The translations under genes were made by a program, and so were the position numbers. A model generated the notes under the pieces. The model was not told where the DNA came from, did not search any database, and saw only the letters and a program-made list of their open reading frames with translations. 64,000 nt of DNA, taken from positions 62,001-126,000 of the forward strand of contig JALNQF010000073.1 in NCBI GenBank assembly GCA_028456385.1. Reading direction: 5' to 3'. Origin of the DNA: Ophiosphaerella korrae. Taxonomy: Eukaryota; Ascomycota; Dothideomycetes; Pleosporales; Phaeosphaeriaceae. Shown here piece by piece: positions 1-64,000 of this stretch; within the stretch, counting starts at the first letter, position 1, and each line of letters opens with the position of its first letter.

Positions 1-335
1 CTAGAAATTGTTCAGCATAAATACTACATTATGGCTGTGTGATAGCTGGACTTTGTCCTGGGATAAGCTACGTAAGACTCTAACTTCTCGACTTTAGTCT
101 GCTTGTCTCGCGACTGCGATTTTCACGGCAACATACTGTTCCGATCTAAAATGCGATCAATATGGCGTCCACTAAATGTTACAAATTTAGTTTACCGTTG
201 ATCTTTAGCAGCCTAGACAGTAGAATACCCTCCCCAACCTAGCTTATGCAATATCTTGTATCTCCCACCGTTTGAGATATCTCCAAGCTTGACCGGATGA
301 TAGCCACCTCGACAATAGCGTTGAAGAGGTTCAGC
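1..335 (-). pseudogene. SR-protein kinase (SRPK-like) remnant, RIP-broken
   Basis: Read on the minus strand from about 335 to the window edge, this encodes the start of an SRPK-type Ser/Thr kinase domain. Visible motifs are EPLQRYCRGGYHPVKLGD, the Gly-rich loop KLGWGGYSTV, then YVAVKI (the ATP-binding Lys) and SREVRVLRSL. SRPKs phosphorylate SR splicing factors. After STV, where the family has Trp, there is TAG (213-215); a second stop, TAA, lies at 94-96. Both fit CpA-to-TpA mutation. A 50-bp intron (146-195, GTAAAC to TTTTAG) joins KDQR to SEQYVAVKI in frame. The kinase continues beyond the window. Upstream of 335 no homology is clear, so the N-terminus may be replaced by the LINE fragment. 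The kinase identity is fairly safe; loss of function is inferred from the stops. Confidence 0.72.
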
Positions 336-519
336 GTTAATGTCGCAAGTATGAAGGTATTGATTCGTCTGGCACATCCTAGTACGTGTTATGGAAAAAC
401 ATCGACGCGAGAACTGACTGAGGGATATAGACCCTGAAATGTAAGCCTTTGCGATCCCTACTTGCCCAAGGATCTGCGTCTGTTCCATATACTCGATGGC
501 TTTGGTGGCTAGCTGTGGC

Positions 520-669
520 TTGCTCAGGATGGAACGCGATCGGACGATATGCTTTCGGCACCGTGTAGTTGGCTTTGTCGGGTTTGCGCAGCGCTTTGAT
601 TGTCATGTTTTTGTGAGATGTCATGAAGATCCGTGCCCAATCACGTCGAACTGGACCACCTAGCGCCAC
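520..669 (-). pseudogene. LINE (non-LTR) reverse transcriptase fragment
   Basis: A 96-codon open frame on the minus strand (379-669) contains KALRKPDKANYTVPKAYRPI (about 530-588). This is the conserved RT motif of fungal Tad-type non-LTR retrotransposons, normally K-P-x-K-x-D-Y-x-x-P-x-A-Y-R-P-I followed by L-L. Only this segment is recognisable; the endonuclease, the F-x-D-D catalytic motif and RNase H are absent. The downstream half of the frame overlaps the SRPK-side frame, so this is a short insertion scar and not a gene. Confidence 0.5.
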
Positions 670-800
670 TATTTGACACGCTTACGAAGGAGCTCGTTTT
701 TTTTTGAGTGTTACCCTACTAAAAGTTGAGCTGCGGAAGACAACGTAAAACAACAACGTGAAATGCGAACAACCCTAAAATCTGCAGGGCGTATAGCAAT

Positions 801-832
801 ATATTAAAGAAACTTAAAAGTTTCTTTAATAT
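801..832. repeat. Perfect 15-bp inverted repeat (hairpin)
   Basis: Arms 801-815 and 818-832 are perfect reverse complements (atattaaagaaactt and its complement) separated by two A residues. Function unknown. It could be the fused ends of a lost element or a chance AT-rich palindrome. Confidence 0.6.
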
Positions 833-880
833 TTGTAGCTGCGTTGTGTGGCAGCAAGCCTTTGCGAAGAGCTTTGATGT

Positions 881-1207
881 TGTCAGATTTGATCGTCTCT
901 GAGTTACTGGTGCGAATTGAGTGTAGAATGGAACTGATTGATTGCTCTATCTATCGTCTGCCTGCTGGCTGCTATTGATATAATCCGTGATGTTCTTTGA
1001 TTGCTCTCCTGTCACAGCCCTGTCTAAGGGATGCGCCACAGCTGAGTCGGTGCATCGCAGCTGAGTTGATGCACTGTAGCCGAGTCGATGCACTGCAGTT
1101 GAGTTGATGTGGTTGAGTTAGAGACGAGCTAGCATCGCGCACTAGCATCTCGCACTAGCATCGCCAGATCAATTGCTGAGATCCACATCACCTCATCTCA
1201 TCTAGCA
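881..1207 (+). repeat. LTR-like repeat R, uninterrupted copy
   Basis: This begins TGTCAGATTTGATCG and ends in CATCTAGCA. The same 5' motif starts the repeats at 2042, 55584 (minus), 56142, 58091 (minus) and 59209. The middle holds a degenerate tandem of a roughly 20-bp unit built on gctgagtcgatgcactg (about 1035-1110). The distal 80 bp match both flanks of the 39-kb pogo nest: the sequence around 1156-1157 (gcac-TA-gcatcgcc) is the unoccupied version of the target site split between 2637 and 41749. It is called LTR because the 5' motif also directly follows a Copia RNase H end at 55.6 kb. Confidence 0.6.
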
Positions 1208-1210
1208 TGT

Positions 1211-2020
1211 CTACAGGCATGCGCCGCTGCTCACATCCCATAACTTGATTATCATATTGTCGTACGATGCCGACACCAGCCGTGTCGAGTCGTGGGAGAA
1301 GGCGAGTGAGTTGACAATGCTGCTATGGCCCTCGAGCGTCTGCAGACACGCGCCGCTGCTCACATCCCATATCTTGACTGTGTTGTCGTACGACGCCGAA
1401 GCCAGCCGTGTCAAGTCGCGCGAGAAAGTCACTAAGTTGACCCACTTACTATGGCCTGCGAGCGTCTGCAAGCGCGCGCCGCTGCTCACATCCCATATTT
1501 TGGCTGTGTTGTCGCACGATGCCGACGCCAGCCGTGTCGAGTCGTGGGAGAAGGCGACTGAGCAGACAAAGCAGTTATAGCCCTTAAGCATCCGCAGGCA
1601 CACGCCGCTGCTCACATCCCATATCTTGACCGTGTGGTCGCACGACGCTGACGCCAGCCGTGTCGAGTCGTGGGAGAAGGCGACTGAGCAGACAAACCTA
1701 CTATGGCCCTCGAGCGTCCGCAGGCACGTGCCGCTGCTCACATCCCATATCTTGACTGTGTTGTCGTACGACGCCGACGCCAGCCGTGTCGAGTCGTAGG
1801 AGAAGGCGACTGAGCAGACAAAGCAGCTATGGCCCTCGAGCGTCCGCAGGCATACGCTGCTGCTCACATCCCATATCTTGATTGTGTCGTCGCACGACGG
1901 CGACGCCAGCCGTGTCGAGTCGTGGCGGCTACGGCCCTCGAGCGCCCGTACCCACTCGTCCCATTTATCTCCCATAGCCGGCTTTATCGTGATCCACTTT
2001 AGTTCTTCCTCCTTAACAAG
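1211..2020 (-). pseudogene. WD40-repeat fragment of an NLR/HET-E-type protein
   Basis: The minus-strand frame (Met at 1975, readable back to about 2020 as EELKWITIKPAMGDKWDEW) carries six near-identical 42-residue WD40 repeats with cores such as TVKIWDVSSGACLQTLEGHS and VAFSHDSTRLASAS. Such high-identity repeats are typical of the C-terminal recognition part of fungal NACHT/NB-ARC NLRs (HET-D/E, NWD2), which mediate self/non-self recognition. The first repeat lacks the segment between the Glu-Gly of LEGHS and the DSTRLAS strand. The frame ends after GACL at a TAG (1211-1213) where the family has Gln, only a few bases from the end of repeat R. No NACHT or effector domain is present. The piece lies between two copies of repeat R, so it is a captured or stranded fragment. 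Confidence 0.75.
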
Positions 2021-2041
2021 ACCCCTTATCTTGCTGCGAGC

Positions 2042-2638
2042 TGTCAGATTTGATAGTCACTAATTAATAATGTGAACTAGAGTGAGAATTGAGTTAAGTC
2101 AAACTGATTGATTGATGTATTTATGTGAGTTAATTGTATTCATTCTAGTATTATACGTAAGGGGACCTACTGGTTCATTGTACTCTAATACAGTCACCTT
2201 TGACTAGCTACACTGAGATTGTTCGGGTATAAGAGAGTTGGTTCATGAGCCGGTGCATCTGACACGAGCTGGGCTAAATATAAGCGCAGATGCATATGCC
2301 GTAGAGGTAAGAATTGAGTTCATTAAGTGCTCTGCCTATCATCTGCCTGCTGGCTGCTATCGATATAATTCGTGATGTTCTTTGATTACTCTCCTGCCCC
2401 AGGGTTGCCCTTTTGCGCGCGTCACCTGATGGCTCCTCTCCTGTCATGGCCCTGTCATGGCCCTGTCAAAGGGATGTGCCACGGCTGAGTCGGTGCATCG
2501 CAGCTGAGTCGGTGCATCGCAGCTGAGTCGATGCACTGTAGCCGAGTCGATGCACTGCAGTTGAGTTGGTGTGCCGCAGTTGAGTTGATGTGGTTGAGTA
2601 AGAGGTGAGCTAGCATCGCACGCTAGCATCTCGCACTA
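2042..2638 (+). repeat. LTR-like repeat R, left part of copy split by pogo-1
   Basis: This starts TGTCAGATTTGATAG and carries the same ctgcctgctggctgctat segment and 20-bp tandem (about 2477-2600) as the copy at 881. It is cut at 2637-2638 (TA) by pogo-1 and resumes at 41748. About 200 bp at 2090-2300 have no counterpart in the first copy. The short open frame 2444-2629 (minus) only translates the tandem repeat and is not a gene. Confidence 0.6.
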
Positions 2639-2726
2639 ACGTGTCTGTGCGCGTGATGCGCATGTTCGCGTGATGCGTACCCCCCACCAAACTTGAGTTT
2701 TTACAACAAGCGATAACTCTACTAAT

Positions 2727-3619
2727 ATGGACCCGATTCAAGCTGCGATTGAAGAAATTGAGTCGCATAGACTAGAAGAAGGTTTCTCGTATAAAAAAAT
2801 TGCTGCCAAGTATAATATTCAGCGATCTACGCTAAGCTGAAGACACTAAGGCCTAACAAGCTCAAATCAGACCAAAAAACTTAACTAGACAAAGCTTAGC
2901 CTATAGCAAGAGGATGAGCTTGTATAGTATATTAAAAAGCTTACAGAGCGAGGCCTTCCACCTACAAGAGAGATAATAAGAAACTTAGCGTCATAAGTAG
3001 CTTACGAGACTATTAGCTAGAGCTAGGTAACTTGCTTCCTCTATTAAAACTAGAGCTTACTTGTATCTAAATAGACTACTAGTATTAACTACAAACGCTA
3101 CAAAGCTAATTCTTATACAAAGTATAAGCTATACTTTAACTTAATATATTAGAAGATAGAGGAATATTAGATAGAGCTACAGTATATATACAATATAGAT
3201 AAGAAAGGCTTTATAATTAGTATTACTAGGAGGTCTAAACGTATCTTTAGCTAAGCAATATAGAAGAGGAAGGAGGCTTAGGTAGCTCTCTAAGATAGCT
3301 CTTGTAAGTAGATAACTACTCTAGCGTGTATCTATATAGATAGGATATCTCTACTACTTAGACTTATATATAAAGCTACCTAAGGAGCTATAAGATTAGT
3401 ATAGGTAGACGTAATTAAGGTTAGAGAGTATTAAGTCTTTGTTAGCTTATCTCTATCTAGATAGATAAATAATAATATTAGTCTAGCCTAGCTTAAGTAG
3501 GTGTTTAACTACTATACTACTACTAAAGCTAGACACTTATATTAGTTACTTAGTATAGATAGGTATAGCTCTTATATTACTCTAGATTTTATTAACTTTT
3601 ATAATAAAAATTAGATCTT
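2727..3619 (+). pseudogene. pogo-1 transposase, N-terminal part (RIP-broken)
   Basis: Starting at ATG 2727 the frame reads MDPIQAAIEEIESHRLEEGF and continues as SYKKIAAKYNIQRSTLS, a pogo-type helix-turn-helix DNA-binding domain, then stops at TGA where Trp or Arg is expected. The same frame continues with many TAG/TAA at former Gln/Trp codons. It shows the CENP-B/pogo segment (TERGLPPTREIIRNLAS), YNIDKKGFIISITRRSKRIF (family: NMDEKGF, the first catalytic Asp region), LACIYIDRISLL, and a stretch matching the second catalytic Asp and following His. The gene is cut at about 3619 by the Gypsy-A 5' LTR inside the DDE domain. It is clearly inactive. Confidence 0.85.
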
Positions 3620-3897
3620 TATAACAAGGGTTTATTAAATACTTAAGACTTTTATAAACTCTAGTATAAGTTAAGAGTAGAGCTAATATACTAAAGATTA
3701 TAACATTATATAGTTATAATCTAAAGTAGAGCTAGTACGCTATATAAGCGTATAAAAGGCTTAATACTTATAAAAAAAGTAAAGTAAGTATTATTCTCTC
3801 TTAGATACTAGTAGTACTATTAAATACTATCTATTATCCCTTTACTATCTCTTATAGCCTATAGTAAGTACTATTATCTTCTAGCTACTTCTTAATA
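3620..3897 (+). repeat. Gypsy-A 5' LTR
   Basis: This is the 278-bp direct partner of 40337-40614. The first bases TATAACAAGGG correspond to TGTAACGAAGG in the unmutated solo LTR at 62019-62296, so the terminal TG was itself converted to TA. Confidence 0.9.
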
Positions 3898-6723
3898 TAA
3901 TAATACTTCTTTACTAATAGTCTAGAGATAATAACAATATACTCCTTACGATAAGCTATAATAATAGAAGAAAATACGTAGTTAATAGTTAAACAAGACC
4001 CTATATAGAGCGTAAGCGGCGCGTAGCTAAGTTACGCACTAAGTACGCTAGTAATAATTAAAGAACGTATTTGTAAAGTAACTACTAGACGTAATAAATT
4101 AGCTTAACTACGTATACTCTACGCTCTAGAAAATAAGATTATATATCTAGAATAAGAACAAACTACTTCTTATACTATAACTCCTAAGAATAACTTTAAG
4201 GTTACTATTATTACTTCTTAAAAGCGCAACATAGACTTTTTAGTTAATAATACGCGCGTAAAGCGTATACTTTACTCTAAAGAGCCTATAGTATATAAAT
4301 ATAAATTTCTAAAAGAATACTAAGAGTACTATTACTTGTATAAAATAGTATTTTACTTTATACCTTAAGACTTTAAAGTAAAAAAAGATAAAGTCTTTTA
4401 GGCTATATAATACCTTAAGAGAGACCTACGTAAATAATAGTATACGTATATTAAGTATAATCTAAACGTAGATAAACCTTTTACTTAGGAGTACTTTAAA
4501 AAGTACTTACTAAACCTACTCTCTAACTCTATTAACTATAGTCTAGAAGTAGTAATAGTATACACTATAGCTACTTAATACAAAGAATAAAGTATAAGAT
4601 CTTTTACTAGATATCTAGATATCTTTAAAGACTAGCTTCCTTAGTATATAGAAGAATAAAGAATTTAGTACTTCTTTTTAAAACTATAGCCTAAACTATA
4701 AAGAGTAATTACTAACTATTATTAGGTTCTAGTAATAAGAGAAGACCTTATTACCTTAGGCTTAATACTTAAGTGTAACTTATATAATATAATAAAATTA
4801 CAAGAGCTTTATATAAATAGCGTAAGTAAAGAAAACTTAAAAAAAGCCTAAATAAAAGGAGATACAAAGAACCTATAAGGGAGTTATCCCTTATATCTCT
4901 TATTTTCGCACTAATGTTAGTAAGTTTACAACTTACTAATATTTAACTACTTTTCTACTTTTAGTTAGCGCTTAGTAAGCTACTAGGTATATATACCTAG
5001 TACTTACTTAGATAGCTTTATCTACTATTTACTCTTTTTAGTTAATTATTAAAACTACCTTATTAAGTTATCTTACGTAAAGTCTACCTTATAGAACCCC
5101 TAAAATAAGTTAGTAGATAAGTTTACTATTAAATACTTTAAGTACTATAAAAAGAGATACTATACTAGTAAGTACTATAGTAGTAACTCTAACTATATTC
5201 TAGTCTATATAAACTAAACAAGAAAAGGCCTAGCCTTATTATTAGCTCTAGGATAGTAAGGCGTAGATTAATTAATATCTTACTAGGTATATAGTATATA
5301 TATAGTGTAGCTTTAGGCTTAGAGCTAGAAATAAAGCTTTAGGTTATTCTAGACCTTTAAGTAGATATTAGCCTTATTAGTTAGTAGATTATAGTAGAAA
5401 TAGGACTAAAACTAATCTAAGACGCTAAGCTCTCTAGACTAGGCTAGATAGGAGCGTAAAGGTAGAATACCTATACTACTTATAAGTTTTAGGTATACCT
5501 TACTAATAATAATAAAGTAATATATAGGTCTAAGATTATAGTATATAGAGTAAATAAAAAGAGAGTAGTACTTCTTCTTAGAAATCTTTTTCTTAAATAA
5601 GAAGAGATATAACTTAACTATAAGTTATAAATATAGCGTTAGAGATATACCTCTATTACTTAAGTATAGTTATATATAACTAAAGAATTTATAAAGGACT
5701 TAGGAAAAATATAAGTAGAACTATACTTACTAAGAGTACTTAAAACTAATATAATTAACTTAGAATATAATATACGTATCTACGCTATACTTATAGCGTA
5801 GGAGTTATATATTCTAGACACTTTATTAGAATACTATAACGTATTTAATAATATTACTATATAGATACTACTCTACTTAAAAAACTCTAATTACGTAATC
5901 TTATTAATAGAAAAAAAAGAACCTCTTTATAAGCTACTTTATAATCTCTCTATATATAAGCTTAAAGTACTCTATATATATATAGAGGATATACTCTATA
6001 AAAGCTAGATACGTTATAGTAATAGTCTAGTAAGAGTACCTATCTATTTTATTCTAAAGAAAGATAGAGCTCTATACCTCTATATTAACTACTATAGCCT
6101 AAACTTAGTTATAGTAAAAGATTAGTACTTACTCCTACTAATTAAAGAGACGCTAGACTACTTATTAGGCGTACAATACTATACTACCTTAGATCTTAAG
6201 GATACTTACTATAGAATTAGAATTAAATTAGGAGATAAGTAGAAAACTACTTTCTATACTTACTATAAGTATTTTAAATACCTAGTAATACTTTTTAAGC
6301 TAACTAACGCTCTTACTAGCTTTTAAGCGTATATTAATAAGGCGCTTAGTAGACTCCTAGATTATATCTATATAGTATACCTTAATAATATACTTATATA
6401 TACTTATAGTAATAACGTAGTACTATACTAGCGCGCTATCTACTCTATACTAGAAGCGCTAAGAAGAGTAAAACTCTTTATAAATCTAAATAAGTATACT
6501 TTTATATCTAATAAAGTTTATTTTCTAAGCTTTATTATTATAAGGCGTAGTATATACGCTAAACCTAAGTATATTAAAACTATTACGTAATAGCTAGAGC
6601 TTATAAGTATTAAAAAACTATAGTTATTTCTAGGTTTAATAAACTTCTACTAAAGATTTATTAAAAAGTATACTTATAAAATAGCCCCCTTTATAGACTT
6701 ATTAAAAAGGAAGTAAGAATTCT
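3898..6723 (+). pseudogene. Gypsy-A gag and pol 5' half (protease, RT)
   Basis: The Gag-like frame at about 4150-4890 includes YLKRDLRKQ-type helices. A CCHC zinc knuckle at about 5117-5180 has its Cys codons changed to Tyr (YFKYYKKRYYTSKYY). Protease remnants follow. Reverse transcriptase spans roughly 5990-6700 (VPIYFILKKDRALYLYINYY, TTLDLKDTYYRIRI). The catalytic YLDD box reads YLNN at 6378-6389, so both Asp are now Asn through TG-to-TA change. The reading stops at 6723 inside the RT/RNase H connection (PFIDLLKRK), where Gypsy-B is inserted, and resumes at 36793. Stops are overwhelmingly TAG/TAA. Confidence 0.88.
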
Positions 6724-7184
6724 TGTAATAGGCTACCTATTATTAACTACAGGTACTTATCTTGTAAAGGTTAGTAGATTAAGAAGTAATAACAAAAGCT
6801 CGTGTAGTAATCTATAATAACTAAGAATAATAGAAGATATTTTATAACTATCTTGTATTAGCGTTCTATAGTTAAAGGATTAAATTACTAATACTATCCT
6901 AATAATACGTATATATACTAACTATATAGTAATAGTATCTTAGCGACTTTATTACTTTGTTTTTACTAAGATTATAAATTTACAAATTTGTTATATAATA
7001 GCTTTATAACTTTATATTTACTAAGATTACAAATTTATAAATTTGTTATATATCCTAGTAGTAGTTAGTTTCTTAATCGAATTTACTATCCCCTAGGCTA
7101 TTACCCTACTTATCTTATGCTTTGTTAGTAGCTAAGCTTAGACTAATTAGTTCTATTTTAATTCTTCTTATTACTACTATAATA
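6724..7184 (-). repeat. Gypsy-B 3' LTR
   Basis: This 461-bp LTR begins TGTAATAGGC (plus strand) and ends CTACTATAATA; its partner is 36332-36792. The adjacent purine tract (on the minus strand) is the 3' polypurine site. Confidence 0.9.
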
Positions 7185-8465
7185 CTATTCCCTTTTCTAC
7201 GTAGTCTCTTATTTCTCTACTCTAGAGCTAAGGTTATTAGTCTTGTTTCTTTATTAATTTCTAATTCCTTATTACTCCCTATACTATCTAGGTCCTAGTA
7301 TAACAAACTCCTTCTTGTAGCTTGTATTATTTATAATAAAGTTAAAATATTTCTTAATTATTATTATATAGAGCTAGGCCTTACTTGTTTTATATTTTTA
7401 AATAATAGTAAACACTATAATAAGTGTATTCTTACTAATATATAGTATAAATATATTTCTTCTAAAGTTTTACTTGTAGAGTGTAAGTATTTAATTTTTA
7501 TACAATCTCTTTCTACTAAGTTATATAGGGCGAGCTATTAATAGAGCTTAAGTATAATTATTGTTATAGCTCGCTATAGCTAAGGCTAAGCGCGAGTTAA
7601 CTCTTTATAAGCTAGTAGAGCTTTATTCTTATATTAAGCGTCTTTGTAGGTTAAAGGCTTATAACAACGCTAAGTTATCTAAATAGTCTTGTGCCTTAGA
7701 GGCTAAATTAGATTTAGACGACGTAGTAGAGGCTACTCTAGCTCCTAGTATATTAGGCGTTCCTATCTCCTCTCTATCTATTAGTAGTATCGTTAGTTTT
7801 CCTAGTTTGCTATAAAGCGTTCTAGAAGGTTTTAATTTTAGAACTCCTCTAGTTTCTTAGGGTAATTAAGATTATCCTCTAGTTCCTATATTTCTTTCTA
7901 TAGTTTACTTTTTTTGTCTATACCTATCTATTTTACTAAATAATAGTTTTTTCTATTATAGAATTAATACTATAAGATTTCTTTAACTTCTTATTCTTCT
8001 TATTCTCTATATATATCTACTTTATATACTAGTAGTTCTACTTCTTGTAGTACTTTCTCTAGTAGCGCTATATAGAATATTAGGTATATCCTTATTTTGT
8101 TTATTAGCTTTAGCTTAAATATAACTAGTGTAACTTCCTTTTTAATTTTGTATAGCCTTATCTTAACGTAATCTAATTTTAAACTTAGTTGTTTACTCTT
8201 AATATTTTTTTATACTAACTATACTTTTTCTTCCTCTCTAAATTAAGGTCCTTCCTAGTATTTTATATTATAGTACTTTACTATTTAATCTTATAAGAAT
8301 TCTACGTCCTATTATTGTTAATTATGTATCTCTTTAAGTTTATTTATAAAGTTTTCTCCTCTTAAAGAATAAGATACTTATATTCTTAGTATTTTATATA
8401 TACTAGGGTTAAATCTATAATTTATAAAGAAAGGTAATACTTCTATTACTATATTCTTTGCGCTA
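7185..8465 (-). pseudogene. Gypsy-B integrase C-terminus, chromodomain and 3' region
   Basis: On the minus strand the segment from 8465 to about 7850 holds the end of the integrase and the chromodomain-like tail (family pattern Y-L-V-K-W-x-G, T-W-E-P-E-D-N-L), with RIP stops. Below 7850, towards the LTR, sense coding ends; that stretch is open on the opposite strand (see the antisense ORF). The segment is interrupted at 8466-8470 by Gypsy-C insertion into TTATA and continues at 17406. Confidence 0.8.
7190..7880 (+). pseudogene. Antisense ORF of Gypsy-B (Cys-rich plus basic coiled coil)
   Basis: This lies antisense to Gypsy-B, between its 3' LTR and the end of pol. The plus-strand frame at about 7580-7800 reads AKAKRELTLYKLVELYSYIK and, further on, LEAKLDLDDVVEATLAP, broken only by RIP-type stops. 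The same protein segment is conserved in the same place in Gypsy-C, D and E although the DNA has diverged. The upstream part carries spaced Cys and Tyr-for-Cys positions. No function is known to me; a DNA-binding accessory protein is possible. Confidence 0.55.
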
Positions 8466-8470
8466 TTATA

Positions 8471-8931
8471 TGTTATAGTAGTAACAAGAGAAACTAAGAT
8501 AGAACTAATTAGTCTACGCTTAGCTGCATACAAAGCATAGGATAAGTAGGGTAATAACTTCTAGGATAATAAGCTTAATTAGGAAACTAACTACAATTAA
8601 GACACGTAACAAATTTGTAAATTTATAATCTTAGTAAATACAAAGTTATAAAGCTATTATATAATAAATTTGTAAATTCGCAATCTTAGTAAATACAAAG
8701 TAATAAAGTTGCTAAGATTATATTACTATATAACTAGTAGAAATGCGTATTATTAGGATAGTATTAGCAATTTAATCCTCTAACTACAGAACGCTAATAC
8801 AAGATAGTTGTAAAACATCTTCTATTGTTTATAGTTATTATAGATTACTATATAAGCTTTTATTATTACCTTATAATCTACTAACTTTTACAAGATAGGT
8901 ATCTATAGTTAACAATAGGTAGCCTATTATA
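8471..8931 (+). repeat. Gypsy-C 5' LTR
   Basis: This 461-bp LTR begins TGTTATAGTAG and ends GCCTATTATA. It is followed by CCTTACTAATTTAG, the mutated form of CCTTGCCAATTTAG found after the Gypsy-D 5' LTR, probably the primer-binding region. Confidence 0.9.
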
Positions 8932-11900
8932 CCTTACTAATTTAGTTATTACGAGAAGTAAAGAGTAAGTAGCGTATAGTCTAAGCTAATACAATAGTAA
9001 AAAGTTTAACTAAGAGAGTAGCTAAAGAACCCTTAAGTAGTTATAAATTAGATAACACTATATAGAGGCAAGTTAGAGACTATATAAACAACTTAATCTC
9101 TAAGAAAGAAAATATAAAAATAGTAATTAATACCCTAGAAATATAGAATAAGGAGCTCTAGGAGTATATAAAGTAAAATAAGGTATAGATTAAAGCTATT
9201 ATAGAAGGATAAAACTAAATAGAATTAATTATATAACGCCTAGAGATAAGTGTAACAAAGAAACTACTAAAGATACCTATACTTAAGAAGTTTAATAGAA
9301 TAAAGGAGAACCTAAGACCCTTTATAGCCTTAGTATAACTCTAAATTAATATATAAGTACTACACTTTGATAGAGAAGATAAGAAGGTAATATACATTAG
9401 AATATATCTCGAAGGAGACGCGATAAGATAGTTTAAACCCTACTAGATAGATTATACAACATACATAGTAATAAACTAGAAAGATAAAATACGAGCTATC
9501 TTTAGAAGTTACGAATACTTTACTAGATAAATAAGAGTAGTATTTAGGGATATAGATATTACCTAATAAGTAGAAAAAAGGCTTAAAAGCTTACACAAAA
9601 TAAGAGTATTCCTAAATATATATTATAGTTTAAATAACTATTATAAAATATAGAATAGAATAAGCTATCTCTAATATTATAATTTAAACAAAGACTAAAC
9701 TAGAAGATACGATATAAAATAATCTATATAGAGAAACTACAAATACTAGAAGCTCTAAAACAATAGGTAATATAAATTAATAATAATCTTTAAGAATAGA
9801 AGAAGAATAAATATAGATCTACCTAGAACTATAATAAGAGAGACCCTATAGTATTTAATGTAAATAAGGATAAAAAGAAGAAGAAGAACAAAGACTTTAC
9901 GTACTTTAACTATAGTAAACTAAGCTACTACGTAAAGAACTACTAATTAAAGTTAAAAAGAGATATAGTATATTATAAATATAGGAAACTAGGACACTTT
10001 GCAAAAGACTATAGAAGTAAAAATCTTAAGAAAGATAAAGAAACTTAGTTAAAAACAACTAAAAATAGAAAAGAAGTACTAAAAGCATAGGCTAAACCTT
10101 AGAAGAAAGTAGCTAGGAGTAAAGAAGTATAACATATAATACTCTATTAGGCCTTTTGTTATAATAACAACTACTATATATATCTTTCTAGTAAATAGAG
10201 AGTAGGATATTTCCTATAGAAGTATAGAGTAGCCGCAACAAAAGAAGATAGAATAAAAGCGTAGCTAAAAGAGATAGTATACGTAATAGACCTACTAGTA
10301 AAAGATCTAGAAAGAGAAGAATCCCTAGCACTATTAATCTAGGCTAACGGACTAGCACTAGATAAAGAGACTACTACTATTTCTTCTAAAGAATTACAAG
10401 AAAACAAGAGACAAATTAACGTAAAAGATATAGAGTATACCTAGTTAAATATATATAGTTATAATAGCTATACAACAACTAATATAGTAGAACAAAATAT
10501 AGACTAGAAATTCGTTTAGAAATACTTACTAGTTATAAGTATAGAGGAAGCGTATAAAGACTAGAAAGAACGCAATCCTAGAGTAATAAAGTTTATAATA
10601 TTTTAATAATAGATAGAATAGAATATAGTTGTAGTAGGAAGAATACCTACGTAAAGGGAGTAGTAGTACCTTGTAAGAAAAACGCAATAGATTAACAAAG
10701 CTTACACACTACAAGTACTAGTAATATACTATATCCTAATAACTAAAAGACCTAGTATAGACAAATATTAGATAGGAGACGACAAGAGAATAGACCTAGA
10801 ACATCTAGTATATATAGAAATCGTATAGGTATTATATTTAAATATATACTACTACTTATATAGAGAAGAGAAAGTATAAAACTACGTATAGCCTAAAAGA
10901 GGATAAGACTATATAAAAGTAATTCTAAAGAAAGAAATTAAAGGTTAGGAGATACTTTAGATCCTTAACAAAGAATATATATTAATTAGACTAGGACCTA
11001 AGCTATTAAAAGAATACGTTAAAGAATTACAGCTATAGTATAAGTGTATATTTAACAAATGTCTAAAATAAAAAAATTATAAACGTAAAACAGGATAATA
11101 GCCCTAGAAGAATAGATAATTTAAAGAAAGACCTAAGTAAGAAAAGCTATAAGGTATAACAGGCCTATACGTTACAAAAACAGGTATATACTAAAGAAAG
11201 AGAATATAAATTATAATTAATAGTAGAGCTATAAGGAACTTTATATCTAAGAAGTTTATAGAAAAACAAGGAATAAGTTATATAATAAAGAAATACCCTT
11301 AATAACTAAGTATAATTAAAGGAAAACTATTCTAAGAACCTATAAGGTTTAAAACAACACCTTTAATACTAAGGTTAGAAGGACTAGATATTAAGAATAT
11401 AGTTATAGACATAACAATAATTAACAATAAACAAGACGTAATATTAGGAATACTATAGTTATAACTAACTAACCTAAAGATTAATTAGAGAATAAAGAAA
11501 ATTAGTTACTCTAAGAAAGATATATTAAAAGCTAATATAACTACATATAGAGGATAGTTCCTAGAGGAATATAAGAAGTAAGAGAAGTAACTTACTAAAC
11601 TAGACAACTACCTTCTAGAATATTAACTATAGGACTTAGCAATAGAACTAGAAGAAAGAAAGAATATAAGATAGAGCCTAGTATATAGAAAAATAGAAGA
11701 AGAATCTAAGATTAAACGAGTATTTATACAAAACGCTATTAAGAAAAGATAGATATAAGAATCTAAATCCTTAGTAGTATATAGACTTATATTTGTAGAC
11801 AAAAAGAGAATAGATAAAAAATAACCTTACGTAGACTTTAAAAAGACAAACGCAATTATAAGCAAGAACTAATACTCTTTACTATAAATTAATAAAATAT

Positions 11901-13656
11901 AAGATAGGCTACAAAGAGTATAAATCTTTATAAAACTAGATATCTAGAACGTATACTACTAGATTAGAATTAAGAAAAGAGATAAATAGAAAACTATATT
12001 TAGAACGTAGTATAAACTATATAAATACCTAGTTATACTATTTAGACTTACAAACGCGCTAGTAGCTTTCTAGGAGAGAATTAATATAGTACTAAGAGAG
12101 TACTTAGATATATTTATATTTATATATTTAGATAACATCCTTATATTCTTAGAAATAGAAGAAGAATACGTACAATATATATATAAAGTACTAGAGAAAC
12201 TAGTAAAAAATAAACTATTTCTTAAAATAAGAAAGTGCGAATTCTATATAAAAGAAATAGATTTCCTTAGATTTATTATAGAACTAGGAAAAATTAAGAT
12301 TAACCTAGACAAGATTAAAACAATCTAAGAATAGCTAACACCTAAGAACCTACAAGAGGTATAACAATTCTATAGACTAGCGAACTTCTATAGGAAGTTA
12401 ATAGTTAATTAGTTAGACCTAATAGAACTACTAATAAACCTTATAAGAAAGGACACGCTATTTAAATAGACTAGAGAATGCAAAGAAGTATTTAGTTAAA
12501 TTAAATAGAGATTTATAGAAAACCTAGTTATTAGGATATATAACCTAGACCTACTAGTAATAGTAAAAACAGACGTATCTAATTTAGTATATAGGATAGT
12601 ACTAATATAAGAAGACTTAGACACGAAACAAGAACACTTAGTTAAATACTTCTCTAAGAAGATAAAGCTAGTAGAGCTTAACTACCTAATCTATAATAAA
12701 GAAATACTAGCAATCTATAAAGTATTTAAATAATAGAGAGTATATTTATAAAGAGTAAAATACTAAACAAAAGTCTATATAGACTATAAGAATCTTATAG
12801 GATTTATATTAAATAAAGACCTATTACAACGCTATATAAGATAGTAGGAGTTTCTATTAATATTTAATATAGAAATAATATATACTAAGAGAAAAGACAA
12901 CTAATTTATAGATACCCTAAGTAGAAGACTAGACTTATAAGAAGAAGTAAACACTACTAGTATAGTTCTAGTTAAGAACAAAGAAAGATATTTAGTCCTA
13001 AATATACCTAAGATAGCTATAACACTTAAGAGAAAGAGTAACGTACTAAATAAATAGATTTAAGAAGAAATAGAAAAAGCCTCTAAAGAAATAACAAAAC
13101 TTAAGATTTAAGAAGGAATTATAAAAGCTTATAGAAGAATATATATTCTAAAGAAGATATAAAGAGAGTTTATATAGTAGTTCTATAAACTACTAGTATA
13201 TAGATATTAAGGTATTAACAAAATATTAGATAGATTACTAAAGGACTACTATATCCTAAAAGTAAGATAACTAGTAATAGAAGTACTATAAGATTGTATA
13301 GAATACTATAGAAATAAATATAATAGATATATACTATATAGGATACTATAACTAGTTAAGATACTAAAATAACTATAGGGAGTTATTATAATAGACTTTA
13401 TTACGAAACTACTAAAGTCTAAAGACCTAATATTAGGAGTTAAGTATAATAGAATTCTAATAATAGTAGATAAACTTATAAAGTACTTATACTTTAGACT
13501 ATATAAAAAGAAAAGTAGAATAGAAGTTACTATACACTAGGTTCTAGGAACTATAATTAGCTAATATAGTATTCTAGATAAGATTATTATAGATAAAGAT
13601 ATACAATTTACATTAAAATTATAGAGAACAATATTAGTATAATTAGGAATCTAATA

Positions 13657-15517
13657 ACGTACTCTACAGGTAAGTTACCTATATAGGCGAGTTGCCTACT
13701 TTTGCTAAGCCCTTACTAAAACACCTACTACTCTCTAATGTTGCAACAATAACAATACATAGAACCTTTAAATAAACGTTAAGTATAGCTTACCCTTTAA
13801 GCTATTAAACAAGACGTAAATCTCTTACTACGACGCGCTACATCTATCTATAACGTCTCTTGTAAGACGCTAGGTAATTAACGCGCTAGACGACCTTTAC
13901 GCGTAGATACTATGCCTAACTTAAGTAATCTAACTAAGCTTAAGGAGAGTATAATTATTAAGCATGTCCTTAACCTTGTTAAGCGTAGATTCCCCCCTAG
14001 CTCGCAGACGTAGCTAATATAGCTAATTCCTTGTGCGCTGAGCGTAATCTAGCCTAAGTTAGCATAAACTAGCCTAGTACGTTCGTTAAGCGCTGCCCTA
14101 AGCTTAAAATAAGGTTTAATTGCAAGTACGACTATAAGAGAGCTCTCTATAAGGATCCTAACCTTATACGAGAGTAGTTTAAGCTAGTAGCTAACACTAA
14201 AGCTAAGTATAGTATCCTAGACGACGACTTGTACAACTTTAACGAGATAGGCTTTATAATAGGCTAGATTACAGTAAATATAGTTGTTACAGCCTTAGAG
14301 AGACGTTTATAGCTAAAAGCAATCTAGCTAGGTAATAGAGAGTAGGCAACAGCTATTGCAGGTATTAATACGACTAGGTAGGCTATTCTACCCTTTATTA
14401 TCCTTAAGGCGCACTACTACTTATTAAACTAGTACAAGGATAGCGAAATACTCTAAGACTAGGTTATTAGGGTCTCTAAAAACAGCTAGACAACTAATAC
14501 GCTTAGTCTTGCGTAGTTAAAGCACTTTAATGCGTATACAAAGACGCGTACTATTAGGATAGTACGTTTACTTATTATTAACGGCTATAAGAGCTACAAC
14601 TCGCTTAAATTCAAGAACTACTATAAGGATAACAAGATTGTTACTCTTTATATACCTGCACACGCATTACACCTCTTGTAGCTACTTAATATAGGCTGTT
14701 TTGCCCCTTTAAAGAAGGCGTATAGGCGCTAAGTCGAAGCGCTTATACGCTGCTAGATTAGCTATATTACAAAACAAGAGTTCTTACTATGCTTTAAGCG
14801 CGCCTATAATATAGCAATTACTCTTAAGAATGTTTAAGGAGGGTTTCAAGGCGCTAGATTAGCCCTATTTAACCTAGAACAGGTTATATTAACTCTTAAT
14901 GTCAAGCTACGTACTCCTTTACTACTCTTACCTAACAATAAGCCCTAGTAGTCGCAAACACTAAGCAATACCCTACAATTAGGGTTGTAATTAACGCTTA
15001 TAAAGGCAAGGATTTAGAGGTATATAGATAGCTTACTAATAAGTCTAGCTAAGCACTTTAAACACCTTACTAAAGGCGTAGTAGCAATAGCGTATAAGCT
15101 AGTATTAGTATAAAAGGAAAACGCTAAGCTTTAAGCAGTAAATAAGGCTACAACATAACAAAAATCGTACAAAAGAAAGTAGGTTTAAGTAGAGGAGACC
15201 TTAATAGTTAAAGATAGAGCGCACTTAGCTACTCTTAAGGACTTTAGTGCGCGTAGTAATAGGAAGAAGTTAAAGAAGCGAGTGCGCGCTAAAGTAAGTA
15301 AACTATCTTAACAACGGTGTATAGTGTGCAAAGAGACTAGGCATAACGCGTAAATGTGTAAGAATATAGTAGAAGTAGACTCTAAATAATATCTTGTATT
15401 GTATTATAGTATACTAGGTCAAAGTAGGCTATTTTGCGCTATAACGTAGTAGTTTTAGTAAGGGCTTAGTAAAAGTAGGCAACTCGCCTATGTAAGTAAC
15501 TCGCCTATAGAGTACGT
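13657..15517 (+). mobile_element. pogo-2: Fot/pogo transposon inside Gypsy-C integrase
   Basis: This is a 1861-bp element with roughly 70-bp terminal inverted repeats starting ACGTACTCTA and a TA duplication at 13655-13656 and 15518-15519. The empty site is readable in the Gypsy-B copy of the same integrase region (about 17545-17575, minus strand), where the flanks are contiguous. The TIRs contain a repeated gcgagtt-type block. A second copy, more heavily mutated, is pogo-3 at 45818. Confidence 0.9.
13740..15400 (+). pseudogene. pogo-2 transposase
   Basis: With RIP-type stops ignored, the frame shows the pogo DNA-binding and DDE order: FNCKYDYKRALYKDP, ILDDDLYNFNEIGFIIG (about 14215-14260; family NFDETGF, first catalytic Asp now Asn), and a DDE core up to about 14700. 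A basic C-terminal tail contains an intact CCHC knuckle, CIVCKETRHNAQMC (about 15318-15360). Such knuckles are common at the C-terminus of fungal pogo transposases. More CA/TG dinucleotides survive here than in the surrounding Gypsy, and all three zinc-binding Cys remain, unlike pogo-3. Several stops remain, so it is non-functional as read. Confidence 0.8.
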
Positions 15518-16309
15518 TATATAATATTAATAGTATACTATCTATAGATAGATAGATAATTAGAACGTATAAACTAGATAGTAGAATAATACTTAAGATA
15601 CTACCTTAACTATAATTAGAATAATTAGGTATAACTACTACTTATAGTATAGTTAGTATACAATAGCGTAAAAAATGTAGTAATAAAAGTATTACTCTTT
15701 TTTATAAACTATAGATTTAACCCTAATATATATAGAATACTAAGAACCTAAGTATCTTAGTCTCTAAAAGGAGAAAACTTTACAAATAGACTTAAAAAAA
15801 TACACGAATAATTACAATAGGACGTAGAATTCTTATAAGATTAAATAGCAAAGTACTATAATAAGAAATACTAAGAAGGACCTTAATTTAGAGAGAGAGA
15901 AAAAGTATAGTTATTACGATAGAATATTAAAAGTAAAAGAATAAGTTCTAAACTAGATTATGTTAAAATAAGACTATACAAGATTAAGAAGAAAGTTACA
16001 CTAGTTATATTTAAACTAAAGCTACTAGATAAAATAAGGATACACCTAACGTTTTACGTAGTACTACTAGAGAAAGTACTACAAGAAGTAGAACTACTAG
16101 TGTATAAAGTAGACACGTATAAAGAATAAGAAGAATAGGAAGTTAAAGAAATCCTAGAATACTAGTTCTATAATAATAAGAACTACTACCTAGTAGAATA
16201 GATAGGTATAGACGAAAAAGGGTAACTATAAGAGAAAACATAGGAACTAGAGGATAATCTTAATTACTCTAAGAAACTAAAGGAGTTCTAAAGTTAAAAC
16301 CCCTTAGAA

Positions 16310-16940
16310 CGCCTAGTAGTAAACTAAGAAAACTAGTAATACTACTACTAGATAGAGAGGTAATAAGAACGCCTAACGTAATAGGAGCTAGAGTAGCCTC
16401 TACTATATTGTCTAAATCTAACTTAGCCTCTAAGGTACAAGGCTATTTAGATAACTTAGCGTTATTATAAGCTTTTAGCCTATAAAGACGCTTAATATAA
16501 GAATAAAGCTCTACTAGCTTATAAAGAGTTAACTTGCGCTTAGCCTTAGCTATAGTAAGCTATAATAATAATTACTCTTAAACCTTATTAATAGCTCGCC
16601 CTATATAACTTAGTAGAAGGAGACTATATAGAAATTAAATACTTACACTCTATAAGTAAAACCTTAGAAGAAATATACTTATATTAAATATTAGTAAGAA
16701 TACACTTGTTATAATATTTACTATTATTTAAAGATATAAAACAAGTAAGACCTAGTTCTATATAATAATAACAAGGAAATATCTTAACCCTATTATAAAT
16801 AATACAAGCTATAAGAAGAAGTTTATTACGCTAAGAGTAGGATAGTATAGGGAGTAATAAGGAACTAGAGATTAATAAAGAAATAGGATTAATAACTTTA
16901 GCTCTAGTATAGAGAAACAAGGGACTGCTTAGAAGAGGAA
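16310..16940 (-). pseudogene. Antisense ORF of Gypsy-C
   Basis: This minus-strand reading lies between pol and the 3' LTR. Near the LTR one frame has KIFPCYYYIELGLTCF and, later, LLIECKYLIS, with Cys spacings suggesting a zinc-binding domain. A second, overlapping frame then reads RAINKVQEQLL and AKAKRKLTLYKLVELYSYIK, ending in LEAKLDLDNIVEATLAP. The switch of frame at the shared GAGCTATTAA suggests either an intron or two overlapping ORFs. Gypsy-D and E have the same arrangement with diverged sequence. Not a family I can name. Confidence 0.55.
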
Positions 16941-16944
16941 ATAG

Positions 16945-17405
16945 TGTTATAGTAGTAATAAGAGAAACTAAGATAGAACTAATTAGTCTACTCTTAGCTG
17001 TACACAAAGTATAAGATAAGTAGGGTAATAACTTATAGGATAATAAGCTTAATTAGGAAACTAGCTATAATTAGAATATATAATAAATTTGTAAATTTAT
17101 AATCTTAGTAAATACAAAGTTATAAAGCTATTATATAATAAATTTTTAAATTTACAATCTTAGTAAATACAAAGTAATAAAGTCGCTAAGATTATATTAC
17201 TATATAGCTAGTAGAAATACGTATTATTAGGATAGTATTAGTAATTTAATTCTCTAACTATAGAACGCTAATACAAGATAGTTGTAAAATATCTTCTATT
17301 ATTTATAGTTATTGTAGATTACTATATAAGCTTTTGTTATTACCTTACAATCTACTAACTCTTACAAGATAAGTATCTATAGTCGACGATAGGTAGCCTA
17401 TTATA
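16945..17405 (+). repeat. Gypsy-C 3' LTR
   Basis: This is the 461-bp partner of 8471-8931, preceded by the purine-rich tract agaagaggaaatag (polypurine tract, 3' end at 16944). Confidence 0.9.
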
Positions 17406-20382
17406 TTATATACTAACTATACTATAAGTAGTAACTATACCTACTTATTCTAGTTGTAGTTAAGGTAGTATTTTAAGTACTATTCTACTATCTAGTTTAT
17501 ACGTTCTAATTATCTAACTATCTATAGGTAGTATACTATTAATATTGTATATTAGATTCCTAGTTATACTAATATTGTTCCCTATAGTTTCAATATAAAT
17601 CTTATATCTCTATCTATAATAATTTTATCTAGAATACTATATTAGCTAATTATAGTTCTTAAAACCTAGTATATAGTAACCTCTATCTTACTTTTCTTTT
17701 TATATAGTCTAAAGTATAAGTACTTTATAAGCTTGTCTACTATTATTAGGATTCTATTATATTCTACTCTTAATATTAGATTCTTAGACTTAGGAAACTT
17801 TGTAATAAAGTCTATCGTAATAACTCCTTATAGTTATTCTAGTGTTTTAACTAGTTGTAGTATTCTATATAGTACGTGTCTACTATATTTATTCCTATAG
17901 TATTCTATATAGTCTTAGAGTACTTCTATTACTAGTTGTTTTACTCTTAGGATATAGTAGTCTCTTAAGAGTCTATCTAATATTTTATTAATACCTTAAT
18001 ATCTATATACTAGTAGTTTATAAAATTGTCTTATAAAATCTCTTTATATCTTCTTAGGGACGTATATTCTTCTATAGGCTTCTATAATTTCTTTTTAAAT
18101 CTTAAGTTTTTTTATTTCTTTAGGGGCTTTTTCTATTTCCTTTTAAATCTATTTATCTAGCTTGCTATTTTTCCTTTTAAGTGTTGCGGCTATTCTAGGT
18201 ATATTTAAGACTAAATATCTTTCTTTATTCTTAACTAGAATTATACTAGTAGCGTTTACTTCTTCTTGTAAGTCTAGTCTTCTACTTAAGGCGTCTACAA
18301 ACTAATTATCTTTACCCTTAGTGTATATTATTTCTATATTAAATATTAATAGAAACTCTTACTATCTTATATAGCGTTGTAATAGATCTTTATTTATTAT
18401 AAATCTTATAAGATTCTTTTAATCTATATAGACTTTTATTCTATGTTTTACTCTTTACAAATATACTCTCTATTATTTAAATACTTTATAGATTACTAGT
18501 ATTTCTTTATTGTAGATTAGGTAGTTAAGTTCTACTAGCTTTATTTTCTTAGAGAAGTACTTAACTAATTATTCTTGTTTTGTGTTTTAGTCTTCTTGTA
18601 TTAGTACTATTCTATAGACTAAGTTAGATACGTCTGTTTTTACTATTACTAGTAGGTCGAGGTTATATATCTTAATAACTAGGTTTTCTATAAACCTCTA
18701 CTTAATCTAGTTAAATACTTCTTTATATTCTTTTATCTATTTAAATAGCGTGTCTTTCTTTATAAGGTTTATTAGTAGTTCTATTATTTTTAACTAATTA
18801 TCTATTAACTTCCTATAAAAGTTTACTAATCTATAAAATTATTATACTTCTTGTAGGTTCTTAAGTATTAGCTATTCTTAGATTACTTTAATCTTGTTTA
18901 AGTTAATCCTAATTTTTCCTAGTTCTATAATAAACCTTAAGAAGTCTATTTCTTTTATATAGAATTTGTATTTCCTTATTTTAAGGAATATCTTACTTTC
19001 TACTAATTTTTCTAATACCTTATATATATGTTATACGTGTTCCTTCTCTATTTTAGAGAATATAAGGATATTATCTAGGTATATAAATATAAATACATCT
19101 AAGTACTCTCTTAGTACTATATTAATTCTTTCTTAGAACGCTACTAGTGCGTTTATTAACCTAAATAGTATAACTAAGTATTTATATAGTTTATATTACG
19201 TTCTAAATACTATTTTCTATTTATCTCCTTTTTTAATTCTAATCTAGTAATAGGCGTTTTAGATATCTAGTTTTGTAAAGATTTGTACTTTATATAGTCT
19301 ATCTTGTATTTTATTAATTTATAGTAAAGGGTATTAGTTCTTGTTTATAATTACGTTTGTTTTCCTAAAGTCTATATAAAGTTATTTCTTGTCTATCTCT
19401 TTTTTGTTTACAAAGATAAGTTTATATACTACTAAAGATTTAGATTCTTATATCTATCTTTTTTTAACTGCGCTTTGTATAAATATTCGTTTAATCTTAA
19501 ATTCTTCCTCTATTTTCCTATAGACTAGGCTCTATCTTATATTCTTTCTATCTTCTAGTTCTATTGCTAGGTCTTATAGTTAGTACTCTAGAAGGTAATT
19601 GTCTAGTTTAGTAAGTTGTTTTTCCTACTTCTTATATTCTTCTAGGAACTATCCTTTATACGTGCTTATGTTAGCTTTTAATATGTCTTTCTTAGGGTAG
19701 CTAATTTTCTCTATTCTCTAATTAATCCTTAGGTTAGTTAACTATAACTATAGTATACCTAATATTATATCTTACTTGTTATTAATTGTTGTTATGTCTA
19801 TAACTATATTCTTGATTTCTAGTCCTTCTAACTTTAGTGTTAAAGGTATTGTCTTAAACTTAATAAGTTTCTAGAATAGTTTTCCTTTAATTATACTTAA
19901 TTATTAAGGGTATTTCTTTGTTATATAACGTATTCCTTGTATTTCTATAAACTTCTTAGATATAAAGTTCTTTGTAGCTCTACTATTAATTATAATTTAT
20001 ACTCTCTTTCTTTAGTATCTACCTATTTTTATAATATATAGGCCTGTTACGCCTTCTAGCTTTTCTTACTTAGGTTTTTCTTTAAATTATCTATCCTTTT
20101 AGGGCTATTGTCCTGTTTTACGCTTATAGTTCTTATATTTTAGGTATTTATTATATATACATTTATACTATAGCTTTCTTTTTATATATTCTTTTAATAG
20201 CTTTAGTCCTAGTCTAATTAATATATATTCTTTGTTAGGAATCTAAATTATTTCCTATTCTTTAATTTCTTTCTTTAGAATTACTCTTATATAGTTACGT
20301 CCTTGTTTTAGCTATATATAATTTTGTACTTTCTCTTCTCTATATAAGTAGTAGTATATATTTAAATATAATACCTATACGA
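17406..20382 (-). pseudogene. Gypsy-B pol (integrase, RNase H, RT, protease) and gag end
   Basis: Read on the minus strand, this is the continuation of the Gypsy-B internal region. Integrase (about 18100-17410) is followed by RNase H (about 18700-18280), RT (about 19500-18850) and protease (about 20060-19720), collinear with Gypsy-C. At 20378-20382 (TACGA) it is interrupted by Gypsy-D and resumes at 27410. All frames are broken by RIP-type stops. Confidence 0.85.
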
Positions 20383-20812
20383 TGTTATAACAGTAACAAG
20401 AGAAATATAGATAGAACTAATTAGCCCTACAACTAAAGGATCGAGTTCTTACGAACACGAAGAATACGAACTTGATTAGGAAACTACACATAATTAGGAC
20501 ACCTAGGGCGATCTATAATCTGTAGACTCTTAGCGCTAATAGATTATAGATTAAAGTAATCTGTAATCTGTTATTCTTGGCTGTAACAAATTAACAGATT
20601 AGGACAAGTATATAGTTAGTAGCGATGCGTATTATTAGGATAGTATTAGCAATTCAATTATTAACTATAAGCGATAATATAGAGATAGTTATAAAATATC
20701 TTCTATTATTTATAGCCTATTGTAGATTATAACACGAGCTTTTGCTATTACCTTACAATCTACTAACACCTATTTAGGCTATTAGGAAGTTGACCCTAGT
20801 AAGCCTATAACA
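20383..20812 (+). repeat. Gypsy-D 5' LTR (lightly mutated)
   Basis: This runs from TGTTATAACAG to CCTATAACA and is followed by CCTTGCCAATTTAG. It keeps many CA, TG and CG dinucleotides (e.g. gatcgagttcttacgaacac) that are TA or AT-rich in the 3' LTR. Confidence 0.9.
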
Positions 20813-23800
20813 CCTTGCCAATTTAGTTATTACGAGAAGTAAAGCGTAAGTAGCGTACAGTCTAGCTAATATAATAGAATAAAGTTTAACAAGTAAAGCC
20901 CTTAGGAGTAGTTATAAGGTAGATAGTACTATATAAGAAACGATTAAAGATCGCATAAACAAATTAATCGACGACAAAGAAGATATAAAGATAGTAATTA
21001 AAGTATTAGAAACGTAGAACAAGGAACTATAAGACTACTTAAAATAGAATAAAGTATAAATTAAAGCTATTATTAAAGGCTAGAACTAGATAGAGCTAAT
21101 TACCTAATGACTAGAAATAAGTGCAACAAAGAAACTACCTAAGATACCTATTCTTAAAAAGTTTAACGGAATAAGAGAGAAATTAAGACCCTTTATAGTG
21201 TTAGTATAACTCTAGATAGATATACAAGTACTACACTTTAATATAGAAGAAAAGAAGGTAATATATATTAGACTACACTTTAAAGAAGACGCAATAAGAT
21301 AGTATAAGCCCTACTAGATAGACTACACGACGTATTCTCTAATAACCTAAAAGGACAAAACTAGAGCTATTTTTAGAAGGTATAAATACTTTACTAAACG
21401 AATAAGAGTAGTATTTAGGGATATAGATATTACCTAACAAGCTAAAGAAAAACTTAAGAGGCTTACACAAAGCAAGAGCGTTCTAGAATACGTATTATAA
21501 TTTAAATAACTAAGCTAAAACATAGAATAGAACAAATTAGCCCTTATATTACGATTTAAACAAGAGCTAAACGCAAAAATTCAATACGAAATAATATATA
21601 TAGAGAAGCCTAGGATACTAGAAGCTCTAAAACAATAGGTAATCTAAATTAATAACAACCTTCGAGAATAGAAAAAGAACAAGTATAGTAACTAAATAAG
21701 AAATTAGGACGCTAGAGATCCTATAATCCTTAACGCAAACAAGGATAGAAGGAGAAAGAAGAACAAAGACTTTATATATTTTAACTATAGTAAGAAAGGC
21801 TACTATGCGAAAGACTACTAATTAAAGAAGAAAAAGGACATAGTATATTATAAATATAGGAAACTAAGACACTATATAAAAGACTATAAAAGTAAAGACT
21901 ATAAAAAAGATAAAGAAACTTAGTTAAAGATAATAGAGAAAAGGAAAGAAATACTACAAGTATAGGCTAAACCTTAGAAAAAGGTAGCTAGGAGTAAAGA
22001 AATACAATATATAATACTTTATTAGACCTTTTATTATAAAGACGACTACTACATATATCTTTCTAGTAAATAGGGAGTAGGATAGTTCTTATAGAAATAT
22101 AGAGTAGTAGTAACAAAAGAAAGAACAAAAGTATAGCTAGAAGAAATAGTGTATATAATAGACCTACTAATAGAAGACTTAGAAAAGGAAGAGCCCTAGA
22201 CTCTATTAATCTAGGCTAAAGGACTAGCACTAGATAAAGAGACTACTATAGCTTCTTCTAAAGGACTATAAGAAAGTAAAAGACAAGTTAGTATAAGAGG
22301 TACTAAATATACCTAGCTAGATATATATAGCTATAATAGCTATACGACGATAGATATAGAAGAACAAACTAAAGAATAGAAATTTGTTTAGAAATACTTA
22401 CTAGTTATAAGTATAGAGGAAGCATACAAAGACTAGAAAGAACGTAATCCTAAAGAAATAAAGTTTATACTATTTTAAGAATAGATAAAGTAATACATAG
22501 TTATAGTAGGAAGAATACCTATACAAAGAGAATAGTAGTTCTTTGTAAGAAAAACGCAATAGATTAATAAAGCCTATACACTACAAGTACTAATAGTATA
22601 CTACGTCCTAATAAACACAAGACCTAGAATAGACAGTTACTAGGAAGGGGATAACAAAATAACAAACCTAAAACATCTAGCTTATTTTAAAGTATTATAG
22701 ATATTATACTTAGAAAAGAATTGCGTAATATATAGAAACTCTAAAGTAAATAATAAAGTATAGCCTATAAGAAAAAGAGGCTACGACTATACAAGAGTAA
22801 TTCTAGTAGAAGATATCTAAGGATAGGAAATAATACTAGAAGAAGGTTACTTAGTAATAAGGCCTAGACTAAAACTACACAAGAAATACGTCTAAGGAAG
22901 ACTATAGTATAAATACAAGTATAATAAATATCTAAAATATAAAGAATACAAACTTAAAATAAAGCTATAGCCCTAGGAAGATAGATAATTTACAAAAATA
23001 CTAAAGCAAGAAAGGCTAGAAGGTATAAGTAGCCTATATATTATAAAGATAGGCACTTATTAAAGAAAGAAAGTATAATTAATAATTAATAGTAGAGCTA
23101 CAAGGAACTTTATATTAAAGAAGTTTGTAGAAGACTAAAGAATAACCTATACTATAAAGAAGTACCCTTAATAACTAAGTACGATTAAAAGAAAACTATT
23201 CTAGGAACCTATAAGGTTTAAAACAACACCCTCTACGCTAGAACTAGAAGGAATAATAATTAAGAATATAGTTATAGATATAATAACAATTAATAACAAA
23301 TAAGATATAATACTAGGAATGCTATAGTTATAGATAACTAACCTAAGAATTAATTAGAGAATAAGTAGAATTAGCTACCCTAAAAGAGAAATATTAAAAG
23401 CTAACATAGTTATATATAAAGGAGAATTCCTAGAAGAATATAAGAAATAGGAAAAATAGCTTATAGAACCTAAAGATTACCTCCTAAAATACTAACTATA
23501 AGACTTAGCGATAGATCTAAAGGAAGATAAGGACGTAGGATAGAGCCTAGTTTATAGAAAAATAGAAGAAGAATCTAAGATTAAATAAACGTTTATTAAA
23601 AACGCACTAAAGAAAAGATAGATATAAGAATCTAAGTCTTTAGTAGTATATAGACTTATATTTATAGATAAAAAGGGAATAAGTAATAAAAGACTTTACG
23701 TAGACTTTAGAAAAACTAACGCAATTATAAACAAGAACTAATACCCCTTACTATAAATAGACGCAATATAAGATAGACTATAGAAAGTAAGAATCTTTAC

Positions 23801-26320
23801 AAAACTAGATATCTAGAACGCTTACTACTAGATTAGAATTAAAAAAGGTAACAAATAGAAAATAGCATTTAGAATACAATATAGACTATATAAATACCTA
23901 GTTATACCCTTTAGCTTAACAAATACACTAGTAGCCTTCTAGGAAAGAATAAATATAGTACTAAGAGAGTACTTAGACATATTTATATTTGTATACCTAG
24001 ATAATATCCTTATATTCTTAGAAATAGAAGAAGAATACGTATAGTATATATACAAAGTGCTAGAAAAACTAGTAGAAAGTAAACTATTCTTTAAAATAAG
24101 AAAATGTAAATTCTATATAAAGGAAATAGACTTCCTTAGATTTATTATTGAACTAGGAAAAATCAAGATTAATCTAGAAAAAATTAGATTAATTAACAAA
24201 TAGCTAATACCTAAGAACTTAAAGGAAGTATAACAATTTTATAGCCTAGCTAACTTTTACAAAAAGTTAATAGTAGGATAGTCTAAAGATATAGAACTAA
24301 TAACAAGGCTTATAAAAAAGGATACACTATTTAAATAGATAAAAGAATACGATAAAGTATTTAAGAAGATTAAAAAGAAGTTTATAGAAAACCTAGTTAT
24401 TAGAATATATAACCTAGACCTACTAGTAATAGTAAAAACAGACGCATCTAATTTAGTCTATAGAATAGCACTAATACAAGAAAACCTAAAGACTAAGAAA
24501 GAATATTTAGTCGAATACTTCTCTAAGAAAATAAAGCTAGTAGAGCTTAACTATCTAATTTATAATAAAGAAATACTAGTAATCTATAAAGTATTTAAAT
24601 AATAGAGAGTATACTTATAAGGAGTAAAATACTAAACAAAGGTCTATATAGACTATAGGAATCTTATAAGATTTATACTAAACAAAGAACTAATATAATA
24701 ATATATAAGATAGTAGGAATTCCTATTAATATTTAATATAGAAATTATATATATAAAAGAGAAAGATAACTAATTTATAGATACTCTTAGTAGAAGACTA
24801 GACTTATAAGAAGAAGTAAGCGCTACTAGTATAGTTCTAGTTAAGAATAAAGAAGGATATTTAGTCCTAAATACACCTAAAATAGCTACAACACTTAAAA
24901 GAAAGAGTAGCGAGCTAGATGAATAGATTTAGAAAGAAACAAGAAAAGCCCTTAAAGAAATAGAAAAACTTAAGATCTAAGAAAGTCTTGCAAAAGCCTA
25001 TAGAAGAACGTATATCTTAAGGAAAATATAAAGAGAATATTTATACGATAGTTCTATAAACTACTAGTATATAGATATTAAGGAATTAATAAAACACTAG
25101 ATAGACTACTAAGAGATTATTATATCCTAAAAGCAAGACAACTAGTAATAGAAGTACTACAAGATTATATAGAATACTAGAGAAATAAGTATAGTAGATA
25201 TATACTATATAAGAAGCTATAACTAGTAGAAGTACTAGAATAACTATAGAGAGTTATTATAATAGATTTTATTACAAAACTACCTAAGTTAAAAGACTTA
25301 ATATTAGGAGTTAAGTATAATAGAATCCTAATAATAGTAGATAAACTTATAAAGTACTTATACTTTAGACTATACAAGGAGAAAAGTAGAATAGAAGTTA
25401 TAGTATACTAGGTTCTAGGAACTATAATTAGTTAATATAGACTACTAGATAAGATTATTATAAATAGAGACGTAAGATTTACATTAAAGCTATAGAGAAT
25501 AATAATAGTATAATTAGGAATTAAATACGTAATGTCTACTATATACTACCTACAAATAGATAGATAATTAGAAAGAATAAACTAGATAGTAGAATAGTAT
25601 CTAAGATACTACCTTAACTATAACTAGAATAATTAGGTATAGTTACTACCTATAGTATAGTTAGCATACAACAGCGTAAGGAATAAAATAATAATAGTAT
25701 CGCCCTTCTTTATAAACTATAGATTTAACCCTAGTATATATAGAATACTAAAACTAGAGATATCTTAGTCTCTAAAAGGAGAAAACTTTGCTAATAGACT
25801 TAAAGATATACACAAGTAATTAAGACAAGACGTAGAATTCCTATATAATTAAATAGCAAAGTATTACAACAAGAAATATAAAGAGGGACCTTAATTTAAA
25901 AAGAGAGAAAAGGTATAGTTAGTATAGAAAAATATTAAGAGCAAAAGACTAAGCTTAAAACTAAACTACGTTAAGATAAGACTATACAAAATTAAGGAAG
26001 AAGTTACGCTAGTTATATTTAAATTAAAGCTACTAAATAAAATAAGGATACACCTAACTTTCTATATAGTACTACTTAAGATAGTACTATAAAACGTAGA
26101 ACTACTAGTATACAAAGTAGATATATATAGAGAATAAGAAGAATAAGAAGTTAAAAAGATTCTAGTACGCTAGCTCTATAATAGTAGGAACTACTACCTA
26201 GTAAAATAGATAGGTATAGACGAAAAAGGATAACTATAGGAAGAAATATAGGAACTAAAGGATAATCTTAACTACCCTAAGAAACTAGAGGACTTCTAAA
26301 GTTAAAACCCTCTAGAACAC
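20813..26320 (+). pseudogene. Gypsy-D gag-pol (RIP-broken)
   Basis: This is collinear with Gypsy-C. Gag is at about 21130-21560 and the zinc knuckles at about 21770-21900 (with Tyr replacing Cys). Protease is at about 23080-23340 and RT at about 23600-24200 (active site YLDN near 23995). RNase H is at about 24410-24810 (TDASNLVYRIALIQ, DTLSRRLDL). Integrase is at about 25050-25960 without the pogo insertion, and a chromodomain-like tail at about 26010-26290. Sequence divergence from C is beyond RIP transitions alone, consistent with a sister family. Short open frames within it on the other strand (e.g. 25177-25377) are incidental. Confidence 0.87.
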
Positions 26321-26975
26321 CTAGTAGTAAACTAAGAGAACTAATATTACTATTACTAGATAGAGAGGTAATAGGAGCGCCTAACGTAGGACCTACTATA
26401 GCAACACTAAATACCTTATCTAAGTCTAGCTTAGCTTCTAGAGCTACTAACTATATAGCTAATTTCTTATTATTTAGCGCCTTTATCTTATAAAGACAAG
26501 AGAGACAAGCTTGATTTTTTACTAGCTTACTCTACACAAGCTCTTAGATCTACTTACGCTTAGCTTTAGCCTCTATAATTTAAGATAGTAATTTCTCTTA
26601 AGCCTAGTTAACGGCTCTCCCTATTATTATTAAGCCTAGACGCAAGAATAAGTATAATAAATATATACTCTATAAGAGAGATACTAGACACGTTATAAGA
26701 ACTATAAACGTTTATATAGATATACGCCTTATAAGCTCTACTATTATTTGTAGAAACTATATAAAGAGAGTACTTAGGATTTAACTTAGAGGAGGTTTAA
26801 TAAAAATAAGGAAATATTTTAATACTATTACGTAATACGTAATTAGTAAGAAGATATTAATAACGTGTAGAAGAGGTAACTATAGAGAGTAATAAAGAGC
26901 TAGAAATTAACAAAGAAAGTAGGCTAATAACTTTAGCCTTAGGATAGATAAACAAGGACCTACCTAGAAAAGGGG
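26320..26975 (-). pseudogene. Antisense ORF of Gypsy-D
   Basis: Between pol and the 3' LTR, on the minus strand, this is the homologue of the antisense frame in Gypsy-E, with more RIP damage. The basic coiled-coil segment (AKAKRK, then LEAKLDLDKV) is recognisable, preceded by a region with Cys/Tyr positions at the same spacing. Confidence 0.5.
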
Positions 26976-26979
26976 ATAG

Positions 26980-27409
26980 TATTACGATAGTAACAAGAGA
27001 AATATAGATAGAACTAATTAGCCCTATAACTAAAGGATTAAGTTCTTATAAATACAAAGAATACAAACTTAATTAGGAAACTATATATAATTAGGACACC
27101 TAGGGTAATCTATAATCTATAGACTCTTAGCGTTAATAGATTATAGATTAAGGTAATCTATAATCTATTATTCTTAGTAGTAATAGATTAATAGATTAGG
27201 ATAAGTATATAGTTAGTAGCGATGCGCATTATTAAGATAGTATTAGTAATTTAATTATTAACTACGAGCGACAATATAGAGATAGTTGCGAAATATCTTC
27301 TATTATTTATAGCCTATTATAGATTACAATACAAGCTTTTACTATTACCTTATAATCTACTAATACCTATTTAGGCTATTAGGAAGTTAACCCTAGTAAG
27401 CCTGTAACA
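26980..27409 (+). repeat. Gypsy-D 3' LTR (heavily mutated)
   Basis: This 430-bp LTR begins TATTACGATAG and ends CCTGTAACA. Compared with the 5' LTR it has extra C-to-T and G-to-A changes, including at CpG. Confidence 0.9.
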
Positions 27410-27726
27410 TACAATTTCTAGATATACTAGATATTCTAGATCTATTCTCTTATCGTCTCCTACCTAATACCTATCTATACTAGGCCTTATTATTATTAGG
27501 ATATAGTATACTACTAGTACTTATAGTATATAGGCTTTGTTAATCTATTATATTTTCTTTATAAGATACTACTATTCTCTTTATATAGGTATTCTTCCTA
27601 CTATAACTATATATTATTCTATCTAGTCTTAGAATATTATAAACTTTATTACCTTAGAGTTATATTCTTTCTAGTCTTTGTACGCTTCCTCTATACTTAT
27701 AACTAGTAAGTATTTCTAAATAAATT
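27410..27726 (-). pseudogene. Gypsy-B gag remnant between Gypsy-D and Gypsy-E
   Basis: A 317-bp piece of the Gypsy-B gag region left between two later insertions; it forms the centre of the D/E inverted repeat. It is collinear with about 10480-10800 of Gypsy-C on the opposite strand. Confidence 0.75.
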
Positions 27727-28155
27727 TGTTACGGGCTTACTAGGGTTAACTTCCTAATAGCCTTAATAGGTGTTAGTAAATTATAAGGTAATAGTAAAAG
27801 TTTATATTGTAATCTACAATAGGCTATAAATAATAGAAGATATTTTGTAACTATCTTGTATTATTACTTATAGTTAATAATTAAATTACTAATACTATCT
27901 TAATAATGCGCGTTGCTACTAACTATATACTTGTCCTAATCTATTAATCTATTACTACTAAGAATAATAGATTGTAGATTACTTTAATCTATAATCTATT
28001 AACGCTAAGAGTCTATAGATTATAGATTACCCTAGGTATCCTAATTATGTATAGTTTCCTAATTAAGTTTATATTCTTTGTATTTGTAAGAACTTAATCC
28101 TTTAGTTGTAAGGCTAATTAGTTCTATCTATATTTCTCTTATTACTATTGTAATA
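27727..28155 (-). repeat. Gypsy-E 3' LTR
   Basis: This is the heavily mutated LTR copy adjoining the Gypsy-B remnant; its partner at 34321-34749 is less mutated. Confidence 0.88.
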
Positions 28156-28860
28156 CTATCCCCTCTTTTAGGTAGGTCTTCGTTTATCTATCCTAGAGCT
28201 AAGGTTATTAACCTACTTTCTTTGTTAATTTCTAGTTCCTTATTACTCCCTATAGTTACCTCTTCTATACGTTATTAATATCTTCTTACTAATTGCGTGT
28301 TGCGCAATAGTGTCAAAATATTTCCTTATTCTTGTTATACTTCCTCTAAGTTAAATCCTAAGTACTTTTCTTGTATAGTTTTTACAAATAATAGTAGAGC
28401 TTACAAGGCATATATCTATGCGAACGTTTATAGTTCCTACAACGTATCTAGTGTCTCTCTTATAGAGTGTATATTTATTATACTTATTCTTGCATCTAGG
28501 CTTAATAATAATAGGGAGAGCTATTAACTAGGCTTAAGAGAAATTACTATCTTAAATTATAGAGGCTAAAGCTAAGCGTAAGTAGATCTAAGAGCTTGCG
28601 TAGAGTAAGCTAGTAGAGAATTAAGCTCGTCTCTCTTATCTTTGTAAGATAAAGGCGCTAAATAATAAGAAATTAGCTATATAGTTAGTAGCTCTAGAAG
28701 CTAAGCTAGACTTAGATAAGGTATTTAGTGTTACTGTAGTAGGTCCTACGTTAAGCGCTCCTATCGCCTCTCTATCTAGTAATAGTAATGTTAGTTCTCT
28801 TAGTTTACTACTAGGCGTTCTAGAGGGTTTTAACTTTAGAAGTCCTCTAGTTTCTTAGAG
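28156..28860 (+). pseudogene. Antisense ORF of Gypsy-E (best preserved copy)
   Basis: Plus strand, antisense to Gypsy-E. One frame (open from 28297 to 28527) contains VKIFPYSCYTSSKLNPKYF, then NNSRAYKAYIYANVYSS and LIECIFII. Many Tyr align with Cys-type positions, suggesting a Cys-rich zinc-binding module damaged by TGY-to-TAY change. From about 28515 the next frame continues GRAINWAQEKLLSQIIEAKA (with RIP stops read through), a basic coiled coil, and ends LEAKLDLDKVFSVTVVGPT near 28755. Homologous frames sit at the same place in Gypsy-B, C and D. The function is unknown. Confidence 0.58.
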
Positions 28861-31800
28861 TAGTTAAGGTTATCCTCTAGTTCCTATATTTCTTCCTATA
28901 GTTGTCCTTTTTCGTCTATACCTATCTATTTTACTAGATAGTAGTTCCTACTATTATAGAACTAGTATACTAGGATTTCTTTAACTTCTTATTCTTCTTA
29001 TTCTCTATACATATCTACTTTGTACACTAGTAGTTCTACGTTTTGTAGTACTATCTTAAGTAGTACTATATAGAAAGTTAGGTGTATTTTTATTTTATTT
29101 AGTAGCTTTAGTTTAAATATAACTAGCGTAACTTCTTTCTTAATTTTATATAGTCCTATCTTAACGTAGTCTAATTTTAAGCTTAGTCTCTTACTCTTAA
29201 TATTTTTCTATACTAACTATACTTTTTCTCTCTTTCTAAATTAAGGTCCCTCTTTATATTTCTTGTTATAGTACTTTGCTATTTAATTATATAGGAATTC
29301 TACATCCTATCTTAATTACTTGTATATGTCTTTAAGTCTATTAGCAAAGTTTTCTCCTTTTAGGAACTAAAATATCTCTAGTCTTAGTATTCTATATATA
29401 CTAGGGTTAAATCTATAGTTTATAAAGAAGAGTAATACTCTTGTTATCTTGTTTTTTGCGCTGTTGTATACTAACTATACTATAGGTAGTAACTATACCT
29501 AATTGTTCTAGTTATAGTTAAGGTAGTATTTTAGGTACTATTTTACTATTTAGTTTATTCTTTCTAATTATCTATCTATTTGTAGGTAGTATATAGTAGA
29601 TATTACGTATTTAATTCCTAATTATACTATTATTATTCCCTATAGTTTTAATATAAATCTTATATCTCTATCTATAATAATCTTATCTAGTAGTCTATAT
29701 TAGCTAATTATAGTTCCTAGGACCTAGTATACTATAACTTCTGTTCTACTTTTCTCTTTATATAGTCTAAAGTATAAGTACTTTATAAGTTTATCTACTA
29801 TTATTAGGATTCTATTATACTTAACTCCTAATATTAGGTCTTTTAACTTAGGTAGTTTTGTAATAAAATCTATTATAATAACTCTCTATAGTTATTCTAG
29901 TACTTCTACTAGTTATAACTTCCTATATAGTGTGTATCTACTATACTTATTCCTCTAGTATTCTATATAATCTTGTAGTACTTCTATTACTAGTTATCTT
30001 ACTCTTAGAATATAGTAATCTCTTAGCAGTCTATCTAGTGTTTTATTAATTCCTTAATATCTATATACTAGTAGTTTATAGAACTATCGTATAAATTCTC
30101 TTTATATTTTTCCTAGAATATACGTTCTTCTATAGGCTTTTACGAGACTTTCTTTAATCTTAAGTTTTTTTATCTTTTTAGGGGCTTTTCTTATTTCTTC
30201 CTAAATCTATTCGTTTAGCTCGCTACTCTTTCTTTTAAGTGTTGTAGCTATTTTAGGTGTATTTAGGACTAAATATCCTTCTTTATTTTTAACTAGAACT
30301 ATACTAGTAGCGCTTATTTCTTCTTGTAAGTCTAGTCTTCTACTAAGGGCGTCTACAAATTAGTTATCTTTCCCTTTTGTGTATATAATTTCTATATTAA
30401 ATATTAATAGGAATTCCTACTATTTTATATATTATTATATTAGTTCTTTATTTAGTATAAATCCTATAAGATTCCTATAGTCTATATAGACCTTTATTTA
30501 GTATTTTGCTCTTTATAAGTATACTCTCTATTATTTAAATACTTTATAGATTACTAGTATCTCTTTATTATAAATTAGATAGTTAAGCTCTACTAGCTTT
30601 ATTTTCTTAGAGAAGTATTTAACTAAATACTCTTTCTTAGTCTTTAGGTCTTCTTGTATTAGTACTATTCTGTAGACTAAATTAGATGCGTCTATTTTTA
30701 CTATTACTAGTAGGTCTAGGTTATATATTCTAATAACTAGGTTTTCTATAAACTTCTTTTTAATCTTCTTAAATACTTTGTTATATTCCTTTATCTATTT
30801 AAATAGTGTATCCTTTTTTATAAGCCTTGTTATTAGTTCTATATCTTTAGACTATCTTACTATTAACTTTTTATAAAAGTTAGCTAGGCTATAAAATTGT
30901 TATACTTCCTTTAAGTTCTTAGGTATTAGCTATTTGTTAATTAATCTAATTTTTTCTAGATTAATCTTAATTTTTCCTAGTTTAATAATAAATCTAAGGA
31001 AGTCTATTTCTTTTATATAGAATTCGCATTTTCTTATTTTAAGAAATATCTTATTTTCTACTAGTTTTTCTAGTACTTTATATATATGCTGCACGTATTC
31101 TTCTTCTATTTCTAAGAATATAAGGATATTATCTAGGTATATAAATATAAATATATCTAAGTACTCTCTTAGTACTATATTTATTCTTTCTTAGAAGGCT
31201 GCTAGTGCGTTTATTAAGCTAAAGGGTATAACTAGGTATTTATATAGTCTATATTGTGTTCTAAACGCTATTTTCTATTTATTACCTTTCTTAATTCTAA
31301 TCTAGTAGTAGGCGTTCTAGATATCTAGTTTTGTAAAGATTTTTACTTTCTATAGCTTATCTTGTATTATATCTATTTATAGTAAGGGATATTAGTTTTT
31401 ACTTATAATTGCGTTAGTTTTTCTAAAGTCTATATAAAGTCTTTTATCTTTTATTTCCTTTTTGTCTACAAATATAAGTCTATATACTACTAAGGACTTA
31501 GATTCTTATATCTATCTTTTCTTTATTGCGTTTTTAATAAACGTTTATTTAATCTTAGATTCTTCTTCTATTTTTCTATAAACTAGGCTCTATCCTACAT
31601 CTTTATCTTCCTTTAGATTTATTACTAAGTCCTATAGTTAGTGTTTTAGAAGGTAATCTTTAGGTTCTATAAGCTGTTTTTCCTATTTCTTATATTCTTC
31701 TAGGAATTCCCCTTTATGTGTAACTATGTTAGCTTTTAATATTTCTTTTTTAGGGTAGCTAATTCTACCTATTCTCTAATTAATTCTTAGGTTAGTTATC

Positions 31801-34320
31801 TATAACTGTAGTATTTCTAGTATTATGTCTTGTTTGTTATTAATTGTTGTTATATCTATAACTATATTCTTAATTATTATCCTTTCTAGTTCTAGTATAG
31901 AGAGTGTTGTTTTAAACCTTATAGGTTCCTAGAATAGTTTTCCTTTAATCGTACTTAGTTATTAAGGGTACTTCTTTGTAGTGTAGGTTATTCTTTTGCT
32001 TTCTATAAACTTCTTTAATATAAAGTTTCTTATAGCTCTACTATTAATTATTAATTGTACTTTCTTTCTTTAATAAGTGCCTATCTTTGTAATATATAGG
32101 CCTCTTATACCTTCTAGCCTTTCTTACTTTAGTATTTTTATAAATTATCTATTTTCCTAGGGCTATAGCCTTGTTTTAAGTTTGTATTCTTTATATTTTA
32201 GATATTTATCGTACTTGTATTTGTACTATAGTCTTCTTTAGACGCATTTCCTAGGTAGTTTTAGTCTAGGCCTTATTACTATGTAACCTTTTTCTAGTAT
32301 TATTTCTTATCTTTAGATATCTTCTACTAGAATTACTCTTATATAGTTATAGCCTCTTCTTCTTATAGGCTATACTTTGTTATTTACTTTAGAGTTTCTA
32401 TATATTATACAATTCTTCTCTAGATATAATGTCTATAATACTTTAAAATATACTAAGTACTTAGGATCTATTATTTTGTTATCTCCTTCCTAGTAACTAT
32501 CTATTCTAGGTCTTGTGTTTATTAGGACGTAGTATACTATTAGTACTTGTAGTGTATAGGCTTTGTTAATCTATTGCGTTTTTCTTACAAAGTACTACTA
32601 TTTCTTTTATATAGGCATCCTTCTTACTATAACTATATATTGCTTTATCTATTCTTAAAATAGTGTAAACTTTATTTTTTTAGGATTACGTTCTTTCTAG
32701 TCTTTATACGCTTCCTCTATACTTATAACTAGTAAGTATTTCTAAACAAATTTCTATTCTTTATTTTATTCCTCTATATCTATTGTTATATAGCTATTAT
32801 AGCTATATATATCTAGCTAGGTATATTTAGTACCTCTTATACTAACCTATCTTTTACTTTCTTGTAGTCCTTTAGAGGAAGCCGTAGTAGTCTCTTTATC
32901 TAGTACTAATCCTTTAGCCTAGATCAATAGGGTCTAGGGCTCTTCCCTTTCTAAGTCTTCTATTAGTAAGTCTATTATATGCGCTATTTCTTCTAGCTAT
33001 ACTTTTATTCTTTCTTTTATTGCTACTACTCTATTCTTTTATAAGAACTATCCTACTCTCTATTTACTAGAAAGATATATATAGTAGTTGTCTTTATAAT
33101 AAAAGGTCTAATAGAGTATTACGTGTTATATTTCTTTACTCCTAGCTACCTTTTCTTAAGGTTTAGCCTATGCTTATAGTATTTCTTTCTTTTTCTCTAT
33201 CGTCTTTAACTAAGTTTCTTTATCCTTTTTATAGTCTTTACTTTTGTATTCTTTTATATAGTGTCTTAGTTTCTTATATTTATAATATACTATATCCTTT
33301 TTCTTCTTTAATTAGTAGTCTTTCGCGTAGTAGCTTTTCTTACTATAGTTAAAATACGTAAAGTCTTTATTCTTCTTTCTCCTTTTATCTTTATTTGCGT
33401 TAAGGATTATAAGGTCTCTAGTGTCCTAGTTTCTAGTTTAGCTACTGTACTTGTTCTTTTTCTATTCTTAAAGGTTATTGTTAATTTAGATAACTTATTA
33501 TTTTAGGGCTTCTAGTGTCCTAGGTTTCTCTATATATATTATTTCGTATTAAATTTTTACGTTTAGTCTTTATTTAAATCGTAATATAAGGGCTAATTTA
33601 TTCTATTCTATGTTTTAACTTAGTTATTTAAATTATAATACGTATTCTAAGATACTCTTGTTTTGTATAAGCTTTTTAAGTTTCTCTTTAGCTTGTTAGG
33701 TAATATCTATATCCCTAAATACTACTCTTATTTGTTTAGTAAAGTATTTATAACTTCTAAAAATAGCTTTAGTTTTGTCTTTTTAAGTTATTAGAGAATA
33801 CGTTGTATAGTCTATCTAGTAGGGCTCATACTATCTTATTACGTCTTCTTTAAGGTGTAGTCTAATATATATTACCTTCTTTTCTTCTATGTTAAAGTAT
33901 AGTACTTATATATCTATCTAGAGTTGTACTAACGCTATAAAGGGTCTTAATTTCTTCCTTGTTCTATTAAACTTTTTAAGAATAGGTATCTTAGGTAGTT
34001 TCTTTGTTGTACTTATTTCTAGTCATTAGGTAATTAGCTCTATCTAGTTCTAGCCTTTAATAATAGCTTTAATTTGTACTTTGTTCTATTTTAAGTAATC
34101 TTGTAGTTCCCTATTCTACGTTTCTAATACTTTAATTACTATCTTTATATCTTTTTTGTTATTAATTAATTTGTTTATACAATCTTTAATTATTTCTTAT
34201 ATAGTACTATTTAACTTATAACTACTCCTAGGGGCTTTACTTATTAAACTTTCTACTATTGTATTAGCTAGACTATACGCTACTTACGCTTTACTTCTTA
34301 TAATAACTAAATTAGTAAGG
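28860..34320 (-). pseudogene. Gypsy-E gag-pol (RIP-broken)
   Basis: Reverse-strand copy of the D-type gag-pol. The chromodomain-like tail and integrase are at about 30110-28900, RNase H at about 30740-30340, RT at about 31560-30950, protease at about 32090-31800, knuckles at about 33380-33230 and gag at about 34020-33560. It is collinear with Gypsy-D throughout, with independent RIP changes. No intact frame longer than about 70 codons remains in the sense direction. The open frame 33170-33352 on the plus strand is incidental. Confidence 0.86.
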
Positions 34321-34749
34321 TGTTACGGGCTTACTAAGGTCGACTTCCTAATAGCCTTAATAGGTATTAGTAAATTATAAGGTAATAGTAAAAGTTCGTG
34401 TTATAATCTATAATAGGCTATAAACAATAGAAGATATTTTACAACTGTCTTGTATTGTCGCTTATAGTTAATAATTAAATTGCTAATACTATCTTAATAA
34501 TGCGCGTCGCTACTAACTATATACTTGTCCTAATCTATTAATCTATTACTACTAAGAACAATAGATCGCGGATTACTTTAATCTATAATCTATTAACGCT
34601 AAGAGTCTATAGATTATAGATTACCCTAGGTGTCCTAATTATATATAGTTTCCTAATCAAGTTCGTATTCTTCGTGTTCGTAAGAACTCGATCCTTTAGT
34701 TGTAGGGCTAATTAGTTCTATCTATATTTCTCTTGTTACTGTCGTAACA
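34321..34749 (-). repeat. Gypsy-E 5' LTR (lightly mutated)
   Basis: This 429-bp LTR begins (plus strand) TGTTACGGGC and ends GTCGTAACA, retaining CpG-rich segments such as gttcgtattcttcgtgttcg that are mutated in the 3' LTR. Confidence 0.9.
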
Positions 34750-36331
34750 AAATTTCTAATTTTTATTCTATTCTAATATATCTATTGTTATATAGCTATT
34801 GTAACTATATATATTTAACTAGGTATACTCTATATCTCTTATATTAATTTACTTCTTATCTCTTTATAGTCCTTTAGAAGAGACTATAGTAGTCTTTTTA
34901 TCTAGTGCTAGTCCTTTAGCCTAGATTAATAGGGTCTAGGGCTCTTCCCCTTCTAGATCTTCTACTAGTAGGTCTATTACGTATACTACTTCTTTTAGCT
35001 ACGCTTTTATTCTTTCTTTTATTGCTACTACTCTATTCTTTTATAAAAACTATCTTACTCTCTACTTACTAAAAAGATATATATAGTAGTTAGCTTTATA
35101 ATAAAAGGTCTAGTAGAGTATTACGTATTATAATTCTTTACTCTTAGCTACTTTTTCCTATAGTTTAGCCTATGCTTTTAGTACTTCCTTTTTACTTTTA
35201 GTTATTTTTAACTAGGTCTCTTTATCTTTCTTGTAGTCTTTACTTTTATAATCCTTTATAAAGTATCTTAGTTTTCTATATTTATAATATACTATATCCT
35301 TCTTCTTTTGTAATTAGTAATCTTTTACGTAGTAGCCTTTCTTACTATAGTTAAAGTACGTAAAGTCTTTATTCTTCTTTTTCTTCTTGTCTTTATTAGC
35401 GTTAAGGATTATAGGGTCTCTAACGTCCTAGTTTCTAGGTTAGCTTCTATACTTGTTTTTCTTCTATTCTTAAAGATTATTATTAATTTGTATTACCTAT
35501 TACTTTAGGGCTTCTAGTATTCTAGGTTTCTCTATATAGATTATCTCGTATTAGATTTTTAAGTTTAGTTCTTGTTTAAATTGTAATATTAGAGCTAATT
35601 TGTTCTATTCTATATTTTGTAATAGTTATTTAAACTATAATATATATTTAAGAATACTCTTGCTTTATATAAGCCTTTTAAGTCTTTCTTTAGCTTATTA
35701 GGTAATATTTATATCTCTAAATGCTACTTTTATTTGTCTAGTAAAGTATTTATAACTTCTAAAGATAGCTCTAGTTTTATCCTTCTATATTATTAGGGCG
35801 TGTATTGTATAATCTATCTAGTAGGGTTTAAACTATCTTATTACATCTTCTTTAAGGTGTATTCTAATATATATTACCTTTTTTTCTTTTATATTAAAGT
35901 ATAGTACTTGTATATCTATCTAGAGTTATACTAATACTATAAAGGGTCTTAATTTCTCCTTTATTCTGTTGAACTTTTTAAGGATAGGTATCTTATGTAG
36001 TTTCTTTGTTATACTTATCTCTAGTCTTTACGTAATTAGTTCTATCTAGTTTTAGCCTTTAATAATAGCTTTAAATTGTGCTTTATTTTACTTTACGTAG
36101 TCTTATAGTTTCTTATTCTACGTCTCTAAAGCGTTAATTACTATCTTTATATCTTCTTTTTCTAAGATTAGGTTGTTTATATAATCTTTAATTGTTTCCT
36201 ATACTATACTATCTAATTTATAACTACTCCTAGGTGCCTTAGCTATTTATTTAGTTAAACTTTCTACTATCGTGTTAGCTAGACTATGCGCTACTTACGC
36301 TTCGCTTCTCTTAATAACTAAATTAGCAAGG
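34750..36331 (-). pseudogene. Gypsy-B gag 5' part
   Basis: Minus-strand gag region next to the Gypsy-B 5' LTR. The knuckle region is at about 35380-35230 and the gag core at about 36000-35560. It begins at 36331 with the same primer-binding-like sequence as C and D (mutated CCTTGC...AATTTAG). Confidence 0.82.
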
Positions 36332-36792
36332 TATAATAGGCTACCTATTGTTAACTATAGGTGCCTATCTTATAAGGATTAGTAGATTAAGAGGTAATAA
36401 CAAAAGCTTGTGTAGTAATCTATAATAACTAAGAATAGTAGAAGATATTTTACAACTATCTTATATTAGCGTTCTATAGTTAAAGGATTAAATTACTAAT
36501 ACTATCCTAATAATGTATATATATACTAACTATATAGTAATAGTATCTTAGCGACTTTGTTACTTTATTTTCGCTAAGATCGCGAATTTATAAATTTGTT
36601 ATATAATAGCTTTATAACTTCGTATTTACTAAGATCGTAAATTTACGAATTTGTTACGTATCCTAGTTGTAGTTAGTTTCCTAATTGAATTCGCTATCTC
36701 CTAGGTTATTACCCTACTTATCCTATGCTTCGTTAGTAGCTAAGCTTAGACTAATTAGTTCTATCTTAATTCTTCTTATTACTACTATAATA
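36332..36792 (-). repeat. Gypsy-B 5' LTR
   Basis: This 461-bp partner of 6724-7184 retains more CG than the 3' copy (e.g. ttttcgctaagatcgcgaat). Confidence 0.9.
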
Positions 36793-39100
36793 CTTCTATT
36801 AGCTTAGTATAATATAAAAAGCTTTTAAATAACTTAAAGTATACTTTATAAGTATACTTATCCTATACTACTATAACTTAGTACTACCTATTTACTTAGA
36901 GATAGATACGTTAACCTTTGTAATCTCTAGGATCTTGTCTTAGCTCTACCTAGATAGGAAATAGTATCTAGTTACCTTTACTTCTAGAAAACTATAAGAA
37001 GTAGAATTAAACTATAAAATATACAATACTAAACTTCTTACTATTATTTATAGTTTTAAATAGTAGAGATACTACCTTAAAGGTATATAGTATATAATTT
37101 AAGTACTTACTAATTATAATAACTTACGCTTAATACGCACTATATATAAGCTAAACTTACGCTAAGTATACTAAGCTATATATTTAGGAGCTTTTAATTT
37201 TAAAGTAAAATACTAGGCTAGTAAGCTAAATCCTATAAATAGCTTTTTAAGGAGATGCAACTATAAGTAAAAGAACTTATTACTAGTACGCTTATTACTT
37301 ACCTTCTAGGAGAAATTACAACTAGTAAGCTTAGTAGCTAGAGTAGAGATAACTAGTAGAGTAAGAGGATTTATAACTAAGCTAAGCTTAGAAAGCGTAT
37401 ATAAGACGTATAGTACTAGAGACTATAGTACTAAAAGAACTTTTACTACTAGTGCTATAGAATATATACTATACGTACTACGCTTAATAGCTAGAGAGTT
37501 AGTTAATAGTAAACCTATATTAGTAAAGTTTAAAGCTTTTCTAATAACTTTATATAAACTATAGTAAAGGGACGCCTTTATATAAGTATAAGTAAAGAGT
37601 TTAATAAAAGTTAAAAGTACTTAATATAGTAGTAGAGCGTAAGTATAGTACTTAGATAATAAAGAAGTCCTAAGATATAAAGGTAAAGTATACGTTCTAG
37701 AAGAACTTACTATTAGGTAAGAAATTCTACTCTAGTATTATAACTTATATATAGCTAGCTACTTTAGTATATATAGAATACTTAAGCTAATTATAAGATA
37801 CTATTACTAGCTATTAATAGAGTAAGACGTTTAGGAATATATAAAGACTTACGTAATATACTAGTAAAGTAAAGTACTAAAGTATAAGTAGTATAGAGAA
37901 TTATCTCCTTTACTAATCCTAAGTAATATCTTTAAAGAAGTCTCTCTAGACTTTATTATAGGCCTCCTACCTTTAAAAGATAGCTTAGAGTACGTATATA
38001 ATATAATACTAGTAATAGTAAACTACTTATCTAAGATAGCTATCTATATCCTAGTACTTAAAAAGTAAGACGCGTAATAGTTTATAAAAGTATACTTTAA
38101 TAATATTATCTTATACTATAAGATATAGAAAAGTATTATATTAGACTAAAAGTTAATCTTTACTTTAAAATTTTAAGTAGAAATATACTACTAACTATAA
38201 GTAAAGCGTAAGCTAAGTATAGCTTTCTACCTATAAACTAATAAGTAAACTAAATAATAAAATTAGATTCTAGAATAGTATTTAAGAATCTTTATAATAG
38301 AGAATTAAGATAATTAGGTTACTTTACTAAAAATAGTATAATTTATATATAATAACTTAATTTATAAAAGAATAAAGATAACGCCCTTTTATACTATACT
38401 AGGTAAATACTTAATTTTTATATACTTACCTAAAGATAGTAAGCTAGAAAGAGAGGTACTAGACACTATTTAAAGAGTAAAGTATATATATAGCGCGTAA
38501 GTAATACTTATAGAGTTTCTATAAAAAGTATAAGTATATTAAGTATAGTACTATAATAATAAATATAAACTAGAAGTCTTTAGAAAAAAAGAGCTAGTTC
38601 TACTAAGTATAAAGAACTTAAGCTTTACTTACTAACTATATAAAAAGCTATTAAATAAGTTTATTAGACTATTTTAAGTATAAAACGTAGTAAGAACGTA
38701 AGTATACTACTTACTACTAGTACCCTACTATTATATTTACAACGTATTTTATATTTCTCTCCTTAAGAGATAGAAATCTTAATTAGGTATAGAAAATAAT
38801 ACTTAGCTACCTAAAGTAATAGAAGAAAGAGAAAAAGTATAGGAGGTTAAAAGAATCTTAAAGAAATATAAAAAAAAAAGATAACTAGAGTATCTCTTTA
38901 GATAGAAAAGATATAATAAATCCTAAGATATATAGACTCTTACTATAGATTTTAAAGATATAGATAAACTACTTAAAGATTTTAATTTAGCTTAAAGCGC
39001 TCTATAATTAAAATATACGTAGAAAATATAATTTATATACTTAAAACGTACTTATAGAGTAAATAGCGTAATCTAACTTTTAGCTCTATAGCTAGGTATC
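36793..39100 (+). pseudogene. Gypsy-A pol 3' half (RNase H, integrase, chromodomain)
   Basis: This resumes the Gypsy-A frame after the Gypsy-B insertion. RNase H lies at about 36800-37250 (NLVLPIYLEIDTL, VELNYKIYNTKLLTIIYS). An integrase with zinc-binding and DDE regions lies at about 37700-38500. The chromodomain is at about 38860-39000: the family pattern R-L-E-Y-L-L-R-W-K-G-Y, then E-S-W-D-T-W, is readable through RIP changes, and a much better copy of this stretch is at 63300-63490. Chromodomains steer integration of chromoviruses to heterochromatin. It is inactive by multiple stops. Confidence 0.85.
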
Positions 39101-39212
39101 TATATATATAAAAAATAAATAATTATACTATAAACTATTTTTTCTCTACTTATTAGATAAGCTTAAACTACTCTCTACTTACGTCCTACTTACTTTTTAA
39201 AAGTAGAACGTC

Positions 39213-40330
39213 TTAACCTTCTACTTTATTTTCTTCTTCTTCTTTTTCTTTCTCTTCCTCTTCTTTTACTTCTTTTTCTTCTACTTTTTCTTTCTTACTA
39301 CTATCTTTATTATTATCTTCTTTATTATTAACTTATTCTATAGAAAAGTAGCTATAGTAAGCTTAAAAAGTAGTTAGTATATACTATATAAGTATAGTAT
39401 AAGTAAATATATAATATAGTAAAAGTAGCCTAAAATCTCTATTAATACTCTAACTAAACCTTACTACTAGGCTATAAGGCTACGCTATTTAGTTAAAATA
39501 AGCTATAAAAATTAAGGCGTAGTTATAAGTATTTAAGTAAGTACTCTTAAGAGAGTACTACTATAAGTAGTAAGGTACTTATAGTTTAATAGCTCTAAGT
39601 TAAAGGTATACTAAGTATAAGTAAGCTTAACGCTAGTATAGTACACTTCTAAGTTAGTCTTAAAAGTAGTAGTATTATATATATTATAAAGCTTATAAAG
39701 ATAGTTAATATACTTATTAAGTATAAAAGGTACCTATTTATATTAGTTAAAGCGTATATAAAGAGTATATCTCTAAAATAGTTACTAAAGTATAGCTACT
39801 ATAATTACTAATAGAATAATACTAGTAATAACGCTCTTCTAGCTTATTATATATCTCCTCTTAGTTAATAATACTTTAAGTATAGTATAAGTAAGTAGTA
39901 TATAAAGTGTTATAATTAGTACGCTTAGTATCTACGCTCTACTTAAAAGGTAAAGCTTAATAGATATTACTTTTCTTAATAAATTTTAGGTAAAGATAGT
40001 AAACTATAGCGACAATTACTAAACGTATACTACGTATACGTTAAGTATACGCTATAGTAGATAAGAGGATAAGTAAAATAATTATAAAAGAAAAAATATT
40101 TTTTATATAGGGTCTACTAAGAGTAAACGTAATTACGTAAGTAATAATCTTTTACTTGTTATTAAAATATAAATAGAATATTATATACAAGTATAATAAT
40201 AATAACACGCCTAATACGTAGGTATAACGCGTAAGGTACGCAAATACTCTTTTCTCTATTTCCCTAAAGGTTTAGGGTTTTTATTAAGGTTATACTTTAA
40301 AGAGCTAGTAAAGATACTAGCTAGAAGAAG
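39213..40330 (-). pseudogene. Antisense gene in Gypsy-A 3' region (acidic tail)
   Basis: Between the chromodomain and the 3' LTR, about 1.1 kb is coding-like on the minus strand. The last part reads LLLYYIFTYTILI-stop-YILTTF, then an acidic and Lys-rich tail (VEEKEVKEEEEKEKEEEENK) to a TAA at 39213-39215. The less mutated relative at 63680-64000 has PPWSHCMFTRAAHIWRMLTV at the matching place, followed by an Asp/Glu-rich tail, which confirms the frame and orientation. The N-terminal part is too damaged to read. The protein is unrecognised and unrelated in sequence to the antisense frames of Gypsy-B to E. Confidence 0.55.
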
Positions 40331-40336
40331 AGGCTC

Positions 40337-40614
40337 TATAATAAGGGTTTATTAAATACTTAAGACTCTTATAAACTCTAGTATAAGTTAGAGGTAAGGC
40401 TAATACACTAAAGATTATAATATTATATAGTTATAATTTAAAGTAGAGCTAGTACACTATATAAGCGTATAAAAGGCTTAATACTTATAAAGAGAGTAAA
40501 GTAAGTATTATTCTCTTTTAGATACTAGTAGTACTATTAAATACTATCTATTATCTCTTTACTATCTCCTATAGCTTATAGCAAGTACTATTATCTTCTA
40601 GCTACCTCTTAATA
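40337..40614 (+). repeat. Gypsy-A 3' LTR
   Basis: This is the 278-bp partner of 3620-3897, followed by the duplicated ATCTT and the continuation of the pogo-1 transposase. Confidence 0.9.
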
Positions 40615-41594
40615 ATCTTACTTACTATCTTTCCTCTTTATTTAACTTACTCCCTTTAGCTACTTAATATAGTAATATTTAGGCCTCTTGTATTTACTTA
40701 TATAGTCGAACTTAATAACTACCTTTAGTAAGCCTAAGGCCTTATCTTAGTTAGTAAAGGTAACTTCTTTCTACTCTTCTAGTAAGCTTAGATAAAGACT
40801 TTTAAATCTTTAATAATACTTAAGTTATTTAAAGCTATAGGTATCTAGCTAAAAGACGCTAATAGGATCCTTAAATAGTTTAATTACTCGCTAGCTAATA
40901 AGAGCTAGAGCTCTATATTACTGTCAAGCCTCTATAATAGTAACTAGAGGTAGATAGATAGCCTTATCTAGAGTACTATAGAGGATACTACCTAGCCTTA
41001 GGTTAAGACGCTAAGGACTTTACTCTACTACCTTTAAACTTAATATAAGCTTATATAATATAAGAATAAGGGACTATAAGTAGCTCTTAGTATTTAAGAG
41101 AGGTACAAGAAAAAGAGTAACCTTCTTAACTTCTAGTAGTGCGAAGAGTACTATAGTAAGGCTGTCTTCTAGTTGCTACGTAAGGTAAGAGAGGCTTACT
41201 ATTGCAAGAAGGTAGAGGAGTAAGAGAAAGAGTAAGAGAAAGTTTAAAAGACTAAGAAGAGAGAGCTACAATAGGCTACTCGCTAATACAAGAAGAAGCT
41301 AGCTAAGGAGAAGCGTGTAGCGCGAGAGGTAGCTAAGTTGGTAAGAGAGAAGGAGAGAGCAGAGAAGGTGGCTTAGCGCGCAGCCTAGCGCGCAGCTATT
41401 AACACTAAGAACTCTATACAACCTAGCTAGAGGCAGAAGAGGAAGGCTTTAAGTTTATCTACTTAGAAGAACAAGCGCAGCAAACAGGCAGTTAATGCTG
41501 TAGGCAGTGAGGAGTCTCTAGCAGCTGCATCAGCAGTTCCACTCAAAACTACTCGCTCTAGCCGCAACGTCGGCCTCCTAGCAAAATTCAGATA
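40615..41594 (+). pseudogene. pogo-1 transposase, C-terminal part
   Basis: This continues the frame cut at 3619. It shows the remnant of the DDE end (family P-P-H-S-T-H-x-L-Q-P-L-D, here LSFLFIQLTPFSYLI), then a long charged C-terminal tail. The tail includes KEKRVAREVAKLVREKERAE and ends LKTTRSSRNVGLLAKFR before TAG at 41592-41594. The last 400 bp are far less RIP-mutated than the first part. The same tail occurs in the truncated copy at 50655-50893. Confidence 0.82.
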
Positions 41595-41747
41595 GTCTAT
41601 ATTACTCGCAAGTCTCTAGTTACTACTCTACTACAAAATCTCGTAATAATAGCAATTGTGTGTGGCTCTGCAGCCTCATCTTTGAGATCGCGACTTTGGT
41701 GGGGGGTGCGCATCACGCGAACATGCGCATCACGCGCACAGACACGT

Positions 41748-41799
41748 TAGCATCGCCAGATCGATCGCTGAGATCCACCTCACCTCATCTCATGTAACA
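41748..41799 (+). repeat. LTR-like repeat R, right part after pogo-1
   Basis: TA followed by gcatcgccagatcgatcgctg and the terminal CACCTCATCTCATGTAACA. It completes the repeat begun at 2042 and matches 1156-1207. Confidence 0.7.
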
Positions 41800-41887
41800 A
41801 CTACACACCTGCTTCGTAAACAGCTGCGGCACCAACACTGCAACTTCCGCTAACAAAAGAAAGTCTCTCATTGTTGATCCTAAAAAT

Positions 41888-42289
41888 ATGTCCGAAACCG
41901 CCCTCACTGCCGATGAACGGTCCTGTTGCCGCCTCTTATCTGAACTTTTTCTTGACGTCGAACCGGAGAATGATGACTACAACTATGTAGCAATCGGACT
42001 ACGAGAACTCTCTCTCTCCCTCGACCAGATCGAGCATATATTTTGGTACGACGTTTACCCGGTATTGATTTACAACATCGCCATAACCGCGGGTGAATGG
42101 ATTTGATTCGATATGGACTGGTTATGTGGCGAGATTGAGGCTAGGCGCGCGAAAACGCCTCTGAATGCGATCAGATCTGCTTTGTTACCTATTTCATGGG
42201 GCTTATTTTCGGGATCGGTGTCGGAGCTCTGGGATGAGGTCAAGAAGAGGTACATTCTCTTAGACACCTATGTTACACAGCTTGCCTAA
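41888..42289 (+). pseudogene. DUF7079-like small protein with in-frame TGA
   Basis: The frame from ATG 41888 runs 72 codons (MSETALTADERSCCRLLSEL, then LSLSLDQIEHIFWYDVYPVL and AGEWI) to TGA at 42104-42106. It then stays in the same frame for 60 more codons (FDMDWLCGEIEARRAKTPLN to YVTQLA) before TAA at 42287-42289. The pattern L-S-E-L-F-L-D, then E-x-x-x-x-D-V-Y-P-V-L-x-x-N, then A-G-E-W-x-x-F-D-x-D-W-L matches the DUF7079 family of about 120-residue proteins found in bacteria and fungi; no function is known to me. The TGA falls between GEW and FD, where the family has a Gly or similar residue, so one substitution broke the gene. GC content and codon use differ from the flanking AT-rich nest. 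Confidence 0.6.
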
Positions 42290-42880
42290 ACCACATAAAG
42301 CCCTGAACTGGCCTAACTCTCTTACCTGGCTACAACAATGCTATACCGGCCTACAGGAACCATCGGTAGCTTATATTAACATTGTATAGATTCCTCCAGC
42401 TACAACTACACGAGCCCTCTCTCAAACGCACCGCTATTCCGTTCTCCCTTCGGCGCATGCGATTTGACAGCCTTCTCATTCCGCAAGACTCTTCAATTCC
42501 GTCCCCATACATGCACCGCCTTCGTCAACGCCGAAGAAGTTCCTTGTAAGGTGTTTAGACTTCTGTTAATAATTGTGTGTTTCTTTAGTACTAGGGAGAG
42601 AGAGTAGGGGAGTGTTTACTGTGCTTGTGCATCACGGATTACAGATTATAGGTAGCTGGTAAGGGGAATACGACTACCCTTAATTACCTTAAGCAGAAAC
42701 ACTATATTAACCGATCGACTAGGTCTTGCAGGCTATTAAGGTTCGGATGAGGAATTAAAAGGCTGGGTAAGCTAGTCTCGGTGCGAGCGGGATTTATCGT
42801 ATATAATAATACTATCTACAGCAGACTACTAGAGGTTTTGACAATAAAACTTTACTCTACAACTATAAAACGTATTACTA
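42290..42880. other. No intact gene; possible exon scrap and repeat debris
   Basis: A plus-strand frame at 42385-42550 reads FRSPFGACDLTAFSFRKTLQ and FVNAEEVPCK and ends near a GTAAGGT donor-like site, suggesting an exon remnant of an unidentified gene. From 42600 to 42880 only unassigned sequence is seen. Confidence 0.3.
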
Positions 42881-42884
42881 GGGT

Positions 42885-43020
42885 GGTAAATGGGTTCGTG
42901 GCACCCGGCGAAGTGTCGTGGTTGGGTTGGGGTCGCATTGACCTAGTGTCGGGGTTGGGTTGGGTCGCATTGACCTGGTGTCGGGGTTGGGTTAGGGGTA
43001 CCCAACTAGGTTGCCTTTAA
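42885..43020. repeat. GT-rich terminal repeat, hAT-like end
   Basis: Begins AGGGTGGTAAATGGGTTCG followed by two or three copies of a gtgtcggggttgggttgggtcgcattgacc unit. A similar start (GGCTGGTAAATGGGTTCGGG) and ggttgggg run recur at 57135-57235. Subterminal GGGTT arrays and such ends resemble hAT-family elements, but no transposase is linked. The open frame 42781-43020 crosses this repeat and is not a gene. Confidence 0.35.
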
Positions 43021-43383
43021 TGACACGTTTTATAAAAACTCGCGTATTAGTTAACTCGTCGTTAACTCACATCAACTCACAGTCAACTGAGGCAGCAGGT
43101 CAACTGACTATGGATTTGCCTCGGTTGAGATGGCGCCAAACTACAACAGGCATATTAACCGCTTTTAGCTGAAAAATAAAATTCTCATCTCAACTGAACG
43201 AAAGTTCATAGTCAGATGAACTTTTCTCCAACAATAGATCAACTCGATAGCTCATTTATGCTATACAACCCATTCAGCATTTAGCAACCAACTTCCACTG
43301 ATATTGACCCAAGTTTCAAAATTAGTAATAAGTTTGCTTCGCCTATATACCTAACTGGCAGCAATAATAGTAGTGGTGACTAG

Positions 43384-43431
43384 GTACAAACGAATGAAAC
43401 GTTATCTAAACGTGATTTTAACATGTTCTAG
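43384..43431 (+). other. Mini-intron 1 of the MULE-like gene (type example)
   Basis: 48 bp, GTACAAACG to TTCTAG. The 3' half (ctaaacgtgattttaacatgttctag) shows the core shared by the other introns: an ACGYG-containing block, a branch-site-like CTAAC or TTAAC, then an acrtgttctag acceptor. Confidence 0.7.
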
Positions 43432-43623
43432 GATGATAAGATACTTTTTACTGCTGGTAGTAGTCAAGGAGGCCTACTAACTACAGTAGACGTCTGATAT
43501 GTCCCTGTAGTTCCTATGTATCCTGAATGCTTAGAGAATGGGCTAGCGTACGTTGTTCCAATAATCAGGAAAAGTGATAGGAGCTTGCTGGACCATAAGA
43601 CAATCCTTAGCCGCGCAATTAAG

Positions 43624-43671
43624 GTACAAAGACATAGATCATGTTTAGAACGCGTACTAAACGTGTTCTAG
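43624..43671 (+). other. Mini-intron 2 of the MULE-like gene
   Basis: 48 bp, GTACAAAG to TTCTAG, ending AACGCGTACTAAACGTGTTC-TAG. It shares its first seven bases and length with intron 1. Splicing is phase 0, joining AIK to a frame reading YAKVSCYKGN. Confidence 0.75.
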
Positions 43672-45817
43672 TTCTAATATGCAAAAGTCTCCTGCTACAA
43701 GGGAAACCAGACGGTCTCTCCGTTCTTTAATAACTAACCTGCAATACAATATAAGTATTGGTGCTCTAGGATTGAGCACTGCAAATATCTTAAGGATAGC
43801 CTTAAAACGTATTCCTATACTACTATTAATGATACATATTAGGATATACTTAAGAGATTACGGCATATCCTAAAGGATTTAGATAGTAAGGCAAAAGCTA
43901 TTAGGTAAGTACAATAACATGTTCTAATCGCGATTCTAATATACTAATGTTAATAATAGTAGTATATATATTAGAATCAATCGACGATTTAAGTTAGGGG
44001 TTTGCCTCTACCGCAAAGAGACCTGTAGCCTAATACTCTACTAGTAGCGCTAAAGAGTAAGAATAGAGGATTACTTAAACGTATTATAAACGCGTTACTA
44101 ACACAATTAGCTACTTATAAAAGAGAGGCTATATTTTATCGCGTGTTAGAGCTAGGATTAGCATGTATTAAATATAGAGAAGTACTTTACTACTCCTATA
44201 AGTAATATAGTTAATATTAGTTACTTAAAATAGTTATTTAAGTTTAGGTTAAGTAGAGAGGATTAACTAGGATAGTTATATGTTATTGTTAAGCCTATAA
44301 CAACAAAGGCTATAAAATGTAGTAGGTAAGAAAAAATACAATACTAATACGTTAATAACGTGTTTTAGATATTAATTACCCTTAAGGTATTAGGACTCTT
44401 ATTAAGAAGTCCTATAAGGTTTATTACTACGTAATAATACCTGTAGACTTTAACAAAGTGCTATACTTTGTACTAATTGCGTTTAGAATATATACACATG
44501 TACCTCTACCTCTAAATATTATTAGGGGAGAGGTAATTATAGAGATTAAGGTAATACTTTAACCTATACTTATACTAAGTTTAACAAGATACAAGTAGGA
44601 AGTAAAACAGGTTTGTAACGCGTTTCTAACATAATATAGTGCAATTTCTTAATTCTATACAATTAAAAGCGTATCTTACTTAGTATAGCCTTTAATCTAT
44701 TAAAGATCTTTATATTACATTTATAAATAAAGATAGTATATTATTAATATTAAAACGAGAAAAGCTACTCTACTTCCTACACTAAAGTAGTATAGAAGGC
44801 GTTGTATTTAAGTAGAGAATAAAGTATTAGATTCTAGAAACTATAAGAATATAATTGTAACACGATCTAAACGCGTTTTAATAACAATACTAGGCATATA
44901 TTTAATAGATTATCTCTAGCGTATCTAGTAATATTGTGCTCTGTTTTTATAATAAGTAGGCATAAGTACTACTAGATTAAAAGATATTTTAGATAGATAT
45001 ATTATATAAGAGATTAAATAGGAAATAGGTAGAGATCTTAATTACAATATTTTACTTAGAGTATAATAAGTATAAGGAGAAAATATAAAATATGTTTTAA
45101 ACGCGATAGTAACTTGTTTTAGTACTTACCCTAGGTAGAATTATTACTAATAATAACTCCCTAGAAATATATTAACTAAGCTTTATTACTTACTTTAAGC
45201 TTATTAGCGAGCATACAAAGAAGCTAGTACAATAGTATTATATCTATTAACGTAGATTTTATAGTACTATACTTAATATATATAGTAAGTAGATACTTAG
45301 TAAAAAGAAAGTATATCGCGTTTAGATCGCGTTTATAACTTATTTAATAGGACTTAGCTAATATCTCTATATAATAGACCTATAATAGAGAGAGTAGAGA
45401 TAGTAACTCTAATCTTATATTTAATTCTACTATATTTACTTCTTAAAGAGTATTAATACTACAATTTAGCGTACTCCTTATTATATAGATTCTACCTAGG
45501 GTCGTATAAAAGCTCTCCTTAACGTTAAATTAAAAGAGGAGTATTTTAATCTTTATAACTTATTAATAAGTAAGTTTAAACAATTAAATACGATTAGAAC
45601 GTATTTTAAACATGTTTTAGTACATAAAAAGACTCCTACAATTTAGAACTAGGCTAAGAACAAGAAGAATAAAGTGTTTGCTACTAGGTTAGTTTAATAT
45701 TGTAGCTAAATAAGTAAAGAAGTCTAAGATATATTAGAATTATATACTAATACTACTAAATAGGCTAGGTAAAAGGGATATTAAATAGGTATCTATATAT
45801 TACTTATTAAAGCTATA

Positions 45818-47679
45818 ACGTACTCTATAGGCGAGTTACTTATATAAGCGAGTTACCTACTTTTACTAAGCCCTTACTAAAACTACTACGTTATAGCGTA
45901 AAATAGCTTACTTTAACCTAGTATACTATAATACAATACAAGATATTATTTAGAGTCTACTTCTACTATATTCTTATACGTTTACGTATTATACTTAGTC
46001 TCTTTATACACTATACACTATTATTAAGATAGTTTACCTACTTTAGCGCGCACCTACTTCTTTAACTTCTTCCTATTACTACGCGCACTAAAGTCCTTAA
46101 AAGTAGCTAAGCGTACTCTATCTTTAACTATTAAGGTCCTCTCTACTTAAACCTACTTTCTTTTATATAATTTTCGTCGCGTTATAACCTTATTTACTAC
46201 TTAAAGCTTAGCGTTTTCTTTTTATACTAATACTAGCTTATATACTATTGCTACTGCGCCTTTAGTAAGGTATTTAAAGTACTTAGCTAGACTTATTAGT
46301 AAGCTATCTATATACCTCTAAATCCTTACCTTTATAAGCGTTGATTGTAACCCTAATTATAGGGTATTGCTTAGTGTTTACGACTACTAGGGCTCGTTAT
46401 TAGGTAAGAGTAGTAAAAGAGTATATAGCTTAATATTAAGAGTTAATATAACCTATTCTAAGTTAAATAGAGCTAATCTAGCGCCTTAAAACCCTCCTTA
46501 GACATTCTTAGAAGTAATTACTATATTATAGGCGCGCTTAAAGTATAGTAAGAACTTTTATTTTATAATATAGCTAATCTAGTAGCGTAAAAGTACTTTA
46601 ACTTAGTACCTATACGCCTTCTTTAAAGGAGTAAAATAGCCTATATTAAGTAGCTATAAGAAGTATAATATATACGTAGGTATATAAAGAGTAACAATCT
46701 TGTTATCTTTATAGTAGTTCTTGAATTTAAGCGAGTTATAGCTCTTATAGCCGTTAATAATAAGTAAACGTACTATCTTAATAGTACGCGTCTTTATATA
46801 CGTATTAAAGTACTTTAACTACGTAAGACTAAGCGTATTAGTTGTCTAGCTATTTTTAGAGACCTTAATAACCTAGTCTTAGAGTATTTTACTATCTTTA
46901 TACTAGTTTAATAGGTAGTAGTGCGCCTTAAAGATAATAAAGGGTAGAATAGCCTACCTAGTTATATTAATACTTGTAATAGCTATTACCTACTTTTTAT
47001 TACCTAGCTAGATTGCTTTTAGCTATAAACGTCTCTCTAAGGCTATAATAACTATATTTACTATAATCTAGCCTATTATAAAGCTTATCTCGTTAAAGTT
47101 ATATAAGTTATTATCTAAGATACTATACTTAGCTTTAGTATTAGCTACTAGCTTAAACTACTCTTATATAAGGTTAGGATCTTTATAGAAAGCTCTCTTA
47201 TAGTTATACTTGTAATTAATCCTTATTTTAAGCTTAGAGTAGCGCTTAACAAACGTACTAGGCTAGTTTATACTAACTTAGGCTAGATTATACTTAGCGC
47301 GTAAGGAATTAGCTATATTAGCTACGTCTACGAGCTAGGAGGGGAATCTACGCTTAATAAAGTTAAGGATATACTTAATAATTATACTTTCTTTAAGCTT
47401 AGTTAGATTACTTAAGTTAGGTATAGTATCTACGCGTAAAGGTCGTCTAGCGCGTTAATTACCTAGCGTCTTACGAGAAATATTATAGATAGATATAGTA
47501 TATTATAGTAAGAGATTTACGTCTTATTTAATAGCTTAAAGGGTAAGCTATACTTAACGTTTATTTAAAGGTTCTATATATTATTATTGTTACGATATTA
47601 GAAGGTAGTAGGTGTTTTAGTAAGGGCTTAGTAAAAGTAGGTAACTTACCTATATAGGTAACTCGCCTATAGAGTACGT
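45818..47679 (-). mobile_element. pogo-3: second copy of the pogo-2 family
   Basis: 1862 bp, TIRs beginning ACGTACTCTATAGGCGAGTT, TA duplication at 45816-45817 and 47680-47681. Transposase is on the minus strand. The C-terminal knuckle that is CIVCKETRHNAQMC in pogo-2 reads VYSVYKETKYNTQTY here (about 45975-46020): every Cys is Tyr and the His is Tyr. It is inserted in the MULE-like gene. Confidence 0.9.
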
Positions 47680-49329
47680 TATAAATATAAGGTAAATTAT
47701 AGAAATAGGTTTATAACGTATTACTAATACGTTTTAGTATAGCTTAAATAGATCTCTAGGATATAAAGGAGTTTAATACCTATAATAAGTATAGTATTCG
47801 CTATACCTATTATACTACTTTAAGTCTAAGCACTTAATACTCTCTTAATAGAGGACGTAAGAGAAGTATAGAATATTATTATTACTAAAGAAATATATAT
47901 ACTAAAATAGCTTTAGAACGTAAATATAATAACTTTAAAGACGCTTATATTATCTTAGATAATAAAGATAATCTTATAAGCTCTATAGAGCTACTATAGC
48001 GTAATAAGTAGATAGCTTTAAAGTTATAAAACGTTTAGTTATAAACTTAACTATAATTATTACTACTAAGCTTACTAGCGTAGTTACTATTAAGAGTAAC
48101 TACTATACTAATATAAGTATTATAATATATTTAAAACGCGTTACTAACGCGTTCTAGCTTAATAAGTGTACAAACTCTTTAAAAATAAGCTATTCTTTTA
48201 AGCTAGTTACTCTTAAGCTAATTACTCTTGTTTAAATAAAAATAGTTAGAGATCTAGAAGTTAAAACTTAAGTTAGAAAGAGAGAAGTTTAACTTAGAAA
48301 AAGAAAAGCTTATATTTAAGTAGGAGAAAATTAGATTACAATATAAAGAGGCTTAGAACGCAACCTAAAGATATTCTAAATATATTCTAGTATAGAAAAA
48401 TTTTCTTTACTTAAAAACTCTATTTACTATAACTTACTTCTCTCTATCTTTTTTTTTAATCTCTACCTATAATATAAAGAATAAGATTTTACTTCTTATA
48501 GTATGTAACTAGATTATATTTTATACGCGTTCTAAACTAGTTTAGCTAGTATATTAGAGATATACTAAATTAGCTTCTCTACTAGTAAGTACACCTAAAT
48601 TTACTAAGAATATTAATAGCTTATATACTATATATCCTAGTAAGTTATTCTATAGAGTAAAGTAGACCCTATATAATAAGTAGCTATATAGAGTACGTAC
48701 TTAAATATAATCTATATATATTTACAATATATTTTAATATTATACTAGAAGAAATTTAGTAATTAAGGTGCTTTAGTTTACTATATCTAGTAAGGCTATC
48801 TATTATACAAGGTTAAGTCTATTAAGACTAGGCAACATTTAATTTCTAATAATACTAATACTCTCTACTTCTACTACGTAGTAGTTATACCTAGAGATCT
48901 ATAGTTAAAAGAGTTCTAGAACTCGTCCTAATTACGTTCCTTATTAATTTATCTTATAGCAACTCCTTAATAAACTATTAAGTACAACTAAATAACTAAA
49001 GAACCTAAAGAAGAACTTAGAAACTAATTAGAAGATATAGAACGCGTTGTAAACGACTCTAAAACACGTTTCTCTACACTAGATCTACTTTCTCCTCTCT
49101 TACCTCCTTTAAAACGATAGAAGTAGTTATATATATAACCTCGTGTAGAAGAGGAGATTACTCTATTACTACTAGATAAGGCTCTTCCTAAGAATCTTAT
49201 TCCTATACTAATATACTAAGCTAATAACTTAAAGCGAGGGCAAGTTAAAAGAGAGGTAAGTATCTATTAAAACGTCTTTATATTACATTTATAACACGTT
49301 TTAGGTTAATATAAATAAATACTACTAAC

Positions 49330-50500
49330 TTCTTACTAAAAAAAATCTCCCTCCTATATATAAAGTTTGTAACAAGAATAATAATATAAAGTGCATTTTT
49401 ATAGAGTCCTATATAAGTAGATAGTACTTTAACTTTATATAGAGTAACTACATAATAATATAGTAGATCTTTTATTAAAGAAAACTACTAAACTAAAACC
49501 TCTTATTATCTATTTACTATAGAACACGTTTTAATCTATATTAAAACTTGTTCTACTAATCTGCTAGAAATTAGCTTGGATTTTCTTTAAGATAGCTAGC
49601 ACAAAGATACCTAAATCTCCTACTAATTAATATTCTTACAATATTAACTACCCTCTACCTTATTACTATGTTTATTAATGTTAAAATCGAATTTGCATCC
49701 TAGAACGTGTTAGAAACGCGCTTTAAGTATATTCTAGTATACTTACTAGTTATGTTATTCCTAAAATTTTCTTTGCACGTATCGCAAGGCACAACCTAGC
49801 CTAAGCGCCTAGAATAGTTACTTATGCGATTAAGATCAAGCTATAGCTATATTAGAACACGTTTGAAACAGCTTCTGAACTTGTTTTACCTTAGTACTAA
49901 TCTTAAATAGGTAGATTTTGGGCAGATCTTCGGAGAGCATCTAATATAGCTAGCGCTGTTGCTCTATCCTAACAACTCGCTTATCTAATACACGATTATA
50001 CTCTTCTATAACCCCCTAGTACTAATCTAGAACGTGATTAGAACGCGTTTCAAACGCGTTCCACACACTTACCTATTAATAGCGCGAGGATGCTGTAGTA
50101 AATCTGCCCCTTAGCATTCTCGCATAGCGCAATGTCGCTATATCCGTGCTAGTTTTTAATGTAAGTTCTTAGGCTACCTCTCGTACCTAATTTTCGCTAT
50201 ATTAATTAGAACATACTTAAAACGTTTTATAAACATATTCTTACTCTATAGATGCTATTGCCTACTAGGGCCCTGCAAAACAACTCTCTGATCTCTACTA
50301 CTAGGTCGCCGCTGTTGTTAAGCTAAAATGGCCCTAAGCCTTAAGGTGCTAATATTAGGTTAATATAACGTCAGTAGTTATACTAGAACGTAATTAGAAC
50401 AACTTTGTAACATATTTCATTAACCTACGTTTTATGCTAGAGTCTTGCAAACTATTTTTTAGTGGTGTTGTATTATGTGCGTAGGAACGTGTTACGAACG
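49330..50500 (-). pseudogene. Convergent multi-intron gene of the MULE-like element (Cys-rich)
   Basis: On the minus strand at least six introns of about 40-48 bp are clear: 50383-50428 (donor uncertain), 50197-50244, 50027-50072, 49847-49889, 49700-49746 and 49517-49556. They carry donors such as GTAAGTGTGTGG and GTAAAACAAG and acceptors CACGTTCTAG or AATATAG. Exons between them encode a Cys-rich protein (VVPCDTCKENFRNNIT, then TDCKFDFNINKHSNK and a further Cys pair), resembling a zinc-binding module with C-x2-C spacing. Start and end are not fixed. It probably encodes an accessory DNA-binding protein; the identity is not established. Confidence 0.5.
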
Positions 50501-50654
50501 TGATGTTAACGTGTTGTAAAAATGTTGTGTTGGGGCTGAGTTGAGTTGAGCTCGCTTAGAGCTGCGCACGCGCCAAACCTAGCTTGGCATTGCCATCTCA
50601 ACCGAGGCAAATCCATAGTCAGTTGACATGCCGACACCTCTGCCGCAGGGGGGG

Positions 50655-51028
50655 AAGAAGGTAGAGAAAGTAGCTTAGCGCGTAGCCTAGCGCGTAGCTA
50701 TCAACACTAAAAATTCTATGCAACCTAGCTAGAGGTAGAAGAGAAAGGCTTTAACTTCATCTACTTAAAAGAAGAAGCGAAGTAAACAGGTATTTGATAC
50801 TACCAGCAGTGAGTCTCCAGTAGCTACATCAGCAGCTCCACTCAAAACTACTCGCTCTGGCCGCAACGTCAGCCTTCCAGCAAAATTCAGATAGTCTAAA
50901 TTAGTCGCAAGGCTCTAGTTACTACTCCACTACAAAATCTCATAATAATAGCTATTGTGTGTGGCTCTGCAGCCCCATCTTTGAGATTGCGACTTTGGCG
51001 AGGGTGGCCATCACGCGCACAGACACGT
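50655..51028 (+). mobile_element. pogo-1 family, 3' fragment (second copy)
   Basis: This matches 41360-41747: the end of the transposase tail (ARG-rich, LPAKFR, stop TAG 50891-50893) and a shortened 3' end finishing CACGCGCACAGACACGT at 51028, followed by TA. The inner half of the TIR is missing (tggcgagggtggccatcacgcgc). The 5' part of the element is absent, its place being taken by the end of the MULE-like element 30 bp away. Confidence 0.82.
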
Positions 51029-51030
51029 TA

Positions 51031-51897
51031 ATCTATCTTAGCTAATATCGCACAGCAGCACGAGGACGAGATTCGAAGTCAGCTGAAAACCATTCGTAAC
51101 GGATCAGACCGGGTGGCCCACTTCGCACAAAAAGTTCGCCCAGCCCGTTCTTCTGAAATATTCTTTCCAGTTGACGGTGCTCCAGCTGGTGTAATTTCAA
51201 AGTACGAGCCCGACGCCTCATTTTGGCATGATGATGCAGAATACCCTGGCGTCATATTTGAAGTCGCATATTCGCAGAAGAAAAAGCGGCTGGGCCAGCT
51301 AGCTGAAGACTGCCTTCTAGATTCGGATGCGAATGTACAAACTGTTGTCGGCCTAGACATTGAATACGGCAAGAAGGGTTCGCGCAAGGCGGCCTTGTCG
51401 GTGTGGCGAACCCAAGTGTTCAATACTACTGATGGGAATGAGTTACGAGTAGTGCAAGAAGCCACAGACGAGGTATGCTCTGCCGGAAACTTTCCTTCAT
51501 TTAAGATACCTGACCTTACTAGACGTTCCGCGACGACGACAGAAACCCTACCGATCATCCGGGCCTGCGGCTCCATCTCAGCGATTTCGCCCATAAAGGA
51601 CTAGCGCAGGATGAGATTGGGAACCAAGATCGAGAATTGATCATTTCTACTGAACAGCTTTGCCAATTCCTTACCGCAGCCGAGGCCAAGGTACGCCAGC
51701 GGGGATCGCTTAGCAAGGACTCACTCACTCCTGGAGTTAAGAAGAGGAAGCGGTCGGAAACCCCTCCAGAAGAGATTACTTCTGGCGATGAAGCAAGGTA
51801 TGTGGAGCAAGAGGAGAAAGCGGCAAAGCTTATAGCCGACCATGACTCGGATTATGAAAATACACCAATGGGAAGCATTTCGTCCCATCTGCTGTAG
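51031..51897 (+). pseudogene. PD-(D/E)XK (Uma2-like) fungal protein, N-terminus cut by pogo
   Basis: Exon 1 is 51032-51472 and exon 2 is 51523-51897, with a 50-bp intron (GTATGC to TTACTAG, branch site CTGAC). The joined product includes KYEPDASFWHDDAEYPGVIF, EVAYSQKKKRLGQLAEDCLL, VVGLDIEYGKKGSRKAALSV, then TFRDDDRNP and a low-complexity C-terminus ending SSHLL. The order P-D-A-S-F, P-G-V-I-F-E-V-A-Y-S-Q-K, V-G-L-D-I-E-Y is that of a large fungal family related to Uma2-type PD-(D/E)XK nucleases. Reading upstream, the frame runs straight into the end of the pogo-1 fragment (stop at 51029, TA duplication). The start codon and first exon are therefore missing. The remaining frame is free of stops, so the break is recent or the 5' half lies elsewhere. 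Confidence 0.7.
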
Positions 51898-52110
51898 GAG
51901 AGGGCGAAGTGAGGTATCGAGCTAAGCGCCGATGCACGCAAGCCGAACTGTTCATCGGCCGGTAGATTACTAATTCAAAACTCCTAGATAGCCCTCAATT
52001 CTATCTTCAAGCTGCTCCTATAAATGTAGATCCGGTGCTAGTAAGTTCAGAATCAAGGAACTACTCGCGTGCTGCTTAGCCACAAGCTGATAGCCATACA
52101 GGCTCTTGCA
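51898..52110. other. No recognisable feature
   Basis: I see no gene or repeat in the short stretch between the Uma2-like gene and the inverted-repeat element. Confidence 0.4.
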
Positions 52111-52348
52111 CCGTGGAAAAAGTGGGAAATAAGCTAGTACAATCACGACCACCTGCACCATCACCTCTACACTAAAACACCACAACCACCACATGTATGT
52201 TATACGCGATGCTGTAATGATTTGTATACAGATGAATTAGAGCCTTTTTCAACCCTTTAAACAGCTGTTTACTGCAATAAAACGTACACGGTACGTATTG
52301 GTAGTGTTCATCCCTCCAATAGCTTATTTCCCACTTTTTCTACGACAC
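52111..52348. mobile_element. Short inverted-repeat element (MITE-like)
   Basis: Perfect 20-bp arms AAAAAGTGGGAAATAAGCTA (52117-52136) and its complement (52320-52339), with further similarity outwards (caccgtgg against gtgtcgtag). Length is about 240 bp with no coding. TA follows the right end, so a Tc1/mariner-type MITE is likely, but the left duplication is not clear. Confidence 0.55.
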
Positions 52349-52349
52349 T

Positions 52350-52567
52350 AGAGACACTCTATGTAAATGATGACTTTAGCCGAATCGTTCTAGCCAGATT
52401 TAGAAACTGCTTTGATCGGAGGTACCGACCGGGGTGGCGAGATTGCATGAATCTGCGCGCCACACCAGCTATAGGGCAGATAATGGTTTTATGACATCAA
52501 AGCTAGTATCTAGGGGTTAAATATAACTATTCAAGGGCAATTCGGGAAGGCAGAAGTTTTATAGTGA
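52350..52567. other. No recognisable feature
   Basis: Unassigned, moderately GC-rich sequence between the MITE-like element and a repeat R copy. Confidence 0.4.
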
Positions 52568-52922
52568 TGTTATATAGAAATGAGGTGAGGTGGACATCAG
52601 CGATCGATCTGGCGATGCTAGCTCGCCTCTAACTCAACCACATCAACCCAACTGCGGCGTACCAGCTCAACTGCGATGCATCAACTCAGTTGCAGTGCAT
52701 CGACTCAGCTGCGATGCACCGACTCGGCCGTGGCGCATCACTTTGACAGGGCTGTGACAAGAGAGTAGCTATCGGGCGGCGCGTGCGCTCAACAAAAGGG
52801 CAACCTTGGGGCAGGGGAGTAGTCAAAGAACATCACGAATTATATCAATAGCAGCCAGCAGGGAGATGATAGTCGGAGCAATCAATTCTCACCAGTGACC
52901 AGTGACACAGTTATCATGAGCA
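52568..52922 (-). repeat. LTR-like repeat R, reverse copy lacking its 5' end
   Basis: On the minus strand it has the cctgctggctgctattgat segment, the 20-bp tandem (gctgagtcgatgcactgcaa) and ends CTCATTTCTATATAACA. The TGTCAGATTTG start is missing; the repeat stops about 25 bp before the stop codon of the kinase gene. The minisatellite part has four or five units. Confidence 0.6.
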
Positions 52923-52945
52923 ATTAGTCTAGTACAATCAAAAAC

Positions 52946-54349
52946 TTATATTTGAAACTCATTAGCCAACTCATCTTCAAAGTCGGAGTCGGAGTCGGAG
53001 TCGGAGCCAGAGTCGGAGTCGGAGTCGAAGTCATCAATTTCAACGAGCGTCACACCATCTTCTGGATGTATTTCACTCCACTTTTGAAGTATATCCGATG
53101 CTTCATTGAGACCGTAATCGCAATGTATACCGCTTTTTAGTCGCTTAAAAAGGCGTCTCGCCAGAATTGCCTCGGCGGCAAAAGCATATTTTTTGTACTT
53201 ATCTGTAGCGTGTTTAATGAAAGTGTTTTTAAGATGACAATCTTCTTCGATCGACAGTGTCCGAGTCACATCGCACTCGCGGGAAGCCTGGGTAGCACCA
53301 GGTTTATCTGGAGTCCAAAGCCAGGATGGCGCACGATATGCCACGAACTCAGGGGCAAACATAGCGAAGTCCCAGTCAATAACGCCTGTGATTTTGGCCT
53401 CCGTCTCATCAACTACGGTTGCAAGTAGGTTGTAATTTTCAAGGTCTCCATGGACCAGGACAGACGGTCCACTAAGGAAACCGAGGCCTTCTAGAGATTT
53501 TGAAATGATTTCAAACTGCTTCCAGATATCTGAATAACAGCTCCAAGAGGGACATTTCTGCATATTGTTAAACTGGTCCGCACATAGCTGAAGCAGAAGA
53601 TCGATAGACGACTGTGTAGTAGACCGCATCTCTGGAACCTTGTCGGAAATCCTAAACTTGTTGATTTGAATCGATAATCTCTCGCCGCTAGAGTTATCAA
53701 TAGAGATATTTCCTGGCGGGCCTTCTATTTTAGCAATAATTGGCGCGAGTTCGGCAACTTGTTTCGCGATACTGCATTTCTGTGCAAAGTTTAAGGAATT
53801 CCACATTTCTTCTAAATTCTTACCAGCTAAACGATTCTGTATCATATAAGCTTGCTTTAATGCGTTATTGCTTGAAAGATCGTACGCGATAACTTTCGGC
53901 ACAGGCAACCCAGCATGGGCACCTACGAAACGCAAAATGGCGACATGTTTGTCTATACTTTCTCCCCTATTTCGTGGAATGCGTACAATGTACTTTTCAG
54001 GCTCTTGCTTTGGCCGTCTACCCCAACAGCAAGTATAATGTGTTTTGAGCCATTGAAGGCTGAATTGCTTTGGTTTGGTAGAGATATCTACGCCCGCAAC
54101 TCGATTAAATGTTCCACCCTTCATACGATGAATGGTGATATCTGATAAATTGGATTTGAGATTTTTTACAGCAATCTCAGCGACTTTAAATTGAAAAGTT
54201 TCGAACGGCTCATGATTGTCCTGACTAAATTGAATCGTCGATGTTTCGGAGCGCGCATCGGCATTTGGAGAGAGATCTAGCTCTAGTACGCTCCGTGGCG
54301 TATCAAAGGTATGTCTAAGGAGTAGCAGAAGATTTTTAAAGGTAGTCAT
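52946..54349 (-). CDS. APH-like (aminoglycoside phosphotransferase fold) kinase
   Basis: Intact single-exon ORF of 467 codons, ATG at 54349. The N-terminal lobe has KYIVRIPR (the ATP-site Lys region) and ILRFVGAHAGLPVPKVIAYD. The catalytic loop is SVLVHGDLENYNLLATVVDE (HGDxxxxN) and the metal-binding motif is TGVIDWDFAMFAPEF (IDWD). This is the phosphotransferase enzyme family (APH/choline kinase fold), widely expanded in Pezizomycotina. The substrate is usually unknown and resistance to aminoglycosides should not be assumed. The last 25 residues are an Asp-Ser repeat followed by FEDELANEFQI, from a GACTCC-type microsatellite, which is unusual for the family. The gene lies between a repeat R copy and AT-rich DNA with no obvious partner. 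It appears functional; codon use is normal and RIP is absent. Confidence 0.88.
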   Translation of the reverse strand: MTTFKNLLLLLRHTFDTPRSVLELDLSPNADARSETSTIQFSQDNHEPFETFQFKVAEIAVKNLKSNLSDITIHRMKGGTFNRVAGVDISTKPKQFSLQWLKTHYTCCWGRRPKQEPEKYIVRIPRNRGESIDKHVAILRFVGAHAGLPVPKVIAYDLSSNNALKQAYMIQNRLAGKNLEEMWNSLNFAQKCSIAKQVAELAPIIAKIEGPPGNISIDNSSGERLSIQINKFRISDKVPEMRSTTQSSIDLLLQLCADQFNNMQKCPSWSCYSDIWKQFEIISKSLEGLGFLSGPSVLVHGDLENYNLLATVVDETEAKITGVIDWDFAMFAPEFVAYRAPSWLWTPDKPGATQASRECDVTRTLSIEEDCHLKNTFIKHATDKYKKYAFAAEAILARRLFKRLKSGIHCDYGLNEASDILQKWSEIHPEDGVTLVEIDDFDSDSDSGSDSDSDSDFEDELANEFQI

Positions 54350-54818
54350 TTTGAGACGTAACCCTAGGATGAAAATAATTAGTTGCGGAATACTCTAGAA
54401 TATGTATATAATAATATTCTGATATTAAGATATAAACTACTTTTTAAGAAGGGAGAGGTTAATAAGTAATTCGAGATATAAGAACATTGTATGTTCTTTA
54501 TTAAGTTGTAGTCTACCCTTAACACTTGTTGTTAACAAAGAGACATATAATACAACAAGTAGCTTTTAGTAGCGGACTTATAACTATATAGGATATTACA
54601 ACGAGCCTCAAAGATTTAGTAAGTTATAGAGGTAATATTATAGTTATACAACGTACTTTCCTACATTGTTTACTTCCTTCAAAATTCTATGCTTCCCTGT
54701 ATTTAAATACTAATTTATTTTCTATTCCAACAAGTGCTATCTTTCTACAGTTAATGCCTCCTATTATATAAAACTAAATACTCCGATTTCATTCTTAGTA
54801 GAACGATACTCCACGAAT
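54350..54818. other. AT-rich intergenic, no gene seen
   Basis: The promoter region of two divergent genes (minus-strand kinase, plus-strand Cys-rich ORF). AT-rich, with no repeat or ORF recognised. CT-rich and CAA-rich stretches just before 54819 could be part of the downstream 5' UTR. Confidence 0.4.
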
Positions 54819-55133
54819 ATGCCAACAACGTATGGGACACAGCATCATTGCCCAGGTAGGATTGCAAAGATTGCTAATGAGACCCCTGGAGGCTGTATAC
54901 GACATACAGGTTCGCTAAGATACTGTACAAAACATCAGCAGATGTGCAAAAATGGGTGTGATGCCTATCATTTAAAATCAGACCCTTGTTGTTCAGCTTG
55001 TATAAGAAGGAAGAAGCGCGAAGATAAAACAAGACGTCTGGAGGCTCAGTATCAGCAAAAGAAAGAAGCAAACGATAAGCATAAGCATAACGAATTCTGG
55101 GATCCTCCAAAAGAACGAAAGAAACCTATTTAA
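54819..55133 (+). CDS. Small Cys/His-rich basic protein (hypothetical)
   Basis: A 104-codon ORF with the start in a good context (acgaatATGCC). The first 65 residues hold eight Cys and several His: C-P-G near residue 11, GGCIRHTGSLRYCTKHQQMC, CDAYH, then DPCCSACIRRKKRE. Spacings such as C-x7-C-x3-H-x2-C and C-C-x2-C suggest zinc binding. The C-terminal third is a basic, Gln/Lys-rich helix. Small proteins with a G-C-x-R-H-T-G-S-x-R-Y-C pattern are, as I recall, common orphan families in dothideomycetes. No signal peptide, so intracellular or nuclear. It is free of RIP. Function unknown. Confidence 0.55.
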   Translation: MPTTYGTQHHCPGRIAKIANETPGGCIRHTGSLRYCTKHQQMCKNGCDAYHLKSDPCCSACIRRKKREDKTRRLEAQYQQKKEANDKHKHNEFWDPPKERKKPI

Positions 55134-55263
55134 CAGACCCTATTATGAGAAATGTATAGTAAATCTATAATAAGTTTTGAAGTAACTATAAAATATGTAC
55201 AGTATATATCTACCTACTATAGAATAACTACTCTACATAGTAAACTACTATTTAGCACTCAAA
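55134..55263. other. AT-rich spacer, nothing seen
   Basis: The 3' flank of the Cys-rich ORF leading into LTR fragments. Confidence 0.4.
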
Positions 55264-55329
55264 ACTATCACATACTTGCAATCGATCCACGATCCACATC
55301 CATCACTGAGTGACCCTCCAAATCTGACA
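55264..55329 (-). repeat. Truncated LTR (first 66 bp)
   Basis: On the minus strand this begins TGTCAGATTTGGAGGGTCAC and stays similar to the next LTR for about 65 bp, then ends. Confidence 0.5.
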
Positions 55330-55584
55330 GACCGATAGATTAGCAAACCACGAAACTCGAGATAACGACTCTCCACCACCACCGAGTCGCAACTGCATAG
55401 AGACGAGTATATAGACTGGAGGATAGAGCAGCAGAATCAGGCAGCAATCAACTCACTTCAATCTATCTGATCAATCACTAAATTCAATTAGTGACTAGTG
55501 ACTCAATTATCACGAGCGATTATTACATACTTGCAATCAACCTACAGTTCACATCCATCACTGTGTGACGCTTCAAATCTGACA
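55330..55584 (-). repeat. Copia-type LTR (minus orientation)
   Basis: Starts TGTCAGATTTGAAGCGTCAC at 55584 directly after the Copia RNase H end, so it is the 3' LTR of that element. It contains cttcaatctatctgatcaat and the tatatactcgtctct block shared with 56142 and 59209. Confidence 0.65.
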
Positions 55585-55601
55585 CCATTATTCAGAGTTA
55601 C

Positions 55602-55853
55602 TCAGTTCTGTTCCACCAGCCCGAGCTGCCCTAGGAATCCAGTCCACTTGTTCGGCGGCAGTGCCTTGGTAAGCCCGTCTGCAATCATCTCATCTGTGCG
55701 TGTGTATTCAATTCGCAGCGTTCCATTTGAGACCTCTTGTCTGAGCCAGTGGTTATGTATATCGACGTGCCTCGGCTTGGTTTGGCACTTGGCTTTCTCT
55801 TCAGCGACCAGCCGGATGGTCTGTGTATTGTCGCACTTGATTGTAATTGGCAA
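55602..55853 (-). pseudogene. Ty1/Copia RNase H, C-terminal fragment
   Basis: The minus-strand frame of 83 codons reads ITIKCDNTQTIRLVAEEKAK, then HVDIHNHWLRQEV, EYTRTDEMIADGLTKALPPN and FLGQLGLVEQ before a stop. This is the well-known end of Copia pol (D-N-x-x-x-I-x-L, R-x-x-H-V-D-I, T-x-x-M-x-A-D-G-L-T-K). RNase H removes the RNA strand of the replication intermediate. The rest of pol is missing: 40 bp upstream the sequence turns into an inverted copy of itself. The stop lies 18 bp before the 3' LTR. Confidence 0.85.
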
Positions 55854-55980
55854 GTTGAGTTGAGTAACCTAGAGTTCTTGTAGGAGTTGTGATACAATCA
55901 AGTGCGACAATACACAGACCATCCGGCTAGTCACTGAAGAGAAAGCCAAGCGCTAAACCAAGCTAAAGCACGTCGATATA
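55758..55980. repeat. 87-bp inverted repeat of Copia RNase H sequence
   Basis: Arms 55758-55844 and 55894-55980, separated by 49 bp, are reverse complements at roughly 90% identity. Both encode the TIKCDNTQTIRLV segment, in opposite directions. The plus-strand arm has RIP-type changes (TAA for Gln). Confidence 0.7.
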
Positions 55981-56141
55981 TTGTGGCATACTAGGATGCA
56001 CGTAGAAGTAGGAGGCAGGTGGCGACCCGCAGTCGACGAGATGAGTTGAAATATATCGGTTGAGTAGCTACATGACGAGTTGGTGTCGGCGGCCCTCTAC
56101 TCCATCCGATCTCTCTCGGAGCCTACGCAGAGCCGCAATGC

Positions 56142-56315
56142 TGTCGGATTTGATGGTCACCCGTAAATGGTTGTAAATAGTTGAATTGATGTGAGTTCAT
56201 TAATTCTATCTCCTATCTGCTGCTCTGTCTCCAATCTATATACTCGTCTCTACACAGTTGCGGCTCGGTGGTAGAGAGCCATTATCTCGAGTTTCGTGGT
56301 TTGCTCACGTATCGG
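56142..56315 (+). repeat. Copia-type LTR fragment
   Basis: Starts TGTCGGATTTGATGGTCACC, with the shared ctatatactcgtctctac and gagtttcgtggtttgct blocks; it ends near tatcggct. Oriented opposite to the LTR at 55584, making a head-to-head pair around the inverted RNase H fragments. Confidence 0.55.
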
Positions 56316-56597
56316 CTCTACGCAGTCGGGTTTGGTTGAACGGGATGGTTCGGCTCGTCGCATACGTTATTCTAGTAGGATATGACGAGTAATGTGCCAT
56401 AATGAGAGATTTCAGGTAAACAGAGGGCCAATTTTAGTGAGGTGAGCACTTATGTCGCATCGTAAAAGAGTGAATGTTATTTGGGCGTACAAGAGGCTGA
56501 ACAAGGCGTAGGCCATTGCTGCTGAGAAAAAAAAGTTTAGCCGAAAGCGGCTAGCATGCTAGTTCTAGGTTAGCGCCATTACAACCTTGCTTGATCT
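56316..56597. other. No recognisable feature
   Basis: Unassigned sequence between the LTR fragment and the Pro/His-rich ORF. Confidence 0.4.
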
Positions 56598-56999
56598 ATG
56601 GTCAGATTTTATAAGAATCCTCTTCAATTTTATCGATGCACTCATCCAGCTCCTCACCTGTATGGTCCTTGGCGACAGCTCTCCAGCATCCCTGCAATGA
56701 TCGCTGGCACATCTATATCAACGGCATCGTCCCCTAGAAAGCCCATCTCGCCGCATACCCCACATACCCCACATACCCCACATACCCCACATACCCCACA
56801 TATGCCAGCAATTCCTTCCCGGCTAAGCGCAAATAGCATCATTGAATATGAGCAAGGTCAGACTAATGTGGAGGAGCAAAGCGAGAACGAAGATGGTATT
56901 GCCAGGGCATGGGAACTACCGCTAGTCGAGTTCAGTTGCTCAGCAGAACCGAAACCTCCCTGGAGACGAGCCAGACGTGTTTGGCGTCCGTGCAGCTAG
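56598..56999 (+). CDS. Uncertain ORF with Thr-Pro-His tandem repeat
   Basis: 133 codons, [20 protein letters not shown], then [18 protein letters not shown] from a 9-bp tandem (ataccccac, about 56753-56800), then an acidic stretch [14 protein letters not shown]. No family recognised. It may be a fragment of a longer gene or a chance ORF in a GC-richer patch. The reverse strand is also open across the repeat, which weakens the case. Confidence 0.25.
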
Positions 57000-57250
57000 C
57001 CTGCCTGCGGAAGAAGTCAACCGAGCAAGAGGTTATTCGCTCAGACAGAATCACATGCCAGTGCCAGTCGAGATAACCAAGCACCAAAGGATGTTGGCTC
57101 GTGAGAGGAGTTAATGCGTCCTATGTCAACATTAGGCTGGTAAATGGGTTCGGGGTACCCGGCCCCAGGTAGAGGTTAGCTTCGGGGTGGTAGGAGCGCC
57201 ACGTAGGGGTTGGGGTTGGGGTTGGGTTAGGTACAAGGTCTGTGCCAGTG
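57000..57250. repeat. Intergenic sequence with second hAT-like GT-rich end
   Basis: At 57135 GGCTGGTAAATGGGTTCGGG, then a ggttgggg run to about 57230, repeats the arrangement at 42885-43020. The rest is unassigned. Confidence 0.35.
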
Positions 57251-57254
57251 CGGC

Positions 57255-59010
57255 TCGACCATCCTCCCTGCTAGCGCTGCTCTTTCTGCGTAATGTCATC
57301 TACCGGCTATACCTGTCGCGTTGCCGCTAGCGGCCGGCCTGGCTCTTTCCCTATATCGTCATCTGTGTCTCGTTGCTGCAGGCGCGCCGCGGCCCTTTGT
57401 TGCTCTTAACTCGTAGCCAGCTCACAGTCAGTCAAGCTCACAACTCGCAGTCAACTCCCCGTCAGTCAAGCTCGTGGCTAGTCAAACTCACAACTCGCTG
57501 TCAACTCGCCGGTCAATCAAGCTCGCCGCCAGTCAAGCTCACAACTCGCTGTCAGTCAAGCCCTCTCTGAGGAGCCCTGCCAGCCCAAAATCCAATGGGA
57601 ACACCGTGCAACTGTCAGATGTAACGCTGCCAGATGGAGCTGAGCTAGCTCACCAACTCAACCATCACTGTTGCTATCGCAACCATCGCCATGGCCATGG
57701 CCAGTGCCCGAGCCCGCTGCCTATCCGCAGCTCACCCCCCCAGGAGCCCACGCCCTCCGGCGCACCATCCACCAACTCACCATCACTATCGCTATCGCAG
57801 CCATGGCCATAGCTAGTGGCCTCGCCAGTGCCCGAGCCCCGCTGCCTATCCCCAGCCCACTCTCCAGGAGCCCACGCCCATCCGGCGCACCAACTCAGCT
57901 ACGGCGCATCCCTTTGACAGGAAGGAGAGCAGCAATTGGGCAACGCGCCAGCTCAACAAAGGGCAATCCTTGAGCTAAGAAGCCCAACAAAGGGACGAAG
58001 GTTATCAATAGTTAGCAGCCGGCAGGCAGATGATGGCGAGGAATTAGATAGTCACTTCAATCAATCATGACTGCTGCTCAAATCTGACATGCCCAAATCG
58101 TCGTCTCCCAGCTGCCATATCAGCGCGCGCCGCTGCTCTTTTCCCATATCGTCGTCTCCTAGCTATCATATCAGCGCTCCGCCGCCGCTTTCCAATGGCC
58201 TCGTCCTCGCATACCTCACCGCCCAATCTAGCTTTCGCGTGGGTCTGAAGCCTGCCAGCATGCCCAGCACTTGGCCCGCGCTCTTTTCCCATTATTGTCA
58301 TCTACCAGCTGCGCCTGTTGCAGTACCGCAAGCGCGCCGCTTGGGTCTTGAGGATAGATAGGCTAGCTAGAATTACGGCACGCGCATCATTCGTGACTAC
58401 GAAGACCAAGGCTTTCTCGCACAGCCACAACCACGAACTCAACCATCCAACCCTCCGGTTTCTTCAGTTTCTTCCAGCAGACAACCTGCAACCGTTTCTC
58501 GCGAATGAGGCGGCCGCTGCTCTTTTTCCATATCGTCATCTCCCGGCTGCCATACCAGCGCTTCGCCGCCAGTCTTTGCTCATATCGTCGTCTCCTAGCT
58601 GCTATATAGGCGCGCCGGTCCTCTTTTCTCATATCATCGTCTCCCAGCTGCCAGCGCTTCGCCGCCAAGCAGAACCAGTCTTATTACGTGAACTGTAATA
58701 GCCATCCATCCACTCACCCAGCCCAGCGCCAGCCGTACAACCCCGTGCCTGGTCCAGAAACACCATCTAACCAGCCCTCAGTAGTTGAGCTCACCGCTGC
58801 CGCCACCCACCAACCGCATCCAAATCCTCGTAGCTCTTGATAGAGCGGTGCTCTTTTCCTATATCGCCGTCTACTAGCTGCCAGCTGCTAGCGCGCACCG
58901 CTGCTCTTTTCCTATATCGTCGTCTCCCCACTGCCATGCCAACACGCGCCGGTGCTCTTTCCCCATATCGTCGTCTCCCAGCTGCCATGCCAGCGCGTGC
59001 TGCTGCTCTT
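57255..59010. repeat. Minisatellite region, possibly derived from WD40-coding DNA
   Basis: At least eight scattered or tandem copies of a roughly 50-60 bp unit, typically cgccgctgctctt followed by ttcccatatcgtcgtctcc and cagctgccatgccagcg. They are clearest at 58089-58190, 58500-58670 and 58840-59010. Several other local tandems occur: a roughly 33-bp ctcacaactcgctgtcaa unit at 57420-57560 and a roughly 110-bp direct duplication at 57660-57890. On the minus strand the unit contains ATATGGGAAAAGAGCAGCGG, similar to the KIWDVSSGA codons of the WD40 fragment at 1211-2020. The many overlapping open frames here on both strands are by-products of the GC-rich repeats and are not genes. Confidence 0.55.
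57890..58091 (-). repeat. LTR-like repeat R fragment, reverse
   Basis: Minus strand begins TGTCAGATTTGAGCAG at 58091 and includes the tgcctgccggctgctaac and gatgcgccgtagctgag blocks. The 3' end merges into the duplicated region and is not defined. Confidence 0.5.
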
Positions 59011-59208
59011 TGCGCTGAGAGGAGCCCACGGAGGTATCGCTCCCTCAACGGTCCGGGAGATTCCTTTCTAGGCGATCCTTTCAACCATGCCCATCGTCAA
59101 AAACCCCAACGTGTACTGACTGGACGCAATGAGCATGCCGAGTCCAGCAGGGATAGGGAGTTGATGAATGATCCGCGAAGGGCAGCGAGCAGGCCCAGTC
59201 CAGCAACA

Positions 59209-59370
59209 TGTCAGATTTGATGGTCACTTGTTGATTGATATGAACAAAGGTACTGATTCAATTGATTGATTGTATTGATTCAAGTGAGTGATTGCTCTGT
59301 GTTGTTTCTGCTGCTCTGTCCTCCAGTCTATATACTCGTCTCTACTCGGTGGCGGAGAGCCGTCATGCGT
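59209..59370 (+). repeat. Copia-type LTR fragment
   Basis: Starts TGTCAGATTTGATGGTCACT, with cagtctatatactcgtctct and cggtggcggagagccgtcat. It points away from the repeat R fragment at 58091; the two bracket the minisatellite. Confidence 0.5.
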
Positions 59371-59840
59371 GATCGCCACAAAGAAAATACTTTCGCTTCA
59401 ACTCGTCCAATCAGAGCGAAGGCCGGGAAGCTGACATAATTCTATCACTTTTGGCGAACCACCAACCCAGGCTAATGCGAAATGACCCCGCACATCTTAC
59501 GTCATGCACCGGCGAGTTTGTATGTGCTACATCCAATCAAAGATTAAATCAATTCATAAGGCGTAAAATATACGAATCATATTTTGAATTACATTAGACT
59601 ACTGTGTATTTATGACTTATACACTCAGCAAGGTATGAAATACTAAGCATTGGTGGCTCCTTCACCTCTAGGTGCGGTGGGCTCACACCTCTCGAATTTG
59701 ATGTCCAGCCCTGAGGGCTTAGTTAGGAGCCTACCCTGCTTTCGAGGATGACACTGAGTCCTCTACACAATCCACTTTTCGTTTACACGAGCCTTTGGGC
59801 GAGGTGTTTCCTGGAGGCGGCACTATCGAGCTAGGGCATG
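59371..59840. other. No gene recognised
   Basis: Unique-looking, moderately AT-rich sequence; only short open frames. Confidence 0.4.
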
Positions 59841-59843
59841 AAT

Positions 59844-60635
59844 TTATCGGACGCGAGCTCGATCGTTCTTAAAGGGCTTAGAGAGCGTATTAGCTACGGT
59901 AGCATACTCTCGAAGTTCGAATTCCGGGGTCGGCAGAGTCAGGATCTCGGATGCAGGCTTCCCACTGAACTGCTTCTCGATCTCAATTGCATCAATCGAC
60001 TTGTGAAAGGTTCTGATGGCCTCTTTCAGTCGCTCCCTACGCAGCTTCTCCGTGGTGCTGCCGATCTTACGGATGGCCGCCTCGTAGTCTGCGTAGAGCA
60101 AGTTCCTTGGGCCTGATCAAGAAGTAGCCGGAAGCCTTGTATATGTAGCTCGTGCTTATAGGTATCCATTTCCCTGCGGAATTCCACAAGCAGCGGGTGG
60201 TTGCGCACCTCTTGTTGCTCGTCGTCCAGTTCGACTGGCGCACGCCGATCTCGTGATAAGCCCATCCTTGCAACAGACTGAATCAGGTCCTCTTGAGAAG
60301 GTGTACCAAAATAAATTGACTGGAAGTCGTGTGCAATGTGCGTCGACGTGTGATGCCTTTCGTAGGTCTCGCTGCTATGACCCATGGTCTGGTTTCGGTA
60401 AAAAAAGACACATCTCTGAAGCAGAGCGCTTTGTTGCTTCCTTTGTTACTTGCACTCTCGACAAGCGTTCCTGGTCGTGTAGCGGTAGCTGCGCTTAAGA
60501 GGAGGGCCGAAATCTGCACCCGAATGAAGCCGCGCAATGGCTTTTTATCGTCTACCCATAGAGCGTGCAGGATGGCAAAGAGGTCCTGGACATACATGGC
60601 CAGCTTTTCCTTCTTCGACCTAGCTAGAATCACCG
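59844..60635 (-). pseudogene. DUF3435 tyrosine-recombinase-like gene, internally deleted and frameshifted
   Basis: The first part (60635-60403) reads YVQDLFAILHALWVDDKKPL, LLLSAATATRPGTLVESASN and ALCFRDVSFF, the start of the DUF3435 (FluG-associated) domain. This domain is related to Crypton and Starship-captain tyrosine recombinases. A run of seven T then leads into another frame, NQTMGHSSETYERHHTSTHI, then FGTPSQEDLIQSVARMGLSR and RDRRAPVELDDEQ, the C-terminal part of the same family. The GHSS-x-x-x-Y motif resembles the end of the catalytic core, so the central part with the other catalytic Arg/His residues is missing (a deletion of probably 200-300 codons). A further frameshift near 60105 leads to LYADYEAAIRKIGSTTEKLR and EFELREYATVANTLSKPF. 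The N-terminus is also lost. RIP is not the cause. Confidence 0.8.
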
Positions 60636-61386
60636 TCTAACAAGAGCGTTGTGGGGAGCGACGACGTTTCATGGTTTGGCATGGTGATCGGGGCGGGAGG
60701 GATGTTGCGGCATGGTCTCTTCGGCCTTTTGGCAGCAACAGTAGAGACGGCTGCGGTTGCGGCACGGGAAGTGCCAGGTCTGCGACAATTTCGAGGCATC
60801 GTCGTCGCGCTGCAGGCAGCTTAGGGGGGTCGACGACGGCTTCGTGTCGAAGGGGTTGAATGTGGAGGGGATAAGGCCTGGCAGGAGGGCCATTCATAAG
60901 ATTCTTGGAAGAGGTGCCTGCGCAGTCGAATATGGAGGGTCATCATGTCTAGTGTAGCAGCGTTGCTCGCAGCGGCGCTTACCTTGGAGCACGCTGATGA
61001 GGCGTGGGAACGCTCGGCGCCAGTGGACCCCGTCTGTCCAGGCACCCTCCACCTCCATCAATGCCAACACGCCCCAAAACACACCAAATTTCTCAACGTT
61101 GAGCATAGCTGACAGTTCAAAATTCAATATTTAAAGGCTTTGCCATCGTACCTATCATTAATTACGGTCGTACGGCGAGGATAGCCTTCTACTGTCTTGT
61201 TTATTTTAGCTTGATCTAACTAACTCAAACACGTAAAGAGCCTCCTTATACCTTAGTCTATAGTAACGCACCTCTTAGAGTAGAGCCTCCTTCTTAATAG
61301 TGAATTCTAGGTCTCTAAGATAGAGAGATTAGGTAACTTAGGTAGAGAGTTGATGTACTGCTAACAGTTCTTGTCTATCCACTTTA
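60636..61386. other. GC-rich block, no confident gene, then AT-rich spacer
   Basis: Overlapping open frames exist on both strands at 60637-61127. One minus-strand frame (61127 down, FGVFWGVLALMEVEGAWTDG) could splice across a 35-bp GTAAGC to ACTAG gap near 60950-60985, but nothing is recognisable. The stretch 61130-61386 is AT-rich with no feature. Confidence 0.3.
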
Positions 61387-61596
61387 TTGTTTTCTTGGAG
61401 ATATAAGCTGAATCCTAGTCCTACTATAGAATATATTCGCCTCTACGTTTTAAAATATAAGAATAGAGGTGTCCGATTTGAGGGAGGTTATAGCAGTTTG
61501 ATAAAAAGGCTTTTTCGTAACGGCCATGTGAGGGCCTTGTTGGAGAGGGATACTGAGGCTTTCAGAAAAGCCCTTTTTCAGATTGATCACCTATGA
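61387..61596 (+). CDS. Uncertain 69-codon ORF
   Basis: MFSWRYKLNPSPTIEYIRLY, then GVRFEGGYSSLIKRLFRNGH to KALFQIDHL. Charged, no signal peptide, no family recognised. It could be an exon or a fragment of a larger degraded gene. Confidence 0.2.
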   Translation: MFSWRYKLNPSPTIEYIRLYVLKYKNRGVRFEGGYSSLIKRLFRNGHVRALLERDTEAFRKALFQIDHL

Positions 61597-62018
61597 CTTG
61601 AAGGCACTGGGTATGAACTGAGTGGATTGATTCTGCTGTCTATCTCTGGCCCTGCGCTCTATCTATGTATCTGCGATGCGGCGGTCTCGGCTGGGTCTCT
61701 CGAGACGGCGGCGAGCCGGATCCTCAACACCCCTTCTGTTGAGGTGCTGGTTTCTTTGTTGTATTAGTCGTGCTGACGTAGTCCATCTCCTTGCATGTGA
61801 GATTCTTTGTTCGATTCCTTTGTTCGTGAAGGTCGAGGCTGCGATCCTTTCAGCTGCGGCGGGGTTGGCGACTTGGCGATCGCACATGTGATCGCGCATC
61901 TAATCGCGCATCGAGCATCTGATCGAGCAACTCATCTGACAAGAGGGCTAGAAGAATACACTTTGTATATGCATTACTATTTATCTTGCTATTCTTGTTG
62001 TCTGCGTTGTACTAAATC
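61597..62018. other. No gene recognised
   Basis: Overlapping short frames on both strands (61663-62031), Arg-rich on the minus strand. The solo LTR beginning at 62019 has matching duplications on both sides, so this is not its internal region. Confidence 0.35.
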
Positions 62019-62296
62019 TGTTAAGAGGTAGCTGGAAGACAATAGTACTTGCCGTAGGCCACAGGAGATAGTGAAGGGATGACAGATAGTATTCGATAGT
62101 ACTACTAGTATCTAAGGGAGAATAATACTCGCTTTACTCTCTTCGCAAGTATCGAGCCTTTTATGCGCCTGTGTAGTGCATCGGCCCCGCTTTGGATTAC
62201 AACTATACAATGTCATGATCTTTGGTGTATCGGCCCCGCCCCCAACTCGTACCAGAGTTCATGAGAGTCTCGAGTGTTTGGAGAACCTTCGTTACA
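62019..62296 (-). repeat. Solo LTR of the Gypsy-A family with intact target duplication
   Basis: Exactly 278 bp, the same length as the Gypsy-A LTRs. It begins (minus) TGTAACGAAGG, ends CTCTTAACA, and is flanked by AAATC (62014-62018, 62297-62301). It is nearly free of RIP and gives the unmutated LTR sequence. Formed by recombination between the two LTRs of a complete element. Confidence 0.88.
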
Positions 62297-62605
62297 AAAT
62301 CACCTATTTAAAGTTCTATTTAATTATAAGGAAAATGTAAAAGTAGTGGTAAAGCTTAGGATTAAGATTGTAATTAACCTCGTATTATACATTAGATAGA
62401 TAATACTTAGCGTAATCTCTAGCGTTATGTTTAGTGTTTTACTAGTATCTTAGGCCTGTTATGAAGTGTATTTCATTACACCAAAGTACTATACGCTAAT
62501 CTTCTAAGTTAGGACGTAGTTAAAGCTAAATAAGGAGATATTCCTAGCGTTTAGAACGTTGTGCTTCTATGTAGAGTTCTTTGATAATAGCTCGGTGTGT
62601 CTTTA
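62297..62605. other. AT-rich spacer
   Basis: RIP-like, CpA-poor sequence (e.g. attaggattaagattgtaatt) with no readable element. Confidence 0.4.
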
Positions 62606-62842
62606 ACGTGTTCCACCAGTCGCCGGGCCACACTACTCCTCGAGCCACCTTATCAAAATCAGCTTTGCAAGATTTTAAAAATTAGTACCTATAGATAATA
62701 TCTATGGTTAGAGTAGTTTTACCATTTCATAAAGAGGGACAAGAGCATTGGTGTAATGTTATGATTAACTGAAAAAATCTTGGCGCTAGTTTTGGTGAGG
62801 TGGCCCGAGGAGTGGTGTGGCCCGGGGACTGGTGGAACACGT
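62606..62842. mobile_element. Pogo-type MITE, 237 bp
   Basis: Roughly 70-bp terminal inverted repeats begin ACGTGTTCCACCAGTC; TA duplication at 62604-62605 and 62843-62844. No coding capacity. The terminal ACGT is shared with pogo-1, 2 and 3, suggesting mobilisation by a Fot/pogo transposase, though the remaining TIR is different. Confidence 0.82.
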
Positions 62843-62880
62843 TATTCTTATTTAATGAGTAATAGCTCATTGTATTGTAA

Positions 62881-63160
62881 TGTGACGAAGGTCCCCGGAA
62901 TCCTCGAGGTCCTTGGGAACTCTGGTACTAGTCTAGAGTGGAGCTGATACGCTGGTAATCATGACGTTGTTATAGTATTAGTCTAGAGCGGGGCCGATGC
63001 GCTACTCCAGCGCATAAAAGGCTCTAAACTTGCGAACAGAGGAGAGCAAATATTATTTTTCTCACATCGTTAGTACTCAGATTGAAATACTATTTGTTAT
63101 CCCTTCACTACCTCCTGTGGCCTACGGCAAGTACTATTGTCTTCCAGCTACCTCTTAGCA
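62881..63160 (+). repeat. Gypsy-A family LTR (5' LTR of a deleted element)
   Basis: 280 bp from TGTGACGAAGG to CCTCTTAGCA, little RIP. Directly followed by an internal deletion junction joining it to the pol C-terminus. Confidence 0.82.
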
Positions 63161-63610
63161 ATTAACCTATTCTGTGTACAATACGCAGTTTGAATGCAGG
63201 CGTACTACCTACTCTTACTACCTTACTGCCGCATTTACAACGTATTCTGCATTTCCCTCCTTAAAAGATAGAAACCCCGATTAGGTATACAAGGTAATAC
63301 TTAGCCACCTAAGGTAATAGAAGAAAGAAAAGAGGTATAGGAAGTTGAAAAGATCCTCAAAAATCGCAAAAGAAAAGGACGATTAGAGTATCTCCTAAGA
63401 TAGAAAGGGTATAATGAATCCTAGGATACATGGGCCCCTGCTGCAGACTTTGAAGATATAGAGGAACTACTTAAAGACTTTGAATTAGGCTAAAACGCCT
63501 CGCAAGCAAAGTAGATATAAAAAGTATAATTTACATCTTTGAAACGCACCTGCGAAGCAAATTATGTATTGTAGCTTGATAGCTAGGTGTCTACGTATAT
63601 AAAAATATAA
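63161..63610 (+). pseudogene. Gypsy-A family pol C-terminus with chromodomain
   Basis: This matches 38690-39120 of Gypsy-A but with far fewer changes. The chromodomain is readable at about 63300-63490 (RRLEYLLRWKGYNES-type pattern, then DTWAPAADFEDIEELLKDFE with a few stops). Gag, protease, RT, RNase H and most of integrase are deleted between the LTR and this segment. Confidence 0.75.
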
Positions 63611-63679
63611 CTACTCTACAAAACCCTGCGCCCCACATATACTTAATCTACATTCTGCTTATGCTCCTTACCTGCGCCC

Positions 63680-64000
63680 CCCTCGCTTCCCGAAGTAGCA
63701 GTGTTCATTCCCATCCTCCAATTCCTCTACAATTTCATCCTCATTATTAGAATCATCATCATCAGAAGGCTCACGCTCACGATCAACCTGAGAAACAGTT
63801 AGCATGCGCCATATGTGTGCGGCACGAGTGAACATACAATGCGACCAAGGTGGCCCGAAATATCCCTTAAAACCGTCACCAAGCTCCTCTGCTCGGAAAG
63901 GATCAGCCCCAGAAACTGAGGAGTGGTGGTGGGGGTTTGAGCGGCAACTCCCAGCGGAGCTCCATCACGGGCAGCGAGGCGACGGCGGTTCGACAGCTCC
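63680..64000 (-). CDS. Antisense gene of the Gypsy-A family, C-terminal part (cut by window edge)
   Basis: The minus-strand frame is open for at least 75 codons to a TAA near 63680: DPFRAEELGDGFKGYFGPPW, then SHCMFTRAAHIWRMLTVSQV, then an acidic tail (EREPSDDDDSNNEDEIVEEL) and HCYFGKRGGRR. It is homologous to the damaged antisense reading at 39213-40330. A potential acceptor (TTTCTCAG at about 63790) could mark an intron or be read through. The conserved aromatic block suggests a folded domain; I do not recognise it. The rest lies beyond 64000. Confidence 0.55.

Follow-up and report, generated by a model that had tools for sequence, protein, structure and literature searches.

The window, a stretch of 64,000 nucleotides from the fungus Ophiosphaerella korrae, contains a RIP-damaged transposon of what we call family 1 (Table 1). 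It has terminal inverted repeats and convergent genes, and the repeats and the strands of the genes bear out what an earlier note on this DNA had claimed. No target duplication was found in the flanks of the window copy; its full-length sister copy, L009, is flanked by the 9-bp duplication CGAAAGACA. The nested 1.9-kb insert is missing from all nine fetched copies that span the site.

Table 1. Features of the transposon copy, by position in the window
Feature	Position	Strand	Remarks
Whole transposon copy, family 1	43089..50637	.	RIP-damaged; terminal sequences GAGGCAGCAGGTCA... / ...TGACATGCCGACAC
Left terminal inverted repeat, perfect part	43099..43134	+	
Gene 1, transposase	43216..48322	+	RIP-decayed, split by nested insert; end approximate
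Gene 1, intron 1	43384..43431	+	
Gene 1, intron 2	43624..43671	+	
Gene 1, intron 3	43905..43962	+	end adjusted by 3 bp
Gene 1, intron 4	44057..44110	+	
Gene 1, intron 5	44322..44368	+	
Gene 1, intron 6	44591..44639	+	start adjusted by 4 bp; donor not GT
Gene 1, intron 7	44843..44893	+	donor AT in window copy
Gene 1, intron 8	45070..45122	+	start uncertain by 2 bp
Gene 1, intron 9	45300..45350	+	start adjusted by 11 bp
Gene 1, intron 10	45570..45620	+	
Nested second transposon	45818..47679	.	inverted repeats spotted by eye
Gene 1, intron 11	47687..47737	+	donor AT in window copy
Gene 1, intron 12	48113..48157	+	donor AT in window copy
Gene 2, C2H2-like zinc-finger protein MGNKTL...	48474..49416	+	ends approximate
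Gene 2, intron 1	48501..48545	+	
Gene 2, intron 2	48693..48748	+	
Three 11-bp units, two exact	49041..49073	.	coding exon of gene 2 by un-RIPed relative
Gene 2, intron 3	49256..49304	+	
Gene 3, second C2H2-like protein	49560..50480	-	distant likeness to gene 2; ends approximate
Gene 3, intron 5	49700..49742	-	
Gene 3, intron 4	49841..49889	-	
Gene 3, intron 3	50027..50072	-	
Gene 3, intron 2	50197..50244	-	
Gene 3, intron 1	50383..50428	-	
Subterminal tandem array, three 11-bp units, two exact	50486..50515	.	
Right terminal inverted repeat, perfect part	50592..50627	-	

The protein of gene 1 shows 42–49% identity to four proteins. Gene 2, whose start codon is decayed in L009, matches PF00096 with E = 3.9e-4, which is below the Pfam cut-off, and a profile of genes 2 and 3 finds three relatives of gene 2 in other fungi. 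A Pfam scan of the spliced protein of gene 3 (174 aa) gave no zinc-finger match, and a protein search with its RIP-damaged read-through gave no match; the C, C, H, and H residues are common to both genes. There is one finger per protein, which is little for a site of 8 bp and counts against the kind of zinc-finger reader that we propose below.

About 20 mini-introns of 43–58 bp interrupt the genes, 12 and 3 on the plus strand (genes 1 and 2) and 5 on the minus strand (gene 3), with a mean spacing of 274 bp (range 137–542). The earlier note had at least 14 on the plus strand and 6 on the minus strand, of about 37–55 bp. Two of its examples (43624–43671 and 50027–50072) are exact, but the one that it began at 48117 starts 4 bp earlier, at a donor AT, and the one that it gave as 49700–49746 ends at 49742. 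Placement of intron ends relied in part on visual judgement with knowledge of the motif, and we adjusted three of them after the first mapping; introns 4 to 11 of gene 1 (8 of its 12) are also fixed by alignment gaps against proteins of other fungi.

These near-uniform introns share a core, AAC-RY-GTT, far above chance. In the window, 20 of the 22 AACRYGTT sites lie inside the element, and 15 of those 20 are within the mapped introns (970 bp). The clearest view of the pattern comes from L049, a related un-RIPed copy of family 2. Its 20 introns, 1067 bp in all, contain 24 of its 28 sites, and its exons, 3980 bp in all, contain 2 (Fisher p = 1e-14); the remaining 2 lie in non-coding DNA outside introns. 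Shuffled L049 introns contain a mean of 0.55 sites and at most 4 (2000 shuffles), and with the branch and splice sites held fixed, the mean is 3.67 and the maximum is 9 (also 2000 shuffles). The common intron core that the earlier note described is thus real, and on both strands, but it is better written as an in-register 11-bp unit, AACRYGTTNNN. The exact word is present in 17 of 20 introns of family 1 and in 19 of 20 of family 2 (19 of 21 if we include a doubtful intron without the motif, L049 3758–3807, which we left out of the counts of density, similarity, and register).

If the unit is relaxed, the distance in L049 introns is 11 or 22 bp for 13 of 14 close pairs. Spacings are multiples of 11 in 4 of 4 cases in other non-coding DNA of L049, and in 7 of 8 cases in a short relative, L030. 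Relative to the 3' splice site, every exact site (24 in family 2, 20 in family 1) has a phase of 2–5 (modulo 11), although one family-1 site would move to phase 6 if the end of intron 3 were set 3 bp later, as it is in our comparison of exon plans. Information along the introns, counted from the 3' end, has a second peak at a lag of 11 (r = 0.74, versus 0.40 at a lag of 10). The last unit of many introns overlaps the branch point and the 3' splice site (as in CTAACGCGTTCTAG). The centre is RY in 24 of 26 AACNNGTT of introns, and in the 24 intron sites, it is GT (9), AC (6), GC (5), or AT (4). The sense strand carries both orientations (6 AACACGTT and 9 AACGTGTT), as expected of a symmetric DNA site.

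Also, the word is not tied to introns. Close to one end of the element are tandem arrays, each with 3 to 6 units, some of them degenerate. By eye, the subterminal array of the window copy resembles those of family 2 (5 units) and of relatives in which no genes are recognisable (3 and 6 units). Exact units are few in these arrays: 1 of 5 in L049 and 1 of 6 in L034, whose 6 tandem units are mostly degenerate. L030 and L032 are 680-bp relatives with duplications CGGCGTCTT and GTCAAGCTT; each has 7 exact sites, a longest ATG frame of 29 aa, and no match to the three genes below E = 0.35. Another relative, L036, contains part of gene 3. The same-end arrays of L049, L009, L030, L034, and L036 look homologous, with differing numbers of units, and blastn supports this homology for the end segments. 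Interior stretches of L030 are 84–85% alike, over 31–33 bp, to intron 2 of both families, so part of the L030 arrays could descend from introns. The array inside the coding exon of gene 2 means that the rule of non-coding placement is not strict. Across the genome, there are 62 strand matches to the tandem pattern AACRCGTTNNNAACRCGTT, spread over 44 places, versus 0 for a reversed control, with 18 palindromic matches counted twice and many places being copies of one family. Further arrays occur at two outlying places, L052 and L053, and L053 adjoins stretches that are alike to the element's genes.

The two families are diverged, but their exon-intron plans are similar. RIPed copies are 84% identical across gene 2 and 66–68% in the transposase, and L049 compared to family 1 gives 80% and 65%; the higher likeness across gene 2 means that the families have in common not only the word but also its proposed reader. 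The lengths of the internal exons of gene 1 are 192/192, 233/239, 94/94, 211/211, 222/222, 203/203, 176/178, 177/177, 219/222, 202/202, and 375/395, a match that is partly circular because three family-1 intron ends were adjusted with family 2 in view. Exon lengths are 147/147 and 507/486 in gene 2, and 138/135, 124/118, 137/155, and 98/91 in gene 3. Introns 1–7 of the 12 in gene 1 agree in codon and phase; the other five did not line up in this comparison. Homologous introns have a mean similarity score of 14.9, versus 9.2 (sd 5.6) for others, chiefly owing to gene 2: outside gene 2, same-place introns are little more alike than other introns, and the best match is the homologous partner for just 5 of 20. 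The word persists in same-place introns, in many cases at another slot, whereas the sequence around it has diverged. Since the families are related, part of this sharing reflects descent.

Could the pattern have arisen at the level of introns? The repeated word might be an RNA-level signal that helps a splicing factor to define tiny introns, as its register with the 3' splice site and its overlap with the branch point would suggest. Nevertheless, both orientations are in use, and arrays are also seen close to the element's end and in relatives that have no recognisable genes. (An RNA role is possible for the subterminal array, which could be part of a transcribed leader.) Furthermore, none of 45 control introns from 45 kb of sequence has the word, which has 3 sites elsewhere in that sequence; these controls are regex candidates, not taken from an annotation, and their donor rule is satisfied by only 13 of the element's 20 introns. 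On balance, a splicing signal seems quite unlikely to us. The earlier note also raised introner-like spread, in which one intron type multiplies by insertion into the element's genes, and the uniform sizes, the common core, and the presence on both strands would fit. Introners do form groups of sequence-alike introns, but the published pipeline requires likeness near both intron ends (PMC9860276). In the 20 L049 introns, similarity does not reach near both splice ends: at the 5' end, there is no likeness past GTA-G, and 5' positions 6–30 have 0–0.5 bit each. Also against introner spread, likeness extends from the 3' end only and in an 11-bp unit, exon lengths (and the codon and phase of introns 1–7) are similar in two diverged families, the word also lies outside introns, and the control candidates lack it. 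A strict 14-mer of the core has 24 exact matches in the genome, 21 of them in element copies that we found; another match (C11:27132, outside the fetched set) is 3.1 kb from a family-1 end, and the fetched matches at C24 and C490 have no array. We consider introner-like spread very unlikely.

Other explanations act at the level of DNA. Replication slippage could have expanded an 11-bp unit that then drifted without any function, and the varying number of units among relatives (3 to 6) and the many degenerate subterminal units are what slippage would produce. Because same-place introns of the two families retain the word while the remainder has diverged, and because the AAC/GTT arms and the RY centre are kept in introns, we view slippage as very unlikely, the least probable of all these explanations. 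Alternatively, a host transcription or replication factor, for example of the MBF/MCB type, might read the word. The MBF/MCB type of word is ACGCGT, and AACGCGTT contains it, but the centre is GC in only 5 of the 24 intron sites. We reject the MCB/MBF reading because it fits only these 5, and we think it unlikely that the pattern is due to a host factor of this general kind. If we ask only which protein reads the units, it could equally be a host protein or one encoded by the element.

We think it probable, if far from certain, that the units, in a three-gene, MULE-like transposon, are rows of DNA-binding sites, perhaps read by a C2H2-like protein that the element encodes. Selection on a shared motif, the other alternative in the earlier note, fits better than intron spread, but at the level of DNA, given the arrays near the end and in relatives that lack recognisable genes and the use of both orientations. 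That a protein binds the units, which protein it is, and what its binding does are our inferences. Units of 11 bp, based on the dyad-symmetric AAC-RY-GTT, occupy the non-coding gaps (the roughly 20 mini-introns, the intergenic spaces, and the end next to gene 3), and these units would be binding sites at the DNA level rather than an intron type. The mini-introns would then provide a place to land every 270 bp on average, and in many of them the final unit would double as branch point and 3' splice site. The most likely reader would be the C2H2-like zinc-finger protein of gene 2, gene 3, or both, which might bind the symmetric word as a dimer and meet several units on the same side of the helix. 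It might tag the entire element, either for expression or anti-silencing in the manner of VANC on VANDAL elements or for assembly in transposition. More speculatively, this may be a fungal form of self-recognition, independent of the plant VANDALs, in which a zinc-finger protein of the element reads a dyad word set into almost all mini-introns, in 11-bp register with the splice site, and the introns, as spaced pads for its landing, coat the element and counter silencing; we hold this only tentatively. If our reading is true, then the number and content of introns in selfish genes can have a cause that is unrelated to splicing, and fungi, whose repeats RIP destroys, evolved anew the kind of sequence-specific self-recognition that is known from the VANDALs of Arabidopsis. 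We would also expect the motif and the zinc-finger residues to change together across related fungi.

It is plausible, although not proven, that the element is MULE-like, as the earlier note called it. The Mutator superfamily is described as having target site duplications of 8–11 bp (PMC6446971). Perfect 9-bp duplications flank L009, L025, L030, L032, L048, and L049 (the scan was limited to end pairs with no more than 1 mismatch between flanks), and these fit. Pfam scans of the transposase recognised no transposase family; in particular, PF10551 (MULE transposase) had no match in the read-through, the four relatives, or the spliced 875-aa protein. Profile comparison of the transposase with the genome's one PF10551 copy gave a probability of 0.4%, a weak test with 4 sequences, and that locus (C104, ended by a contig edge) contains no array and a single site in its 3.1 kb. 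The catalytic pattern of MULEs is a D-D-E triad with C-x2-H between the second D and the E. D254, D330, C364-x2-H367, and E455 of the transposase P0002 are invariant in all 4 proteins; its predicted structure (pLDDT 40) is too poor for use.

The closest known system appears to be VANDAL and VANC anti-silencing in Arabidopsis, where a short motif is repeated in introns, intergenic DNA, and terminal non-coding parts (PMC5735166, PMC10398659). Like VANDALs, the fungal element combines a transposase with extra genes and has an element-specific motif in tandem repeats whose number varies between copies; its motif lies in introns and, partly degenerate, in intergenic and terminal DNA. VANC has DUF1985, and VANC21 recognises YAGTATTAY (PMC5735166, PMC10398659), whereas the fungal element has C2H2-like candidate readers and AACRYGTT; DUF1985 had no Pfam match at E up to 1 in any of the three spliced proteins (with 174 aa for gene 3). 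VANDALs are reported to have no terminal inverted repeats or short, degenerate ones (PMC6446971), as opposed to 36 bp of perfect repeat here. Also unlike VANDALs, the fungal element has an 11-bp period in register with the 3' splice site. Mutyl, a MULE of Ascomycota that by description resembles the fungal element, has a C2H2 domain, an antisense second gene, inverted repeats of 22 bp, and duplications of 9–10 bp; the passage describing it is silent on arrays or intron-rich genes (PMC6446971).

In the literature that we searched, whose coverage left out most subscription journals, we found no description of intron-borne arrays in a fungal element. En/Spm elements have subterminal repeats that are bound by the transposase: short sites near the element's end that are kept in non-autonomous copies. 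The fungal element likewise has short repeated sites near its end that are kept in non-autonomous copies, but unlike in En/Spm, its sites are also distributed across the introns of genes 1, 2, and 3.

The mini-introns of this element are alike beyond their splice signals, as the earlier note claimed, and what they share is the word AACRYGTT, the core of an 11-bp unit (AACRYGTTNNN). We accepted 20 introns in L049, an un-RIPed copy from a second family: 12 in gene 1 (the transposase), 3 in gene 2 (a C2H2-like protein), and 5 in gene 3 (another such protein, on the opposite strand). They are 45-63 bp long, with one exception of 117 bp. With intron ends set partly with the motif in view, 24 of the 28 exact sites (full matches to the word) in L049 lie in introns, 2 in exons, and 2 elsewhere, and 19 of the 20 introns contain at least one. 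Dinucleotide-shuffled introns had a mean of 0.55 and a maximum of 4 in 2000 shuffles; if the branch and splice sites were held fixed, the mean was 3.67 and the maximum 9 in 2000, still well short of 24. By a relaxed definition of the unit, 13 of 14 close pairs within introns are spaced 11 or 22 bp. Measured from the 3' splice site, exact sites end at distances of 3-5, 14-16, 24, 26, 35, 38, or 46 bp, and so stand in register with it. Both orientations occur in introns, and 24 of the 26 intronic instances of AACNNGTT have a purine-pyrimidine centre. In the window's copy, 15 of 20 sites are in its 20 introns, 2 in a subterminal array, 2 in an exon array, and 1 (49523) in what L049 indicates is the spacer of genes 2 and 3. 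Our sample is one genome (63 Mb, 974 contigs).

The window's copy has a full-length sister, L009 (5685 bp, with a 9-bp target duplication, CGAAAGACA), in which TpA/ApT is 1.50, a RIP-like value, versus 0.995 in the window's right end. L049 (5824 bp, duplication CGCTGACGA) has terminal repeats unlike those of this first family but shares its plan. Because its GC content is 0.45, versus 0.30 in its RIPed relative L025, its reading frames can be followed. L049 (contig C335) and L027 (contig C66) look recent, as they are 99% alike across 3.6 kb. Contigs C66, C335, and C956 carry second-family copies with several stop-free transposase exon matches, amid many RIP-damaged copies. The insert nested in the window's copy is absent from all nine fetched copies spanning its site.

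Coordinates of features in the window and in L049
Feature	Sequence	Positions	Remarks
Transposon copy	window	43089-50637	
Nested 1.9-kb AT-rich transposon	window	45818-47679	sits in gene 1; inverted repeats (TATAACGTACTCTATAGGCGAGTTAC...)
Long AT-rich stretch	window	2000-42000	left of the element; GC 0.22-0.36
Degenerate 11-bp units	L049	955-985	abut start codon of gene 1 (AACACAATG)
Three 11-bp units	L049	4951-4983	within coding exon of gene 2
Degenerate 11-bp units	L049	6395-6445	abut start codon of gene 3 (AACACGATG)

It had also been suggested that one intron type spread through the element, as introners do, but this is probably not what happened. Between the families, 10 of 11 internal exons of gene 1 are equal in length or at most 6 bp apart, after three family-1 intron ends were adjusted with family 2 in view (the affected exons had been 97, 226, and 188 bp, versus 94, 222, and 177). 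Introns 1-7 of the 12 in gene 1 match in codon and phase; the remaining five do not line up in that alignment, which we attribute to the damaged family-1 frame. In genes 2 and 3, the lengths of corresponding exons differ by 0-21 bp. Given that the families are 41% identical as proteins in the same alignment, the plan looks older than their split. The mean score is 14.9 for introns at corresponding places and 9.2 (sd 5.6) for others; leaving out gene 2 brings the mean of the listed corresponding-place scores to 10.8. For 5 of 20 introns, the best match is the counterpart at the corresponding place. Furthermore, none of 45 control introns (a small set, and candidates rather than annotated introns) from 45 kb of other sequence contains the word, which occurs 3 times in that sequence.

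The repeated word is not tied to introns. Near the gene 3-side end, we counted by eye 5 tandem units in L049, 3 in L009, 3 in L030, 6 in L034, and 3 in L036, of which 1, 2, 1, 1, and 3, respectively, are exact; these arrays look homologous, with varying unit number. L036 retains part of gene 3. The elements L030 and L032, both 680 bp long, have perfect duplications, and their ends (about 140-155 bp each side) are 78-84% alike to those of L009. L034 has similar ends, yet these gave no match in a strict end search. In L030 and L032 the longest ATG frame is 29 aa, no match to the element's genes is better than E = 0.35, and exact sites number 7 apiece. A portion of the interior arrays of these two resembles intron 2 (84-85% over 31-33 bp), so that portion is possibly intron-derived. 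Genome-wide, the tandem pattern gave 62 strand matches at 44 places, versus 0 for the reversed control.

Once spliced, gene 1 encodes 875 aa. It groups with four proteins at 42-49% identity (the query was the L009 read-through), three of which come from the Pleosporales Lindgomyces, Lentithecium, and Melanomma. The residues D, D, C-x2-H, E are invariant and stand in the order of MULE transposases. Gene 1 had no MULE match in Pfam. Neither profiles nor structure placed the element among the MULEs, to which it may nonetheless belong. The sole PF10551 (MULE) match found in the genome (C104:79848-80129) belongs to a different element; in the 3.1 kb of that locus there is 1 site but no array. Gene 2 (MGNKTL...) carries the line LFCRAKW...VCGKKFSDRGALIHHIRRAH and matches PF00096 with E = 3.9e-4 (21.2 bits, below the cut-off of 25.2). 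Its product ends at 231 aa in L049, versus 260, 279, and 157 aa in its relatives P0005, P0006, and P0007; relatives come from Zopfia, Lindgomyces, and Melanomma. For Lindgomyces, the contig given is 807,515 bases long for the transposase as well as for the zinc-finger protein, so the two may belong to one element. The Lindgomyces protein P0006 has a peptide, LERVANT, similar to that of the gene 2 exon units and encodable by the same word. Gene 3 shares C, C, H, H and several neighbouring residues with gene 2 (28-29% identity).

Window positions 48342-49576 (gene 2 and flanks) are 84% alike between RIPed copies of the two families (loci L025, L026, L028, and L021), versus 66-68% for the transposase, and both edges are close to motif arrays. 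The difference suggests that the gene 2 cassette was recently exchanged between families, as if by recombination.

We infer that the words may be binding sites along one face of the DNA, because the word is symmetric, occurs in both orientations and in an 11-bp register, is found in introns, other non-coding gaps, and relatives lacking recognisable genes, and persists while intron sequence turns over. The candidate readers would be the two zinc-finger-like proteins that the element encodes. Both families have the word, and an exchange between them seems to have involved one of these proteins. The reader may also be a host protein. Such a protein might activate the element, protect it, or aid its transposition. 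The target motif of VANC, from Arabidopsis VANDAL elements, forms tandem repeats in introns, intergenic regions, and terminal non-coding regions (PMC5735166, PMC10398659). This is the closest precedent for the fungal element, where the motif likewise lies in introns and other non-coding parts and where, by analogy, it would be bound.
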